From: Budvicia diplopodorum
GTDB taxonomy: Bacteria > Pseudomonadota > Gammaproteobacteria > Enterobacterales > Enterobacteriaceae
Length of the DNA: 64,000 nt
Assembly (NCBI RefSeq): GCF_009800925.1
Contig: NZ_WOYF01000011.1
Coordinates: 1 to 64,000 of the forward strand
Direction of reading: 5' to 3'
A program made the position numbers and the translations under genes. Positions 1 to 64,000 of this stretch are shown here, one piece after another (positions within the stretch are counted from its first letter, which is position 1; each line of letters begins with the position of its first letter). The notes beneath the pieces were generated by a model that had not been told where the DNA came from, did no database searches, and saw nothing but the letters and a program-made list of their open reading frames with translations.

Positions 1-41
1 TCGTAACGAGAAACGAGATCAAGGGCCTGTCCAATGTGCAT

Positions 42-76
42 AAAAAAATCCGGAAACGGGTGAGCATTTCCGGATT
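42..76 (-). terminator. Rho-independent terminator of pssA
   Basis: On the minus strand a perfect 10-bp stem (AATCCGGAAA at 47-56, TTTCCGGATT at 67-76) with a 10-nt loop is followed by a run of seven T residues. It lies about 90 nt past the pssA stop codon and is the natural end of that transcript. A second small palindrome, GGATCGGT-CA-ACCGATCC at 91-108, sits between it and the gene; its role is unknown. Nothing coding was recognised in positions 1-41. Confidence 0.8.
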
Positions 77-166
77 CTTACACAACCACTGGATCGGTCA
101 ACCGATCCTTAACTGATCGGCATTACCCAGATTCAGGAGGTTTTCATATTAACGTTATAGATCTGA

Positions 167-1522
167 TTACAGGATGCGGCTAATCAATTTATCAATACGG
201 ATTCGCCTTAATCGCCTGATTAATTTGCGTATTTTAACCGGATAAAACTGAATGCTTTGTAGCTGTTGGAAATGGCTAACAATAAAGGTATGCGTCCGAA
301 TACAATCCAATTCATGAAGACGGGCCTGCTTTAATTCCTCTTTGGGGTCATGAATTAAAATTGCATTTTCTAAGTCCAGATGCCATGCCCGGGGATTAAG
401 ATTATTACCGGTAATTAATTGCCAATTATTGTCTACCCACATGCCTTTTAAATGGTAAGTGTTATCTTCATCTTTCCATAATCGAATAGTCAGTAGTTCT
501 TGATCAATATAACGCTGTAAGCGGGTAACAAAACGGCGTAGGTTGATTTCATAAAGGTAGGGTAATGCGCCAATAATTTTAAATGGCTCATCTTCCGGAA
601 TATAGAAGTCATTAGCTGTTTTATCACCGACAATAATTTCAACCTGCTTTCCTTGGCGCAGCAGTGAAATAATATTTTTCACCAATTGGGCTGGTAAATT
701 AAAATAAGGAGTGCAAATTGTTAGTTTTTCTTCGGTGCCGTTCATTAGCCAGTTAATTGTTTTATTTAACGGACTGTGGCGACCTAAACCGACTAATGGC
801 GTTACTGCTAGCTGATTATTATCGGCGTTGGCTTCAAATTGATAATTTTTAACCCGTAGTTCCTGTCTGAATCTCTTTATTTCATTTTTTAACTCTGGGC
901 TACGAGGCCGGTCTTTGTAGTCTAAGCGGTGTACCGCATCAGACGTTAGTACTGATTGTTTCGCATAACCAGCCATACTATCTGCTAGCGCAGTATTAGT
1001 AATAAATTGATAGCGGTCGTAACGGTATTTATCGTGTCTATGAAGATAAACGTCATTAACGCTGGCACCGGTATAGGCAACGGTATTATCGATAATACTA
1101 CCTTTTAGGTGTAGAACGCCTAAAGCTTCACGAGTATTAACTGGAACACCATATATAGGAATTTCAATACCTGAGTGCTGCTGAGCCATTTTGTAATACC
1201 AGTCAGCATTAGTGTTTTCGGCGGTAGCACCAATTCTACCTCGCTGAGCACGATGCCAGTCTACTAGTATCGCCACCTCTAATTCAGGTCGGCGAATCTT
1301 AGCCTGATACACCGCTGACAGAATATCAATACCAGCATCATCATGTTCTAAATAGAGTGCAATCAGGTATATGCGGTGTTCTGCATGGTTAATCAGGTCA
1401 AGTAAAGTAGAGCGATAATCACCAGGCGTTGATAATATTTTAATATTATCAATTGGCTGAGATATTTTAGGCAATTGTGCAAGGTGTTGTTGAGATTTCT
1501 TACGTTTAAATGATGACAACAT
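167..1522 (-). CDS. pssA: CDP-diacylglycerol--serine O-phosphatidyltransferase
   Basis: Makes phosphatidylserine from CDP-diacylglycerol and serine, the committed step to phosphatidylethanolamine. It is a peripheral membrane/ribosome-associated enzyme of the phospholipase D superfamily. The 451-residue product has the same length as E. coli PssA and the same ends (start MLSSFKRKK, end SRIL). Two HKD-type motifs are visible: HLKGSIID in the first half and HLKGMWVD near the C terminus. A longer reading frame reaches 1573, but the ATG at 1522 matches the family N terminus, so I chose it. In E. coli patZ lies between tapT and pssA; here only a 200-bp intergenic region separates them. Confidence 0.97.
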   Translation of the reverse strand: MLSSFKRKKSQQHLAQLPKISQPIDNIKILSTPGDYRSTLLDLINHAEHRIYLIALYLEHDDAGIDILSAVYQAKIRRPELEVAILVDWHRAQRGRIGATAENTNADWYYKMAQQHSGIEIPIYGVPVNTREALGVLHLKGSIIDNTVAYTGASVNDVYLHRHDKYRYDRYQFITNTALADSMAGYAKQSVLTSDAVHRLDYKDRPRSPELKNEIKRFRQELRVKNYQFEANADNNQLAVTPLVGLGRHSPLNKTINWLMNGTEEKLTICTPYFNLPAQLVKNIISLLRQGKQVEIIVGDKTANDFYIPEDEPFKIIGALPYLYEINLRRFVTRLQRYIDQELLTIRLWKDEDNTYHLKGMWVDNNWQLITGNNLNPRAWHLDLENAILIHDPKEELKQARLHELDCIRTHTFIVSHFQQLQSIQFYPVKIRKLIRRLRRIRIDKLISRIL

Positions 1523-1724
1523 CACAGTGCATTCTTCTCTTGTTGGGCTATGGCAAGGGGCCATAGCGTGCAATTAGTTAACAGTCGAATCGGACAATAC
1601 TACCACCACTCAATGGTAATGTGACCAAAAAACAGCACCTATCTTGTAAATCTGTCGATGATATAACATATTTTAACTAGATTGTATCGTATCTATTTGA
1701 TACTAATGAATATTATTCTTTGAG

Positions 1725-2468
1725 TTATAATTTAGCCGTACAATTTTCAGCGGAATGAGCGATGAGGCTTTCCAGTGAGCGGTTAGCTTTACCAGCCAGA
1801 TAACGTTGCTTAAAGTTAACAAAGTAACTATTTAACTGCTCTGACGCTGTAATTTCATTGACCTGTGCCAATAATTTGATAGCTACTTCTACAGTGCAAA
1901 GCTGCTCTTTGGTGCTTGCTTCACGCAAAAGATAATCTGAACTTTCATCTGCCTCAATAGCTAGAATTGGCAGATTATCTAGATAAGGGCTCTTGCGAAA
2001 CATTTTCCGGGCTTCAGCCCATGTGCCGTCAAGCATAATAAATAGCGGGTGCTTTCCGAGCTGTTTGTCGACCGTTTTGGTGACTCTGCCGGGAAGGGCG
2101 TAAGAGGCGGGGAATATCAGATAGGGCTGATAGCTATTATCGGATAATAAAGTCAATAACTGTGGATCGACCGTTGTTCGTGACCAAATGAACGCTGTAG
2201 TCTCAGGAAGTATGTCTGCAATTAGCCTACCGGTATTGCTCGGTTTCAATGGTTCTGTGTCATACATTAATAAACAGAAGCGGCTGTCTGACGTCATTGG
2301 TGAAATCGAAGAGCATAGGCAATGAATTTTGGGTAGTAGGCAGCGGGTACAGCGTATCACTCGGCAGCCTCTGGCTTTATATGACCGGGTTGATTGAGCA
2401 AGACGTTTTTCACGAAGGCCTAATACAGCGTTGTCAACGGAGGGCGTGAATTCAATTTCTGGCTCCAT
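1725..2468 (-). CDS. tapT: tRNA-uridine aminocarboxypropyltransferase (DTW domain)
   Basis: Transfers the 3-amino-3-carboxypropyl group of S-adenosylmethionine to uridine 47 of tRNA (acp3U47). The 247-residue protein has an N-terminal Cys cluster (CTRCLLPKIHCLC), the SAM-site segment DTEPLKPSNTGRLI, and the diagnostic DGTW motif in LDGTWAEARKMFRKSPYL. It is close to E. coli YfiP throughout. A TTG codon 12 codons upstream (2504) would extend the frame, but the ATG at 2468 has an AGGT ribosome site and fits the family better. It lies on the same strand as trxC upstream and pssA downstream. Confidence 0.94.
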   Translation of the reverse strand: MEPEIEFTPSVDNAVLGLREKRLAQSTRSYKARGCRVIRCTRCLLPKIHCLCSSISPMTSDSRFCLLMYDTEPLKPSNTGRLIADILPETTAFIWSRTTVDPQLLTLLSDNSYQPYLIFPASYALPGRVTKTVDKQLGKHPLFIMLDGTWAEARKMFRKSPYLDNLPILAIEADESSDYLLREASTKEQLCTVEVAIKLLAQVNEITASEQLNSYFVNFKQRYLAGKANRSLESLIAHSAENCTAKL

Positions 2469-2621
2469 TTGATCTTTACCTGAAAAATGTATGTTTGGTG
2501 GCAACGATCGATTTTAACACTTTTCCAAAGGAGCATTGATGAAACCAATCAGTTAAGGAGCGCAATAATACGTTATTATGCGCGCCTCGGTTATGGTTTT
2601 ATCATTGATTTATGTTCGAAA

Positions 2622-3047
2622 TTATTTTGCCAGTACTTCATTCAGCCATTGGTTAAATGACTCTTTTGGCATCGCTCCATTCAACATATCTATGCGTTGT
2701 CCCTTCTTGAATACCATAATGGTAGGTATACTACGGATACCATAACGGGCACTTAGCTCCTGTTCTGCTTCGGTATCGACTTTTACAAAGCGGAATTGAC
2801 GCTCTCTTTCTTGAGCTGTATCTTCAAAAATAGATGCAAAGTTAAGGCATGGGCCACACCAGGGTGCCCAAAAATCAACGACGACGGGTAAATCGTCTTT
2901 TAATAATGAATCAAGAGACGTTTTGGTAGCGTTGATCACCTCGCCATCAAAAAGCTCATGTCCGCAGCGACCACATTTGGCGTCTTCTTTAACTCGCTCT
3001 TCAGCAATACGATTGGTTGTTAGGCAAGAAGGACAAAGGGTATTCAT
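2622..3047 (-). CDS. trxC: Thioredoxin 2 with N-terminal zinc ribbon
   Basis: Cytoplasmic disulfide reductase, reduced by thioredoxin reductase and induced by oxidative stress in E. coli. The 141-residue product has the zinc ribbon Cys pairs C5/C8 and C25/C28 that set TrxC apart from TrxA, then a thioredoxin fold with the active site WCGPC at residues 63-67 and the cis-proline loop RSIPT. A GAGGT ribosome site precedes the ATG. An 8-bp inverted repeat (TAAAATTA/TAATTTTA, 3061-3081) lies just upstream in the leader. The gene is divergent from yfiF. Confidence 0.97.
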
Positions 3048-3229
3048 GCTGTTACCTCAGTAAAATTACACACTAATTTTACTTATTATGTATAAACGAT
3101 TAACTGTCCACAATGTGGTTTTGTCGATGGTTACAATAGTTTTAGTCTTTTAGCAGATCATTAGTGGCTTACCGGTAAAACATCAGGTAATCTGCGCGCC
3201 GAGTGCGATGGTGGGAGTGGAGAATAGAT

Positions 3230-4273
3230 ATGAATGACTCTTTTAGCGGTAAGAATGGCAAAGTTAAAGTAATGTACGTTCGCGGTGATGACAATAAAGA
3301 TGATAAGAGCAACAAACGCTCTGATAAAAGTCGCCCGGTAAATAAAAATGCTAACCGCAGCGATAAGAATCCACGTTGGGGCGATAGTGACCGTCCGCGT
3401 AAACCAGTACGTAATGAAAATGAAAAGCCAGCCCGCTCAGCATGGCAGGCAAGGTTGCAGGACGTCAGCGAGCCTGAGCCGTTTGATCACGGTGGAATTA
3501 GCGGTAAAAGTCAGATAGATCCGGCTCAACTGCGTAAGCAACGTGAAGAAGAAACAAAGGTTTATGGGGAAAATGCTTGTAAAGCGTTATTCCAGAGCCG
3601 TCCTGATGCGATTGTTCGCGCTTATTTTATTCAATCCGTGACTCCTCGTTTTCGTGAAGCGCTTCGCTGGATGGCGGCTAATCGTAAAGCGTACCACGTC
3701 GTTGAAGAAGAAGAGTTAGCCAAAGTATCAGGTACAGAACACCACGGTGGCGTCTGTTTTCTGATTAAAAAACGTGGTGGATTATCCGTTGCTGATTATT
3801 TAGCGAAAGCAGCAAAAACCGACTGTGTGGTTGCTATGGAGAATGTAGGCAATCCTCATAATCTCGGCGGAATGATGCGTTCTTGTGCTCATTTTGGCGT
3901 CAAGGGCGTATTGCTGCGCGATCCTAGCATGTTGGAGTCCGGTGCTGCCATTCGTACTGCTGAAGGTGGTGCGGAGCATCTTAGCGCTATTGGTATTGAT
4001 GATTTTCCTGAAGCTCTTGATATTTTCCGCCGCGCGGGATATACCATTGTTACTACTTCTAGCCACAAAGGGACGCCATTATCTAAAGCGACCTTACCGG
4101 CTAAAACCGTATTAGTGATTGGTGAAGAGCGTGACGGATTGTCCGATACGGCGATGGAGCAAAGCGATATAAGTGTATCAATTGGCGGTACAGGAAACGT
4201 TGAAAGTCTAAACGTTTCAGTTGCTACAGGTATTTTATTAGCCGAATGGTGGCGCCAGAATTTAGCCAAATAG
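3230..4273 (+). CDS. yfiF: SpoU-family (SPOUT) RNA 2'-O-methyltransferase-like protein YfiF
   Basis: Predicted SAM-dependent RNA ribose methyltransferase of the TrmH/SpoU group; its substrate is not certain. The 347-residue protein starts with a basic, low-complexity region rich in Lys, Asp and Asn (about residues 15-75). A substrate-binding domain follows (about 100-190), then the SPOUT fold with the three SpoU motifs: [28 protein letters not shown] and [16 protein letters not shown]. The start is the ATG at 3230, with GGAG seven bases upstream; a GTG at 3203 lacks support. It runs opposite to its neighbours trxC and yfhL, as in E. coli. Confidence 0.93.
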
Positions 4274-4318
4274 GCCAGTTCGGTCGGTTTTAGTTTCGAA
4301 ACTAAATGAAATTCAAGG

Positions 4319-4342
4319 GAGCGCTATTAGCGCTCTTTTTTT
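4319..4342 (+). terminator. Terminator of yfiF
   Basis: Stem GAGCGCT (4319-4325), loop ATT, stem AGCGCTC (4329-4335), then seven T residues, 46 nt past the yfiF stop. It sits between the convergent yfiF and yfhL genes. Confidence 0.88.
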
Positions 4343-4362
4343 ACGATTACTTTTTGTCTTTA

Positions 4363-4623
4363 TTATAGTTTATCGGCGTGATGGATTAAAACGAACTTGT
4401 CCCACAGCTGCTCATTGCTCTCTTTGTGCTCGGGATCGTGAATGATAGTGTTATCGATCGGGCATACTTTCATGCAGGTTGGTTGATCGTAGTGGCCAAC
4501 GCACTCAGTGCAGAGATTAGGATTAATTTCATAGATTTCAGCGCCCATTGTAATTGCCTGATTCGGGCATTCCGGCTCGCACATGTCACAGTTAATACAG
4601 CTCTTTTTTATCAATAACGCCAT
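4363..4623 (-). CDS. yfhL: YfhL-type 2[4Fe-4S] ferredoxin
   Basis: Small electron carrier predicted to bind two [4Fe-4S] clusters. The 86-residue product begins MALLIKKSC and matches E. coli YfhL in length and sequence. The first cluster motif is CINCDMCEPECP. The second has the enlarged spacing typical of the AlvinFdx/YfhL type, with Cys in CTECVGHYDQPTCMKVCP. An in-frame ATG three codons upstream (4632) is less likely than 4623, which has AGGTAAGTG upstream. In E. coli yfhL neighbours acpS; here it is next to yfiF. Confidence 0.95.
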   Translation of the reverse strand: MALLIKKSCINCDMCEPECPNQAITMGAEIYEINPNLCTECVGHYDQPTCMKVCPIDNTIIHDPEHKESNEQLWDKFVLIHHADKL

Positions 4624-5068
4624 TTCAATCACTTACCTAAAATTCTTATTTGTATCTGAGAGTGAATCCGCTTGTCTTATCTCATGCTTTTACGCACTCA
4701 TTGTATTGATATTCAGTGTATGGAACGTTGAAAAACGTAAAATATGCAGCAGAGATATTTTTCAGCTCCTAAATACGATGTGTACGAACCATTATCTATA
4801 GTTCAGTAAACACGGGGGATCCAGCGCCGCGCACTGTAACACAAAACCTAAAAAAGCCCAATAATGGCGTTTTTTTAACCGTATTGAAGAGTTAGGCTCT
4901 GCGTAAACTGGCGTGTGCCTATTAGGTAGACAAATCCGTTGGCTGCCTGAAGGGAAAAGGATCGCTACTATAGACGATAAACAGTCAGAGAAAAGGTATA
5001 CTCTCCTAATTATTTTTTCGAGAAGTTTGGTTCAATGAGCATCGCCATATTCTATTATAGGAGTCAGT
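4624..5068. other. Gene-free region between divergent yfhL and pgpC
   Basis: About 445 bp with no credible reading frame. It must hold the yfhL promoter (minus strand) and the pgpC promoter. A TATACT-like -10 is visible about 50 nt before pgpC. An imperfect hairpin of the form AAAAAAGCC...GGCGTTTTTTT (4850-4877) resembles a terminator arm, but no gene for it was found. In E. coli the yfhL-acpS gap encodes the shoB/ohsC toxin-sRNA pair; I see no recognisable equivalent. Confidence 0.5.
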
Positions 5069-5725
5069 TTGTCAGCTAACCAACCACATCGGCGTACCGT
5101 ATTTTTTGATTTGGACGGTACCTTACACCAGCAGGATCTATTTGGTAGCTTCTTACGCTATTTGGTTAAACGTTTACCTATAAACCTGATACTGGTTATT
5201 CCTCTGTTACCTTTAATTGCTCTCGGTTTGTTGATTGGCGGGCGCTCATGCCGCTGGCCTGTTAGTTTATTTTTATGGGCAATGACGGTAGGGCAGGGTG
5301 AGGCTAGGTTGAAACGGCTGGAAGCCCGGTTCGTTGAAAATTTTAAACGGCAGGTTGTTGCTTTTCCTGCCGTTCAAGGGCGCTTGGCTGAGTATATCAA
5401 CGATGAAAATACTGACGTATGGCTGTTAACCGGTTCGCCTCAGAGGCTGGTTGAACAGGTTTATGCCGACTCTTTTTTCATTAAAAAAGTTAATCTTATC
5501 GGCAGTCAGGTAGTCAGAGCCTACGGTGGTTGGGTTATTACTATGCGTTGTCTGAATAAAGAAAAAGTTAATCAGCTCGAACTTCGCCTTGGTAAACCGC
5601 TGACATTATATAGCGGCTACAGCGATAGCATTCAGGACGATCCGGTTCTTTCGCTTTGTGAGTTTGCTTGGAGGGTTGATGCAGAAGGCAATTTAAGTCC
5701 GCTAAAATTTACGTCGCGATTTTGA
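5069..5725 (+). CDS. pgpC: Phosphatidylglycerophosphatase C (HAD family)
   Basis: Dephosphorylates phosphatidylglycerophosphate to phosphatidylglycerol at the inner membrane. The 218-residue protein carries the HAD motif I FFDLDGTLHQQD, motif II LLTGSPQ, and a late acidic motif in YSGYSDSIQDDP. A hydrophobic hairpin lies at about residues 38-58 (LILVIPLLPLIALGLLIGG). The start is a TTG five bases after a GGAG ribosome site; no in-frame ATG lies nearby, and the family N terminus begins here. tadA follows on the same strand after 118 bp, as in E. coli. Confidence 0.93.
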   Translation: MSANQPHRRTVFFDLDGTLHQQDLFGSFLRYLVKRLPINLILVIPLLPLIALGLLIGGRSCRWPVSLFLWAMTVGQGEARLKRLEARFVENFKRQVVAFPAVQGRLAEYINDENTDVWLLTGSPQRLVEQVYADSFFIKKVNLIGSQVVRAYGGWVITMRCLNKEKVNQLELRLGKPLTLYSGYSDSIQDDPVLSLCEFAWRVDAEGNLSPLKFTSRF

Positions 5726-5831
5726 TAGTTAGCAGGAAAGCATCATAAGAGTGCTTTTCCTGAATTAACTAAAAGCGTAATTACATTGCCTGTCTGAATA
5801 GCTCAACAATTGGCAACGCTCTACAACATGA

Positions 5832-6347
<516 letters not shown>

Positions 6348-6366
6348 CCCCCGCGTTTGGGCGAAA

Positions 6367-7839
6367 CTAATTGCGCACGACTAACTGGTTCGGCTTTACT
6401 GCTGGAGAAGATGCGTTTATTTTTGCTTCTTTAGCTGCCTCTAGCAACGTCTGAGACATCTGATGTTCTTTTTCTTGCAGATAGCCAGCTAGGCTAATTC
6501 TGTAACGGCGGATATTTTCAACAAATTGGTATGCCTGATGGCCGCGGGCATAGCCATACTGGGTCCTAGCGTAATACTGCTTCTGGCTGAGCATGGGCAG
6601 CCTTTTCTTTACGTCAGCCCAACTGTCAGGATTTTCTCCCTGCTGTGCCGTAAGGCTACGAGCGTCAAGCATATGGGCATATCCCATATTGTAAGCCGCC
6701 AGAGCGAACCAAATGCGGTCATCTTCAGGAATAGTTCCCGGTATTTTTTCTATCAGCTGTTCAAGGTAAGTAATTCCGCCCTTGATACTCTGTTCCGGGT
6801 CTAGCCGGTCGGTTACGCCCAACGATTCAGCCGTATTACGGGTTAGCATCATAACCCCCCTGACTCCGGTAGCCGATGTTGCCAGTGGATCCCAGTGGGA
6901 CTCCTGATAGGCAATCGCGGCGGCTAACTTCCAGTCTATTTTTGTCACGTGTTTTTCAAAGTAAGGCCGAAGGTTCGGTAATACGTCATCAATAGCGTTT
7001 AGAAAGGTTTTAGTATCCACATAATTGAATTCACCCACGTGGCCCAAGTATTTTTCTTCTAGATTAGCCAACGTTCCGTCTTCAACAACTTGATTAAAGA
7101 AATCCAGCATGGCCGCGTTAAGACTATTGTCTTCGCTATTTTTGACGTACCACATTACAGGCTCTTCTTCAGTGACATCAAAGGCAACGGCCAGATTTGG
7201 ATAAACCCGTTGCACAATGGCAATAGTCACTGAATCAGCGATGGTGTAATCCAGCTTGCCGTCAGCCACTTGCCTGAGTAACTCTGTCGATGAACTGGTT
7301 GATGAGGCATTCCAGTTTAGCTCCGGATATTTGCTCTTTTTTAACTGCTGGAGAGTTGAAATGCTGGCTGAGCCTGTCACCACCGTGAGTTGCCCTTTTA
7401 TATTATCCAAGGACGATGGCTTAGGCGTGCTCTGGTGATAGACCAACTGCTGGGATACGGAGTAGTAAGCCGGGCCAGTATTGTAGTCTTTCATACGCTC
7501 GGGGTTATAAATTAGCCCGGCCGCTAAAATGTCGGCCTTCCGCCCGTCGAGTTCTGGAAAAAGGGTAGTTATATTATGCTGGGCTTCAATATTGAGTTTT
7601 ACACCTAGATACTCAGCGAACAGTTTTACCAGTTCATAATCGAGCCCCCTGGTACCATCACTGCTTTTGTAATAGTAAGGGGTAACGTTCAGCGTGCCGA
7701 CATTCAGTACTCCGCGAGCCTGTATTTCTTGTACTTGGCTGCTGTCGCTACTGCGCCAATGGAGCATTGGCCATAGCGTTAAGGCAATGAGTAAGGTAAC
7801 GACACCAATAAACAGATAACTAATCTTTAGTGGCTTCAA
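6367..7839 (-). CDS. mltF: Membrane-bound lytic murein transglycosylase F
   Basis: Cleaves peptidoglycan glycan strands with 1,6-anhydro-MurNAc formation. The 490-residue protein has an N-terminal hydrophobic anchor (residues 7-25), a periplasmic SBP_bac_3-like domain (about 40-265), and a C-terminal SLT domain with catalytic E313 in AYQESHWDP, followed by the GVRGVMMLT and AAYNMGYAH signatures. The start is TTG, giving [10 protein letters not shown], which matches the conserved family N terminus. It is about 28 residues shorter than E. coli MltF at the C terminus. It is divergent from purL. Confidence 0.94.
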
Positions 7840-8088
7840 ATAATTTTCTCTATAGGTGAAATTTGGGCTGAATACGGTTAGAGCGGGATGCTATTTGAGG
7901 TTTAACGTGCTCCGATCTGAATCATTTCGGACAGCGATCTATCTGTTGATATTCAATGAAATTATCTATTTTTCTATCGTGTGATAGCCAGCGAGCCTAT
8001 ATGCTATTGAGGCATTTTGCTTAACTAGACGCCTCTTGGCAAACACTATGTGTCAGGTACGGAATTTTCCCATTAGAAAATAATAGCG

Positions 8089-8104
8089 ACGCAAACGGTT
8101 TCGT
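8089..8104 (+). promoter_or_regulatory. PurR operator of purL
   Basis: ACGCAAACGGTTTCGT matches every fixed position of the PurR consensus ANGCAANCGNTTNCNT. It lies about 17 bp upstream of a perfect TATAAT at 8122-8127, so it covers the -35 region of the purL promoter, as expected for repression by PurR with hypoxanthine/guanine. Confidence 0.88.
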
Positions 8105-8121
8105 CATCGTGATTGATTCTC

Positions 8122-8127
8122 TATAAT
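8122..8127 (+). promoter_or_regulatory. -10 element of the purL promoter
   Basis: Exact TATAAT 47 nt before the purL start codon. The -35 region at the correct spacing (about 8099-8104) is poor and is overlapped by the PurR box. Confidence 0.65.
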
Positions 8128-8173
8128 GGCGTCAGTTTTCCTTCGCTCATCCTTAGACTAGAGAAACGCTACT

Positions 8174-11100
8174 ATGGAAATTTTGCGTGGTTCCCCTGCT
8201 TTATCCGCTTTTCGTATCACTAAATTACTCTCTTTATGTGAGGATGCTCAAATTCCAGTCAGCGATATTTACGCTGAATACGTCCATTTTGCGGCTTTGA
8301 CTTCCCCGCTATCAGAAAGTGAGGCCACCAAGCTCCAGCGTTTACTCAAATATGGCCCGTCTTTGGCGGAACACCAACCTGAAGGTCGGTTGCTGCTGGT
8401 TACGCCAAGACCGGGAACGATTTCACCATGGTCTTCTAAAGCGACGGACATTGCACATAACTGTGGTTTAGGGCTGATTCAGCGTCTGGAACGTGGAATT
8501 GCCTACTATATTCAGGCCGAGACATTAACGTCATCCCAGTGGCATACGTTGGCCGGGTTACTCCACGATCGTATGATGGAGTCGGTATTTACCGATTTCA
8601 ACCAGACGGAAGCCTTGTTCTCTCAGCATCAGCCGGCTCCTTTAGTTGAGGTTGATATTTTGAACGAGGGGCGTGAAGCGCTCGAAGATGTGAACCAGAA
8701 GCTAGGGCTGGCTTTAGCTTCGGATGAAATTGATTACCTGTTAAACGCGTTTAATCGTCTGGGTCGCAATCCGACCGATATTGAGCTGTATATGTTCGCT
8801 CAGGCTAATTCTGAGCACTGTCGGCATAAGATTTTTAACGCTGACTGGATTATCGATGGGAAAACCCAGCCTAAATCATTATTTAAGATGATTAAGAACA
8901 CCTTTGAACAACATCCTGACTATGTTTTATCTGCCTATAAAGATAACGCGGCCGTGATGGAAGGGTCTGACGTCGGCCGATTCTTTGCTCAACCGGATTC
9001 AGGCATCTATGACTACCGTCAGGAATTAGCTCATATTCTGATGAAAGTAGAAACGCATAATCATCCGACGGCTATTTCACCTTGGCCGGGAGCCGCTACC
9101 GGTTCTGGCGGAGAAATCAGAGACGAGGGCGCGACCGGCCGGGGGGCTAAACCTAAAGCTGGCTTAGTCGGATTTTCCGTTTCAAACCTGCGCATTCCCG
9201 GCTTTGAACAACCGTGGGAGCAAAACTTCGGTAAGCCTGACCGCATTGTGACCGCGTTAGATATTATGACCGACGGGCCTTTAGGCGGCGCTGCTTTTAA
9301 CAACGAGTTTGGTCGCCCGGCTATTTTAGGCTACTTCCGTACCTATGAAGAAAGCGTCGCTAGCCATAATGGGCAGGAGCTTCGAGGCTACCATAAACCG
9401 ATTATGCTAGCCGGTGGTCTGGGGAATATTCGAGCGGATCACGTTCAGAAAGGTGAGATTGTAGTCGGAGCCAAGCTGATTGTGCTCGGTGGCCCATCAA
9501 TGAACATTGGTCTTGGTGGCGGTGCGGCTTCATCGATGGCATCGGGTCAGTCAGATGCTGATTTAGATTTCGCTTCCGTTCAGCGAGATAACCCTGAAAT
9601 GGAGCGCCGCTGTCAGGAGGTTATCGATCGCTGCTGGCAAATGGGCGATGACAACCCAATTTTATTTATTCATGACGTCGGTGCTGGTGGTTTGTCTAAC
9701 GCTATGCCGGAGTTAGTCAGCGATGGTGGGCGCGGCGGTAAGTTTGAACTGCGTGACATTCTTAACGATGAGCCGGGCATGAGCCCGTTGGCAGTTTGGT
9801 GTAATGAATCGCAGGAGCGTTATGTCTTAGCGATATCACCGGATCAACTATCGCGATTCGATGCCATTTGCCAACGCGAGCGGGCCCCGTATGCGGTAAT
9901 TGGTGAAGCCACCGAAGAGCTTCATTTAACGATGAATGACCGCCATTTTGATAATAAACCGATCGATCTGCCGCTGGACGTTTTATTGGGTAAAACGCCA
10001 AAAATGGTACGGGATGTCAAATCTCTGAGCTTCAGTGGCCAGATGCTAGATCGTGCAGGTATCACGCTCGAAGATGCCATTAAGCGAGTGCTTCATTTAC
10101 CTGCGGTCGCTGAGAAAACCTTCCTGATTACCATTGGCGATCGCTCGGTAACCGGTATGGTTGCCAGAGATCAAATGATTGGACCTTGGCAAATACCGGT
10201 CGCGGACTGTGCCGTGACGACTGCCAGCTATGATAGCTACTATGGTGAAGCGATGTCGCTGGGCGAAAGAGCCCCGGTGGCGTTACTGGATTTTGCCGCA
10301 TCGGCCCGTCTGGCCGTTGGTGAAGCGATAACTAACATTGCAGCGACTCAGATTGGCGAGCTTAAACGAATTAAGCTCTCGGCAAACTGGATGGCTGCTG
10401 CGGGCCATCCGGGAGAAGATGCCGGTTTGTACGAAGCCGTTCGTGCCGTTGGCGAAGAGCTTTGTCCGGCACTGGGCATCACCATACCGGTGGGTAAAGA
10501 CTCGATGTCGATGAAAACCCGTTGGCAGCAGGGCGATGAAACGCTTGAGATGACTTCCCCTTTATCATTAGTCATTACGGCGTTTGCCCGTATCGAAGAC
10601 GTGCGTAGTACCGTAACGCCACAGCTGCGTACCGATAAAGGCGAAAATACGCTGCTATTGATAGACTTAGGCGAAGGGCGTAATGGCTTAGGCGCAACGG
10701 CGTTAGCGCAGGTTTATCGGCAGCTGGGCAATAAACCGGCAGATGTGCATAGCGCAGACAAGCTGGCCGGTTTCTTTAATGCGATGCAGACTCTGGTCGC
10801 CGATCGCTCACTGTTGGCTTATCACGATAGGTCTGACGGCGGATTAATCATCACATTAGCCGAAATGGCTTTTGCTGGCCATTGTGGACTGGACATTCAG
10901 CTGGAATCGTTAGATGAAGATCTGCTATCCGTATTGTTCAATGAAGAGCTTGGTGCTGTTATTCAAGTCACTCAAAGCAATCTCGAGCAGGTTAAACAGC
11001 GTCTGGCTACGTTTGGTTTGGCTGACTGCGTTCATGAAATTGGCCGTGCCGTGGTGGGCGATAATATTTGTCTTCGTCAGGGGAAACGGTCGGTGTATCA

Positions 11101-12064
11101 GCAAAGCCGTCAGGCGCTGAGGATCTGGTGGGCTGAAACCACGTGGCAAATGCAGCGTTTACGGGATAATCCGGCCTGTGCAGATTCAGAACATCAGTCT
11201 AAACACAATATTCAGGATCCGGGTTTGAACGTCAGCCTAACTTTCGACCCTAAACAAGACGTTGCCGCACCTTATATTCTTAAGCAGGCTCGTCCGCGTC
11301 TGGCGGTATTACGCGAACAAGGCGTTAACTCTCATGTTGAAATGGCGGCGGCATTCCACCGTGCCGGATTTGAACCCGTTGACGTTCATATGAGCGATCT
11401 GCTGGAAGGACATGCTTCACTGGCGAGTTTTCACACGCTGGTGGCCTGCGGCGGTTTCTCATACGGAGACGTACTAGGAGCCGGAGAAGGTTGGGCGAAA
11501 TCTATTCTGTTTAACGATCGGGTTCGCAGCCAGTTTGACGGTTTCTTTAACCGACAGGACTCACTGGCTCTGGGGGTATGTAACGGCTGTCAGATGATGT
11601 CTAACCTTCGTGAGCTGATTCCCGGTGCTGAACACTGGCCGCGCTTTGTTCGTAATTTGTCAGACCGTTTTGAAGCGCGATTCAGCCTGGTTGAAGTTGC
11701 GGATAGTCCATCTCTATTCTTTAAAGATATGGCTGGTTCTCGTTTACCTATCGTTGTTTCACACGGCGAAGGGCGAGTAGAAGTTCGCGACAGATCGCAC
11801 CTATCAGCATTAGAGCAATCTGGCCTGATTGCCCTGCGTTATGTTGATAACGGTGGGCAGGTTACTGAGGATTACCCGGCAAACCCTAACGGTTCACCGA
11901 ATGGGATCACCGCCGTAACCAATAAAGATGGTCGTATAACCGTTATGATGCCTCACCCGGAGCGCGTGTTCCGTACTGTCAGCAATTCATGGCATCCGGA
12001 ACAGTGGGATGAAGACAGCCCATGGATGCGCCTATTCCGTAACGCCCGCAGGCAGCTAGGCTAA
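8174..12064 (+). CDS. purL: Phosphoribosylformylglycinamidine synthase (FGAM synthase)
   Basis: Converts FGAR, glutamine and ATP to FGAM in step 4 of de novo purine synthesis. The single 1296-residue chain is the large gamma-proteobacterial form. It has an N-terminal PurS-like domain, two AIR-synthase-like halves (for example the ETHNHPTAI and DVGAGGLSN segments), and a C-terminal class I glutamine amidotransferase with the nucleophile in [10 protein letters not shown] and the catalytic His in [10 protein letters not shown]. coli PurL has 1295 residues. It is monocistronic here, with its own PurR box upstream and a terminator downstream. Confidence 0.98.
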
Positions 12065-12097
12065 TTCAGTAAGGCCGTTTGTTGGTCGAAACATGAT

Positions 12098-12122
12098 AAA
12101 GGCGACGAAGGTCGCCTTTTTT
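12098..12122 (+). terminator. Terminator of purL
   Basis: Perfect 9-bp stem AAAGGCGAC/GTCGCCTTT with tetraloop GAAG, followed by T residues, 33 nt past the purL stop codon. Confidence 0.9.
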
Positions 12123-12187
12123 AATGCTTTGATTATATAGGAAATTATGTTTCCTGTTGGCAAATGCAGACAATACGTCGTACTGGG

Positions 12188-12205
12188 TGTCTCAGATAAG
12201 AGACA
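12188..12205 (+). promoter_or_regulatory. GlrR activator binding site 1 upstream of glmY
   Basis: TGTC-N10-GACA, the exact recognition pattern described for the response regulator GlrR at glmY in E. coli and Yersinia. It lies about 190 bp upstream of the glmY sigma-54 promoter. Confidence 0.82.
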
Positions 12206-12250
12206 TTTAACTAAATGATTAATATAATAAATAATCCTGCCATCGAACTA

Positions 12251-12268
12251 TGTCGGTATTTAGAGACA
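12251..12268 (+). promoter_or_regulatory. GlrR activator binding site 2 upstream of glmY
   Basis: A second exact TGTC-N10-GACA, 63 bp downstream of site 1 (six helical turns). The 105-bp AT-rich spacer to the promoter would suit IHF-assisted looping. I found no good IHF consensus by eye, and no third GlrR site. Confidence 0.82.
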
Positions 12269-12367
12269 GAATAGCTAATTTTGACCGTAGTTAGAAAATC
12301 TCATGGTTAGCATAACGCTGTAATTAATATATTAACCTTTGTTTATTAGTTGGTTATGATATTTATT

Positions 12368-12396
12368 TTGAAGTTGGCACGATGCATGCATATAGT
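12368..12396 (+). promoter_or_regulatory. Overlapping sigma-54 and sigma-70 promoters of glmY
   Basis: A sigma-54 element TGGCACGATGCATGCA has GG at 12376-12377 and GC at 12388-12389 with the required 10-bp gap. Nested on it is a sigma-70 promoter: TTGAAG (12368-12373), a 17-bp spacer, and TATAGT (12391-12396). Both predict starts near 12400-12403. This is the arrangement known for E. coli glmY, where both polymerases share one start. Confidence 0.75.
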
Positions 12397-12400
12397 ATTG

Positions 12401-12590
12401 CGTCGCTCATTCAACTATTTATGTCAGCGCAGTGAAAACTGAACTACATAAGCCATCAGAATGATGCCAAAGCCATGGTACCTACCGTCTACGACATCGA
12501 TATTAACTGCTTTTGCAGCTTATCAAACATCAGACGACACGTTGAGTGAGGTGCCAGCCTGTGTCTAGCGATGATGAACAGAGCTTCATC
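12401..12590 (+). ncRNA. glmY: GlmY small regulatory RNA
   Basis: GlmY acts as a decoy for the adaptor RapZ, protecting the sRNA GlmZ from RNase E and so raising GlmS (glucosamine-6-phosphate synthase) translation. The gene is in the purL-glrK gap, as in E. coli. The 5' part GCTCATTCA...TTATGTCAGC matches the 5' end of GlmY as I recall it. The segment CATCAGACGACACGTTGAGTGAGGTGCC resembles the conserved 3' stem-loop of the GlmY/GlmZ pair. Promoters and GlrR boxes upstream agree. The 3' end is uncertain: no U-tract occurs near 12590, and the first strong terminator ends at 12783. The end given follows the length of E. coli GlmY. Confidence 0.82.
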
Positions 12591-12680
12591 AATAATTGAC
12601 ACATTTGGATGTTATTCGTCAGGTCTACCGATGATTGGCTTAGCCTTCATCAAACAGAAGACGAAAAATCAGGGCATCCG
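12561..12680 (+). repeat. Imperfect 60-nt direct repeat at the 3' side of glmY
   Basis: Two units 60 nt apart share TCTAnCGATGAT...nnCTTCATCAA (12564-12592 and 12624-12653). Each can fold: GATGAA/TTCATC in the first, GATGA-TT-GGCT/AGCC-T-TCATC in the second. It may be a partial duplication of the GlmY 3' region. Confidence 0.45.
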
Positions 12681-12747
12681 CGCATTTCTCCCTAGGGGTG
12701 CTAACGCATTCTTAGGGAACAAAGTTTATCAATAAACGATATTCGTT

Positions 12748-12783
12748 AAGCACTTATCATTAATTAGATAAGTGCTTTTTTTT
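12748..12783 (+). terminator. Strong terminator downstream of glmY
   Basis: Perfect 11-bp stem AAGCACTTATC/GATAAGTGCTT with an 8-nt loop and six further T residues. Three more hairpins precede it: TCCCTA/TAGGGA (12689-12718), GTTTAT/ATAAAC (12724-12737) and ACGA/TCGT. It ends either a long glmY transcript or a second, unidentified RNA. Confidence 0.88.
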
Positions 12784-12829
12784 GCACTAAAAATGGCCTG
12801 ATTTAACCCAGTCTGGCTATCACCGTATT

Positions 12830-12853
12830 AATTATCGCCGGATTGCGATAATT
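12830..12853. repeat. 9-bp perfect inverted repeat upstream of glrK
   Basis: AATTATCGC-CGGATT-GCGATAATT lies about 90 bp before glrK, downstream of the glmY terminator and so probably inside the glrK promoter region. It could be an operator or a leader hairpin; no regulator was recognised for it. Confidence 0.5.
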
Positions 12854-12940
12854 GTTTGGAAAAATAATAGAATAAGTCTATTCACATCAATAAAGGTCGG
12901 TTAGCATCTTACCTGAGTGATTCACTGTGAGAGCGCCGCG

Positions 12941-14365
12941 TTGAAAAAGTTTAGTCGTTTTCCCCATTCCCTTCGTCAATTGGTTTTGCTGGCATTTTTG
13001 CTGGTGCTATTGCCTTTGTTAATATTGGCCTATCAGGCATATAAAAGTTTGGATCTTCTCAGCGAACAGGCGGCGGATATTAACGGCACGACGCTGAAAG
13101 ATGCTCAGCGCAGTGAAGCGATGACAAATCTGGCACTGAGTATGGAACGAAGCTATCGGCAATACTGCGTATTGGGTGATAAAACGCTGGAGAAACTCTA
13201 TTTAAATCAGCGCCAGCAATATGCCGCAATGCTGAACGTTCACGCCGCTATTTTACCCGATGATAAATACTATAAGACGTTACATCAGCAATTAGCCGGG
13301 TTATCAACTATCTCCTGTAAAAACAGCGGCCCCGACGATAATTCATCGCTCTTGCTGGAGTCTTTCTCTAAAGCCAACGCTGAAATGGTTCAGGCTACCC
13401 GCGACGTGATTTTCTCCCGCGGTGAAAAACTTCAGCAGGCGATTGCCGACAAAGGCTATTTCTTCGGTCAGCAGGCCTTACTATTATTCCTGCTCAGTAT
13501 TTTCTTAGTGTTCCTGTTTACCCGTATGATTATCGGTCCGGTTAAAGCCGTTGAGCGTATGATTAATCGCCTCGGTGAAGGGAAAACCCTCAGCAATTTA
13601 TCGCTGTTTAAAGGCCCGCGTGAAATCCAGTCTCTTGCTCAGCGAATTGTTTGGCTCAGTGAGCGGTTATCATGGCTGGAATCGCAGCGCCATGAGTTCT
13701 TACGCCATATTTCCCACGAGCTTAAAACGCCGCTTGCCAGTATGCGTGAGGGAACTGAGCTATTAGCCGACCAAGTCGTTGGGCCACTGACTGAAGATCA
13801 AAAAGAGGTGGTCGGCATTCTTGATAACAGTAGCCGCCATTTGCAGCAGCTAATCGAACAGCTATTAGACTATAATCGTAACCAGTCTGATTCCCGGGCG
13901 GAAAAAGAGCATATTAATCTACAAGAGCTGGTTTCTGCCGTTATTTCTGCCCACAGTTTACCGGCAAGGGCAAAATCTATGCGCACTGAGTGTCAGCTAG
14001 CTAAAGATCGTTGCTGGGCTGAATCTGTGCTACTAATGCGCGTTCTTGATAATCTCTATTCCAATGCGGTGCACTATGGCGAGGAATCCGGTACCATCTG
14101 GATTATTAGCCGTCAGGTTGATCAATTGATTCAAATTGAGGTCGCCAACACCGGTGAGGCAATTTTGCCTCAGGAAAGGGCAATGCTGTTTGAACCGTTT
14201 TATCAAGGAAGCCGCCAACGAAAAGGGGCGGTAAAAGGCAGCGGATTAGGGTTAAGCATTGCCCGTGACTGTATCCGCCAAATGGATGGTGAGTTAGTGT
14301 TGGTCGAAGTTGATTACGCTAACGTGTGTTTTCGAATTGAATTACCGTTAACTGCTGAGAAGTAA
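12941..14365 (+). CDS. glrK: Sensor histidine kinase GlrK (QseE)
   Basis: Inner-membrane kinase that phosphorylates GlrR in response to envelope signals and so drives glmY. The protein has 474 residues against 475 in E. coli. Membrane segments lie near residues 12-32 and 172-194 around a periplasmic sensor domain. Then come a HAMP region, the H-box FLRHISHELKTPLASMREG, the N-box DNLYSNAVHYG, and the G-box GSGLGLSIAR. The start chosen is TTG at 12941 (family N terminus, GAGAG upstream); an in-frame GTG at 12917 would add eight residues without a ribosome site. It forms an operon with qseG (6-nt gap) and glrR. Confidence 0.95.
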   Translation: MKKFSRFPHSLRQLVLLAFLLVLLPLLILAYQAYKSLDLLSEQAADINGTTLKDAQRSEAMTNLALSMERSYRQYCVLGDKTLEKLYLNQRQQYAAMLNVHAAILPDDKYYKTLHQQLAGLSTISCKNSGPDDNSSLLLESFSKANAEMVQATRDVIFSRGEKLQQAIADKGYFFGQQALLLFLLSIFLVFLFTRMIIGPVKAVERMINRLGEGKTLSNLSLFKGPREIQSLAQRIVWLSERLSWLESQRHEFLRHISHELKTPLASMREGTELLADQVVGPLTEDQKEVVGILDNSSRHLQQLIEQLLDYNRNQSDSRAEKEHINLQELVSAVISAHSLPARAKSMRTECQLAKDRCWAESVLLMRVLDNLYSNAVHYGEESGTIWIISRQVDQLIQIEVANTGEAILPQERAMLFEPFYQGSRQRKGAVKGSGLGLSIARDCIRQMDGELVLVEVDYANVCFRIELPLTAEK

Positions 14366-14371
14366 TACATA

Positions 14372-15301
14372 ATGCGTAGTAACAGGTTTATACAACAAAT
14401 TTTAGACAGCAGATTAAACTTAACCACAGTGGCGACAACCCCTGCGGGGCAAGTACTGAAGCGGGCTTTAGTCTTTGCTTCAGCGCTGGCTTTGCCTGCC
14501 ATTTTATCCGGCTGTGTTAGTCAATCATTAGGCAGTAGCCTATCCGGCACAATAAAAAATGAATCGCCGGATCGTCGGGTTAATGATTATTCACGCGTGA
14601 ACTGTGATAGTTCCATTTGGCAGAATCAGGATGATGAAACCAATGAAAATTCACTCTACTGGCTAAGGCTGATGAGCTGTGTTCAGTCGTTAACTCCCCC
14701 TCTGGCCCGCATCCAATCTTATGGCTATGAAGTGGTCAAATGGGACCGAGCCTTTAAGCGCGCCATTCTGTTAGCCCTCAATGAACCGACCAGCAGAGAG
14801 CGTCGCAAATCATTAGAGCAATTGAACAGTTTTAAAGACACGTACCCCGACAGTGTTTATCCGCTAATTCAGCTCTGGAGCGATCAACAGACCAGTGAAC
14901 TCAATTTATTTGATGAACGCCTCCGCACTCAGCGCCTGAAAGAAAGCAATGACGCCCAGCTTGATGCTTTGCAGCAGCAACATCAGGATCTCAAACATCA
15001 GCTCAGTGAGACCACCCGCAAGCTCGAAAATCTGACGAATATCGAACGTCAGCTCTCTTCTCGTAAAATGCCTCAGACGGAGCTGCCTCATGATGAATCG
15101 AATAGCAACGCTAAGTCTGATGCTGGGCCTGCAACACCTGAAGAGCTGAAAAAGCCGGTGCCCGATGCTGTACCCGTAACGAACCCTGTAGAAGACATTA
15201 AGCCTGATAGCCCTAAACCGGTTACGCAGCCTGCTATTTCTCAGCCAGCGGCGACAGCGCCCGTACCTGCTAAGCCAGATACGCCACCACAAAAACAATA
15301 A
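14372..15301 (+). CDS. qseG: Outer-membrane lipoprotein QseG
   Basis: Lipoprotein partner of the GlrK/GlrR system; in E. coli it modulates GlrK signalling. The N terminus has a basic stretch, then a hydrophobic core ending in the lipobox LSGC. The conserved middle includes NSLYWLRLMSCVQSL and the coiled-coil-prone LQQQHQDLKHQLSETTRKLENLTNIERQLSSRK. At 309 residues it is longer than E. coli QseG (237). The difference is a C-terminal tail rich in Pro and Ala (about residues 245-309). There is also a longer N-terminal region before the lipobox. It lies between glrK and glrR, as in E. coli. Confidence 0.92.
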   Translation: MRSNRFIQQILDSRLNLTTVATTPAGQVLKRALVFASALALPAILSGCVSQSLGSSLSGTIKNESPDRRVNDYSRVNCDSSIWQNQDDETNENSLYWLRLMSCVQSLTPPLARIQSYGYEVVKWDRAFKRAILLALNEPTSRERRKSLEQLNSFKDTYPDSVYPLIQLWSDQQTSELNLFDERLRTQRLKESNDAQLDALQQQHQDLKHQLSETTRKLENLTNIERQLSSRKMPQTELPHDESNSNAKSDAGPATPEELKKPVPDAVPVTNPVEDIKPDSPKPVTQPAISQPAATAPVPAKPDTPPQKQ

Positions 15302-15325
15302 GACTTTATAAGGAGATTCGGCGAT

Positions 15326-16663
15326 ATGTCACAGCGTAAGCCTGCTAATTTATTATTGGTTGATGACGATCCTAGTTTGTTAAAGCTTTTGGGAATGCGT
15401 TTGACCAGCGAAGGCTTCAATGTCACAACGGCGGAAAATGGTCTGGAAGCGTTACGTCGCTTGGCTCGTGACCCTGTCGATCTCGTTATCAGTGATTTAC
15501 GAATGGATGAGATGGACGGCATGGCGCTGTTTGCTGAAATTCAAAAGCGCCAGCCGGGAATGCCCGTGATTATTCTTACTGCTCACGGTTCTATTCCCGA
15601 TGCGGTAGCGGCAACGCAACAGGGCGTATTTAGCTTTCTCACCAAGCCTGTCGATCGCGATGCGCTGTATAAAGCCATTGACGAAGCGCTGGCGCTTAAA
15701 ATTCCGGCCGGTGATGATAGCTGGCGCGAGCAAATAGTCACCCGTAGTCCGCTTATGCTTCGCCTGCTTGAACAGGCCAAAATGGTCGCTCAGTCTGACG
15801 TTAGCGTATTGATCAACGGGCTGAGTGGGACCGGTAAAGAGGTATTAGCCAACGCGATTCACCACGCGAGCCCGCGAGGGCGTAAACCTTTTATTGCTAT
15901 TAACTGTGGTGCTTTACCGGAACAGTTACTTGAGTCAGAGCTTTTTGGCCATGCCAAAGGTGCTTTTACCGGCGCTGTTAGCAGCCGTGATGGCCTGTTT
16001 CAGGCCGCGACGGGCGGGACTTTGTTTCTAGATGAAATCGGTGATATGCCTTTAGCCCTCCAGGTGAAGCTGCTGCGTGTGTTACAAGAGCGTAAAGTTC
16101 GCCCGCTAGGAAGCAATAAAGATCTGGATATTGACGTTCGTATTATTTCCGCGACTCACCGCGATTTACCTAAGGCTATGGCTAAAGGCGAATTTCGCGA
16201 AGATCTTTACTATCGTTTAAACGTGGTCAATCTTAAAATCCCGGCGCTGCATGAGCGCGCTGAGGATATTCCGTTATTAGCCGACCACTTATTACGCGAA
16301 TCAGCAAAACGGCATAAGCCGTTTGTGCGTAGTTTTTCCACTGATGCAATGAAACGACTGATGGCTGCAAGCTGGCCGGGTAACGTTCGCCAGTTGGTTA
16401 ACGTCATTGAGCAGTGCGTTGCCCTGACCAGCACGCCGGTGATTAATGAGTCTCTGGTTGAGCAGGCGCTTGAGGGGGAAAACACCGCGTTGCCAACTTT
16501 TGCCGAAGCCCGTAATCAGTTTGAGTTGGTCTATTTGCGTAAGTTGCTGCAAATGACAAAAGGCAATGTGACTCATGCCGCCAGAATGGCCGGTCGAAAC
16601 CGAACTGAATTCTACAAATTACTGTCGCGTCATGAACTGGATGCGAATGATTTCAAAGAGTAG
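15326..16663 (+). CDS. glrR: Sigma-54-dependent response regulator GlrR (QseF)
   Basis: Activates sigma-54 transcription of glmY by binding TGTC-N10-GACA sites, two of which lie upstream in this window. The 445-residue protein has a receiver domain with acidic triad D13-D15 and phospho-acceptor D57 in ISDLRMDEMDG. The AAA+ domain has Walker A GLSGTGKE, the sigma-54 contact loop GAFTGA and Walker B LFLDEIGD. The C-terminal Fis-type HTH is GNVTHAARMAGRNRTEFYKLL. It is almost identical to E. coli GlrR. A ribosome site (AAGGAG) precedes the ATG. Confidence 0.97.
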   Translation: MSQRKPANLLLVDDDPSLLKLLGMRLTSEGFNVTTAENGLEALRRLARDPVDLVISDLRMDEMDGMALFAEIQKRQPGMPVIILTAHGSIPDAVAATQQGVFSFLTKPVDRDALYKAIDEALALKIPAGDDSWREQIVTRSPLMLRLLEQAKMVAQSDVSVLINGLSGTGKEVLANAIHHASPRGRKPFIAINCGALPEQLLESELFGHAKGAFTGAVSSRDGLFQAATGGTLFLDEIGDMPLALQVKLLRVLQERKVRPLGSNKDLDIDVRIISATHRDLPKAMAKGEFREDLYYRLNVVNLKIPALHERAEDIPLLADHLLRESAKRHKPFVRSFSTDAMKRLMAASWPGNVRQLVNVIEQCVALTSTPVINESLVEQALEGENTALPTFAEARNQFELVYLRKLLQMTKGNVTHAARMAGRNRTEFYKLLSRHELDANDFKE

Positions 16664-16683
16664 GATTTAATCTTTTCTAATCC

Positions 16684-16713
16684 AGACGGGAGTCATTTAT
16701 ACTTCCGTCTTTG
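16684..16713 (+). terminator. Terminator-like hairpin after glrR
   Basis: Stem AGACGGGAGT/ACTTCCGTCT (10 bp with one G-T pair) around CATTTAT, followed only by TTG. The short U-tract makes termination partial at best, so nadE could receive read-through from glrR. Confidence 0.5.
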
Positions 16714-16740
16714 TAACCAGATAGCGAACAGTGAATTGAT

Positions 16741-18363
16741 ATGAGCAGAGCTCTCTCTATCGCATTAGCGCAGTTAAATTGGCTGGTGGGTGATATCGAA
16801 GGTAACGCCGACCGCATGTTGCAAATCCTTAACGAGCAACGGCACGCAGGCGCAGATATTGTTATGTTTTCTGAGCTGGCCCTTACCGGATATCCGCCAG
16901 AAGATTTACTTTATCGCGACGATCTTTATCAGCGCTGCGACGTGCAGTTAGCCAGGCTTCAGGCGGCTTCTTCCGAGCTCGCTATCATTGTGGGTCATCC
17001 TTACCGGGATAACGGTCGGTTATATAATGCGCTCTCTTTTTTCTGGCAAGGCAATCTGGTTACCCGCTATTACAAACAGCAGCTTCCTAACTATGGCGTA
17101 TTCGATGAGAAGCGCTATTTCAGCGCGGATAATAAGAGCCAGTTTATCGAATTTAAAGGCTATCGCCTCGGCCTGTTGATTTGCGAAGATCTCTGGTTTA
17201 ACGGCCCGGTTGATGAACTGAAAGCGTCTGGGGTCGATATGATCTTATCGATCAACGCCTCGCCTTATAACCGCGAAAAGCCTTATATCCGAAATCAGCT
17301 CCTGTCTGAACACAGCCGCCGTACTGGCTTGCCATTGGTTTATCTGAATCAGGTTGGCGGCCAAGATGAGCTAATTTTTGACGGCTGTTCTAAGGTGTTT
17401 GATGCCGCAGGTAACATGACTCACCGTCTGGCAGCGTTTAGTGAGCAAATAGCTCAGGTTCGGCTTAACGATATTCAGATTGAGCCGATGGCCGGTTTGG
17501 CTCCTCAGGCTTCCGATCTCTCGCTAATCTATGACGCGTTGGTATTAGCCGTTCGCGACTATGTGACCAAAAATGGATTTAAAGGCATTATTCTTGGCCT
17601 GTCCGGCGGGATTGATTCCGCGTTAACGCTGGCGATTGCGGTTGATGCTCTGGGCAAAGATAAAGTTCAGGCCGTGATGATGCCTTTTCGCTATACCGCA
17701 GAAATCAGTATCCATGACGCCAGAGAAGAAGCTGAGATTTTGGGCGTAGAGTTTGATGTTATCTCGATTGAACCTATTTTTGACGCTTTTATGGCTCAGC
17801 TAGCGCCAATGTTTGTTGGTACTAAGCGTGATACCACGGAAGAGAACCTGCAGGCTCGCTGCCGGGGTGTGATTCTGATGGGGCTATCGAATAAGCGCGG
17901 TAGTTTGGTTCTGACTACCGGTAATAAGAGCGAAATTGCGGTAGGCTATTCCACTCTTTATGGTGACATGGCGGGTGGTTTTGACGTATTAAAAGATGTG
18001 CCAAAAACGCTGGTGTTTAAGCTTTCTGAATATCGTAATACCCGTTCATACGTTATTCCTCAGCGGGTTATCGACCGCCCACCGTCCGCGGAGCTGGCGC
18101 ACGACCAACGGGATGATGACAGTCTGCCGCCGTACCCGGTGCTGGACCAAATTTTAGATGGCTACGTCGAACGAGATATGTCGGTGGAACAGTTGGTTGC
18201 CGAAGGGTTTGATGAAGCGATTGTTCGTAAAGTTATTCGCCTGGTGGATATTAATGAATATAAGCGTCGTCAGGCTCCTGTAGGTCCGCGCATTACTGCG
18301 CGTAATTTTGGCAAAGATCGGCGTTACCCGATCACATCCGGCTTTGGCCGCAAAAACTGGTAA
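16741..18363 (+). CDS. nadE: Glutamine-dependent NAD+ synthetase
   Basis: Amidates deamido-NAD to NAD using glutamine nitrogen. The 540-residue protein joins an N-terminal nitrilase-type glutaminase with triad E45, K112 and C148 (LLICEDLW) to a C-terminal synthetase with the PP-loop GLSGGIDSALTLAIA. E. coli K-12 has only the shorter ammonia-dependent NadE at another locus, so this gene is extra relative to E. coli synteny. It is followed 12 nt later by glnB, encoding the nitrogen sensor PII, and probably shares its transcript. Whether a second, ammonia-type nadE exists elsewhere cannot be told here. Confidence 0.95.
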   Translation: MSRALSIALAQLNWLVGDIEGNADRMLQILNEQRHAGADIVMFSELALTGYPPEDLLYRDDLYQRCDVQLARLQAASSELAIIVGHPYRDNGRLYNALSFFWQGNLVTRYYKQQLPNYGVFDEKRYFSADNKSQFIEFKGYRLGLLICEDLWFNGPVDELKASGVDMILSINASPYNREKPYIRNQLLSEHSRRTGLPLVYLNQVGGQDELIFDGCSKVFDAAGNMTHRLAAFSEQIAQVRLNDIQIEPMAGLAPQASDLSLIYDALVLAVRDYVTKNGFKGIILGLSGGIDSALTLAIAVDALGKDKVQAVMMPFRYTAEISIHDAREEAEILGVEFDVISIEPIFDAFMAQLAPMFVGTKRDTTEENLQARCRGVILMGLSNKRGSLVLTTGNKSEIAVGYSTLYGDMAGGFDVLKDVPKTLVFKLSEYRNTRSYVIPQRVIDRPPSAELAHDQRDDDSLPPYPVLDQILDGYVERDMSVEQLVAEGFDEAIVRKVIRLVDINEYKRRQAPVGPRITARNFGKDRRYPITSGFGRKNW

Positions 18364-18714
<351 letters not shown>

Positions 18715-18730
18715 CCGTGGCGTATTTTTT

Positions 18731-18757
18731 GCTGAGAGGCAATATCAGCCTCTCAGC
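18731..18757. repeat. Perfect 10-bp hairpin after glnB without U-tract
   Basis: GCTGAGAGGC-AATATCA-GCCTCTCAGC lies 17 nt past the glnB stop, between convergent glnB and hmp. A T-run precedes it on the plus strand rather than following it, so it is not a classical terminator for either gene. It could protect the 3' end of the mRNA or stop transcription with Rho. Confidence 0.6.
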
Positions 18758-18793
18758 GGATAAAACGGTTGGCGGTGCTCGTTTCATCTCATC

Positions 18794-19990
18794 TTAAAAT
18801 TCAACGATCTTATGCGGGCCAAAGCACTCATAGCGTAGCTGCTCCGGTTTTACTCCCCAGTTGGTGAGCTGCCGGGCAATATGTTGCATAAAAGGCACCG
18901 GCCCACAGAAGTAATACTGCATATTTTGCTGAGATAGCTCAGCTTTCAGCGCATCAAGCTGCATCAATCCCCGATGGTCGTAGTGAGTGCCGCTAAGATC
19001 CTGCGCATTAGGTTGGTTATACCAAATCTGCTGGTGAACGTTCTGCATTGAATTTTAAATTTCGGTTACTTCGCTTCGAAAGGCATCGATTGCGCCATTT
19101 TCTGCCGCATGCAGCCAGTAGATATCAGCTGAATGGTTTTGCATTTTGAGCGAGTTCAGCATTGCCAGCATCGGGGTTACCCCTACGCCGCCAGATATCA
19201 GCGCGATGGGCGTTTCCGCTTTCACATCAAGAAAGAAGTCACCGTATGGCGGGGCTAGGCTCAGGGTATCGCCCTCCTGAACGGTGTCATGCAGGAAGTT
19301 TGATGCTTTGCCCTGCGGCTCACGCTTTACTGCAATTCGATAGTTATTACCGTTGGGGGCGTGAGTCAGTGAGTACTGACGAATCTCCTGATTTTCCAAG
19401 TTTTCGCCGCGCAGGTAGACGGCGACATACTGCCCGGCTTTATAATCTGCGACGGGTTTACCATCGACCGGAGCGAGTTCAAAGCTGGTGATAACCTCGC
19501 TCTCTTTGCGCTTGTTAACAATACGGAATTCTCTTAGGCCTTCCCATCCGCCTTGTTCGTTTGCCACCTGCCGGTAGATCTGTGATTCACGCTGGATAAA
19601 CACGTTGGCCAGTACCTGATAGGCTTTTCCCCAGGCTTCAATAACTTCAGCTCCCGGATGCAGTAATTCATCAATGGTTGCCAGTAGGTGATGGCCAACG
19701 GTGCCGTATTGGTCTGGCTGAATATTAAAGCTAGCGTGTTTTTGAGCAATACGTTCAACGGCGGGAAGGATCGCCGATAAGTTTTCGATATTGGATGCAT
19801 AGGCGCAAATAGCACCGAATAATGCCTCCCGTTGAGCGCCGCTCTGTTGATGGCTAAGGTTAAAAATATCTTTGAGTTCTGGATTGTGTTTGAACATCCG
19901 GTCATAGAAATAGCCGGTTAGTTTAGGCCCGGTTTCAAGCAGAACAGGGATAGTTGATTTAACAATGGCAACAGTGTGGCTATCTAGCAT
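18794..19990 (-). pseudogene. hmp: Flavohemoglobin (nitric oxide dioxygenase), interrupted by an in-frame stop
   Basis: Hmp oxidises nitric oxide to nitrate using haem, FAD and NADPH. The frame from ATG 19990 (ribosome site AGGAAACATCC) matches E. coli Hmp (396 residues) along its whole length. It has an N-terminal globin domain, an FAD domain with RQYSLTHAP, and a C-terminal NAD(P) domain with YFCGPVPFMQ and YECFGPHK. Codon 312 is TAA (19055-19057), where E. coli aligns a Gly two residues after EVKE; the frame then continues unchanged to 18794. This is a single nonsense substitution with no frameshift. The 311-residue remnant keeps globin and FAD domains but loses most of the NAD(P) domain. 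An ATG three codons after the stop could start an 84-residue fragment. Confidence 0.88.
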
Positions 19991-20021
19991 GGATGTTTCC
20001 TGATTATTTAATGATGCACAT

Positions 20022-20044
20022 AAAGTGCATAATAAATACATCTT
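20022..20044 (-). promoter_or_regulatory. Probable NsrR operator of hmp
   Basis: On the minus strand AAGATGTATTT-ATT-ATGCACTTT resembles the NsrR site of E. coli hmp (two AAGATGYATTT-type half sites in inverted order). It overlaps the -10 of a promoter with TTGACA (20057-20062) and TATTTA 18 bp downstream. Nitric-oxide control therefore seems preserved although the coding frame is broken. Confidence 0.6.
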
Positions 20045-20062
20045 ATGTTTGATCTCTGTCAA
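20033..20062 (-). promoter_or_regulatory. Promoter of hmp
   Basis: Perfect -35 TTGACA on the minus strand at 20057-20062 and -10 TATTTA at 20033-20038, spacer 18 bp, about 45 nt before the hmp start codon. Confidence 0.6.
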
Positions 20063-20103
20063 TATAAAATATTTTTAAATGGCTTCCGATGGTTCCGCCT
20101 TTC

Positions 20104-20119
20104 ATGCAATCGTTTGCGT
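20104..20119 (+). promoter_or_regulatory. PurR operator upstream of glyA
   Basis: ATGCAATCGTTTGCGT matches every fixed position of the PurR consensus ANGCAANCGNTTNCNT. glyA is a known PurR target in E. coli, which ties one-carbon supply to purine demand. It lies 110-125 bp upstream of glyA. Confidence 0.82.
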
Positions 20120-20228
20120 AAAAACCTTCATTTGGCTCTATTTAACAAGATAAAAACATATTACACTGGGATCACGTTGCACGTAGTTGCACCTTTTGCC
20201 AGTTGATTAGCTTATTCAGGAGATGCGG

Positions 20229-21482
20229 ATGTTAAAGCGAGATATGAACATTGCCGATTATGATGCCGAGTTATGGCAGGCTATACAAAAAGAGAATGTT
20301 CGTCAGGAAGAACATATTGAATTGATTGCTTCTGAAAACTATACCAGCCCGCGCGTTATGCAGGCTCAGGGTACTCAGTTAACCAATAAATATGCTGAAG
20401 GGTATCCGGGCAAGCGCTATTACGGCGGCTGCGAATACGTTGATATCGTAGAACAACTGGCTATCGATCGCGCTAAAGCGCTGTTTGGGGCAGATTATGC
20501 CAACGTACAGCCACACTCAGGTTCTCAGGCTAATGCTGCGGTTTATATGGCTCTGCTCAACCCGGGCGATAAAGTTCTGGGTATGAATCTGGCCCACGGC
20601 GGTCACTTAACTCACGGCTCACCGGTTAACTTCTCCGGCAAGCTTTACGATATCGTTCCTTATGGTATCGATGAAAGTGGCAAGATTGACTATGCCGATC
20701 TGGCCACTCAGGCGCAGGCGCATAAACCAAAAATGATTATTGGCGGCTTTTCTGCCTATTCTGGCGTGGTTGACTGGGCCAAAATGCGTGAAATCGCTGA
20801 CAGCATTGGCGCTTACCTGTTTGTTGATATGGCCCACGTTGCCGGCTTAGTTGCTGCAGGCGTTTATCCGAACCCGGTCCCTCATGCTCACGTGGTCACC
20901 ACGACAACGCATAAAACCTTAGCGGGCCCTCGCGGTGGTCTGATTTTAGCTAAAGGCGGCGATGAAGACCTGTATAAGAAACTCAATTCGGCCGTATTCC
21001 CCGGTGGTCAGGGTGGCCCTTTGATGCACGTGATTGCCGGTAAAGCCGTTGCGTTAAAAGAAGCGATGGAGCCTGAATTTAAATCTTATCAGCAACTGGT
21101 TGCGAAGAATGCCAAAGCGATGGTGGAAGTGTTTAAATCTCGCGGTTACAAAATTGTTTCCGGCGGTACGGAAAACCACCTGATGCTGCTGGATCTGGTC
21201 GATAAAGATATCACCGGTAAAGACGCTGATGCAGCGTTGGGCAGAGCCAACATCACGGTCAATAAGAACAGCGTTCCTAACGATCCAAGAAGCCCGTTTG
21301 TGACTTCCGGTGTGCGTATTGGTACGCCGGCGGTGACCCGTCGCGGCTTTAAAGATGCCGAGGTGCGTGAGCTGGCCGGTTGGATCTGTGACATTCTGGA
21401 CAACATGGGTGATGACGCGACCATTGAGCGCATTAAGGCTAAAGTGCTTGAAGTTTGCGCCCGTTTCCCGGTTTATGCCTAA
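20229..21482 (+). CDS. glyA: Serine hydroxymethyltransferase
   Basis: PLP enzyme that converts serine and tetrahydrofolate to glycine and 5,10-methylene-tetrahydrofolate, the main one-carbon source. At 417 residues it equals the E. coli enzyme. Visible features are the folate/PLP segments [18 protein letters not shown] and HGGHLTHG, and the PLP lysine in [13 protein letters not shown]. The start at 20229 has AGGAG seven bases upstream; the ATG two codons earlier overlaps that site. It is divergent from hmp. Confidence 0.98.
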
Positions 21483-21537
21483 ATTCAAACGGTATACATA
21501 GTCATTTTGCTATAAAGTGAAATGCAGTTTAATAAAA

Positions 21538-21571
21538 TGGGCGTTATATTAATTATGGCGCCTATTTTTTT
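21538..21571 (+). terminator. Terminator of glyA
   Basis: Stem TGGGCG/CGCCTA (one G-T pair) with a 15-nt AT-rich loop, then seven T residues, 55 nt past the glyA stop. Confidence 0.7.
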
Positions 21572-21637
21572 ACCTTAAAATTGGCGGGTTATTACCCGGC
21601 GACGAGCAATAGCTTCAGAGAATTAGAGGATAACTAA

Positions 21638-22012
21638 ATGAAAAAGCATAACCCTGGCTTTGAACAACTGTGTGAGGCCGCACGTAACAATGTGAATGAA
21701 GTGAGCATCCAGCAGGTGAAACAGATGATTGATGACGGTACTGTGCCGCTGGTGTTAGACGTCAGAGAAGAGAGTGAATGGCAGAAGGGCCATATCCCCG
21801 GTGCTCAGCATTTAGGCCGCGGTGTATTGGAACGCGATATTGAAACCCGCGTTCCCGATAAACAAACGCCGGTGATCCTCTACTGTGGCGGCGGCTATCG
21901 TTCTGCTCTGGCGGCGGAAAGTATCCAAAAGATGGGATACAGCCAAGTGCTATCCATGGACGGCGGCTATCGTGCATGGGGCGAAGCAAACTATCCATTG
22001 GTTAGCGAATAG
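21638..22012 (+). CDS. Rhodanese-domain protein
   Basis: Single-domain rhodanese of 124 residues, probably a cytoplasmic sulfurtransferase or persulfide carrier; the substrate is unknown. The CDC25/rhodanese fold is shown by LVLDVREESEWQKGHIPGA near the N terminus and the catalytic loop LYCGGGYRS with C83, followed by MDGGYRAW. It starts with a ribosome site (AGAGGATAACTAA). It sits in a position where E. coli has unrelated genes, and just upstream of the DUF1007/NicO pair, from which it is separated by 21 nt, so co-transcription is likely. Confidence 0.88.
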   Translation: MKKHNPGFEQLCEAARNNVNEVSIQQVKQMIDDGTVPLVLDVREESEWQKGHIPGAQHLGRGVLERDIETRVPDKQTPVILYCGGGYRSALAAESIQKMGYSQVLSMDGGYRAWGEANYPLVSE

Positions 22013-22033
22013 TTGGCGGCAAACCGCGATTGA

Positions 22034-22672
22034 ATGATGGCCTCAATGACCCGAATATATGTTTTCCTGCTTTGCCTGATGAGCCCGCTGGCCGGCGCAC
22101 ATCCCCACAGCTTTATTGATTTAAACGCCAGCCTGTTAACTGAAAAACAGGCACTCATCGGCATAAAAATGGTCTGGTTAATGGATGAGTTAACCTCTGC
22201 TGAACTATTGCACGATGCGGCGCTGGCAAAAAATAGTGCGGGCGCATGGAAGTCTATGGCGGATGAAATCATGGAAAATGCGGCTGCTCAGCACTACTTT
22301 ACTCAGATTAACTCTGGCGGGCAGGCGGTAAGCTTAAGCGCTAAACCCAACGATTACTCACTATCACGGCTGGGAAATAAAGCCGTTTTGTCGTTTGTAC
22401 TGCCGCTGGAGAAACCGCTTCCTTTGGCTAATAACGTCATTACGATTTCGACTTATGAACAAAGTTATTACGTCGATATGAGCTATATCACCGATGACGC
22501 CTTCAGCCTGCCGACTGATATTACCGCATCCTGTAAAGTCAGCATTCATACGCCAAAACCAGACGCTTCGCTGCTAACCTACGCTCAGTCGCTGGATAAA
22601 GACGATGTACCGGAAGAAGACATGGCGCTGGGTAGCAAATTTGCCCAAACGGTGACGATTGCATGCAAGTGA
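22034..22672 (+). CDS. DUF1007 family exported protein
   Basis: 212-residue protein of unknown biochemical function. The N terminus has a signal peptide with hydrophobic core IYVFLLCLMSPLAG and probable cleavage at AGA|HPHS. The mature N terminus HPHSFIDL is the usual DUF1007 start; its two His residues could bind metal. The gene overlaps the start of the NicO-family transporter by 10 nt, which implies translational coupling and a joint role in nickel/cobalt handling, perhaps as a periplasmic metal-binding partner (inference). The start codon may be either of the two adjacent ATGs or the one at 22046. Confidence 0.8.
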   Translation: MMASMTRIYVFLLCLMSPLAGAHPHSFIDLNASLLTEKQALIGIKMVWLMDELTSAELLHDAALAKNSAGAWKSMADEIMENAAAQHYFTQINSGGQAVSLSAKPNDYSLSRLGNKAVLSFVLPLEKPLPLANNVITISTYEQSYYVDMSYITDDAFSLPTDITASCKVSIHTPKPDASLLTYAQSLDKDDVPEEDMALGSKFAQTVTIACK

Positions 22673-23676
22673 TAGGTTCAGCCTCAACGCCGACGAAACG
22701 CGGGCTGCGGAGCTTTTGGCCTCTGTATGTCTGCCTTGTCGCTTTGTTATTGCTGGGCGGCATTATCTGGCTTAAATGGCCCGATTTATTACTACAAAGC
22801 GCTATCTGGCAGAAATTGCTTCATCAGCGGCTGGTCAGCTTGTTGCAACAGGTTAAAGCTCACCCTCTGGAAACGGGCGGTATGCTGATGTTGTTTAGCT
22901 TTACTTATGGCCTGCTGCATTCTGCGGGCCCGGGGCATGGAAAGGTTATTATTGCTGCTTATCTGGCCACTCATCCGCTAAAGCTTCGCAGTAGTTTATG
23001 GCTAACCATCGCCGCCTCCGTGGTTCAGGGTATGGTTGCTATTGTTCTGGTAACTGTCGTGACTTTTGTATTACAGCTCTCTTCGCGCGCTTTGCATCAA
23101 AGCAGTTTCTGGATGGAAAAGGGAAGCTATTTACTCATTGTGCTGGTGGGATGCATTCTCTGTTATCGGGCCGTGCGAAGCCTGCTCGCTATAGCTAAAA
23201 CCTACCGGCGTTCAGGGATGAATATCATTGCCCTCAGACCTATGGATGCCAATCATGTGCATAGTGATGACTGTGGCTGTGGGCATCGCCATTTGCCCAC
23301 TCAGCATGAGCTATCCAGCGGCAGCGGTTGGAAGACTCATTTAGCCATTATATTCTCCATTGGTTTGCGTCCTTGTTCTGGCGCAATATTGGTTTTACTC
23401 TTTTCAAAAGTGATTGATGCCTATTATTGGGGCATGGCTTCCGCTATGGTAATGGCGATAGGAACGGCAACGACGATTTCGCTACTAGCGCTGTTTGTCC
23501 ACTTTGCTCGTCGGTTAGCTGAACGTCTGACGTCAGCCCGAGGGCATCGGCAGTCTTGGGGGAGGGTCGCGCTGGCTTCCCTTTCATTAGGCGGTGGCGC
23601 ATTGCTTATTCTGGCCGGATTGATTCTTTACTATGCGGTTTCTCCCGTAGCTATGGGGGGAACCCCTGTTTTTTAG
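22663..23676 (+). CDS. NicO-family nickel/cobalt transporter
   Basis: Polytopic inner-membrane protein (337 residues) of the NicO/RcnA group. Two family signatures are clear: LLHSAGPGHGKVII in the second membrane region and IGLRPCSGAILVLLFS later on. A cytosolic or periplasmic loop contains a metal-binding cluster HVHSDDCGCGHRHLPTQHE. About six to seven hydrophobic segments are visible. Members of this family work in either nickel/cobalt uptake or efflux; the direction cannot be told from sequence alone. Its start overlaps the DUF1007 gene. Confidence 0.86.
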   Translation: MQVIGSASTPTKRGLRSFWPLYVCLVALLLLGGIIWLKWPDLLLQSAIWQKLLHQRLVSLLQQVKAHPLETGGMLMLFSFTYGLLHSAGPGHGKVIIAAYLATHPLKLRSSLWLTIAASVVQGMVAIVLVTVVTFVLQLSSRALHQSSFWMEKGSYLLIVLVGCILCYRAVRSLLAIAKTYRRSGMNIIALRPMDANHVHSDDCGCGHRHLPTQHELSSGSGWKTHLAIIFSIGLRPCSGAILVLLFSKVIDAYYWGMASAMVMAIGTATTISLLALFVHFARRLAERLTSARGHRQSWGRVALASLSLGGGALLILAGLILYYAVSPVAMGGTPVF

Positions 23677-23716
23677 TCTGATATTGATTGTCGCTATTTA
23701 AATAAAAGGACGCGTT

Positions 23717-24442
23717 ATGAGAACTATTTATGCCCACCGCGGCATGTCTTCACTGGCTCCTGAAAATACCTTATCGGCTGTTAAACTTTGCGCAGATTAC
23801 CGGGTTGATTGGTTTGAGTGCGATATCGACATTCTGCATGATGGCACCATTGTAGTTTCTCACGATTCAACGCTGGATCGCTGTACTAACCGTTCCGGCT
23901 CATTATTTGATCTCGACCGACAAGCGCTCTCCAGTATTGACGCCGGAAGTTGGTTTAGCCATGACTACCTAGATGAGCCTCTGCCAACTATAGAGCAGCT
24001 GGTTGTGGCGATAAACCGCTATAAGCTCAATGCCAATATTGAAATTAAATCCTGCGAGTCCAGCGCTCAGGCCAGCCGCGATTTGCTCAGCGGCTTGAAC
24101 GCTGCGCTAGAGCAGCTTGCCCCAGAACGGGACTATATTATCTCCAGCTTTAATCCGATTCTGCTGGCTGAATTTAAAAAAATACGGCCTCAGGCCAAGA
24201 TAGCCTGCCTGTTTGAGCAACAGACTCTAAATGATGATTGGCATGTCATTATGGAATGGACCGGAGCGGAATATATTCACCCTCAGAATGAAGGCCTGAC
24301 GCGCGAACAGGTCAGAATGTTTAAGGAGCGAGGGTATAAAGTTAACGTTTGGACAGTTAATGAAAAAGACCGGGCTAACCAACTGTTTAACTGGGGCGTT
24401 GACGGTATTTTTACCGATGTTGCTCAGAATTTCTCAAGGTAA
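23717..24442 (+). CDS. Glycerophosphodiester phosphodiesterase
   Basis: Hydrolyses glycerophosphodiesters to glycerol-3-phosphate and an alcohol. The 241-residue TIM-barrel protein has no signal peptide, so it is cytoplasmic like UgpQ. Catalytic and metal residues are in place: H7-R8 in AHRGMSSLAPENT, the acidic pair in FECDIDI, the His in VVSHDSTLDR, and the Glu in ANIEIKS. It resembles UgpQ in size but has no ugp transport genes nearby, so I give no symbol. A ribosome site (AAAAGGA) precedes the ATG. It converges on suhB. Confidence 0.9.
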   Translation: MRTIYAHRGMSSLAPENTLSAVKLCADYRVDWFECDIDILHDGTIVVSHDSTLDRCTNRSGSLFDLDRQALSSIDAGSWFSHDYLDEPLPTIEQLVVAINRYKLNANIEIKSCESSAQASRDLLSGLNAALEQLAPERDYIISSFNPILLAEFKKIRPQAKIACLFEQQTLNDDWHVIMEWTGAEYIHPQNEGLTREQVRMFKERGYKVNVWTVNEKDRANQLFNWGVDGIFTDVAQNFSR

Positions 24443-24466
24443 ACCTTCTCATTACCTTCTCATTAT

Positions 24467-24501
24467 TACCGGGCAATAAAAAGAAAGTTTATTGCCCGGT
24501 A
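24467..24501. terminator. 14-bp hairpin between convergent phosphodiesterase gene and suhB
   Basis: Perfect stem TACCGGGCAATAAA/TTTATTGCCCGGTA with a 7-nt loop, centred between two convergent genes. No U-tract follows on either strand, so it may be a bidirectional barrier or a 3'-protecting hairpin rather than a textbook terminator. Confidence 0.5.
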
Positions 24502-24511
24502 TACAGAATGA

Positions 24512-25315
24512 TTAACGCTTCAGTGCATCACTCAGTTCATCACGAATGGTAGAAAGCAGGGCCTTCACTACGCGCGGGTTGCCTGCAACCACGTTGCCAG
24601 AAACGTAAGAGTTATGGTCGCCAACAAAATCAGTCACGATACCGCCAGACTCACGAACCAGCAGTTCACCGGCAGCAAAATCCCAAGGCTTCAGGCCAAT
24701 CTCAAAGAACCCATCAACTCGGGCAGATGCCACGTAGGCCAGATCCAGCGCGGCTGAACCGGTACGTCGGAAATCTGCACATTGAGTGAACAGCTTACCA
24801 ACTATATTGATGTAAGTTGCTGAATGCTGCTTGAGTTTGAACGGAAAGCCGGTTGCCAGAATGGTACCGGAGAGATCTTTAGAGTTTGAACCGCGTAAAC
24901 GATAACCGTTTAACTGCGCACCCTGACCGCGAGTTGAGGTAAAGAGTTCGTTACGCATTGGGTCATAAACTACGGCAACTTCGGTACGGCCCTTAACGCG
25001 CACGGCGATAGAGACACAGAAATGGGGGAGGCGTTTAATAAAGTTAGTGGTGCCATCTAGCGGATCGATAATCCATTGTACGTCCGAGTCTTCACCGACA
25101 AGTTCGCCGCATTCTTCGCTGATGATGGTGTGTTGAGGGTAAGCTTTACGGATAACTTCGATAATTAAATGCTCAGCTTCGCGATCAACGTTAGTAACGA
25201 AATCGTTGTCACCTTTCTGACTTGCTTCAACGGCGTCAGGTGTTTCATAGAACTTGGCGATCAGGTTACCGGCCTTGCGCGCAGCGCGTACGGCTATGTT
25301 CAGCATAGGATGCAT
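24512..25315 (-). CDS. suhB: Inositol monophosphatase / Nus factor SuhB
   Basis: Mg2+-dependent inositol-1-phosphatase that in E. coli also joins the rRNA antitermination complex with NusA, NusB, NusG and S10. The 267-residue product has the E. coli length. Metal-binding motifs are IISEECGE, WIIDPLDGTTNF and the C-terminal WDFAAGELLVRESGG. It is divergent from trmJ, as in E. coli. Confidence 0.97.
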   Translation of the reverse strand: MHPMLNIAVRAARKAGNLIAKFYETPDAVEASQKGDNDFVTNVDREAEHLIIEVIRKAYPQHTIISEECGELVGEDSDVQWIIDPLDGTTNFIKRLPHFCVSIAVRVKGRTEVAVVYDPMRNELFTSTRGQGAQLNGYRLRGSNSKDLSGTILATGFPFKLKQHSATYINIVGKLFTQCADFRRTGSAALDLAYVASARVDGFFEIGLKPWDFAAGELLVRESGGIVTDFVGDHNSYVSGNVVAGNPRVVKALLSTIRDELSDALKR

Positions 25316-25447
25316 GGGTATCTTCCACTAAATGTTAAAGAACAGGAGAATCATAAAACGGCGCAAAGTATATCAGAGGATCGGCAAAATACATAGGCTG
25401 TGTTACCATTCTTCCCCACAACTTTTAGCGCGCAGAATTTTGTTCCT

Positions 25448-26218
25448 ATGTCAGAGCTTACGTCACAGATAACCGGATTGGACAATATCCGTATCGTTTT
25501 GGTTGAAACATCCCATACCGGAAATATGGGCTCTACCGCCCGGGCCATGAAAACCATGGGATTGACCAACCTTTATTTAGTTAATCCATTAGTTCGTCCA
25601 GACTCTCAGGCAATTGCTCTGGCTGCCGGTGCCAGTGACATCATCGGTCGGGCTTCTATCGTTGACACGCTCGATGAAGCCTTGGTTGGATGCCGCTTGG
25701 TCGTTGGAACCAGTGCGCGCTCCCGAACCCTACAGTGGCCCATGCTGGAACCCCGTGAATGTGGCGTAAAAATGACTCAGGAAGCCTCTCAGGCTCCGGT
25801 CGCGCTGGTGTTTGGTCGTGAAAGAGTCGGGTTGACTAATGATGAGCTACAAAAGTGCCATTATCATGTCGCCATTCCGGCTAATCCTGACTATAGCTCA
25901 TTGAATTTAGCCATGGCGGTACAAATCTTAGCCTACGAAATTCGGGTGGCGTGGTTAGATCAACAGGCCGAAAATGCCGCTCCGCTACCCCTCGAACAGG
26001 AAGAATACCCATTGGCGGAAGATCTGGAGCGCTTCTATCAGCATATGGAATCCGTATTACTGAATATTGGTTTTATTCGCGCTTCTCATCCGGGGCAGGT
26101 GATGAATAAGCTTCGTCGCTTAATTAACCGCTCTCGCCCTGAAAGTCAGGAAATAAATATCCTACGGGGGATCCTGAGCGCCATTGAAAACCCTGATGAC
26201 AGAAATAGGCAGAAATAA
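25448..26218 (+). CDS. trmJ: tRNA (cytidine/uridine-32-2'-O-)-methyltransferase
   Basis: SPOUT methyltransferase that 2'-O-methylates position 32 of several tRNAs. Knotted-fold motifs are [29 protein letters not shown] and [17 protein letters not shown]-terminal extension carries MNKLRRL and [10 protein letters not shown]. From the ATG at 25448 the protein has 256 residues, with ten more at the N terminus than E. coli TrmJ. A TTG about ten codons in aligns with the E. coli start and is a possible alternative; the GTG at 25400 is unlikely. Confidence 0.93.
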
Positions 26219-26326
26219 TAGCCTTGAACGCCTTTTCAATTGTTACAATACGCGCGACAATAGCTAAATACGCTTTGTATTTGGCCTACTTGAGCCGCAT
26301 GGTGGCATGTTTTAATCGTCAGAATA

Positions 26327-26376
26327 ATACTTGACTAAAACAGTCAACTAAATAGTTGACTGAAATGGTTGGGAAT
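26327..26376 (+). promoter_or_regulatory. Two IscR boxes in the isc promoter
   Basis: The first box, ATACTTGACTAAAACAGTC at 26327-26345 continuing to 26351, matches the type 1 IscR consensus (ATASYYGACT...AGTCRRSTAT) at nearly every position. A second one directly abuts it (26352-26376, ATAGTTGACTGAAAT then a degenerate half). Holo-IscR binding here would repress its own operon, as in E. coli. Confidence 0.78.
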
Positions 26377-26417
26377 GCCAAACTGTCAACATATTCACTA
26401 ACAGATGGGCATTATCA

Positions 26418-26921
26418 ATGAGACTGACATCAAAAGGTCGTTATGCAGTAACCGCCATGTTGGACGTGGCTTTACACTCTCAAGACGGACCTGTCCCCTT
26501 AGCTGATATATCCGAGCGTCAGGGAATCTCTTTGTCATATCTTGAGCAACTGTTCTCTCGTTTGCGCAAAAATGGTTTGGTCAGCAGCGTGCGCGGGCCC
26601 GGTGGTGGTTATTTGCTAGGAAGAAGCCCCGCTGAAATCGCCGTGGGCTCTGTAATTAGTGCGGTAGACGAATCCGTCGATGCTACCCGCTGTATGGGGC
26701 ACGGTGGATGCCAAAGCGGTACCCGTTGCTTAACCCATACGCTGTGGCACGATCTCAGCGAGAGGATCAGCAGTTTCCTTAATGACATCACGCTGGCTGA
26801 ACTGGTTAAGAATCAGGAAATACTCGAGGTTGCCGACCGCCAAAATAATGATACTCAAGGTGCGGTAACCAGCTCTCATCATTTATTCGATGAGGCGAAG
26901 AAAATCAATCTGCGCGCTTAA
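26418..26921 (+). CDS. iscR: Iron-sulfur cluster regulator IscR
   Basis: Rrf2-family [2Fe-2S] transcription factor and first gene of the isc operon. The 167-residue protein has an N-terminal winged helix ([32 protein letters not shown]) and cluster ligands C92, C98, C104 and H107. It represses isc when loaded with cluster, giving feedback on cluster supply. The C-terminal tail differs in sequence from E. coli and is five residues longer. Confidence 0.98.
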
Positions 26922-26969
26922 CCGCCAGTGATTATTTGCATTATTTTGAAGTAATGTACGGAGCAAAGA

Positions 26970-28184
26970 ATGAAATTACCAATTTACTTAGACTACTCAG
27001 CAACGACCCCGGTTGATCCGCGGGTTGCAGAGAAGATGATGCAGTACTTAACGCTTGACGGAACTTTTGGTAACCCGGCTTCCCGGTCTCACCGTTTTGG
27101 CTGGCAGGCTGAAGAGGCGGTAGATATTGCCCGTAATCAAATTGCTGATTTGGTTGGTGCGGATCCTCGCGAAATCGTATTTACTTCAGGTGCGACAGAA
27201 GCTGACAACTTGGGTATTAAAGGTGCTGCCAACTTTTATCAGAAGAAAGGCAAGCACATTATTACCAGTAGAACTGAGCATAAAGCGGTGCTGGATACCT
27301 GCCGCCAGTTAGAACGCGAAGGCTATGATGTCACTTACCTGACCCCACAGGCTAACGGTATTATCGACCTGAAAGATCTGGAAGCGGCAATGCGCGATGA
27401 TACTGCCGTCGTCTCAATCATGCATGTCAACAATGAAATTGGCGTGGTTCAGGATATCAAAATCATCGGTGAAATGTGCCGTAGCCGCGGAATCATCTTC
27501 CACGTCGACGCCACTCAGAGCGTTGGTAAACTGCCGATTGACCTGTCGCAATTGAAAGTTGATTTAATGTCATTCTCTGCCCATAAGATTTATGGCCCTA
27601 AAGGAATCGGTGCGCTGTACGTTCGCCGTAAGCCTCGGGTAAGAATTGAAGCCCAAATGCACGGCGGTGGCCATGAGCGCGGTATGCGTTCAGGTACGTT
27701 ACCGGTACATCAGATTGTCGCGATGGGTGAAGCTTACCGTATTGCTAAAGAAGATATGGAATCAGACATGGCCCGCATTCGTGCGCTACGCGATCGCCTG
27801 TGGAATGGTCTGAAAGACATTGAAGAGACCCACCTGAACGGTTGCATTGAGCAGGGCGTGGCTAACATCCTCAACGTCAGCTTTAACTACGTTGAAGGTG
27901 AATCTTTAATTATGGCGCTGAAAGACTTAGCCGTCTCTTCTGGTTCAGCCTGTACTTCTGCCAGCTTAGAGCCGTCTTACGTTTTACGCGCTCTGGGAAT
28001 GAGTGATGAATTAGCCCATAGTTCGATCCGTTTCTCTTTGGGGCGCTTTACCACAGAAGAAGAAATTGACTACACCATTGATTTAGTTAAAAGATCTATC
28101 GGCCGTTTACGTGACCTGTCTCCTCTTTGGGATATGTTTAAGCAGGGTGTGGATATCAGCACCATTGAGTGGTCTCATCACTAA
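26970..28184 (+). CDS. iscS: Cysteine desulfurase IscS
   Basis: PLP enzyme that takes sulfur from cysteine and passes it as persulfide to IscU, TusA, ThiI and others. The 404-residue product has the E. coli length. The PLP lysine is in [14 protein letters not shown] and the persulfide Cys in [14 protein letters not shown]. Second gene of isc, 48 nt after iscR. Confidence 0.98.
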
Positions 28185-28239
28185 TTAACTTATCACTGGG
28201 CATCATTTGATGGCTTAGTGACGGGCAGGAGTAAATATC

Positions 28240-28626
28240 ATGGCTTATAGCGAAAAAGTTATTGAACACTATGAGAACCCACGTAACGTAGGTTCTTTTG
28301 ACAATGAAGATCCAACCGTTGGTAGCGGTATGGTTGGCGCACCGGCGTGCGGCGACGTAATGAAGTTGCAGATTAAAGTTAACGATGAAGGTATTATTGA
28401 AGATGCCCGTTTCAAAACTTATGGCTGCGGTTCTGCGATTGCCTCCAGTTCATTGGTTACTGAATGGGTTAAAGGCAAATCTTTAGATCAGGCGCAGGCC
28501 ATTAAGAATACGGATATAGCGGAAGAGCTGGCATTACCACCGGTCAAAATTCACTGCTCTATTCTGGCTGAAGATGCAATTAAGGCAGCTATTGCGGATT
28601 ACAAAAACAAGCACAGTAGCAAATAA
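28240..28626 (+). CDS. iscU: Iron-sulfur cluster scaffold IscU
   Basis: Scaffold on which [2Fe-2S] clusters are built. The 128-residue product has the three ligand cysteines in APACGDVMK, KTYGCGSAI and KIHCSILAEDAI, and the HscA recognition motif LPPVK just before the last Cys. A ribosome site (GGCAGGAG) precedes the ATG. Confidence 0.98.
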   Translation: MAYSEKVIEHYENPRNVGSFDNEDPTVGSGMVGAPACGDVMKLQIKVNDEGIIEDARFKTYGCGSAIASSSLVTEWVKGKSLDQAQAIKNTDIAEELALPPVKIHCSILAEDAIKAAIADYKNKHSSK

Positions 28627-28650
28627 GAATTCAAACATTGAGGTTTGGTT

Positions 28651-28974
28651 ATGGCGATTACCATGAGCGATAGCGCTGCGCAGCGAGTTCAGACATTTTT
28701 ATCTAACCGGGGAAAAGGCGTTGGCCTTCGCCTTGGAGTAAGAACGTCGGGCTGCTCCGGGATGGCATACGTTCTCGAATTTGTTGACGAACTACACGAT
28801 GAAGATACGGTATTCGAAGACAAAGGCGTTAAGGTAATTGTTGATGCAAAAAGCCTGGTCTATCTGGACGGTACCGAGCTGGACTTTGTTAAAGAAGGTC
28901 TGAATGAAGGGTTTAAGTTTAATAACCCTAATATTTCAAGTGAATGTGGTTGTGGCGAAAGTTTTAACGTCTAG
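28651..28974 (+). CDS. iscA: A-type iron-sulfur carrier IscA
   Basis: A-type carrier that delivers clusters to apoproteins. The 107-residue product has the E. coli length. Cluster cysteines are in [10 protein letters not shown] and the C-terminal ECGCGESF. Start chosen at 28651 ([10 protein letters not shown]), preceded by TTGAGG; a TTG two codons earlier is not needed. Confidence 0.97.
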
Positions 28975-29045
28975 TCTACTTTCGTTGTATATCAACGGTA
29001 TACGCGTAATGTAAATAGAGTATTTGAAGTTTTGACTATACGGTT

Positions 29046-29081
29046 GCTCCTTTATTAAGCTGTGCTTTGCAATAAAGGAGC
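29046..29081 (+). repeat. Stem-loop between iscA and hscB inside the isc operon
   Basis: Perfect 11-bp stem GCTCCTTTATT/AATAAAGGAGC; the 14-nt loop can form AAGC/GCTT within it. It lies in the largest gap of the operon downstream of iscR (138 nt) and has no U-tract. It could stabilise the 3' end of an iscRSUA segment or attenuate hscBA expression. Confidence 0.65.
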
Positions 29082-29112
29082 CTTCGCCCAACTATCATCA
29101 TCAGAGCATGTC

Positions 29113-29631
29113 ATGGACTATTTCACACTATTTAATCTGCCTATCCATTTTGTTGTGGACACTCTGTCACTCTCCGTCCGTTATCAAGAACTCCAGCGCC
29201 AGTTTCACCCCGATCGCTATGCCACCGCACCTGACAGCGAAAGGCTGCAATCGATCCAACAGGCTGCAACCATTAATGATGCTTACCAAACGTTAAAAGA
29301 TCCGCTGCGACGGGCAGAATATCTGCTGTCTCTTAAAGGCTTTGACGTAAGAAATGAGCAACAAACCATGCACGACACGGCTTTTTTGGTGGAACAGCTG
29401 GAGCTGCGTGAAGAGCTCGACGCCATTGAGCGTAAATCTGATACGGGATTTGCACTGGCCGGTTTTAGCCAACGGGTAGACAAAATGGTCCGCCAGCGCA
29501 GTGAACGATTGATTAACGAATTAGACGATGAGAATTGGCAGACAGCGACGGACACAGTCCGTAAACTACGCTTTCTGGATAAGCTTCAACAGCAAGTAGA
29601 GCAGCTGGAAGAAAAGCTGCTGGACTCCTGA
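29113..29631 (+). CDS. hscB: J-domain co-chaperone HscB
   Basis: Stimulates HscA ATPase and delivers IscU for cluster transfer. The 172-residue product starts [10 protein letters not shown] as in E. coli. The J-domain has the HPD motif in RQFHPDRYA, and the C-terminal three-helix domain (about residues 80-172) that binds IscU is complete. An upstream in-frame start (29062) would add 17 residues unlike the family. hscA follows 12 nt later. Confidence 0.96.
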
Positions 29632-29643
29632 CGGATACTGAAC

Positions 29644-31494
29644 ATGGCTTTATTACAAATTAGCGAGCCCGGACTAACCGCGGCTCCGCACCAACGCCGG
29701 CTTGCAGTCGGTATTGATCTTGGCACCACTAACTCGTTGGTTGCCACCGTCCGTAGCGGGCAGGCAGAGACGTTGCCTGACGATCGGGGCCGTCATCTTT
29801 TGCCTTCTGTTGTTCACTATCAGGCTGAGGGCATTGATGTTGGTTGGGATGCCCGCATGCAGGCGGCAGACGATCCTTCAAATACCGTAAGCTCCGTTAA
29901 ACGAATGATGGGCCGCTCCCTCAGTGATGTTGTCCAGCGTTATCCAAATTTACCCTATCAGCTTCAGCCAAGTGAAAATGGGTTGCCAACGATTGTGACC
30001 GCCAAGGGTGTGGTTAATCCGGTGCAGGTTTCCGCCGACATTCTCGCGGCATTAGCCAAACGAGCTCAGGAAACCTTGGGTGGCGATCTTGATGGCGTCG
30101 TCATTACCGTACCCGCTTATTTTGATGATGCTCAGCGTCAGGGTACTAAAGACGCCGCCCGTTTAGCCGGGCTGCATATCCTGCGCTTGCTAAATGAACC
30201 CACGGCGGCGGCTATTGCCTACGGTTTAGACTCAGGTCAGGAAGGCATTATTGCCGTTTACGATTTGGGTGGCGGTACTTTTGATATTTCAATTTTGCGT
30301 TTAAGCCGTGGCGTATTTGAAGTGCTGGCAACCGGCGGTGATTCAGCCCTCGGCGGTGACGATTTTGACCACCTATTGGCCGACTGGCTACGGGAACAGG
30401 CTGGGTTGGGTGAACACAGCGACCATCAGCAACAGCGCCAACTGTTGGATACGGCCATTGCCGCAAAGATTGCCTTGAGTATGAGCGATAGTACCGAGGT
30501 TAAAATCGGTAACTGGCGGGGAGAAGTCACCCGTGAACAGTTTGATTCGTTAATTAATCATTTGGTGAAGAAGTCGCTGGTTTCCTGCCGCCGTACGCTA
30601 AAAGACGCTGGCGTTACCGCTGATGAAGTATTACAGGTTGTGATGGTCGGTGGTTCGACCCGCGTACCGTTAGTTCGTACTATGGTTGGTGAGTTTTTTA
30701 GCCGCACGCCGCTGACGACCATCGATCCCGATCGGGTTGTTGCTATCGGTGCTGCGATTCAGGCAGATATTCTGGTGGGCAATAAGCCTGATTCCGATAT
30801 GTTACTGCTTGACGTGATCCCGCTGTCTCTGGGCATTGAAACCATGGGCGGATTGGTGGAGAAAATTATTCCGCGCAATACCACTATTCCAGCTGCCCGG
30901 GCTCAGGAGTTCACCACGTTTAAAGATGGTCAAACCGCTATGATGGTGCACGTGCTGCAGGGTGAGCGAGAGCTGGTTGACGATTGCCGCTCTCTGGCCC
31001 GCTTTACTCTGCGCGGCTTGCCCGCCATGCCGGCTGGCGGTGCTCATATTCGCGTTACTTTCCAAGTTGATGCCGATGGTCTGTTGAACGTAACGGCGAT
31101 GGAAAAATCCACCAACGTTCAGGCTTCCATTCAGGTGAAACCCTCTTATGGTCTAAGCGATGATGAAATCGCAACCATGATTAAAGATTCCATGGCTAAC
31201 GCTCAGCACGACATCAGTGCTCGTATGTTGGCAGAGCAAAAAGTGGAAGCCGCCAGAGTGCTAGAGAGCCTGATCGCAGCCCTGAAGAGTGATTCTGATC
31301 TGCTAAGCGACGCCGAACGTAGTGATATTGATACCAAGATTATTGAATTAGAAGCTACTGCGCAGGGCGATGAACCTGCGGCTATCGAAGCGTCGATTAA
31401 GGCGCTGGATTCAGTCACCCAAGATTTTGCCGCCCGCAGGATGGACTCTTCCATTCGCCGCGCTTTGGCGGGTCATTCTGTAGATGAGGTTTAA
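29644..31494 (+). CDS. hscA: Hsp70-family chaperone HscA
   Basis: Specialised Hsp70 that binds the LPPVK motif of IscU and promotes cluster release. The 616-residue product matches the E. coli length. The nucleotide domain has [27 protein letters not shown] and the adenosine motif [12 protein letters not shown]. The substrate-binding domain follows from about residue 390. It lies 12 nt after hscB and is followed by fdx after 2 nt. Confidence 0.98.
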
Positions 31495-31496
31495 GT

Positions 31497-31832
31497 ATGC
31501 CTAAGATCGTTTTTTTGCCCCATCAGGACCTGTGCCCAGACGGTGCGGTTGTTGAAGCTAAAGAGGGCGAAACAATATTAGACGCCGCACTGCGTAATGG
31601 CATTGAAGTGGAACACGCCTGCGAAATGTCCTGTGCGTGTACGACCTGCCACTGTGTTGTGCGTGAAGGGTTTGATTCTCTGGCTGAAAGCAGCGAACTG
31701 GAAGATGACATGCTGGACAAAGCGTGGGGATTAGAGCCTGAAAGCCGTTTGAGCTGTCAGGCTAAAGTGACCGATGAAGATTTAGTGGTCGAGCTACCCC
31801 GCTACACGGTCAACCATGCCCGCGAGCATTAA
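31497..31832 (+). CDS. fdx: [2Fe-2S] adrenodoxin-type ferredoxin Fdx
   Basis: Supplies electrons for IscS/IscU cluster assembly. The 111-residue product has the plant/adrenodoxin motif with ligands in HACEMSCACTTCHCV and SRLSCQAKV. It begins 2 nt after hscA, so the two are translationally coupled. Confidence 0.98.
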   Translation: MPKIVFLPHQDLCPDGAVVEAKEGETILDAALRNGIEVEHACEMSCACTTCHCVVREGFDSLAESSELEDDMLDKAWGLEPESRLSCQAKVTDEDLVVELPRYTVNHAREH

Positions 31833-31886
31833 TCCTTAAGCCCGTTGCGCTAAACGGCAATTGCTGACTTGATAAGGGCCAGAATA

Positions 31887-32087
31887 ATGAATTTAACATG
31901 GCAAAGTACCCGTGAAATTGGTGAAGCGCTATACGATCAATTTCCCGATGTAGATCCAAAAACGGTGCGCTTTACTGATTTGCACCGTTGGGTTTGTGAG
32001 CTGGAGGATTTTAACGACGATCCTGAAGCCTCAAATGAACGAGTACTAGAAGCCATTTTGCTCGTCTGGCTCGATGAAGCCGAGTAA
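31887..32087 (+). CDS. iscX: IscX (iron-binding regulator of IscS)
   Basis: Small acidic protein that binds IscS and iron and tunes cluster assembly. The 66-residue product has the E. coli length and the conserved [18 protein letters not shown]. The ATG at 31887 has AAGGG upstream; a frame reaching 31869 would add six residues absent from the family. It is the last gene of isc. Confidence 0.97.
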
Positions 32088-32099
32088 ATGACGTCTACC

Positions 32100-32125
32100 G
32101 GGTCACCTTCAGGTGGCCCTCTTTA
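32100..32125 (+). terminator. Probable terminator of the isc operon
   Basis: Stem GGGTCACC/GGTGGCCC (8 bp, one T-G pair) with tetraloop TTCA, then TCTTTAT, 12 nt after iscX. The U-tract is short. An ERIC element begins right behind it. Confidence 0.6.
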
Positions 32126-32259
32126 TATCCGTCATACTTCAAGTTGCAGGTGCGTTGGCCGCTCTTATTTACTTCAGTCACTCCAGTCTCTTTTCTACTC
32201 ATTGACCGAGGGCTATTTCCTTTGCCGAGCGACTACGTCTTGAATTATTTTGGGTATAT
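32124..32259. repeat. ERIC element between iscX and pepB
   Basis: About 136 bp bounded by inverted ends TATATCCGTCATACTTCAAG and CTTGAATTATTTTGGGTATA. These match the ends of the enterobacterial repetitive intergenic consensus. An internal segment TTACTTCAGTCACTCCAG corresponds to the ERIC core (AAGTGACTGGGGTG in reverse). It is a degenerate, non-coding palindromic repeat that forms a long hairpin when transcribed. Confidence 0.82.
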
Positions 32260-32301
32260 ATTGGTTTAAATATTAGAAAGTAAAAATACGGGAGTAACAA
32301 A

Positions 32302-33597
32302 ATGACTAATCAATTGATGCCTGTTTCTATTTCCCATGAGCCAGCGGCAGCAGTCTGGGGTGAAAAAGCGCTGCTAAGCGCGAATAATGATGGTATGACC
32401 ATCCACTTGACCGGCAACGGTAAGCTGGGAGCAGTACAGCGCGCAGGCCGTAAGCTCGACGCTCAGGGCATTAAACAGGTTAAGCTGGTCGGTGAAGGCT
32501 GGGATTTAGAACGTAGCTGGAGTTTCTGGCAGGGATTTCGCGGGCCGAAGGGTGAACGCAAAGTTGAATGGGCAGAGCTTGAAGCCACTGAACAACAAGA
32601 GTTAGAACGCCGTTTAAGCATTATTGACTGGGTACGCGATACCATCAATATGCCGGCGGAAGACCTTGGGCCAGAACAGTTGGTGAAGCGTACGGTCGAT
32701 CTGTTCTGCAGCCTGTCCTGTGACGCCGTTAGCTACCGCATTCTTAAAGGTGAATCCCTGCGCGAACAGGGCTATATGGGTATCCATACCGTCGGCCGTG
32801 GCTCCGATCGTGAACCTGCATTTTTAGCGCTGGACTACAACCCAACCGGCAATCCGAATGCGCCGGTGTTAGCGTGTCTGGTGGGTAAAGGTATTACTTT
32901 TGATTCCGGCGGCTACAGCATGAAACAAAGCGCTTTTATGGACTCAATGAAGTCAGATATGGGCGGTGCCGCCACCATTGCCGGAGCGCTGGCTCTGGCG
33001 GTCAGCCGCGGTTTAAACCAACGGGTTAAGCTGTTTCTGTGCTGTGCAGACAATCTGGTCAGCGGCAATGCGTTTAAGCTGGGCGATATTATCCGTTATC
33101 GCAACGGAAAAACCGTTGAGGTGATGAATACCGATGCGGAAGGGCGCTTGGTTCTGGCCGACGGCCTGATTGATGCACAAGCGCAAAATCCTCAGTTTAT
33201 TATTGACTGTGCAACGCTGACCGGCGCGGCTAAAACTGCGCTGGGAAATGACTATCATGCGCTGCTGAGCTTTGATGATGAACTATCCAATGAGCTATTG
33301 GCCTGCGCGGCCAGTGAAAATGAGCCATTCTGGCGCTTGCCGCTGGCGGAATTTCATCGCAGCCAGTTGCCGTCTAATTTTGCAGAGCTCAATAATATGG
33401 CAGGAGCGGCCTATAGCGCAGGTGCCAGTACCGCAGCTGGCTTCTTGTCTCACTTCGTGACGCACTATCAGCAAGGCTGGTTGCATATTGACTGTTCGGC
33501 AACCTACCGTAAGGGTGCCGTAGAGCAATGGGCCGCCGGAGCTACCGGTCTAGGCGTAAGGGCTATTGCTAATCTTCTGTTACAAAAAGCTAAATAA
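32302..33597 (+). CDS. pepB: Peptidase B (M17 leucyl aminopeptidase family)
   Basis: Broad-specificity cytoplasmic aminopeptidase needing two divalent metals. The 431-residue product compares with 427 in E. coli. The metal/catalytic domain shows [23 protein letters not shown] and the family signature NTDAEGRL. A ribosome site (GGGAG) lies before the ATG. As in E. coli it follows isc, but the ERIC element separates them, so it probably has its own promoter. Confidence 0.96.
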
Positions 33598-33941
33598 CGC
33601 TATCAAGTTATTAGTTAATTTATTCAGGCCAATCCATTAGGATTAGCCTGAATGTAGGCATAACGACGCGCTTTGGAATGAGCACTCAGGGATGAAATTG
33701 TCAGCGGTATGCAATCCAATCCTGCATTTTATAGCCATACTCATTCTTAAGGCCGATCGGCCAGATTTAAACGCCGGAGTAAACCACTATTGCCAATAGT
33801 GCCGACTTTTAGCAAAAGTTAATGCCTTTATGTATCGTTTGTCTTTCCAGATACACAGCGGTTAAGTATGATTTGTATTGTTACCGAGCTAGCATTATCA
33901 CTTACCTGTTTTTACCCAATCATTTTCAGAGAGAATCGCTT
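33598..33941. other. Gene-free region between pepB and yfhM with two palindromes
   Basis: Holds a hairpin TTCAGGCCAATCC/GGATTAGCCTGAA (33623-33652; 13-bp arms, one mismatch, no U-tract), which probably marks the pepB 3' end. A 17-bp near-perfect palindrome CACTATTG-C-CAATAGTG lies at 33785-33801. The second is about 140 nt before yfhM and could be an operator. No reading frame was recognised; a long N-terminal extension of yfhM through this region is not supported. Confidence 0.55.
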
Positions 33942-36900
33942 ATGCGTCAGGGAAATTCTGATTTTATGTGGCTAAAAGGTTTACTTTTTGCCTCCTGCCT
34001 TGGGTTAGTTTCGACACCGCTTTACGCCGTTTCACAACCCGCGTCCAAAACGACTGAACAGACGGCTGAGCGCTATGCCGGTAAAGCATTTTCTATACTG
34101 GACGCTTCTGAAGTTCAGCTGGATGGCGCTAGCGCCATGGTGGTTACGTTTTCCATTCCTGTTGCATCAGATCAGATGTTTGCTTCTCTGCTGCATCTGG
34201 TTGATGAAACAAGCGGTAAGGTTGATGGTGCATGGGAGCTCTCTGATAGTAAAACCGAGCTTCGTCTTCGTCATTTGGAACCTGGCCGTAAGCTGATCCT
34301 GACCGTTGACAAGAATCTTGTTGGTATTAACGGCGCTAAGTTGGGTAATGAATTACAAAAAAAACTGACTACCCGTGATATCGAACCATCCGTTGGTTTT
34401 GCCAGCCGAGGTTCTCTGTTGCCGAGCAAGGTTATTAGCGGATTGCCGGTTATTGCTCTAAACATCAATAAAGTTGACGTTAACTTTTTTCGCATTAAGC
34501 CTGAAGCCCTGACCGATTTTCTGGCTGAATGGGAAGGAACTGGCGCTAAAAGCTATTGGGAGTCCGGTGAGTTTCTGAAAAAAGCCACGCTGGCTTATAC
34601 CGGCCGTTTTGATCTGAATCCACAGCGCAATACGCGTGAACAGATCTTGCTACCGCTAAACGGCATCAAAGAGCTTAACCAGCCGGGTGTGTATCTGGCG
34701 GTTATGAGCGAGGCCGGTGCTTATCAGTACAGCAATCCAGTCACGATTTTTACTTTAAGCGATATTGGTATTTCTTTGCATCGTTATCACGATCGTCTTG
34801 ATGTGTTCACTCAGGCGCTGGACGGCGGGAAGGGGATTGAAAACGTCAAAATCGAGATTTTTGATGAAAAAGGTAACTCACTTGCTCAGGTTAAAACCTC
34901 TTCAGACGGCCATGCCCAGTTGATCAAAGATGTAAAAGCGAAGGTCATGCTGGCCACAAAAGATGGGCAAACCAGCATGATCGATCTGACTAAATCAGCG
35001 TTAGATCTGTCAGAGTTTGATATCGCAGGCCCTGAAGGGTATGCCACTCAGTTTTTTGCATTTGGTCCCCGGGATCTCTACCGCCCCGGTGAAACGCTGA
35101 TCGTTAACGGTTTACTGCGCGATGCGGACGGCTCCGGGTTACCAGACCAGCCGATTAAAGTCGATATTCTAAAGCCCGATAACCAAGTTACCCGCAGCTT
35201 TGTCTGGCAGCCAAACAAAGGCTTATATCAGTACCAATATGAAATTCCGGCCGGAGCACCCACCGGAGTATGGTCACTACGCTTTAACTTAGGCGATAAG
35301 CAGCCGCGTTTTTACAAGTTTAAAGTCGAAGACTTTATGCCGGAACGCATGGCATTGGAGCTGAAATCGGTTGAAAACGAACCGGTTGCACCTACGCAGG
35401 AAATCACCTTTGATGCGACCGGTCGCTATTTATACGGTGCGCCAGCCTCGGGTAACCGCCTTCAAGGCCAACTGTTCCTGCGCCCTGCGAGAGAAGCGGT
35501 AGCTAAGCTTCCGGGCTACGAATTTGGTTCAATACTCGAAACCGATGGATTCCGTTCTCTGGACGAGTTTGACCTTAAGCTGGATGAAAGCGGCCTGACT
35601 AGCGTTACTCTTCCAAGTACTTGGGATAAGGTGAAATCACCGCTTAAGGTTGTGATTCAGGCTAGCCTGATGGAGTCGGGCGGTCGCCCGGTAACCCGTC
35701 GGGCTGAGCAGGCTATTTGGCCAGCGAAAACCATGCCGGGTATCCGCCCTCTGTTTAATAAAAAAGAGACTTATGATTATAAGTCTAATAGCTATAAGCC
35801 ACAGTTCACGGTTGACTCTGATAGCCTAGCCGGTTTTGACGTGGTGTATGCGGATGCCAACGGTAATAAGCTGGCGGCGCCCTCATTGAACGTGCGCTTA
35901 ATTCGTGAACGTCGCGATTACTATTGGGAATGGTCATCTGACGGTGGCTGGAGCTCACAGTACGATCAGAAAGATTTAGTGGTATCTCAGGAAACCAAAA
36001 GCGTTACCGCCAATCAGGTGCTGAAAGTCAGCTATCCGGTTGAGTGGGGCTCTTATCGCATTGAAGTTGAAGACCCGGCCACCGGTGTAACCAGTAGCCT
36101 GCGTTTCTGGGCCGGTTATAGCTGGCAGGATAATACCGATGGTACCGGAGCACTAAGGCCCGATCAGGTTAAGCTGAAGATAGATAAACCAGCCTACAGG
36201 CCGGGAGAGAAGGTTAAGCTTAACGTTGAAGCGCCAACTGCCGGTAAAGGTTACCTGATGCTGGAATCCAGCGATGGCCCGCTATGGTGGAAAGAGATTG
36301 ACGTTCCTGCCGGTGGTGCCGACTTTGACGTGCCGGTGAATGAAGAGTGGAACCGCCACGATCTGTACATCAGTGCGCTAATCGTTCGTCCGGGCGATAA
36401 AAATTTACAGGCCACGCCAAAGCGCGCCGTTGGTCTACTGCATTTACCATTAATTGATGCTAACCGTAAGATTTCATTAGCCCTCAGCACGCCGGAGCGT
36501 ATGCGCCCGAATCAAACGCTGACGGTCAAAGCAAAAGCATCAATCAAGGACGGTCAATTACCGAAATCCGTTAATGTATTGCTGTCTGCGGTAGACAGCG
36601 GCGTGCTGAACATTACTAGTTTTGTTACGCCAGATCCGTATGACGCTTTCTTTGGCCGTAAGCGCTATAGCGTCGATCAGATGGATATTTATGGCCAATT
36701 GATTGAAGGTCAGGGTAAGGCTGCCAAGCTAAGTTTTGGTGGTGATGGTGAAGACGATGCCCTGTCTCGTGGCGGTAAAAAACCGGTAACCGTCGTGCAG
36801 ATTGTTGCACAGCAGGCCGTGCCGGTGGTGCTGAACGACCAAGGCGAAGGTGAAATCCAACTGCCTATCCCTGATTTTAACGGTGAACTTCGTCTGATGG

Positions 36901-38882
36901 CTCAGGCTTGGAGCGATGAAGAGTTCGGTAGTGCTGAAAGTAAGATTATTGTTGCTGCACCATTGATCGCTGAACTCTCTATGCCACGCTTTATTGCGAA
37001 TGGCGACCGCAGCATACTCGCCCTCGACCTCAGTAATTTGACCGATTCAGAGCAAACGTTGACCGTCGGCGTTGCCACTCATGGATTGATTAAGCAAACG
37101 GGTGCAGCAACTCAGAACGTGAAGTTAGCCAAAGGCGAACGTAAAACCTTAAGCATACCGGTTGAAGCGTTAAACGGTTTTGGTCAGGGCGATATTGCGG
37201 TTAATGTGACCGGGCTAGTTTTACCGGGCGAACCAACCACCGTTGTTGCCCGCCACTGGACTCTGGGCGTTCGCCCCGCAGCGCCAGCCAAGACTAACAG
37301 CTATGCCATGACGTTAAGCTCAGGGCAAAGCTGGGCGTTACCGTCAGATGCGCTACAGGGTCTGGCTACTTCAACCGTTGAAGGGCAGATGACCTTAACC
37401 GGTACGCCACCGTTGAACGTTGCTCAGCACATTCGTGAGCTGTTTGCCTATCCGTACGGTTGCCTTGAACAAACAACCAGCGGGCTATATCCGTCGCTGT
37501 ATTCCAATCAGGCCCAGTTAGCGGCATTAGGAATTAAGAGTGACAACGACGAAGTTCGCCGTAAAAATATTGACATCGGTATTGAACGCCTGCTGGGTAT
37601 GCAAAAAGAAAATGGTAGCTTTGCCCTGTGGGACAAACAAGGCTATGAAGAATACTGGCTGACCTCTTATGTGACTGACTTCCTGACCCGTGCCCGTGAA
37701 CAGGGTTATTCAGTTCAGGAAAACGCGCTGAATAAAGCTAATCAGCGCCTGTTACGTTACCTGCAGGATCGCAACCAGATCGAAACCCGTTACAGCCAAA
37801 ACGACAAAACCGCTGAAGCATCGCGCTTTGCCGTTCAGGCCTATGCTGCTTTGGTGTTAGCTCGTCAGCAGCAGGCTCCGTTAGGCGCTCTTCGTCAACT
37901 GTATGACCGCCGGGAAGAAGCGATGTCGGGTTTACCTCTGGTTCAGCTAGGGGTCGCTCTGCAGCTTATGGGTGATATGCCAAAAGCCACTCAGGCTATC
38001 AAGCAAGGCGTCTCTAAGGGCGGAGCTAAGCGTGACGTATGGCTGGGTGATTACGGCAGCAACCTGCGGGATAACGCATTAATCCTGGCGTTGCTTAACG
38101 AATATCACTTATTGCCAGAACAGCAGGGCAGCGTTCTGATGGCGCTGTCTGATAATCTGGTGTCTGAACGCTATCTCTCGACTCAAGAACGTAACGCGGT
38201 TTATCTGGCCGGTCGGGATCTGTTGAACAAGCAGTCTGCTGACTGGAGTGTTGGCGTGTCGGGTGCAGAAAACAAAGACGTGGCTAACAACAAATCGGTT
38301 TCCGCTCGTTATGATGCCAATCAGCTGGCAAAAGGCATTAGCCTGACCAATAACGGTGGATTAACGGTGTATCCGCGTATTGATATTACCGGTTATCCAC
38401 TGAAGCAACCGGCTCCGATGAGTAACAACCTACATCTTGAACGCAGCTTCTATAACCTTGATGGATCTCCGGTCGCGCTGAATCAGGTTAAGAGCGGGCA
38501 ACTGATGGTCGTTCATTTAAATCTGTGGTCCGACAATCAGGTGAATGACGCACTGGTGGTAGATTTACTACCAGCCGGTTTTGAACTGGAAAACCAGAAT
38601 CTGGGAGATAGCAGCGCCAGTCTTGGTGATAGCGCAGGTCAGCTTGCAACGCTGCAGGGTAAAATGCAAAGCGCCGAAATCCAGTATCAGGAATATCGCG
38701 ACGATCGCTATGTTGCTGCGGTGAAGGTTAACGGTGGTCGTGGCGATCCGGTAACGTTACTGTACTTGGTGCGGGCGGTGACTCCGGGTAGCTACACTAT
38801 TCCGGCCCCTCAGGTTGAATCTATGTATAAGCCAGAGTGGCGGTCTATTGGCTCAACGCCTGCTCGCTTAGAGGTCAAGTAA
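33942..38882 (+). CDS. yfhM: Bacterial alpha-2-macroglobulin, periplasmic protease inhibitor
   Basis: Traps foreign proteases in the periplasm and is linked to the cell-wall repair enzyme PbpC next door. The 1646-residue protein carries the MG-domain array and the reactive thioester motif CLEQ (C1174-Q1177) within YPYGCLEQTTSG. E. coli YfhM (1653) is a lipoprotein. Here the signal region LKGLLFASCLGLVSTPLYA|VSQ looks like an ordinary signal peptidase I signal, and its Cys is inside the hydrophobic core. The protein may therefore be soluble. The start is ATG 33942 with AGAGAG upstream. Confidence 0.93.
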   Translation: MRQGNSDFMWLKGLLFASCLGLVSTPLYAVSQPASKTTEQTAERYAGKAFSILDASEVQLDGASAMVVTFSIPVASDQMFASLLHLVDETSGKVDGAWELSDSKTELRLRHLEPGRKLILTVDKNLVGINGAKLGNELQKKLTTRDIEPSVGFASRGSLLPSKVISGLPVIALNINKVDVNFFRIKPEALTDFLAEWEGTGAKSYWESGEFLKKATLAYTGRFDLNPQRNTREQILLPLNGIKELNQPGVYLAVMSEAGAYQYSNPVTIFTLSDIGISLHRYHDRLDVFTQALDGGKGIENVKIEIFDEKGNSLAQVKTSSDGHAQLIKDVKAKVMLATKDGQTSMIDLTKSALDLSEFDIAGPEGYATQFFAFGPRDLYRPGETLIVNGLLRDADGSGLPDQPIKVDILKPDNQVTRSFVWQPNKGLYQYQYEIPAGAPTGVWSLRFNLGDKQPRFYKFKVEDFMPERMALELKSVENEPVAPTQEITFDATGRYLYGAPASGNRLQGQLFLRPAREAVAKLPGYEFGSILETDGFRSLDEFDLKLDESGLTSVTLPSTWDKVKSPLKVVIQASLMESGGRPVTRRAEQAIWPAKTMPGIRPLFNKKETYDYKSNSYKPQFTVDSDSLAGFDVVYADANGNKLAAPSLNVRLIRERRDYYWEWSSDGGWSSQYDQKDLVVSQETKSVTANQVLKVSYPVEWGSYRIEVEDPATGVTSSLRFWAGYSWQDNTDGTGALRPDQVKLKIDKPAYRPGEKVKLNVEAPTAGKGYLMLESSDGPLWWKEIDVPAGGADFDVPVNEEWNRHDLYISALIVRPGDKNLQATPKRAVGLLHLPLIDANRKISLALSTPERMRPNQTLTVKAKASIKDGQLPKSVNVLLSAVDSGVLNITSFVTPDPYDAFFGRKRYSVDQMDIYGQLIEGQGKAAKLSFGGDGEDDALSRGGKKPVTVVQIVAQQAVPVVLNDQGEGEIQLPIPDFNGELRLMAQAWSDEEFGSAESKIIVAAPLIAELSMPRFIANGDRSILALDLSNLTDSEQTLTVGVATHGLIKQTGAATQNVKLAKGERKTLSIPVEALNGFGQGDIAVNVTGLVLPGEPTTVVARHWTLGVRPAAPAKTNSYAMTLSSGQSWALPSDALQGLATSTVEGQMTLTGTPPLNVAQHIRELFAYPYGCLEQTTSGLYPSLYSNQAQLAALGIKSDNDEVRRKNIDIGIERLLGMQKENGSFALWDKQGYEEYWLTSYVTDFLTRAREQGYSVQENALNKANQRLLRYLQDRNQIETRYSQNDKTAEASRFAVQAYAALVLARQQQAPLGALRQLYDRREEAMSGLPLVQLGVALQLMGDMPKATQAIKQGVSKGGAKRDVWLGDYGSNLRDNALILALLNEYHLLPEQQGSVLMALSDNLVSERYLSTQERNAVYLAGRDLLNKQSADWSVGVSGAENKDVANNKSVSARYDANQLAKGISLTNNGGLTVYPRIDITGYPLKQPAPMSNNLHLERSFYNLDGSPVALNQVKSGQLMVVHLNLWSDNQVNDALVVDLLPAGFELENQNLGDSSASLGDSAGQLATLQGKMQSAEIQYQEYRDDRYVAAVKVNGGRGDPVTLLYLVRAVTPGSYTIPAPQVESMYKPEWRSIGSTPARLEVK

Positions 38883-38917
38883 CTCACGGCACGGTTGTTA
38901 ATTTTCTAGCGTGATAG

Positions 38918-38944
38918 AAGGGCGATTTTAGGATCGCCCTTTTT
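38918..38944 (+). terminator. Terminator between yfhM and pbpC
   Basis: Perfect 9-bp stem AAGGGCGAT/ATCGCCCTT with a 6-nt loop and TTT, 36 nt after the yfhM stop. It would reduce but perhaps not block read-through to pbpC, which starts about 40 nt later. Confidence 0.72.
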
Positions 38945-38982
38945 AATCAGATTTAAATCATAACGTTAATGAGTAACTTCAA

Positions 38983-41334
38983 TTGCGTCGGATATTTTCA
39001 AATATAATGACCTTCCGGTTTCTGCGCAGGTCGCTGGCCGTTTTGACGTTGATGATTGCCGTCACCGTCGCAGGTCTATGGTGCGCCGATAAAATTTGGC
39101 CACTGCCGGATACCAATGTTCAAATGGCTCGCGTCGTGGTATCCGACGATGGAACGCCACTGTGGCGCTTTGCCGATGCGGACGGGGTGTGGCGCTATTC
39201 CGTGTCGTTGGACCAAGTATCACCGTACTATATTCAGGCTTTACTGACTTATGAAGATCGCTGGTTTTACGATCATCCGGGAATTAACCCGTTATCAATC
39301 GGTCGGGCACTGTGGCAAAACCTCACCCACCAACGAATTATCTCCGGTGGCAGTACGCTTTCAATGCAGGTTGCTCGGCTTATAGAACCCCATGACCGCA
39401 CGCTTACCGGTAAACTACGTCAGGTTTTTCGTACCCTTCAGCTTGAATGGCATTACAGTAAAGATCAGATTCTTACCATGTATATTAACCGGGCACCCTA
39501 TGGTGGAACTTTACAGGGTATCGGGGCGGCAAGCTGGGCCTATCTGGATAAACCGCCTTCTGAACTAACGCGCTCCGAAGCCGCATTATTGGCAGTATTG
39601 CCTCAGGCGCCCAGTCATTTAAGGCCCGATCGTTATCCTGAAAGAGCACAGCAGGCCAGAGATAAGGTGCTATCGCGACTGGCTGAATATGGTGTGTGGA
39701 GCGAGCAGCAGGTTAAAGAGATCAAAGAAGAGAGCGTGTGGCTGGCTGACCGACAGGCCCCACAGTTAGCCCCGTTACTAGCCAGGCGCTTATTGTCAGA
39801 AAGTAAATCCGATGTCATTGAAACGACGATTGATGCTTCTTTACAGCGCCGCCTTGAAGATATGGTGATGGGCTGGAAGAGCCAGCTACCGGACAATACC
39901 TCGATGGGTATTCTGGTGGTTGAACACTCAACGATGGCGGTAAAAGCCTATATTGGTTCAGTGGATCTTAACGATACCAGCCGGTTTGGTCATGTGGATA
40001 TGGTGACCGCTTGGCGTTCTCCCGGCTCAACGTTAAAACCCTTTGCCTATGGTATGGCGCTGGATGACGGACTGATCCATGCTGAATCTTTATTGCAGGA
40101 TGTTCCCCGTCAGTTTGGTGACTATCGCCCTGGAAATTTCGATACCGGATTTACCGGGCCGGTAAGCGCGTCCGATGCTTTGGTTAAGTCACTGAATCTG
40201 CCCGCAGTACAGGTGCTAGAAGCCTACGGCCCTAAGCGTTTTACCGGCAATATGCGCAATGCCGGCATTACCCTGCGTTTCCCTCTTAACAGCGAGCCTA
40301 ACCTTTCGTTGATACTAGGGGGAACCGGAATGCGTATGGATGAGCTGGTCAGCGCTTACAGCGCTTTTGTGCGCCACGGTAAAGTCGCTGCGCTTCGCTA
40401 TCGCCCACAGGATCCGTTGATTGAACGCCCGTTGCTTTCGCCCGGATCGGCATGGATTGTTCGCCGTATATTAGCCGGTGAGGCGCGCCCGGTGGCGGAT
40501 AACCAGATATCCGACATTACGCCTTTGGCCTGGAAGACAGGTACCAGCTACGGTTACCGCGATGCATGGACTATCGGTATGAACGGTGGCTATCTGATTG
40601 GGATTTGGGTTGGCCGACCCGATGGAACGCCGGTAGCTGGCCAGTTTGGTTACGCAACGGCCGTGCCTATCTTGCATCAAGTGAATAATCTATTGGTTAA
40701 CCGGAGCGCTCAGACTGCCCGGACGTGGCCTAAAGATCCCCGGCCTGATTCAGTTGGCAGGGCCGTGATTTGTTGGCCTCAGGGGCAAAGCCTTGAAGCT
40801 GGCGATCCAAACTGCCGCCAACGGCGTCAGGCGTGGATTTTGGACGGTACCATTCCGCCAACCTTATCCGCTCCCGGGCAAGATAGCGGCGTTGGCGGTT
40901 GGTTGAACCTATGGGTTAACGCGGAAGGTAAGCGGGTAGCACCTGACTGCAGCGATACGATTAAACAGCGTATTGCCTTATGGCCTACGCCGCTTGAAAT
41001 CTGGTTACCGTTATCTGAGCGCAAAGAGAGTCGCTTGCCTTCGCGCGATGAAAATTGCCCACCTATCGGTCATGATATGAGCCCGCCTTTATTACTATTG
41101 GGCGTTAAGGAAGGCGCTACCCTGAGGCGTTTACCGGGGGTGAAATCCCTCGATCTTCGCTTGGATACTCAAGGTGGCCGGGGGAAACGCTGGTGGTTTA
41201 TTAACGGTGAAGCGGTCGCTGAAACCGAAGAGGCTCAGCCACTGGTTAAGACACTGACTGACTCCGGTAAGTACCAAATTAGCGTATTAGATGAGAGCGG
41301 GCAGGTGAATAGCGTAAGTTTTGTTCTAGACTAG
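38983..41334 (+). CDS. pbpC: Penicillin-binding protein 1C
   Basis: Bifunctional class A-type PBP. The N-terminal membrane anchor (about residues 17-36) is followed by the GT51 transglycosylase (EDRWFYDHPG, GGSTLSMQVARL, RAPYGGTLQGIGAASWAY). The transpeptidase domain has S349-T-L-K352, the KSLN motif and WKTGTSYG. A C-terminal BiPBP_C domain ends the chain. The 783-residue product starts at TTG 38983 with weak GAG upstream; ATG 39007 is an equally possible start. The pairing with yfhM is conserved in many bacteria and suggests a shared role in defence against envelope attack. Confidence 0.94.
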   Translation: MRRIFSNIMTFRFLRRSLAVLTLMIAVTVAGLWCADKIWPLPDTNVQMARVVVSDDGTPLWRFADADGVWRYSVSLDQVSPYYIQALLTYEDRWFYDHPGINPLSIGRALWQNLTHQRIISGGSTLSMQVARLIEPHDRTLTGKLRQVFRTLQLEWHYSKDQILTMYINRAPYGGTLQGIGAASWAYLDKPPSELTRSEAALLAVLPQAPSHLRPDRYPERAQQARDKVLSRLAEYGVWSEQQVKEIKEESVWLADRQAPQLAPLLARRLLSESKSDVIETTIDASLQRRLEDMVMGWKSQLPDNTSMGILVVEHSTMAVKAYIGSVDLNDTSRFGHVDMVTAWRSPGSTLKPFAYGMALDDGLIHAESLLQDVPRQFGDYRPGNFDTGFTGPVSASDALVKSLNLPAVQVLEAYGPKRFTGNMRNAGITLRFPLNSEPNLSLILGGTGMRMDELVSAYSAFVRHGKVAALRYRPQDPLIERPLLSPGSAWIVRRILAGEARPVADNQISDITPLAWKTGTSYGYRDAWTIGMNGGYLIGIWVGRPDGTPVAGQFGYATAVPILHQVNNLLVNRSAQTARTWPKDPRPDSVGRAVICWPQGQSLEAGDPNCRQRRQAWILDGTIPPTLSAPGQDSGVGGWLNLWVNAEGKRVAPDCSDTIKQRIALWPTPLEIWLPLSERKESRLPSRDENCPPIGHDMSPPLLLLGVKEGATLRRLPGVKSLDLRLDTQGGRGKRWWFINGEAVAETEEAQPLVKTLTDSGKYQISVLDESGQVNSVSFVLD

Positions 41335-41362
41335 CGCCATTCACTGAGCAATTGAAGAAAAG

Positions 41363-41394
41363 GCAACGGGGTTTTGCTACCCGTCGCATTTTTT
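41363..41394 (+). terminator. Terminator of pbpC
   Basis: Stem GCAACGGG/CCCGTCGC (one A-C mismatch) followed by ATTTTTT, 28 nt past the stop codon. Confidence 0.78.
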
Positions 41395-41632
41395 ATTGAT
41401 AATTTAACGCGATAAGTATCGGAAATTTATTGTCTATCAAATTGGTTTATCATGATGAATGCGTAGCAGATCGAAAAATGTATAATAAGATGAGCTTATT
41501 TTAAGAAAATGTTACATTCAAGATGGTCAAGGTGAATATCTCTTCGTATAATTAGCCGCGAATTACCTATTCTACAATGTTTTATCTAATAAAATATAAA
41601 ACACATATATGTATGCTACATATGAGGTGAAC

Positions 41633-42064
41633 ATGTCTGCCGAACGTACTTTATCTATCTTAAAACCAAATGCGGTGGCTAAAAACGCGATTGGTTCTAT
41701 TTATTCTCGTTTTGAAAGTGCAGGATTTATTATTGTTGGCGCTAAGATGCTGCATCTTACCCGCGAACAGGCTGCGGGTTTTTATGCCGAGCATGATGGA
41801 AAACCATTTTTTAACGGCCTGCTGGATTTTATGACTTCGGGACCGATATTGGTTCAGGTACTGGAAAGTGACAACGCCATTCAACGTTATCGCGATTTGA
41901 TGGGGGCAACTAATCCAGCAAATGCTTTAGCCGGTACGCTGCGTGCAGACTACGCCGATGGCCTAACTGAGAATGCGGTTCATGGATCTGATTCTGCTGC
42001 GTCTGCTGCGCGTGAAATTGCCTATTTCTTTAGTGAAGACGAAGTGCATTCACGTACTCGTTAA
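41633..42064 (+). CDS. ndk: Nucleoside diphosphate kinase
   Basis: Balances NTP and dNTP pools by phosphate transfer through a phospho-His. The 143-residue product has the E. coli length; the active-site His is in NAVHGSDS. Start at 41633 with GAGGTG upstream. It stands between pbpC and rlmN, as in E. coli. Confidence 0.98.
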
Positions 42065-42328
42065 GTCAAATATAGCGATAATCAAAGGGTTCGTATGGGC
42101 CCTGATGTTTATAGTGAAAATACTCTAAATTCTTAGTTTGGCTTATGATGTTCTTTTCTAGGGTTATTATTTCTATTTCTGACAGTAAATAATACCGGAT
42201 AGAAACTTAATATTAAAAGCAGTATAATACGCTGCAAGTTGCCTTTTTGTGTGGGTATTATTAGGCATAATTTTATTATTCATGAGTTTTCTAGCGCCAT
42301 AAAGTGTAATAACGAGGCCTTTGTTACT

Positions 42329-43495
42329 ATGTCCGAACGTATATCTACGCCATCTGAAGTCAGCGTGTTAACTGCGAATTCGTCAGAAAAAATTAATTTG
42401 TTAGATCTTAATCGTCAGGCTATGCGCGAGTTTTTTGCATCGTTAGGTGAGAAACCATTCCGGGCCGATCAGGTCATGAAGTGGATGTATCACTTCGGTT
42501 ATGACGATTTTGAGCAAATGACGGATATTAATAAGGTTTTACGGGCAAAGCTTCAGCAAATAGCGGAAATTCGTGCACCGGAAGTAGTGACCGAACAGCG
42601 TTCGTCTGACGGCACAATTAAATGGGCGATTGCCGTTGGCGATCAGCAGGTTGAAACCGTTTATATTCCGGAAGAAGATCGGGCTACGCTGTGTGTTTCA
42701 TCACAGGTAGGCTGTGCGCTGGAATGTACATTCTGTTCTACGGCTCAGCAGGGTTTTAACCGTAATTTACGCGTTTCTGAGATTATCGGCCAAGTATGGC
42801 GTGCGGCTAAAATTATTGGGCCATCTAGGCTGGCCGGGCAGCGTCCGATTACTAACGTTGTGATGATGGGAATGGGCGAACCGCTGCTTAACCTGAGTAA
42901 CGTAGTGCCAGCCATGGAAATCATGCTGGATGATTTTGGCTTTGGATTATCTAAACGTCGGGTTACGTTATCCACTTCAGGCGTTGTTCCGGCGCTGGAT
43001 AAGCTTGGCGATCTTATTGATGTGGCATTAGCAATTTCACTGCACGCGCCGAACGATCGGATCCGTGATGACATTGTACCAATCAATCGCAAATATAATA
43101 TTGAGACATTCCTCTCTTCTGTTCGTCGCTATTTAAGTAAGTCAAATGCGAATCAGGGGCGAGTTACCGTTGAGTATGTGATGTTAGACCATATTAACGA
43201 TGGCACTGAACATGCCCATGAACTGGCGGAATGCCTTAAAGATACACCGTGTAAGATTAATCTTATTCCTTGGAATCCGTTCCCCGGAGCTCCTTATGGG
43301 CGTAGCTCTAACAGCCGGGTAGATCGTTTTTCTAAGGTTTTGATGGAATATGGTTTTACCGTTATTGTGCGTAAAACTAGGGGTGATGATATCGATGCTG
43401 CCTGTGGTCAACTGGCCGGAGATGTTATTGACCGGACTAAGCGCACATTAAAAAAGAAAGCCAACGATGAACTAATTGTAATTAAACAAGTCTAA
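42329..43495 (+). CDS. rlmN: Dual-specificity 23S rRNA/tRNA adenine-C2 methyltransferase
   Basis: Radical-SAM enzyme methylating A2503 of 23S rRNA and A37 of several tRNAs. From ATG 42329 the product has 388 residues (384 in E. coli). The radical SAM triad is CALECTFC. The catalytic Cys pair expected for RlmN is present, with the C-terminal Cys in [18 protein letters not shown] at 42223-42228 could be its -10. pilW and rodZ follow at close spacing. Confidence 0.97.
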
Positions 43496-43573
43496 AATCC
43501 GATGTGTTACAAATATATGCGTGTCTCTTATTCACGCGTTGTTTGGGACCAGCGAACAAGGAATGTAAGTCTG

Positions 43574-44326
43574 ATGCAAAGAGTGTTGTTACCCATATTA
43601 CTGCTTGCCAGTAGCCTTATTGGTTGTACTGGCTATTCGACGGGTGACAGCATGGTCAACAAAGATAAAGCAGCTCAGGCCCGTCTTGCTTTGGGTATGG
43701 CCTATCTTAGGGACGGAGATATGCAGGCTGCTCGTGTTAATTTAGAACGAGCCGTCAACTATGCACCAACAGACTATCAAACACAGTTAGGAATGGCGCT
43801 TTATCAGCAGAATATTGGTGAAAACGATTTTGCCGAGAGCCGTTTTAAACAAGCGTTGGTTTTAGCGCCGAATAATGGCGATGTACTGAATAATTACGGT
43901 GCCTTTCTTTGTAGTTTGGGGCAGTATGACTTAGCCCAAGGTTACTTTGATAATGCTGCTAAATTAGAGAATTATGAAAAAATAGCCGATACTCTTGAGA
44001 ATTCAGGCTATTGTTTATTAAAAGCGGGGCAAACCGAACTGGCTATCTTGAAGCTGAGTCGGGCATTAAAACAGGTACCGCAGAAAGGCGCTCGTTTGCT
44101 AAAAATGGCAACCAAGTATTATCAGCTAGAACAACGCGCGGAGGCGATGGCTTTATTGAATAGTTATCAACAAACCCTACCCGCCAGCGCTGAAAGTTTA
44201 TGGATGCAGATCCAATTTGCTGCGTTAGATAATCGTCCGAATGACGTTCAACGTCATGGTCAACTGCTGGCGCAAGATTTTTCACAGTCGAAACAATACC
44301 AATTATTCCTAGCTCATGAATATTGA
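43574..44326 (+). CDS. pilW: PilW/PilF-type TPR lipoprotein (type IV pilus biogenesis/stability)
   Basis: Outer-membrane lipoprotein that in pseudomonads and Neisseria stabilises type IV pili through secretin assembly. The 250-residue product has a signal sequence with lipobox LIGC, then about six TPR-like helical pairs (for example ARLALGMAYLRDGDMQAARVNLERAV and ALVLAPNNGDVLNNYGAFLC). The start ATG 43574 has AAGGAA upstream. Its end overlaps rodZ by 11 nt. E. coli K-12 lacks it at this locus. No other pilus genes are in the window, so its role here is uncertain. Confidence 0.88.
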   Translation: MQRVLLPILLLASSLIGCTGYSTGDSMVNKDKAAQARLALGMAYLRDGDMQAARVNLERAVNYAPTDYQTQLGMALYQQNIGENDFAESRFKQALVLAPNNGDVLNNYGAFLCSLGQYDLAQGYFDNAAKLENYEKIADTLENSGYCLLKAGQTELAILKLSRALKQVPQKGARLLKMATKYYQLEQRAEAMALLNSYQQTLPASAESLWMQIQFAALDNRPNDVQRHGQLLAQDFSQSKQYQLFLAHEY

Positions 44327-45269
44327 TTTACCTAAAGAACAAAACCCGCTCGCTGAAATCGGTCGACGACTCAGCGAAGCCAGAGAATTATCAAACCTCA
44401 GCCAACAAGCGGTTGCGGAACAGTTGCGGCTGAAGGTTACTACCGTTCGTGAGCTGGAAGAAGGATTAAATCCTTTAGGCCTTGCTCCAACGTTTATCCA
44501 TGGCTATATCCGTTCTTATGCAAAACTTGTTCAGTTGCCAGCGGATGAACTCATTGCCCTATTACCTAAAAGTAAGGGAGCCTTCGGAGACAAGACTAGT
44601 CTTGAATCAAACCGAATTAAGGGTTTTACGTTGGGTAAACCGCGTAAAAAACTCGATCGTTGGCTAATGCTGTTTACTTGGATGATTCTGTTTGTCGTCC
44701 TTGGATTAACAGGAGCATGGTGGTGGGAGAATCACAAGGCTCAGCAAAATGAAATGACTTCAACGGCTGAACAAAATCAGATTGCTATTCCGGTTCAACA
44801 ACAACCGAATACGACGACTCCGTCAACCAATGATAATCAGATTCAGAATAGTACCTCTGTTCAAAATACTCAGCCAGCATCAGACAACGCTATGCCGTTG
44901 GCAAATAGTACTTCGGGAACGTCAGCGCTAGGGCCAACGCCAACGCTGGAACAGGCCGTTGCTACACAAATTGCAGAAAATGAAGCCTCTAATGGCGTAA
45001 CGTCAGCGGTGATGAGTCCTAACTCAAATGATATCAATATGAGTTTTACTGCCGACTGCTGGATTGAAGTTATTGATGCAAGAGGCAAGAATCTTTATAG
45101 CGGATTACAGCGCAGCGGTGGCAAAATGTCCTTAACCGGACAGGCACCTTATCGGGTTAAGCTAGGTGCTCCAGCCGGAGTTGACCTTGTGTTTAAAGGC
45201 AAAAAAGTAGATTTGACTCAGTATAAAAATGTGAATCGGACTGCTCGCCTGACGTTAGCGGCTGAATAG
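44316..45269 (+). CDS. rodZ: Cytoskeletal shape protein RodZ
   Basis: Links MreB to the elongation complex and maintains rod shape. The 317-residue product has an N-terminal Xre-type HTH (LSEARELSNLSQQAVAEQLRLK), a basic juxtamembrane segment, a single membrane helix WLMLFTWMILFVVLGLTGAW, a Gln/Asn/Thr/Ser-rich periplasmic linker (about residues 145-235), and a C-terminal RodZ beta-domain starting near FTADCWIEVIDARG. Its start codon lies inside pilW, which implies coupled translation. Confidence 0.96.
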   Translation: MNIDLPKEQNPLAEIGRRLSEARELSNLSQQAVAEQLRLKVTTVRELEEGLNPLGLAPTFIHGYIRSYAKLVQLPADELIALLPKSKGAFGDKTSLESNRIKGFTLGKPRKKLDRWLMLFTWMILFVVLGLTGAWWWENHKAQQNEMTSTAEQNQIAIPVQQQPNTTTPSTNDNQIQNSTSVQNTQPASDNAMPLANSTSGTSALGPTPTLEQAVATQIAENEASNGVTSAVMSPNSNDINMSFTADCWIEVIDARGKNLYSGLQRSGGKMSLTGQAPYRVKLGAPAGVDLVFKGKKVDLTQYKNVNRTARLTLAAE

Positions 45270-45315
45270 TGAATAAAACCTATTCTGCCGTGATTACTAT
45301 AGTGGGGTATTAATA

Positions 45316-46431
45316 ATGCATAACGAAACGCCGATAGTTCGTCGTCAATCAAAACGTATTTATGTTGGTAATGTACCTATCGGTGATGGTGCACCTATCA
45401 CGGTTCAGTCGATGACCAATACCCGTACGACCGATGTTGATGCGACGGTTAAACAAATCGAAGCCCTACAGCGTGTTGGTGTGGATATTGTCCGAGTCTC
45501 AGTTCCTACTATGGAAGCGGCAGAGGCCTTTAAGCTCATCAAGCAACGCGTTTCCGTTCCTTTGGTAGCCGATATTCATTTTGATTACCGCATTGCGCTA
45601 AAGGTTGCTGAGTACGGCGTGGACTGTTTACGTATTAATCCTGGTAATATTGGGCGTGAAGATCGTATTCAAGCGGTTGTAGACTGCGCCAGAGATAAGA
45701 ACATCCCTATCCGTATCGGTATTAATGGTGGCTCTCTGGAAAAGGATATTCAGGAAAAATACGGTGAACCAACGCCTGAAGCGCTAGTTGAATCAGCCCT
45801 GCGTCACGTAGAAATTCTAGATCGTCTAAATTTTGATAATTTTAAAATCAGCGTTAAGGCTTCTGACGTGTTTCTTGCCGTCCAGTCTTATCGTCTACTC
45901 GCCAAACAAATTATTCAGCCATTGCATTTAGGTATCACTGAAGCCGGTGGTGCCCGCAGTGGTTCCGTTAAATCAGCGATCGGTTTAGGCATGCTGCTTG
46001 CTGAAGGTATCGGCGATACATTACGAATCTCACTGGCTGCCGATCCGGTAGAAGAAGTGAAGGTTGGTTTTGATATTTTAAAAGCGTTACGCATTCGTTC
46101 CCGCGGCATTAATTTTATCGCCTGCCCGACCTGTTCTCGTCAGGAATTTGACGTTATCGGTACGGTTAACGCTCTGGAACAGCGTCTAGAAGATATTATC
46201 ACCCCAATGGACGTCTCTATTATCGGCTGTGTAGTTAACGGGCCCGGTGAAGCATTAATATCTGATATCGGAGTAACCGGTGGACACAAGAAGAGCGGCT
46301 TTTATCAAGACGGTGAGCGTCAAAGAGAACGATTTGATAACGAAAAAATGATTGACCAGCTTGAGGCAAAAATTCGCGCCAAAGCGTCGATGATTGATCA
46401 AACAAAGCGTATTGATATCAGTCAGGATTGA
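45316..46431 (+). CDS. ispG: 4-hydroxy-3-methylbut-2-en-1-yl diphosphate synthase (IspG)
   Basis: [4Fe-4S] enzyme converting MEcPP to HMBPP in the MEP isoprenoid pathway; essential. The 371-residue product compares with 372 in E. coli. Cluster cysteines are in IACPTCSRQ and [11 protein letters not shown]. It follows rodZ after 46 nt, as in E. coli. Confidence 0.98.
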
Positions 46432-46515
46432 TAACAAACCGCAGTGATATTGAACGCAGGCAGTGAAAAATAGGCTTATATAACGGCATTACTGTGTAAC
46501 AACTGCCTATTTACA

Positions 46516-46545
46516 TTGATGTGGAGTGCCTATACCTCCTATAAT
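46516..46545 (+). promoter_or_regulatory. Promoter of hisS
   Basis: TTGATG (46516-46521), an 18-bp spacer and a perfect TATAAT (46540-46545), 31 nt before the hisS start codon. Upstream arms AAATAGGC/GCCTATTT and AGGCAGT/ACTGCCT (46458-46512) offer two exclusive pairings and probably belong to the ispG 3' end. Confidence 0.65.
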
Positions 46546-46576
46546 CGGCTAAATTTTGAAGATATAGAGAATTGAC

Positions 46577-47866
46577 GTGTCAAAGAAAATTCAATCTGTA
46601 CGTGGCATGAATGACCATTTGCCGAAAGATACAGGGATATGGCAGCGGGTTGAGGAAGTCATTAAGCGCGCCGTTGAGTCTTATGGATATAGCGAGATTC
46701 GCACGCCAATTCTTGAACAAACTCCACTGTTCAAGCGAGCCATAGGCGAAGTTACCGATGTTGTAGAGAAAGAGATGTACACCTTTAACGATCGCGAGCG
46801 CGACGGTGAAGAGGTGATTTCCTTGACTCTGCGTCCAGAAGGAACGGCTAGCTGCGTTCGGGCCGGAATTGAGCACGGTCTGCTTTATAATCAGGAACAG
46901 CGCCTTTGGTATTTGGGGCCGATGTTTCGTCATGAACGCCCGCAAAAAGGTCGTTATCGGCAGTTTCATCAGATTGGTGCCGAAGTCTTTGGCCTTACGG
47001 GGCCTGATGTTGATGCCGAACTGATTATGCTAACCGCCCGCTGGTGGCGTGATTTGGGCATATCCGATAGCGTGACGTTAGAGCTCAACTCTATCGGTTC
47101 ACTCGATGCGCGGGCCAAATACAGAGAAGCGTTAACTGCATTTCTGGAACAATATAAAGACCGTTTGGATGAAGACTGTAAGCGGCGGATGTATACCAAT
47201 CCGTTGCGCGTGCTTGATTCTAAAAATCCAGACGTGCAGGCATTGCTCAATGATGCACCGACGCTTCCTGATTATTTAGACGAAGAGTCAAAAGCTCACT
47301 TTGCTGGCCTGTGCGGGTTTTTAGACAGTGCAGGCATCGGATATAAGATTAATCCCCGTTTGGTTCGTGGCCTAGATTATTATAACCGGACGGTATTTGA
47401 GTGGGTGACCAGCAGTTTAGGCGCTCAGGGTACCGTTTGTGCCGGTGGGCGTTATGACGGCTTAGTGGAACAACTTGGCGGTCACCCGACTCCGGCCGTA
47501 GGTTTTGCCATGGGGCTCGAGCGTTTGGTACTATTAGTTCAGGCTGTTAATCCTGATTTTCAGGCAAATAGAGCCGTGGATGCCTATCTGATTTCATCAG
47601 GTGAAGGTACACAAATGGCGGCAATGCAGCTGGCAGAAAAGCTGCGTGATGCGCTGCCTAAGCTACGTTTAATGACCAATTACGGTGGCGGTAACTTTAA
47701 AAAGCAATTTTCCCGCGCCGATAAATGGGGTGCCCATATCGCATTAGTCATGGGTGAAAATGAAGTTTCTGCTGGCCAAGTTGTGGTAAAAGATCTGCGT
47801 AATGGTGAGCAACAGACGCTGGCGCAGGCTGAAGCTGCTGCGTATTTAGCAACATTGATCGGTTAA
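46577..47866 (+). CDS. hisS: Histidyl-tRNA synthetase
   Basis: Class II synthetase charging tRNA-His; homodimer. The 429-residue product starts at GTG with AGAGA upstream. Motif 2 is [16 protein letters not shown], the HisA motif [14 protein letters not shown], and motif 3 [12 protein letters not shown]. Relative to E. coli there is a short insertion (RERDGEEV) before [10 protein letters not shown]. yfgM follows after 15 nt. Confidence 0.97.
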
Positions 47867-47881
47867 TTTGAGAGGGACACC

Positions 47882-48487
47882 GTGGAAATCTATAATAATG
47901 AAGACGAACAGCTAGATGCGGTGCGTAGCTTTTTCCGGGAAAATGGAAAAGCGATAGTAGTCGGCGTTGTGTTGGGCATTGGTGCTTTATTTGGCTGGCG
48001 TTACTGGCAGTCTCATCAAAAACAAGAGGCGGCTAATACATCAATGTATTTCGATCAGGCGATGGTACATCGCGATAATACGTCCAATCTGGACGCTTTT
48101 ATTAAGGCTAACGAAAATACCTATGGCATATTTGCTGCGCTGAAACTGGCTCAGGAGTCTGTCGATAAAGGTGATTTTGCTAAAGCCAAACAGCAATTGT
48201 TATGGGCTCAGGGCCATACTAAAGACGATAATTTATTGCCAACCATTAGTCTTCGGTTAGCGCGCGTTCAACTGCAGGAAAAGCAGTTTGATGACGCATT
48301 AAAAACGCTGGATACCGTACAAAAAGGTGGTTGGTTTGCTCAGGCTCAGGCCATTCGTGGTGATGTACTTGCAGAGAAAGGTGATACAAAAGGGGCCCGT
48401 GAAGCGTATAGTCAGGCTTCTGAGTCCGATCCTTCTCCGGTACTGAAAGAATTACTGCGTATAAAATTGAATAATCTGGCCGCTTAA
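47882..48487 (+). CDS. yfgM: Ancillary SecYEG translocon subunit YfgM
   Basis: Single-pass inner-membrane protein that works with PpiD at the SecYEG exit to help periplasmic folding, and protects RcsB in E. coli. The 201-residue product begins MEIYNNEDEQ at a GTG start with GAGAGGG upstream. One membrane segment lies at about residues 23-43, followed by a TPR-like periplasmic domain. bamB begins 10 nt after it. Confidence 0.95.
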   Translation: MEIYNNEDEQLDAVRSFFRENGKAIVVGVVLGIGALFGWRYWQSHQKQEAANTSMYFDQAMVHRDNTSNLDAFIKANENTYGIFAALKLAQESVDKGDFAKAKQQLLWAQGHTKDDNLLPTISLRLARVQLQEKQFDDALKTLDTVQKGGWFAQAQAIRGDVLAEKGDTKGAREAYSQASESDPSPVLKELLRIKLNNLAA

Positions 48488-48497
48488 GGGGAGTTGA

Positions 48498-49679
48498 ATG
48501 AAATTACGTAGGATTGTGTGCGTCGGATTGCTGTCTGTAACTATGTTAAGCGGCTGTTCGCTGTTTGGTGGTGAAGAAGACGTAGTTAAAATGTCTCCGC
48601 TGCCTAAAGTTGAGAACCAGTTTTCTCCGAATAAAGTTTGGAGCACGTCCGTTGGTAACGGAATTGGTGAGTATTATTCTCGCCTGCGTCCAAGCTGGCA
48701 GGATGGCCGTATTTACGCGGCAGACCGTGATGGCATGGTTAAAGCGATGGATGCTGATACCGGCAAACAAATCTGGAAAACTAGCGTCGTAGAGAAAGAA
48801 CATTTTTACTCTTCATCTAAACCAGCGGTATTATCCGGTGGTGTTACCGCGGCAGGCGGTCACGTTTATGTCGGTAGTGAAAATGCCATTGTCTATGCAC
48901 TAAACAAAGAAGATGGCTCTATTGCGTGGAAAACTACCGTTGCCGGTGAAGCTATGTCGCGCCCGGTTGTTGACGGTGGCTTAGTCTTGATTCACACCAC
49001 TAACGGCATGTTACAAGGTCTGAGCGTCGAAGACGGTTCTATCAAGTGGACGGCCAACTTAGATATGCCTCTGCTTTCACTGCGTGGTGAATCATCCCCG
49101 GCTACGGCTCACGGTGCTGCGATCGTTGGCGGAGATAACGGTCGAGTGACTGCGATTCAGATGGAACAAGGTCAGCTGATTTGGCAGCAAAGAATTTCTC
49201 AGCCAAGCGGCGCAACTGAAATCGACCGTTTATCTGATGTAGACAGTACACCAGTTATTGCTGATAACATTGTTTATACCCAAGGGTATAACGGTAGTTT
49301 CACTGCGCTGGATTTACGCAGCGGCCAGATTTTATGGAAAAGAGATATGGGGTCTGTGAATGACTTCTCTATTGATTCCGGCCGAATTTATTTGGTTGAT
49401 CAAACCGATCGTGTTGTTGCATTAGATATCAACGGTGGCGCTATTTTATGGACTCAGAGCGATCTGCTATACCGCGGATTAACTGCTCCTGTTATCTATA
49501 ATGGCTATGTGGTTGTTGGTGATGCTGAAGGCTACTTACACTGGATGGACAGCGCAAGTGGTCAATTTGTTGCTCAGAATAAAGTGGATGGTGATGGTTT
49601 CCTATCGTCTCCAATCGTTGCTGGCGACAGACTGGTAATTCAGGCCCGCGGTGGTTACGTTTATTCTTTCACCCGCTAA
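48498..49679 (+). CDS. bamB: Outer membrane assembly lipoprotein BamB
   Basis: Subunit of the BAM complex that inserts beta-barrel proteins into the outer membrane. The 393-residue product has a signal with lipobox LSGC, then an eight-bladed PQQ-type propeller visible as repeats of the form DxxTGKxxWK (MDADTGKQIWK, LNKEDGSIAWK, LDLRSGQILWK and others). E. coli BamB has 392 residues. Confidence 0.97.
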   Translation: MKLRRIVCVGLLSVTMLSGCSLFGGEEDVVKMSPLPKVENQFSPNKVWSTSVGNGIGEYYSRLRPSWQDGRIYAADRDGMVKAMDADTGKQIWKTSVVEKEHFYSSSKPAVLSGGVTAAGGHVYVGSENAIVYALNKEDGSIAWKTTVAGEAMSRPVVDGGLVLIHTTNGMLQGLSVEDGSIKWTANLDMPLLSLRGESSPATAHGAAIVGGDNGRVTAIQMEQGQLIWQQRISQPSGATEIDRLSDVDSTPVIADNIVYTQGYNGSFTALDLRSGQILWKRDMGSVNDFSIDSGRIYLVDQTDRVVALDINGGAILWTQSDLLYRGLTAPVIYNGYVVVGDAEGYLHWMDSASGQFVAQNKVDGDGFLSSPIVAGDRLVIQARGGYVYSFTR

Positions 49680-49733
49680 GGCTTTAGTTCATCAGGCGAA
49701 CATGACGATTTAATTATCACCTATGTTCGTTTA

Positions 49734-49766
49734 AAACGGCTCCTGACATCAGGGGCCGTTTCGTCT
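49734..49766 (+). terminator. Terminator-like hairpin after bamB
   Basis: 13-bp stem AAACGGCTCCTGA/TCAGGGGCCGTTT (one T-G pair) closed by CA, followed by CGTCTT. The stem is strong but the U-tract poor, about 55 nt after bamB. Confidence 0.6.
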
Positions 49767-49839
49767 TATATAAAGCTGATTATAAAAATTACATATTCAG
49801 CATAAAATCATAGAGTTATAAAAGAACGAGGCTTCAACA

Positions 49840-51303
49840 ATGATACCTGTTATCGCGCTGGTCGGGCGTCCGAACGTGGGCAAGTCCACGCTATTTAACC
49901 GCTTAACGCGTACTCGTGATGCATTGGTTGCTGATTTTCCAGGGCTAACCCGCGATCGTAAGTACGGTAAAGCCGAAGCTGGCGGTCATGAATTTATCGT
50001 GATTGATACCGGTGGTATTGATGGTACTGAAGATGGCGTTGAAACTCGTATGGCTGGGCAGTCTTTGGTAGCTATTGAAGAGGCCGACGTTGTTCTGTTT
50101 ATGGTTGATGCCAGAGCTGGATTAATGGCGGCAGATCAAGGTATTGCTCAACATCTTCGCATGCGTGAAAAGGCGACCTTTTTAGTTGCGAATAAAACCG
50201 ATGGTCTGGATCCTGATACCGCCGTTGCTGATTTTTACTCATTGGGCTTGGGTGAAGTGTATCCGATTGCTGCGTCCCACGGCCGTGGCGTAACCTCTCT
50301 GATAGAGGAAGTTCTCGGTCCTGTTATCGAAGAAGAGCCGGATGAAGAGACTGACGATTTCTGGGGCGAAGAAGTTGAAGAACCGCTGCCGGATGAAGAT
50401 GCCATAGAAGATACCTCTTATCTCGAAAATCTTCCGATTAAGCTGGCGATTGTCGGTCGCCCGAACGTAGGTAAGTCAACGCTAACTAACCGTATTCTTG
50501 GTGAAGAGCGGGTTGTTGTTTATGACATGCCGGGAACCACCCGAGATAGCATTTATATTCCAATGCAGCGTGATGAACGTGAGTACATACTTATTGATAC
50601 CGCTGGTGTACGAAAGCGTGCCCGTGTGACTGAAACCGTTGAGAAGTTTTCAGTTATCAAAACGCTGCAGGCGATTGAAGACGCTAACGTCGTGCTGTTA
50701 GTTATCGATGCCCGTGAAGGTATTTCAGATCAAGACTTATCTTTGTTAGGCTTTATCCTGAACAGCGGTCGTTCACTGGTTATTGCAGTGAACAAGTGGG
50801 ATGGCCTGAGTCAGGAAGTTAAAGAACAGGTTAAAGAAGCTTTAGATATGCGGCTGGGATTTGTTGATTTTTCCCGCGTGCATTTTATCTCTGCTTTACA
50901 CGGCAGTGGCGTAGGTAATTTGTTTGAATCAGTACAAGAAGCCTATCGCTGTGCTACCAAGCGTGTTAGTACTTCAATGCTCACGCGGATTATGCAAATG
51001 GCTCAAGACGATCATCAGCCACCGTTAGTGCGCGGTCGTCGGGTTAAGCTGAAGTATGCTCATGCCGGCGGTTATAATCCTCCAATTGTGGTGATCCACG
51101 GTAATCAGGTGAAAGATTTACCCGATTCCTATAAACGCTACCTGATGAACTATTTCCGTCGTTCGTTAGAGATTATGGGTACGCCAATCCGTATCCAGTT
51201 TAAGGAAGGGGAAAACCCGTTCTCTGGCCGCAGCAATCAGTTGACTCAAAGCCAGCAGCGTAAGCGTAAGCGTCTGATGCAACATATTAAGGGCCGTAAG
51301 TAA
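49840..51303 (+). CDS. der: Ribosome assembly GTPase Der (EngA)
   Basis: Essential tandem GTPase for 50S maturation. The 487-residue product has two G domains, each with GRPNVGKST (residues 8-16 and about 207-215), DTGG/DTAG and NKxD motifs (NKTD, NKWD). They are joined by a very acidic linker ([18 protein letters not shown]). A C-terminal KH-like domain follows. E. coli Der has 490 residues. Confidence 0.98.
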
Positions 51304-51325
51304 GGCTTAGCCGGTAGCAAACAAG

Positions 51326-51358
51326 AAGAAGGGCACCAATAGGAGCCCTTCTTTTTTT
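51326..51358 (+). terminator. Terminator of der
   Basis: Perfect 9-bp stem AAGAAGGGC/GCCCTTCTT with a 10-nt loop and five more T residues. Its tail overlaps the stop codon of the convergent antiporter gene. Confidence 0.88.
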
Positions 51359-53150
51359 ATCTCTGAACCGCTTCCGGCTCGGCCGGTTTATGTTTCGTGA
51401 AATCGTCAGAATAAATATCAGACGGATGGTGGCCCGGCTCTTCGTTATCAGCCTCAGCCTCAGGCTGAACTGACATCGATTCATCTTTACGCAGTGAATC
51501 AACCAGTTCAGACACCTGCTCATCAGCAACGCCCAATACTTTTAGCGCTTCAGCACCAATATGCAGGCTACTTTCCAGCGTTTCTACCACCACCCAGTTT
51601 GCACCGGCTTCGAGCAGCTTATCTTTGAGCTCTAGATCTAAAACTCTGGCCAGTATTTTCACCATGGGGTAGAGCATTCGTAGCGTAGATACCGCACGCA
51701 GTGCGCTGGTGCTGTGGTCGATGGAGACAATCACCATTTGGGCTTGTTCAACGCCGATCACGTTAAGCAGCTTTGGATCGGTAATATCACCAAAATAGGC
51801 GGGAACGCCTGCTTTTTGAGCCTTCCTGACCACCTCGGGATTTTTTTCTATCACGATATGCGGAATAGCTGAATCCTGAAGCATCTGGGCTAGTACATAG
51901 CCGGTATCACCATAGCCTGCAACTACAACTCTGGCTTGGTGGGCCGTTTGATCCGGCCTCAGGCTTGGGTCTACGTCTGCTTTAACGTAGCGTTTAGTCA
52001 GATTACATCCAAAGGTATACAGGCTTTGTGTGAAGGCCATACTGACGGAAATAACGCCAATACCCATGATAAAGGTTCCATCGTCAATAACGGCGAATGC
52101 TTTTGCTACGCCAAACAGGACAAATCCAAACTCACCGCCCTGACACAGCAAGAAAGCGATTTTAGTTGAAGCCTCTTTAGACGCGCCAAATAGCAACGAG
52201 AGTACGAACAGTACCGCTATCTTAATGGCCAAAACGACGGCAACGTGCATGGTAAACAGGAGCGGCGTTTGTGCCAGCGTGGCAAAATCGATAGACATGC
52301 CGACGGAGATGAAGAAAATGCTCATTAACAGGCTTTTCACTGACTCTACGCTGGCGTGAATTTGGAAACCATACTTAGAGGTAGAGAGCATCATACCCAT
52401 AATAAAGGCACCCAGCGCCATCGACAAACCGAAGTGATCCATCACGTAGGCTGCCAGCATAACGGCAAACATCACAAATAAGGCGAAGCTTTCGCGGTAG
52501 CCATTTTTAGCCATACGGTTCAGTACCCACGGAACCACAACACGGCCAAAAATAATAACTAATAGTAATGCGCCGATAACCGAGATGGTTTGTAGCCACA
52601 TTGGGGAATCATCGGGCAGAACGGAAATTTTATCAGAAAGCAGAGGGACTAAAGCCAATAGTGGAACAATAGCCAGATCTTGCATCAGCAATATAGCGAA
52701 ACCGATTTTGCCATGTTCACTGGAAAACTCATTGCGTTCCTGAAGTATCTGAATAACGAAGGCCGTTGACGACAGCGCTAAGGTTAGGCCGATAATCACA
52801 GCCGCATTCACGTTATTGTTAAACAGATAGAAATAGCCGCCAATAGCCGCACCGCTAAGCAATATCTGCCAAGAACCTAAGCCAAATACCACTTTACGCA
52901 TTGCCCAAAGGCGCTTCGGTTGCATTTCCAGGCCGATGATAAACAGTAGCAAAACAATACCAAATTCAGAAAAATGCAGTATTTGCCCGACGTGCTCCTT
53001 AAGAATCACCTGACCGGGCGTATGGGGCCCGATGATGACACCGGTGATTAATAAACCCAGAATCGAACCTAATCCGATTTTCTTAGACAGGGTAACGGCA
53101 ATGGCAGCAACAAACAAAATGATGACGAGTAACAGTAGAAGATCATTCAT
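51357..53150 (-). CDS. CPA2 monovalent cation:proton antiporter (Kef-type) with RCK domain
   Basis: Inner-membrane K+ or Na+/H+ antiporter. The 597-residue protein has about 12 membrane helices (residues 1-380) including the conserved LLLFIIGLEM and LALSSTAFVIQIL segments. A cytosolic RCK/TrkA-N domain has a Rossmann nucleotide motif VVVAGYGDTGYVLAQML (about residue 408). An acidic, hydrophilic tail ends the chain. Size fits KefB/KefC, but I see no adjacent kefF/kefG-type flavoprotein, so glutathione gating is not assured. E. coli has no antiporter between der and yfgJ. Confidence 0.88.
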   Translation of the reverse strand: MNDLLLLLVIILFVAAIAVTLSKKIGLGSILGLLITGVIIGPHTPGQVILKEHVGQILHFSEFGIVLLLFIIGLEMQPKRLWAMRKVVFGLGSWQILLSGAAIGGYFYLFNNNVNAAVIIGLTLALSSTAFVIQILQERNEFSSEHGKIGFAILLMQDLAIVPLLALVPLLSDKISVLPDDSPMWLQTISVIGALLLVIIFGRVVVPWVLNRMAKNGYRESFALFVMFAVMLAAYVMDHFGLSMALGAFIMGMMLSTSKYGFQIHASVESVKSLLMSIFFISVGMSIDFATLAQTPLLFTMHVAVVLAIKIAVLFVLSLLFGASKEASTKIAFLLCQGGEFGFVLFGVAKAFAVIDDGTFIMGIGVISVSMAFTQSLYTFGCNLTKRYVKADVDPSLRPDQTAHQARVVVAGYGDTGYVLAQMLQDSAIPHIVIEKNPEVVRKAQKAGVPAYFGDITDPKLLNVIGVEQAQMVIVSIDHSTSALRAVSTLRMLYPMVKILARVLDLELKDKLLEAGANWVVVETLESSLHIGAEALKVLGVADEQVSELVDSLRKDESMSVQPEAEADNEEPGHHPSDIYSDDFTKHKPAEPEAVQR

Positions 53151-53921
53151 GGTGAGATCTTCTTTTGTTGATGTGAGGGCGGGGGAATAATTTTAGTCGG
53201 TGTCTCATCATTTGCGTTACGGCCCCTTTTGCGTTTTCTGTCTTTCGTTTATGCAGTCACTTCACCCGGATTTTAAGAACAAAGTATGATTATCTACAGT
53301 TGATTGCTTATTATACTCATTATGGCCGTAATTGTGCATGAAGTTTTTATTACTAATGATTGTGTATCTTAGTGGCTGTCAGAATAATTACTCGCAGGTA
53401 TAACTCTTGAAGTCAGATAGCGATATTAAGCCAACTTTATTACGTTTGAATATCAATAATTAGTGTTGTAGCAAACTATAGCTGACAATTCCATGCATTT
53501 TTTAATATTTTATAATTTATCTATTGATATATAAGTAAAATATTTATAAATCTGAGGCCTTATTATCGATACTGAAAAACAGACCTGTTCAGACATGGTG
53601 TCGTGAGAAGCCTGCCAGTTTGCCTCTAACGTTACCGTGCCTCATATGCTAATGCTACTGATGGAAATGGCGCTACGGCTTTTTCACCTGATTGATGATA
53701 CTTTTTGTGATTCAGCTAACCGATTAGCGTCCAGTCTGGCGTTGCTGTGTACTGGTGCCTGCCTCGACTTTTGTGCTATGTTCAAGGCCCAAAATGTTAC
53801 CATTTTGGCCCGTATTGCCCGAAGAGTTGTGGTACCGGGCGTGTTGGGTTTGGTGCATGCTTATACGGCTTTAGGTTGGTTATTTTTTCGCATAGCCGAT
53901 CTCATTTAACGGGAGTATTGA
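53151..53921. other. 770-bp gene-poor AT-rich region between antiporter gene and yfgJ
   Basis: Contains the divergent promoters of the antiporter gene and of yfgJ. A strongly AT-rich stretch (53400-53570) lies in the first half. A 26-nt inverted repeat GGCCCAAAATG-TTAC-CATTTTGGCCC (one mismatch in the outer stem) lies at 53786-53811. A 90-codon frame (GTG 53637 to 53909) has no ribosome site and resembles nothing I recognise; it is probably not a gene. Confidence 0.5.
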
Positions 53922-54149
53922 ATGGATGCCTTTTGTCCCAAATGCCATCAGTTACTGCTTTGGCAGCAAGGGGATTTTTATCGTTGTGAAACATGCGGTA
54001 AACGTTACCTACAGATAGCCCCTTGTCCCGAATGCCAGAACCCGCTACAAAAGATGCAGGCCTGCGGTGCCGTTGATTATTTTTGTCAGCATGGCCACGG
54101 TCTGATATCAAAAAAGCGATTGGATTTTCACTATGTTGAACAAGGCTAA
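53922..54149 (+). CDS. yfgJ: Zinc-ribbon protein YfgJ
   Basis: Small protein of unknown function with two zinc ribbons. The 75-residue product has CPKC and CETC in the first half, and CPEC with the conserved ACGAVDYFCQHGHGLISKKR at the end, identical in part to E. coli YfgJ (71 residues). GGGAG precedes the ATG. In E. coli yfgJ lies between der and xseA; here an antiporter precedes it and a chaperone cassette follows. Confidence 0.92.
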   Translation: MDAFCPKCHQLLLWQQGDFYRCETCGKRYLQIAPCPECQNPLQKMQACGAVDYFCQHGHGLISKKRLDFHYVEQG

Positions 54150-54229
54150 GCCAAACCACCATCAGCCTAATACATGCTTTCTAGTCATAGTTGAATCTAT
54201 ATTAATATCAGGATGTTATAACGTATATT

Positions 54230-56110
54230 ATGGATAATTCTTCATTTTCTCAAGACCCTTCTTCTACCGCTCAGTTTTGCTCTGCGGGCGTTGATCTCAG
54301 TGGATTAATGCAGGTGTTGAGTAAGCACCTCTATTCTACGCCGATGGTGGCTTTGCGTGAATTGGTGCAAAACTCACACGACTCAATAGTTCGCCGGCGG
54401 ATTGAACATCACGGTCAGCCTGATTGTGGGCGAATTCAGGTTATTGGTGACGTTAAAAATGGTCTAATTCGCATTATTGATAACGGAGCCGGGCTGACTG
54501 AAGGTGAAATTCATGCTTATTTAGCGACGGTGGGCGTTGGCTATACCCGTACCTTACGTCAGCAGGATAGCGAAACCGGCCTGATTGGTATGTTTGGTCT
54601 CGGGTTTCTGTCGGCATTTGTGCTGGCAAAACAGGTTATCGTTACCACCACCTCTTATCAACAGCCCGAACAGGGATGGCGATATCTTTCCAGCAACGGT
54701 GAAAAATATTCGACGGAACCGGTTCCTGCCCGGGAGAACGGTACTGAAGTTACTCTGCTATTGCGTGATGAATTTAGCCATTTAGCCAGCGAGAAAGTGC
54801 TGAATGATATTCTCCGGCGTTACTGTATTTTACTGCGTGAGCCTATTTTTGTCGGTCAGGCTCCTGAACCAATCAACCCTGATTTACCTCCGTGGCGCAG
54901 AGAGGCAAATGTAGCCGTTCATCCTATTCAGGATCGCAGACAGCGTTTGGAATTCGCTGCGCATTTTGAAGAAAATTTTGAGCCGATTTGCACTGTCCCT
55001 GTGATATCTGACGCAAAAAGTGATGCCGTTGGTATGCTTTGGGTTCAGGATGGTTCAACCTACGGCACCAGCGATAATCGCAATTTGTCGATTTTCCTGC
55101 GCGGCATGCTATTAGATGACGATGCCCGTGATTTATTACCTCCGTGGGCCGGGTTTATCGGCGGTGTCATTGAGTCAAATAAACTAACGCCAACCGCCAG
55201 CCGCGAAGATTTACAGCGTGATAGCCACTATTTTGCAGTGCAGTACGCCCTGAGTGAGTCATTGATTCATGGACTGGCGGAGATTGCCCTCCGACAGCCT
55301 GAAGTATGGCGCCGGATCATTGTTCGTCACAATGAAACGCTGCTTGGCGCTGCGCTGTGCGATGAGCGTTTATTTGACCTGTTGATTGATACGATTAAGG
55401 TTCCAACCTCTCAGGGTGATTTACGCGCTCAGGATTTACGTTCTAAAGGGGCTATTCATGTCATTCTGGATGCCAAAGAGGGTTTTGAGGAAACGCTATT
55501 TCAGGCTTTAGGCGTTCCAGTGGCCTATGGCGATCGCTATGCGGTAGTACCATTCTTGCGGCGCTGGGCAGTGGCTAAAGGCTGCCAATTGGTTGAGCTG
55601 GGCACGAATGCCGGTAATAAGCAGCTGTTTCGGCTAGAGGAGCTACCGGCTAACGAAAGTGAGTGGTTGCTCTCGGTATTGGGTGACGGAGAGAAGCTGA
55701 TAGCTTCCCGCTTTGATCCGGCTGAACTGCCGCTGGTTGTGGTACATGACCGCGAGGCCGAATTGAAAAAACGCCTTGAGGACGACGAAAGCGACAAGCG
55801 AATTTCAGTCGCGGCGCTGCATCTCGCCCGACAATTTACCGCTAAAATCGCCGTAACCAACACCCGGCAACTTTATATCAATCTAAATAACCCCGCAGTA
55901 AACGCGCTGCTGGAAGGGTTTCGTCAGCATCACGCTGGTTTAGACGCCGCTGCCCGCATGCTTAAAGCACTAAAAGTGATTATGTCGAGCCGTGGCAGCC
56001 AAACTCAGGCGATGGCTCTTAACCGCGCACTGTCTGATTTCAGCCAGCTCATCCCCCAAATGCTTGCTCGGCCTGTAGATGTGTTTCCGGGGCACGATGA
56101 GAGTAAGTAA
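54230..56110 (+). CDS. HSP90-type GHKL ATPase (HtpG paralogue)
   Basis: 626-residue protein built like HtpG (624 residues in E. coli) but clearly divergent. The N-terminal ATPase has the N-box ALRELVQNSHDSI (E44, N48, D51), the ATP-lid Asp in IIDNGAGLT (D84) and the glycine segment GLIGMFGLGFLSAF. The middle domain keeps the catalytic-loop signature SREDLQRD, where HtpG has SRE. The C-terminal region is less conserved. There is no signal peptide, so it is cytoplasmic. Client and partners are unknown; the next gene encodes a TPR protein 73 nt downstream on the same strand, reminiscent of HSP90/TPR co-chaperone pairs in eukaryotes (inference). Confidence 0.85.
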   Translation: MDNSSFSQDPSSTAQFCSAGVDLSGLMQVLSKHLYSTPMVALRELVQNSHDSIVRRRIEHHGQPDCGRIQVIGDVKNGLIRIIDNGAGLTEGEIHAYLATVGVGYTRTLRQQDSETGLIGMFGLGFLSAFVLAKQVIVTTTSYQQPEQGWRYLSSNGEKYSTEPVPARENGTEVTLLLRDEFSHLASEKVLNDILRRYCILLREPIFVGQAPEPINPDLPPWRREANVAVHPIQDRRQRLEFAAHFEENFEPICTVPVISDAKSDAVGMLWVQDGSTYGTSDNRNLSIFLRGMLLDDDARDLLPPWAGFIGGVIESNKLTPTASREDLQRDSHYFAVQYALSESLIHGLAEIALRQPEVWRRIIVRHNETLLGAALCDERLFDLLIDTIKVPTSQGDLRAQDLRSKGAIHVILDAKEGFEETLFQALGVPVAYGDRYAVVPFLRRWAVAKGCQLVELGTNAGNKQLFRLEELPANESEWLLSVLGDGEKLIASRFDPAELPLVVVHDREAELKKRLEDDESDKRISVAALHLARQFTAKIAVTNTRQLYINLNNPAVNALLEGFRQHHAGLDAAARMLKALKVIMSSRGSQTQAMALNRALSDFSQLIPQMLARPVDVFPGHDESK

Positions 56111-56183
56111 CTACTCTCAAATTTGAAATCGCACGGCTGCCCGCGGAAGGTGGGTATCAATAAAGCTAATGACAGGATAACAA

Positions 56184-58499
56184 ATGGATATTTGGAACTG
56201 GGTTAATAAATTAGAAGACGATCTGAAAGCAGCCGGGCAAGGTGAGGCTGCCCGGATCATCGATAGGTTCACGGATGACGTTGCAGAGTTGAATATCGAT
56301 AAAGCCGACGCCTTATTTCCTGAGGTACTGGCGCTGAGCCGAAGTCTGAAAAACCCATGGCTGGAGGTATTTGTTCGCCACTGGGACTTGCGTAACCGCG
56401 TTGGCAGTCGCCTTGAAGGAGAAGCCGCGCTGGCGGCCTCGGTTGAGCTATTTGAGTTTGCCCATCGTCCTGAAACTATGGAATGCCCGCAGTCGGTGTG
56501 CGTGACGCAGGATCTGGCCGGCTGTTATGCCAACATTGACGGTCCGGGCTGGGTAAATGAACGTATTGCGGTGTGTGAAGAGACATTGGCGCGGATCGAC
56601 ACCAGTTGGAACTGTTTTCACTGCCTTTCGTGTGAATATGCCGAAGCGCTGCTTGACGACGGCCACGCTGACGATGCGCTGACATTTTTACGTCAGCAGG
56701 AAGAAAAAGTCACTACCACGACCTCCGATGACTGCCTGTCTATCCATAACTTTCAGATTAAAACCCTGCTGAATATGGCGCGTTATTCTGACGCAATGGA
56801 ACTGATTGAAAAAACGGATGAAGTCGCAAAGTCTTACCCATGGCAGAAAAACCGCCAGTTTCGCAACCTGCTAAAGGCCCGATGTCTGGCAGGGTTAGGC
56901 CGTGATGACGAAGCGTTAGAAGCCATTCCCGCATGGTCAGCTCTGGTTCCTGAATTCTATATGGATTGGACCGATGCCAATAAGCTGCTGCTAAAGAACT
57001 CGCCGGATAAAAATACTTGGCAGCTGGGCGGCCTGATTCAAAAAATGTTAGATCACGTGAGTAGCGTTGGCGCCCACCGGCATACCATCACGCTGGCCGT
57101 TTGGCATGCTCAACTGGCTCTGGCCCGCGGCGCGGTATGGACTGCACGGCGTTCGCTGGATATTGGTTATCAGCATCTACCTAAGTTAAATAAGGTTCGG
57201 GGCGCAGATTTACTCTTAGACAGCCTAAAGCTTGCCATCGAGCAGGCTAATGACAATACCCGTTTGCCGGTGCCTGCAGATCGGCTTCTGAGCTGGCTGG
57301 AACAACGGACCGGTGAGGATGAGTCGCGTAATCCGGAAGAGGAGGCCGAGTGGCTAGTACAAGCCTCTCTGGAGCGGCCTGATGATGAAGATTTGATTGA
57401 AATGGCATCATCAGCGCTAGTGGCCTGCGGCGCAATGACTCAGGCTAAAACGTTACTCTGGCAGTACGTTTCGACGCATCCGTCTGTAGAGTCAGCGCTT
57501 GCTTACCGGCTGCTGGATATCCTGCTGGATGATAAATTGGACCCTCAGAGTCAGGCTGAAATTGTCAGGCTGTCCGACATATATCAGCCAATGTTACCTG
57601 CCGTAGCGCTGTGGTGCCTGATTAAGCAGGCGCAGCATCGGGAAAACTGGTCTGAAGTCGAACGGCTGTGTAAGCAAATGATTGAGGCTGCGCCGGAATA
57701 TCGCGGCCCACGTATGCTGCTGGCTGAAGCATCGATGAACCAAAAGTCATTTCAACAGGCTATCGAATGTTATCAGCAACTGGCTAAGCAGCTGGACGAC
57801 CCGAGCAATACCCTTTGGGATTTAATGACCGCGGCCAGCGCTGCCGAACGTTGGGATTTAGTGCGTGAAACGGCCGAACGGCTGGATATCAAGCTGGCGC
57901 CGGGTGAAGGGGAAATTAATGAAGATTGGGGCTGGGTTCGTTTACGTATAAAAGACCGTGACGAAGAGGTTGAATATTACGGTCAGTTTATTGGCCCTGT
58001 AACGGCCAGAGTTATGCAATTGGCGGCTCCGAACGGTACGCAATGCTTTAATGACGTGGTGGTTATTGATGCCGGGATGTTGGAAAACCCGCCGGAAGAT
58101 GAAGAGGAACGTAAAGAGTACACCGCGGTTTATCGGGTGGTACATACCTTAAAACGAGGGAATTTCGGCGATAGCTGGTTTGTCGATGGCGTAATGCCAA
58201 CCGAAGAGCAGTATCAAACTTTTGTTGATGCTATCGAGCAGCTTGGGTGGCAAATTCGCATCAGAAGTTCGGCCGATTATCAGGTTAGTGACGCACAGGA
58301 TCCCGATGGTGAACCGCTGGATGGCATCTATTTTTATCTGGCTGCGCCGGAAAATGTGACTCCGGCAGAAATTAACGCCAAAATGTGGGCGTTAACCCAG
58401 AACTGGCAGCACGATTGGTGTTGGTTGACTTTGGCAGAGGAAGCCGATGCCGCGGATGTAGAAAGGCATCGGGGAGTGGTTGACCGTTATAGCCTATAA
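56184..58499 (+). CDS. Large TPR protein with N-terminal Cys cluster, HSP90-cassette partner
   Basis: 771-residue cytoplasmic protein of unknown function. Most of the chain up to about residue 570 is alpha-helical with TPR-like repeats (for example WCLIKQAQHRENWSEVERLCKQM and ASMNQKSFQQAIECYQQLAKQ). Near the N terminus seven Cys are grouped: C101, C106, C114, C131, and C144-x2-C147-x2-C150, which could bind a metal. The last 190 or so residues form a separate mixed alpha/beta domain (from GWVRLRIKDRDEEVEYYGQF onward) that I do not recognise. A ribosome site (GACAGGATAAC) lies before the ATG. It forms a cassette with the HSP90-type gene and converges on xseA. Confidence 0.8.
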   Translation: MDIWNWVNKLEDDLKAAGQGEAARIIDRFTDDVAELNIDKADALFPEVLALSRSLKNPWLEVFVRHWDLRNRVGSRLEGEAALAASVELFEFAHRPETMECPQSVCVTQDLAGCYANIDGPGWVNERIAVCEETLARIDTSWNCFHCLSCEYAEALLDDGHADDALTFLRQQEEKVTTTTSDDCLSIHNFQIKTLLNMARYSDAMELIEKTDEVAKSYPWQKNRQFRNLLKARCLAGLGRDDEALEAIPAWSALVPEFYMDWTDANKLLLKNSPDKNTWQLGGLIQKMLDHVSSVGAHRHTITLAVWHAQLALARGAVWTARRSLDIGYQHLPKLNKVRGADLLLDSLKLAIEQANDNTRLPVPADRLLSWLEQRTGEDESRNPEEEAEWLVQASLERPDDEDLIEMASSALVACGAMTQAKTLLWQYVSTHPSVESALAYRLLDILLDDKLDPQSQAEIVRLSDIYQPMLPAVALWCLIKQAQHRENWSEVERLCKQMIEAAPEYRGPRMLLAEASMNQKSFQQAIECYQQLAKQLDDPSNTLWDLMTAASAAERWDLVRETAERLDIKLAPGEGEINEDWGWVRLRIKDRDEEVEYYGQFIGPVTARVMQLAAPNGTQCFNDVVVIDAGMLENPPEDEEERKEYTAVYRVVHTLKRGNFGDSWFVDGVMPTEEQYQTFVDAIEQLGWQIRIRSSADYQVSDAQDPDGEPLDGIYFYLAAPENVTPAEINAKMWALTQNWQHDWCWLTLAEEADAADVERHRGVVDRYSL

Positions 58500-58553
58500 C
58501 CTGGCTTTTTCCGCTAACGCTCGTTTTAGTTCGACCATGGGGAATTAATCTGA

Positions 58554-58585
58554 ACCTCTGCCGCTATATTCGGTAGGGGTCTTTT
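58554..58585 (+). terminator. Terminator after the HSP90/TPR cassette
   Basis: 10-bp stem ACCTCTGCCG/CGGTAGGGGT (with G-T pairs) and a 7-nt loop, then CTTTT, overlapping the end of convergent xseA. It would close the cassette transcript. Confidence 0.55.
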
Positions 58586-59945
58586 ATGACAAAATTTTTG
58601 TAGATTTTGTCACATGGTTCACGCTGCTTTCTACCCATCCGTCGCTCAGCCGGGTTTTTAGTACATCACCGGCTTTCACCTGTTTAGTCTTTTTCAGCGC
58701 GGTTCCGTCCGGTGCGCTGGTCACGCTGTAGCCTCTGGCGAGCGTTGCTAGCGGGCTAACGGCTTCCAGCTGTGAATAGCTAATGCTAAAGCGCTGTTTG
58801 GCTGCGTTCATTTGGCGTTCTAGCGCCTGTTGTAGTTGATACTGGCGCTGCTGTAGCAACTGCTGATAACGATGAATACGCGCCTGCGGCTGGGTTTGGG
58901 CTAAACGTTGTTGTAAACGCTCGGCCTGACGAATGTTTAGCCGTAGCTGGGTCTGGATACCATCTTCTAAACGGTTGTGTAATTTTAGTAACGCCGTTTG
59001 CTGGCGTGACAGACGTAGCTGTGGGTGCTGTTGCTGTAACCGGCTGTCTAAGCGGTTAACGATTTGGTGCTGGCGAGAGAGGAAATAATCCATTGCCATT
59101 TCCAGCCGCTGTTGCTGAGACTGTAAACGGCGCACCAGTTCTAGCTGATTACGGCTGACCATTTCAGCCGCCGCGGACGGCGTGGGTGCCCGTAAATCGG
59201 CGACGAAATCAGCAATAGTCACGTCGGTTTCATGGCCAACGGCGCTGACTACCGGGATTCGGCTGTTAAAAATTGCTCTGGCGACTAGCTCTTCGTTAAA
59301 GCACCATAAATCTTCTAGCGATCCACCGCCGCGGCCAACAATGAGCACATCACACTCGTTACGCTGATTGGCCAGCTCAATGGTTTTAACTATTTGTAAG
59401 GTTGCATCCACACCCTGAACGGTCGTTGGATAAATCACTACCGGCAGCGAAGGATCGCGTCGCCGGAGGATCTGTAAAATATCATGCAGAGCAGCGCCAG
59501 ATTTTGAGGTAATAACGCCGATGCAGTTGGCCGGTGAAGGAAGAGAGCGTTTGCGCTGCGGGTCGAATAGCCCTTCTTCAGACAGCCGATGCTTTAACTG
59601 CTCAAAACGCTGCTGTAGCAGGCCATCTCCGGCTGGTTGCATACTTTCCGCAATGATTTGATAGTCGCCGCGTGGTTCATAAAGGGTAATGGTTGCCCGA
59701 ACTAAAACCTGCTGGCCATTTTGCGGCTGGAACGTGGTTTTGCGATTAGCGGTGCGAAACATCGCACAGCGCACCTGAGCCCGGTCATCTTTTAGCGTAA
59801 AGTACCAGTGGCCAGAAGACGGTTGAGATAAGTTTGATATCTCGGCTGAAATCCAGATCTGGCCCATCTCCATTTCCAATAGCTGACGGACCGTCTGATT
59901 CAGGCGGCTAACGGTGAAAATTGGGGGCGATGCTGGCGTTAACAT
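58584..59945 (-). CDS. xseA: Exodeoxyribonuclease VII large subunit
   Basis: Degrades single-stranded DNA from both ends together with XseB. The 453-residue product starts [17 protein letters not shown]. It has an OB-fold (residues 1-100), a catalytic domain with [25 protein letters not shown] and [25 protein letters not shown], then a long coiled coil rich in Gln/Leu/Arg and the C-terminal [11 protein letters not shown] segment. A frame reaching 60014 would add 23 unsupported residues. It is divergent from guaB. Confidence 0.96.
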
Positions 59946-60056
59946 GTGACGGAGATCAAACTCTAAAACAAAGACGTAATTTAGCGATACTACATAGGTG
60001 CACGGGCTAATCAAGTTTTATTTGAGAAATGTGTGGCGGCAGAGGGCTTGGCTCTG

Positions 60057-60062
60057 TATAAT
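60057..60062 (+). promoter_or_regulatory. -10 element of the guaB promoter
   Basis: Exact TATAAT 52 nt upstream of guaB; the -35 at 60034-60039 (TGGCGG) is poor. No PurR-consensus match was found by eye in this gap, unlike at purL and glyA. Confidence 0.5.
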
Positions 60063-60113
60063 GCCACTGCAATATTTTATCTGTTTCTAACCCACTGTCG
60101 GTGAGATATTGCC

Positions 60114-61577
60114 ATGCTACGTATCGCTAAAGAAGCTCTAACGTTCGACGACGTCCTACTAGTTCCTGCCCATTCATCCGTGCTGCCAAATACTGCTGAA
60201 TTATCGACGATGTTGACCTCAACAATTCGTTTGAATATTCCTATGCTTTCAGCCGCGATGGACACCGTCACTGAAGCCAGCCTGGCTATTGCGCTTGCTC
60301 AGGAAGGTGGAATCGGTTTTATCCATAAAAATATGTCTATTGAACGCCAGGCGGAAGAAGTTCGCCGGGTAAAAAGACATGAAAGCGGTATCGTTACCGA
60401 TCCGATTACCGTTACCCCTGAAACCACCGTGCGTGAAGTTAAAGAACTGGCGGTAATTAACGGTTTTGCCGGTTATCCGGTGGTTGGTAAAAACAACGAA
60501 CTGGTTGGTATTATTACCGGCCGTGACGTGCGTTTCGTTACCGATCTCGATCAGCCAGTCAGCGCGCTGATGACTCAGAAAACTAATCTGGTGACGGTAA
60601 AAGAGGGTGAAACCCGCGAAGTTGTATTCCAGAAAATGCACGAAAAACGCGTTGAGAAAGCGCTGGTTATCGATGACCAGTTTCACCTGTGCGGCATGAT
60701 CACGGTTAAAGACTTTCAGAAAGCTGAACGTAAACCCAATGCCTGTAAAGATGAGCACGGTCGTTTACGCGTTGGCGCTGCGGTTGGTGCCGGTGGTGGT
60801 AACGAAGAGCGCGTTGCTGCGCTAGTGGAAGCCGGCGTTGACGTGTTACTGATTGACTCTTCTCACGGGCATTCTGAAGGCGTATTACAGCGCATTCGTG
60901 AAACCCGCGCGGCTTATCCTGACCTGCAAATTATCGGCGGTAACGTTGCGACGTCTGCCGGCGCGCTGGCTTTAGTTGAAGCCGGTGTTAACGCGGTTAA
61001 AGTGGGTATCGGCCCGGGTTCTATCTGTACTACCCGTATCGTTACCGGCGTTGGCGTTCCGCAAATTACCGCCATTGCCGATGCGGTAGACGCGGTTGGT
61101 CACTTAGGCATTCCGGTTATCGCCGACGGTGGGATTCGCTTCTCCGGCGATATAGCTAAAGCCATTGCTGCCGGTGCATCCTGCGTGATGGTCGGTTCAA
61201 TGTTAGCCGGTACGGAAGAGTCTCCGGGCGAAATTGAGCTTTTCCAAGGTCGTTCATTTAAGTCATATCGCGGAATGGGCTCCTTGGGCGCAATGTCTAA
61301 AGGCTCATCGGATCGCTATTTTCAGACTGACAATGCGGCAGACAAATTAGTGCCTGAAGGGATCGAAGGTCGGGTTGCTTATAAAGGTTTGCTGAAAGTG
61401 ATTATTCACCAACAAATGGGTGGATTACGCTCATGCATGGGCCTGACCGGCTGCGGTACTATTGAGGAGTTGCGCACTAAAGCTGAGTTTGTGCGCATTA
61501 CCGGTGCCGGTATTCAAGAGAGCCACGTGCACGATGTGACCATCACTAAAGAGTCACCGAACTACCGCATGGGCTGA
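60114..61577 (+). CDS. guaB: Inosine-5'-monophosphate dehydrogenase
   Basis: Oxidises IMP to XMP with NAD, the committed step of guanine nucleotide synthesis. The 487-residue product has the TIM-barrel split by a CBS pair (about residues 95-200). The catalytic Cys is in [17 protein letters not shown], and the flap ends at [13 protein letters not shown]. First gene of guaBA. Confidence 0.98.
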
Positions 61578-61583
61578 TTTAGA

Positions 61584-61651
61584 TATATCCGTTATATTTC
61601 AAGCTGCAGCCAACGTACCTGAAGCTTGAATTGTTTAAGATATAAATAAGA
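61584..61651. repeat. Short ERIC derivative inside the guaB-guaA gap
   Basis: 68 bp with ERIC-type ends TATATCCGTTATATTTCAAG and CTTGAATTGTTTAAGATATA but most of the core missing. The arms TTCAAGCT/AGCTTGAA can form a stable hairpin. It enlarges the intergenic distance to 195 bp, against about 70 bp in E. coli. A second hairpin GGCCTG-TGTT-CAGGCC is at 61729-61744. Confidence 0.72.
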
Positions 61652-61772
61652 TACGGGGGTCTGAACAACAGATTCAGCTCTCGTAATCCCTCTGCCAACG
61701 CGGCTATAATATTGAAAATTCCCAGTCCGGCCTGTGTTCAGGCCACCCACAACCGTTTTTGGAAAGCTATTC

Positions 61773-63350
61773 ATGTCAAAAAACATCCATAAGCATCGTA
61801 TCCTGATTCTGGATTTTGGTTCTCAATACACTCAATTAATTGCCCGCCGCGTACGTGAAATCGGCGTTTATTGTGAACTATGGGCGTGGGACGTTAGCGA
61901 AGCACAAATTCGTGAGTTTCAGCCAACCGGCATTATCTTGTCCGGTAGTCCTGAAAGTACCACTGAAGCCGGAAGTCCGCGCGCGCCGGAATACGTATTT
62001 AGCGCAGGTATCCCCGTTTTAGGCATTTGCTACGGCATGCAAACCATGGCGATGCAGCTTGGTGGTCAGGTTCAGGGTTCTACCGAGCGTGAATTTGGCT
62101 ACGCGAAGGTTGATATCGTGGCGCAGAGTGAGTTTATCCGCGATATTCAAGATTGCCTGTCTGCCGAAGGCCGCCCTCAGCTTGACGTATGGATGAGCCA
62201 CGGCGATAAAGTCACCGCTATCCCGGCCGGTTTTGAAGCCGTTGCCCGCACAGAAACCTGCCCATTCGCCATTATGGCCAATGAAGATAAACGCTTTTAT
62301 GGCATTCAGTTCCACCCGGAAGTAACCCATACTCATCAAGGGCTGAATCTGCTAAAACGCTTCGTGCTGGATATTTGCGGCTGTGAAGCGCTCTGGACGC
62401 CGGCAACGATCATTGATGACGCCATTGAGCGTATTCGTGAGCAGGTGGGTGAAGATGAAGTGATTCTTGGTTTGTCAGGCGGAGTGGACTCTTCCGTTAC
62501 TGCCATGCTGTTGCACCGCGCAATCGGCAAGCGCCTGACCTGCGTATTTGTTGATAACGGCCTGCTGCGCCTAAATGAAGCTACCCAGGTAATGGAAATG
62601 TTCGGTGACCACTTCGGTTTGAACATTATCCACGTTGAGGCCGAGCATCGATTCCTGAGCGCTTTAGCCGGTATTGATGAGCCTGAAGCCAAGCGTAAGA
62701 CCATCGGTCGCGTATTCGTTGAAGTGTTTGACGAAGAGGCAACCAAGCAGTCTAACGTTAAGTGGCTGGCTCAGGGCACTATTTATCCTGACGTTATCGA
62801 GTCCGCCGCCTCGGCGACCGGTAAAGCCCACGTGATTAAGTCTCACCACAATGTCGGTGGCTTACCGCCAGAAATGAAAATGGGCTTGGTTGAGCCATTA
62901 AAAGAGCTGTTTAAAGATGAAGTTCGTAAGATTGGTTTAGAGCTGGGCCTGCCGTACGCCATGCTTTACCGTCACCCGTTCCCGGGCCCGGGCTTAGGCG
63001 TTCGCGTGCTGGGCGAAGTGAAAAAAGAGTACTGCGACCTATTGCGCCGCGCTGATGCCATCTTTATTGAAGAACTGCATAAAGCCGATTTGTACAATAA
63101 GGTCAGTCAGGCTTTTACCGTATTTTTACCGGTACGTTCAGTCGGCGTGATGGGCGACGGCCGTAAATATGACTGGGTCGTTTCACTGCGTGCGGTAGAA
63201 ACCATCGACTTCATGACCGCCCACTGGGCACACCTACCGTATGATTTCTTAGGCCGAGTTTCTAACCGGATCATTAACGAAGTTAACGGTATTTCACGGG
63301 TGGTTTATGACATCAGCGGCAAGCCACCGGCGACGATTGAGTGGGAATGA
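61773..63350 (+). CDS. guaA: GMP synthase (glutamine-hydrolysing)
   Basis: Converts XMP to GMP using glutamine and ATP. The 525-residue product equals E. coli GuaA. The N-terminal class I amidotransferase has its nucleophile in [15 protein letters not shown] and catalytic His/Glu in FHPEVTHT. The synthetase domain has the PP-loop [11 protein letters not shown]. The C-terminal dimerisation domain ends [10 protein letters not shown]. Start at 61773 with GGAAAG upstream; a frame from 61734 is not supported. The 3' end is a known integration target for genomic islands. Confidence 0.98.
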
Positions 63351-63395
63351 TTTTATCTCTGTTTTTTGCTGTTTATAGCCATTAAAAATAATACT

Positions 63396-63426
63396 AACCG
63401 CCTTGATTTATTGGCGGTTTTTTTAT
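63396..63426 (+). terminator. Terminator of guaBA
   Basis: Stem AACCGCC/GGCGGTT with a 10-nt loop and a run of T residues continuing as TTTTTATTTTTT, 45 nt after guaA. Confidence 0.85.
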
Positions 63427-63563
63427 TTTTTACCGTTAGCGCTGATTAGCGACAATCCGTTATTTCAGATGGTAATTTTGACAGTGTAAAAAATTCTAAC
63501 ATGGGGGAATAATCCATTTTGCCTGCGGTTATAATGAAACAAGTTTGTTTTGATAGCACTAGC

Positions 63564-63604
63564 GCGGTTGGCGAAATTGGCCGAGTGGCTTGAAGGTGTA
63601 CTCC
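63564..63604 (+). other. tRNA-like 5' fragment (possible pseudo-tRNA or att remnant)
   Basis: GGTTGGCGAAATTGGCCGAG followed by TGGCTTGAAGGTGTACTCC resembles the acceptor/D-arm part of class II tRNAs (Ser: GGCCGAGnGGCTGAAGG; Leu: GGCGAAATnGG). The likeness stops there: no anticodon stem, T-arm or CCA end can be built. It stands between the guaA terminator and a toxin gene. It may be a relic left by island integration, or chance similarity. Confidence 0.35.
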
Positions 63605-63647
63605 GTACATGAATAACTTGATTTAGTGTACGTGGTACATGTATGAT
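63604..63647 (+). promoter_or_regulatory. Promoter and repeated operator-like sites of the toxin gene
   Basis: TTGATT (63618-63623), an 18-bp spacer and TATGAT (63642-63647) form a promoter about 35 nt before the toxin start. Around it lie CGTACA (63604-63609) and its inverted copy TGTACG (63627-63632), plus a direct copy GTACATGTAT 30 bp from GTACATGAAT. Such sites suit autoregulation by a toxin-antitoxin complex (inference). Confidence 0.5.
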
Positions 63648-63682
63648 TATATCAATTAGGTAATCATAAGTCAGGGAGTCTG

Positions 63683-64000
63683 ATGTTTACTTTTATTGAG
63701 CTGCAAGGTTTCAGTAAGCGGCGGCAAGAATTGTTACCTGACGATGAATTTTGGGCTTTTCAGGAAGAGCTGATTAATAATCCTGAGGCCGGAGATACTA
63801 TTTCTGGTACCGGAGGTTTTCGTAAAATCCGCTGGAGTCGTCCGGGAATGGGAAAGTGCGGTGGTGTGCGGGTCATTTACTATAATGTGACAAGCAGAGG
63901 GCGTATCTATCTGGCTCTGATATATCCAAAGAATGAGCAGGATAATTTAACTGAAGGGCAGAAGAAAGCCCTTGAACAGTTATCTAATCAACTGACATAG
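63683..64000 (+). CDS. HigB2/RelE-family toxin of a type II toxin-antitoxin pair
   Basis: 105-residue mRNA interferase-like protein, complete, with its stop codon on the last three bases of the window. It closely resembles Vibrio HigB2: ELINNPEAGDTISGTGGFRKIRW, basic RPGMGKCGGVRVIYYN, and LALIYPKNEQDNLT are all typical. A GGGAG ribosome site precedes the ATG. In HigBA-type loci the toxin gene comes first, so the antitoxin (an Xre-type HTH protein) is expected immediately beyond the edge. The location after guaA fits a mobile or accessory segment. Confidence 0.9.
   Translation: MFTFIELQGFSKRRQELLPDDEFWAFQEELINNPEAGDTISGTGGFRKIRWSRPGMGKCGGVRVIYYNVTSRGRIYLALIYPKNEQDNLTEGQKKALEQLSNQLT

Follow-up and report, generated by a model that had tools for sequence, protein, structure and literature searches.

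A second-lineage Hsp90 and its adjoining TPR gene form a conserved two-gene module in Budvicia diplopodorum and distant bacteria

The window analysed here, a 64,000-nucleotide stretch of Budvicia diplopodorum DNA, carries a second Hsp90 gene followed by a gene for a TPR protein, and the status of the pair as a two-gene Hsp90/TPR-cofactor module is well supported, with its products probably forming a physical complex. The best explanation, to which we assign a probability of roughly 0.6, is that an Hsp90 of a second bacterial lineage works with a dedicated TPR-solenoid cofactor that docks on it and recruits a client or assembly. No obligate co-chaperone of bacterial Hsp90 has been identified (PMC3708813), and orthologues of Hop, Aha1 and p23 are absent from bacteria (PMC8082187). 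An Hsp90 lineage always paired with a TPR gene would offer a simple two-protein genetic system for studying how TPR proteins and Hsp90 cooperate, how this evolved and which clients are served, as well as the first functional lead for the second-Hsp90 genes of Streptomyces, Listeria, Pseudomonas, Xanthomonas and some E. coli. These genes are currently annotated as 'HSP90 family protein', 'ATP-binding protein' or 'hypothetical protein'.

Both open reading frames named by the first-pass annotation were recovered with the same coordinates and strand, separated by 73 nt (Table 1). The ATPase signatures it had listed (N-box, DNGAGLT and SREDL) are likewise present, with residues that are invariant even against canonical HtpG. 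The catalytic role of the N-box residues E44 and N48 is established for Hsp90, and the sequence alignment places these two together with D84, G86, G88 and R325, the residues that mark an Hsp90-superfamily ATPase. The AF2 model (pLDDT 80) matched full-length HtpG, TRAP1 and Hsc82 in Foldseek over 600+ aligned columns (E about 1e-35), consistent with a modelled N-M-C three-domain fold that includes a predicted C-terminal dimerisation domain. Judged from its sequence, the first gene encodes a full-length Hsp90 with all catalytic residues, a predicted ATPase and chaperone.

Table 1. Positions of the cassette features in the window
Feature	Position	Strand	Basis
Second Hsp90, 626 aa	54230..56110	+	NF010683 full-length match, AF2 model, Foldseek, tree
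N-box, RELVQN, catalytic E44/N48	54359..54373	+	Invariant in 37-Hsp90 alignment including canonical HtpG
DNGAGLT ATP-binding motif, D84/G86/G88	54479..54499	+	Invariant in 37-sequence alignment
GMFGLGF glycine-rich ATP-lid motif	54587..54607	+	G120, F122, G123, G125 invariant in 37-sequence alignment
SREDL, middle-domain catalytic arginine R325	55199..55213	+	R325 invariant in 37-sequence alignment
TPR partner, 771 aa	56184..58499	+	Pfam TPR_19 above cut-off; AF2 model
N-terminal Cys/His signature (H66, C101, C106, C114, C144, C147)	56379..56624	+	Homologue comparison
TPR-protein C-terminal alpha/beta domain, no known family	57909..58496	+	AF2 secondary structure; Pfam and PDB profiles negative
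Terminator-like hairpin behind cassette	58554..58580	+	Folding against shuffles; consensus scan

Profile searches placed this Hsp90 beside the NCBI 'HSP90 family protein' group (NF010683/PRK14083), whose model covers it over its full length with 266 bits, under that model's cut-off of 455. The HtpG equivalog NF003555 scored 183.5 bits against a cut-off of 371, and its match stopped at residue 385. The branch to HtpG, the cassette Hsp90 clade and the NF010683 clade each received a support of 100 in the tree, which gave no supported branching order among the non-HtpG Hsp90 groups. Searches of PHROGs returned generic Hsp90-like and topoisomerase matches for the ATPase and none for the TPR protein.

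The TPR partner scored 35.6 bits with Pfam TPR_19 (cut-off 25), and its AF2 model (mean pLDDT 92.6) consists of a helical solenoid over residues 1 to about 566 and a following alpha/beta domain, supporting a predicted TPR fold; Foldseek with this model retrieved generic TPR solenoids only (TM about 0.2). The C-terminal domain, earlier described as unrecognised, indeed fits no Pfam family, and the best hit of a PDB profile search with it was not below E 0.2. DUF4265 was considered and rejected as its identity, since the forward search matched it with a single member out of 31 (E 0.0055) and the reverse search gave E > 2. Cassette TPR proteins range from 362 to 783 aa around a constant N-terminal Cys region, the short Pseudomonas versions comprising the N-terminal half without the alpha/beta domain. 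All six signature residues are kept in 66/66 Hsp90-linked homologues. The TPR homologues of Streptosporangiaceae stand alone, away from any Hsp90 gene, and H66, C106, C144 and C147 are missing in 24/24 of them, so these Hsp90-less relatives have lost the N-terminal cysteine signature, a contrast that represents a single split within the family (one solo clade). Since four of ten searched Streptosporangiaceae genomes with such a solo homologue gave no Hsp90 match whatever, the protein is able to function in the absence of Hsp90, and the family is not strictly tied to the chaperone.

Behind the TPR gene, the terminator-like hairpin noted before proved real, with a 10-bp stem of -15.1 kcal/mol (z = -3.3) and no equally stable structure among 200 shuffles. 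Its U-tract is short, and the consensus terminator scan found sites no commoner than in shuffles. A promoter scan likewise performed no better than shuffles.

Three even samples of Pseudomonadota genomes (299, 149 and 198 genomes) held the Hsp90 and TPR families in identical genomes (2, 9 and 6, respectively), with zero discordant cases (Fisher p about 3e-32, phylogeny ignored). The 16 genomes carrying both families, one of them common to two samples, had the genes adjacent throughout. The same order and strand, Hsp90 and then TPR, recurred in 57/57 non-actinobacterial loci fetched, which derive from Gamma- and Betaproteobacteria and one Chloroflexota MAG, with intergenic gaps of -4 to +122 nt; the pair is thus conserved from Budvicia to Chloroflexota. 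In E. coli the cassette occurs in 248 of 5426 genomes, the whole pair being present in every positive genome, with one chromosomal site per genome. In Xanthomonas axonopodis DSM 3585 both genes are broken. Distance matrices of the two proteins correlated with r = 0.99, a value that shared genome history would also yield. An all-against-all neighbour comparison of 28 loci revealed no recurrent third gene, and the sites occupied in different genomes are unrelated. Rare co-occurrence had been named as grounds for abandoning the proposal of a self-contained module; given the matched presence and absence, the conserved adjacency and the lack of a recurrent third gene, that proposal stands.

A related arrangement was found for the NF010683 Hsp90s inspected in Actinomycetota, Listeria and Paenibacillus. 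In all of them the next gene downstream, usually no more than about 15 nt away, encodes another kind of TPR-type protein, of about 320 to 1050 aa. Comparison of these partners with the window TPR protein by hhalign gave probabilities of 45-89%, the 89% of the full profiles covering a generic TPR stretch; the N-terminal comparison reached 45%, yet placed the two CxxC motifs in register. Homology of the two partner families is not established by such a generic match, which serves as a lead only. The recurrence across distant phyla suggests that some bacterial Hsp90s have a dedicated helper of the kind long thought eukaryotic. At somewhat less than even odds, an ancient second Hsp90 lineage (hsp90B/C-like) may as a rule come with a next-gene TPR co-chaperone in Pseudomonadota, Actinomycetota, Bacillota and Chloroflexota, the partner docking through a cysteine-rich N-terminal module that is perhaps a zinc or redox switch. 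If this is true, TPR-assisted Hsp90 chaperoning is not a eukaryotic invention, or it arose more than once.

The observed pairing could in principle have other causes. Chance neighbourhood, or hitch-hiking after horizontal transfer, agrees with the different sites occupied in different genera but is effectively refuted by the co-occurrence data, namely the absence of discordant genomes and the 57/57 adjacency, and 0/53 canonical HtpG loci have a TPR neighbour of either family. The TPR protein might instead be a dedicated client, one large solenoid doing the real work and folded or kept active by the Hsp90, which co-occurrence and adjacency would fit equally. The solo Streptosporangiaceae proteins have the best-conserved C-terminal domain, at 35% to the cassette proteins compared with 22-30% elsewhere, which argues that the TPR protein has an activity of its own. 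Partner sizes nevertheless vary widely in both the NF010683 and the cassette families, around an unchanging N-terminal Cys region, so a docking cofactor fits better than one client, and we regard the client reading as unlikely.

Participation in a shared pathway without contact, with the TPR protein as scaffold or regulator of an envelope or sessile programme and the Hsp90 acting on another member, draws on the orthologous PA1069 of P. aeruginosa. AmrZ binds near this gene and activates it along with algD, pelB, tssA1 and cdrA (PMC3946381), and its expression shifts in biofilms, with Ca and during growth on surfaces (PMC4053335, PMC5541441). No third gene accompanies the pair, however, and transfer and loss have affected both genes as one unit in widely differing hosts, which leaves the shared pathway quite improbable. 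A role in defence was raised by the first-pass annotation; the GHKL ATPase would then be the sensor and the TPR protein the effector or regulator of an anti-phage or other conflict system. The patchy distribution of the pair in E. coli, the occurrence of GHKL ATPases in defence loci and a Pseudanabaena plasmid relative with a TIR gene and a methylase in its vicinity are in favour of this. The idea nevertheless found no support and is very improbable: PADLOC, run on both proteins, gave nothing beyond a weak GHKL resemblance to TmtA (E 4e-4), the neighbours are metabolic or signalling genes without a convincing defence match (one weak dynamin-type match when PADLOC was run on ten), the cassette was absent from viral contigs and occupies a single chromosomal site in each positive E. 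coli genome, and no nuclease, toxin or membrane effector domain was found. The sole 'phage' record containing both genes proved to be a bacterial contig from Salmonella.

For the preferred cofactor mechanism, the first gene would supply an entire Hsp90, powered by ATP and belonging to a second bacterial lineage that coexists with HtpG, and the second a dedicated TPR-solenoid cofactor made together with it, presumably by co-transcription. Docking on the Hsp90 would most likely involve the cysteine-bearing N-terminal repeats of the TPR protein, and the remaining solenoid, plus the C-terminal alpha/beta domain where present, would bring a client or assembly to the chaperone. The association of the Cys signature with Hsp90 linkage and the retention of just the N-terminal half in short Pseudomonas versions speak for this reading. 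For P. aeruginosa, published data point to a TPR gene in the sessile/biofilm (AmrZ) programme rather than the heat-shock regulon, and to its repression by heat shock, PA1069 falling about 4-fold at 46 C (PMC4957987).

One of the closest known counterparts is PA1068-PA1069 of P. aeruginosa, orthologous to the window pair (64% and 48% identity) and located beside bra and flg genes. Searches of open-access literature found no functional study of these genes, which appear in expression and co-IP lists only. The cassette had been called undescribed, and for the module the same searches found no earlier description, just list entries for PA1069; the label is less apt for its proteins, the ATPase being related to the known NF010683 group and one paper (PMC4053335) having briefly noted PA1069 as 'operonic with Hsp90'. 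Canonical HtpG (hsp90A), a separate gene elsewhere in the Budvicia genome with about 25% identity, resembles the window Hsp90 in domain order, catalytic residues and size but lacks the TPR neighbour. The NF010683/PRK14083 proteins of Streptomyces, Listeria and Paenibacillus are homologous to it along the whole length (hhalign E 2e-76, 27% identity) and share with it the position across a strongly supported branch from HtpG and a TPR-type gene next door, whereas the window Hsp90 falls in its own 100%-supported clade and has a different partner family, without demonstrable homology.

With the eukaryotic TPR co-chaperones Hop, CHIP, FKBP51/52 and PP5, the system would have in common a TPR protein dedicated to Hsp90, as genomics suggests here. 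Eukaryotic Hsp90s dock these proteins via MEEVD, whereas homologue comparison found no MEEVD tail on the window-type Hsp90s, whose C-terminal tails are variable, and MEEVD docking was therefore rejected. The window protein further differs from the eukaryotic ones in its solenoid of about 570 aa, its N-terminal Cys signature and its solely generic Foldseek matches, and it may act like a eukaryotic TPR co-chaperone that reaches its Hsp90 by another route.

The Hsp90 gene of the window and the TPR gene behind it can be regarded, on strong grounds, as a module, and the TPR protein is likely a co-chaperone of this Hsp90. No prior description of the module was found in the open-access literature, outside which most subscription papers lie. 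The first-pass annotation had placed both reading frames on one strand 73 nt apart, with a terminator-like hairpin behind the second, and these positions were confirmed, the hairpin being a stable one. The closest genome, Budvicia aquatica DSM 5075, shows an unchanged arrangement with identities of 88% (Hsp90) and 83% (TPR).

Features at and around the Hsp90/TPR locus in the window
Feature	Position	Strand	Remarks
KefC-like CPA2 antiporter	51357-53150	-	between der and the zinc-ribbon gene; score under both KefC and KefB equivalog cut-offs
Zinc-ribbon gene	53922-54149	+	75 aa, many CxxC motifs, YfgJ-like as judged by eye; flanks the pair; the minus-strand ORF that mechanical ORF calling places across it is spurious
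Hsp90 gene	54230-56110	+	ORF
TPR gene	56184-58499	+	ORF
Hairpin 3' of the TPR gene	58554-58580		-15.1 kcal/mol, z -3.3
xseA	58584-60014	-	other flank of the pair; assigned because of its sequence and its location before guaB and guaA
RelE/HigB-like toxin ORF	63683-64000	+	by eye; continues past the window end

Even genome samples were searched with profiles of both families. Both genes occurred in exactly two of 299 Pseudomonadota genomes (G000 and G149), all others scoring far lower, in an identical nine of 149 genomes from the family of G149, and in an identical six of 198 from the family of G184. Across the three samples no genome held one family alone and the coordinates were adjacent in every positive, so that the proposed co-occurrence was borne out without a discordant genome (Fisher p ~3e-32, phylogeny ignored). 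In E. coli, the pair was present in 248 of 5426 genomes, always complete and at one chromosomal place apiece, flanked by fdhD and yiiG in the one strain examined.

Among 80 loci collected from genome contigs with the TPR profile, the Hsp90 gene lay immediately upstream in all 57 non-Actinomycetota loci, including L014, truncated where its contig ends, and L058, in which both genes are broken. The conserved adjacency in distant genera named by the first-pass annotation as a check was thus found from Gammaproteobacteria to a Chloroflexi MAG, covering Budvicia, Escherichia, Superficieibacter, Phytobacter, Pseudomonas, Xanthomonas, Stenotrophomonas, other Lysobacteraceae, several Betaproteobacteria and Candidatus Parabeggiatoa. 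The gap between the genes ranged from -4 to +122 nt, and no widely recurring neighbour gene appeared among the compared loci, whose flanks vary between genera. Both genes are interrupted in Xanthomonas axonopodis DSM 3585 (L058, 4002-8322), and the joint decay recurs in a second, related genome (G446:C256). The distance matrices of the two proteins correlated with r = 0.99, partly because of common genome history. A second TPR gene lies directly 3' of the cassette in a betaproteobacterium (L049, 8280-9794), and a dynamin-family gene about 1.4 kb downstream in Phytobacter (L050, 9700-12042).

The other 23 loci, from Streptosporangiaceae and relatives (L066, L070, L071, L073-L092), carry a solo, full-length TPR homologue without the cysteine signature of the linked proteins; four of ten such genomes searched had no Hsp90 match whatsoever, and these homologues likely have an independent function. 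The signature residues H66, C101, C106, C114, C144 and C147 were all present in 66 of 66 Hsp90-linked homologues, whereas 24 solo homologues kept only C101, one retaining C114 too. In total, 32 positions set the two groups apart, being conserved in the linked proteins and missing from the solo ones; 23 of them fall within residues 43-172. This contrast represents a single evolutionary split in the family and is therefore suggestive rather than proof, nominating the N-terminal repeats as the part that may be coupled to Hsp90. The AF2 model of the TPR protein (mean pLDDT 92.6, very confident) comprises about 570 residues of paired helices, with TPR_19 exceeding its Pfam cut-off, followed by an alpha/beta domain (576-771) that matched no Pfam family or PDB profile, in agreement with its earlier description as unrecognised. 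Short versions at four Pseudomonas loci (L067, L068, L069, L072) retain the first ~360 residues (~362) without the middle repeats and C-terminal domain, in line with N-terminal coupling. At L067 the cassette adjoins guaA/guaB, likewise in Budvicia.

The orthologues in P. aeruginosa are PA1068-PA1069 (identity 64% and 48%), an assignment based on gene order in L007 and on PMC4053335. L007 (NZ_CP131792) is an 847-kb record labelled plasmid that holds chromosomal flg and bra genes besides the cassette, and may stem from a split chromosome or from the way it was assembled. AmrZ binds and activates PA1069, as it does alginate, Pel, T6SS and CdrA genes (PMC3946381); calcium and/or biofilm growth induces PA1069, described as operonic with an Hsp90 gene (PMC4053335); its level varies between materials for adherent growth (PMC5541441), and the biofilm protein BatR co-precipitates it (PMC13411936). 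At 46 C, PA1069 was down about four-fold (PMC4957987). Because of these published lists, all from one species, our best guess is a chaperone module of a sessile/envelope programme, neither a heat-shock protein nor a defence system, and the defence role raised earlier is not favoured.

The window Hsp90 matched NF010683, the NCBIfam "HSP90 family protein" model, over its full length, but at 266 bits, beneath the cut-off of 455, while the HtpG model covered it only as far as residue 385. Profile comparison with a Streptomyces NF010683 member spanned 573 columns (E 2e-76), and the AF2 model (pLDDT 80) matched Hsc82, HtpG and TRAP1 from end to end. The ATPase signatures, previously read as intact, were upheld by E44, N48, D84, G86, G88 and R325, invariant in an alignment including canonical HtpGs. 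A canonical HtpG gene is also present on a different contig of the B. diplopodorum genome, and paralogues named hsp90B and hsp90C appear in PMC3708813. In a tree of 41 Hsp90s, the cassette proteins formed a single clade and the NF010683 proteins a separate one (support 100 each), and a branch of support 100 parted HtpG from both; the tree gave no firm order for the non-HtpG groups, and several of its branches were long.

Unexpectedly, the gene after NF010683 Hsp90s was also of TPR type. Nine matches above the cut-off were found in 198 Actinomycetota genomes, all followed on the same strand by an ORF whose start lies -8 to +12 nt from the Hsp90 stop; seven of these ORFs encode ~980-1020 aa, and the other two (L282, L284) are interrupted. 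Three Streptomyces plasmid copies, a further Streptosporangiales genome (L289), Paenibacillus (353-aa partner) and Listeria (324-aa partner, with another copy besides) are likewise arranged. All partners scanned, neither interrupted gene being among them, contained Pfam TPRs, several under the curated cut-off, except that of Paenibacillus, with only a weak match to the TPR-like RPN7. The pseudomonadotal genome G108 has a divergent Hsp90 with a TPR gene 1 nt downstream. An 877-aa Hsp90-like protein is encoded on a Pseudanabaena plasmid (L010, 7950-12813); upstream of its gene lies one for a TIR-domain protein, and the second gene downstream of it is a TPR gene. An alignment of 15 NF010683-linked TPR proteins showed an invariant CxxC plus one more Cys in the N-terminal region that carries the signature in the window type. 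In a profile alignment of low score, this CxxC fell in register with that of the window type; CxxC was absent from the partners in G108 and Pseudanabaena. Canonical HtpG had no partner of either TPR type at 53 loci in a crude test with short flanks. The NF010683 partners in Actinomycetota and Bacillota (L244, L245, L246, L247, L248, L279-L289) are translationally close TPR-type genes, of a family unlike that of the window.
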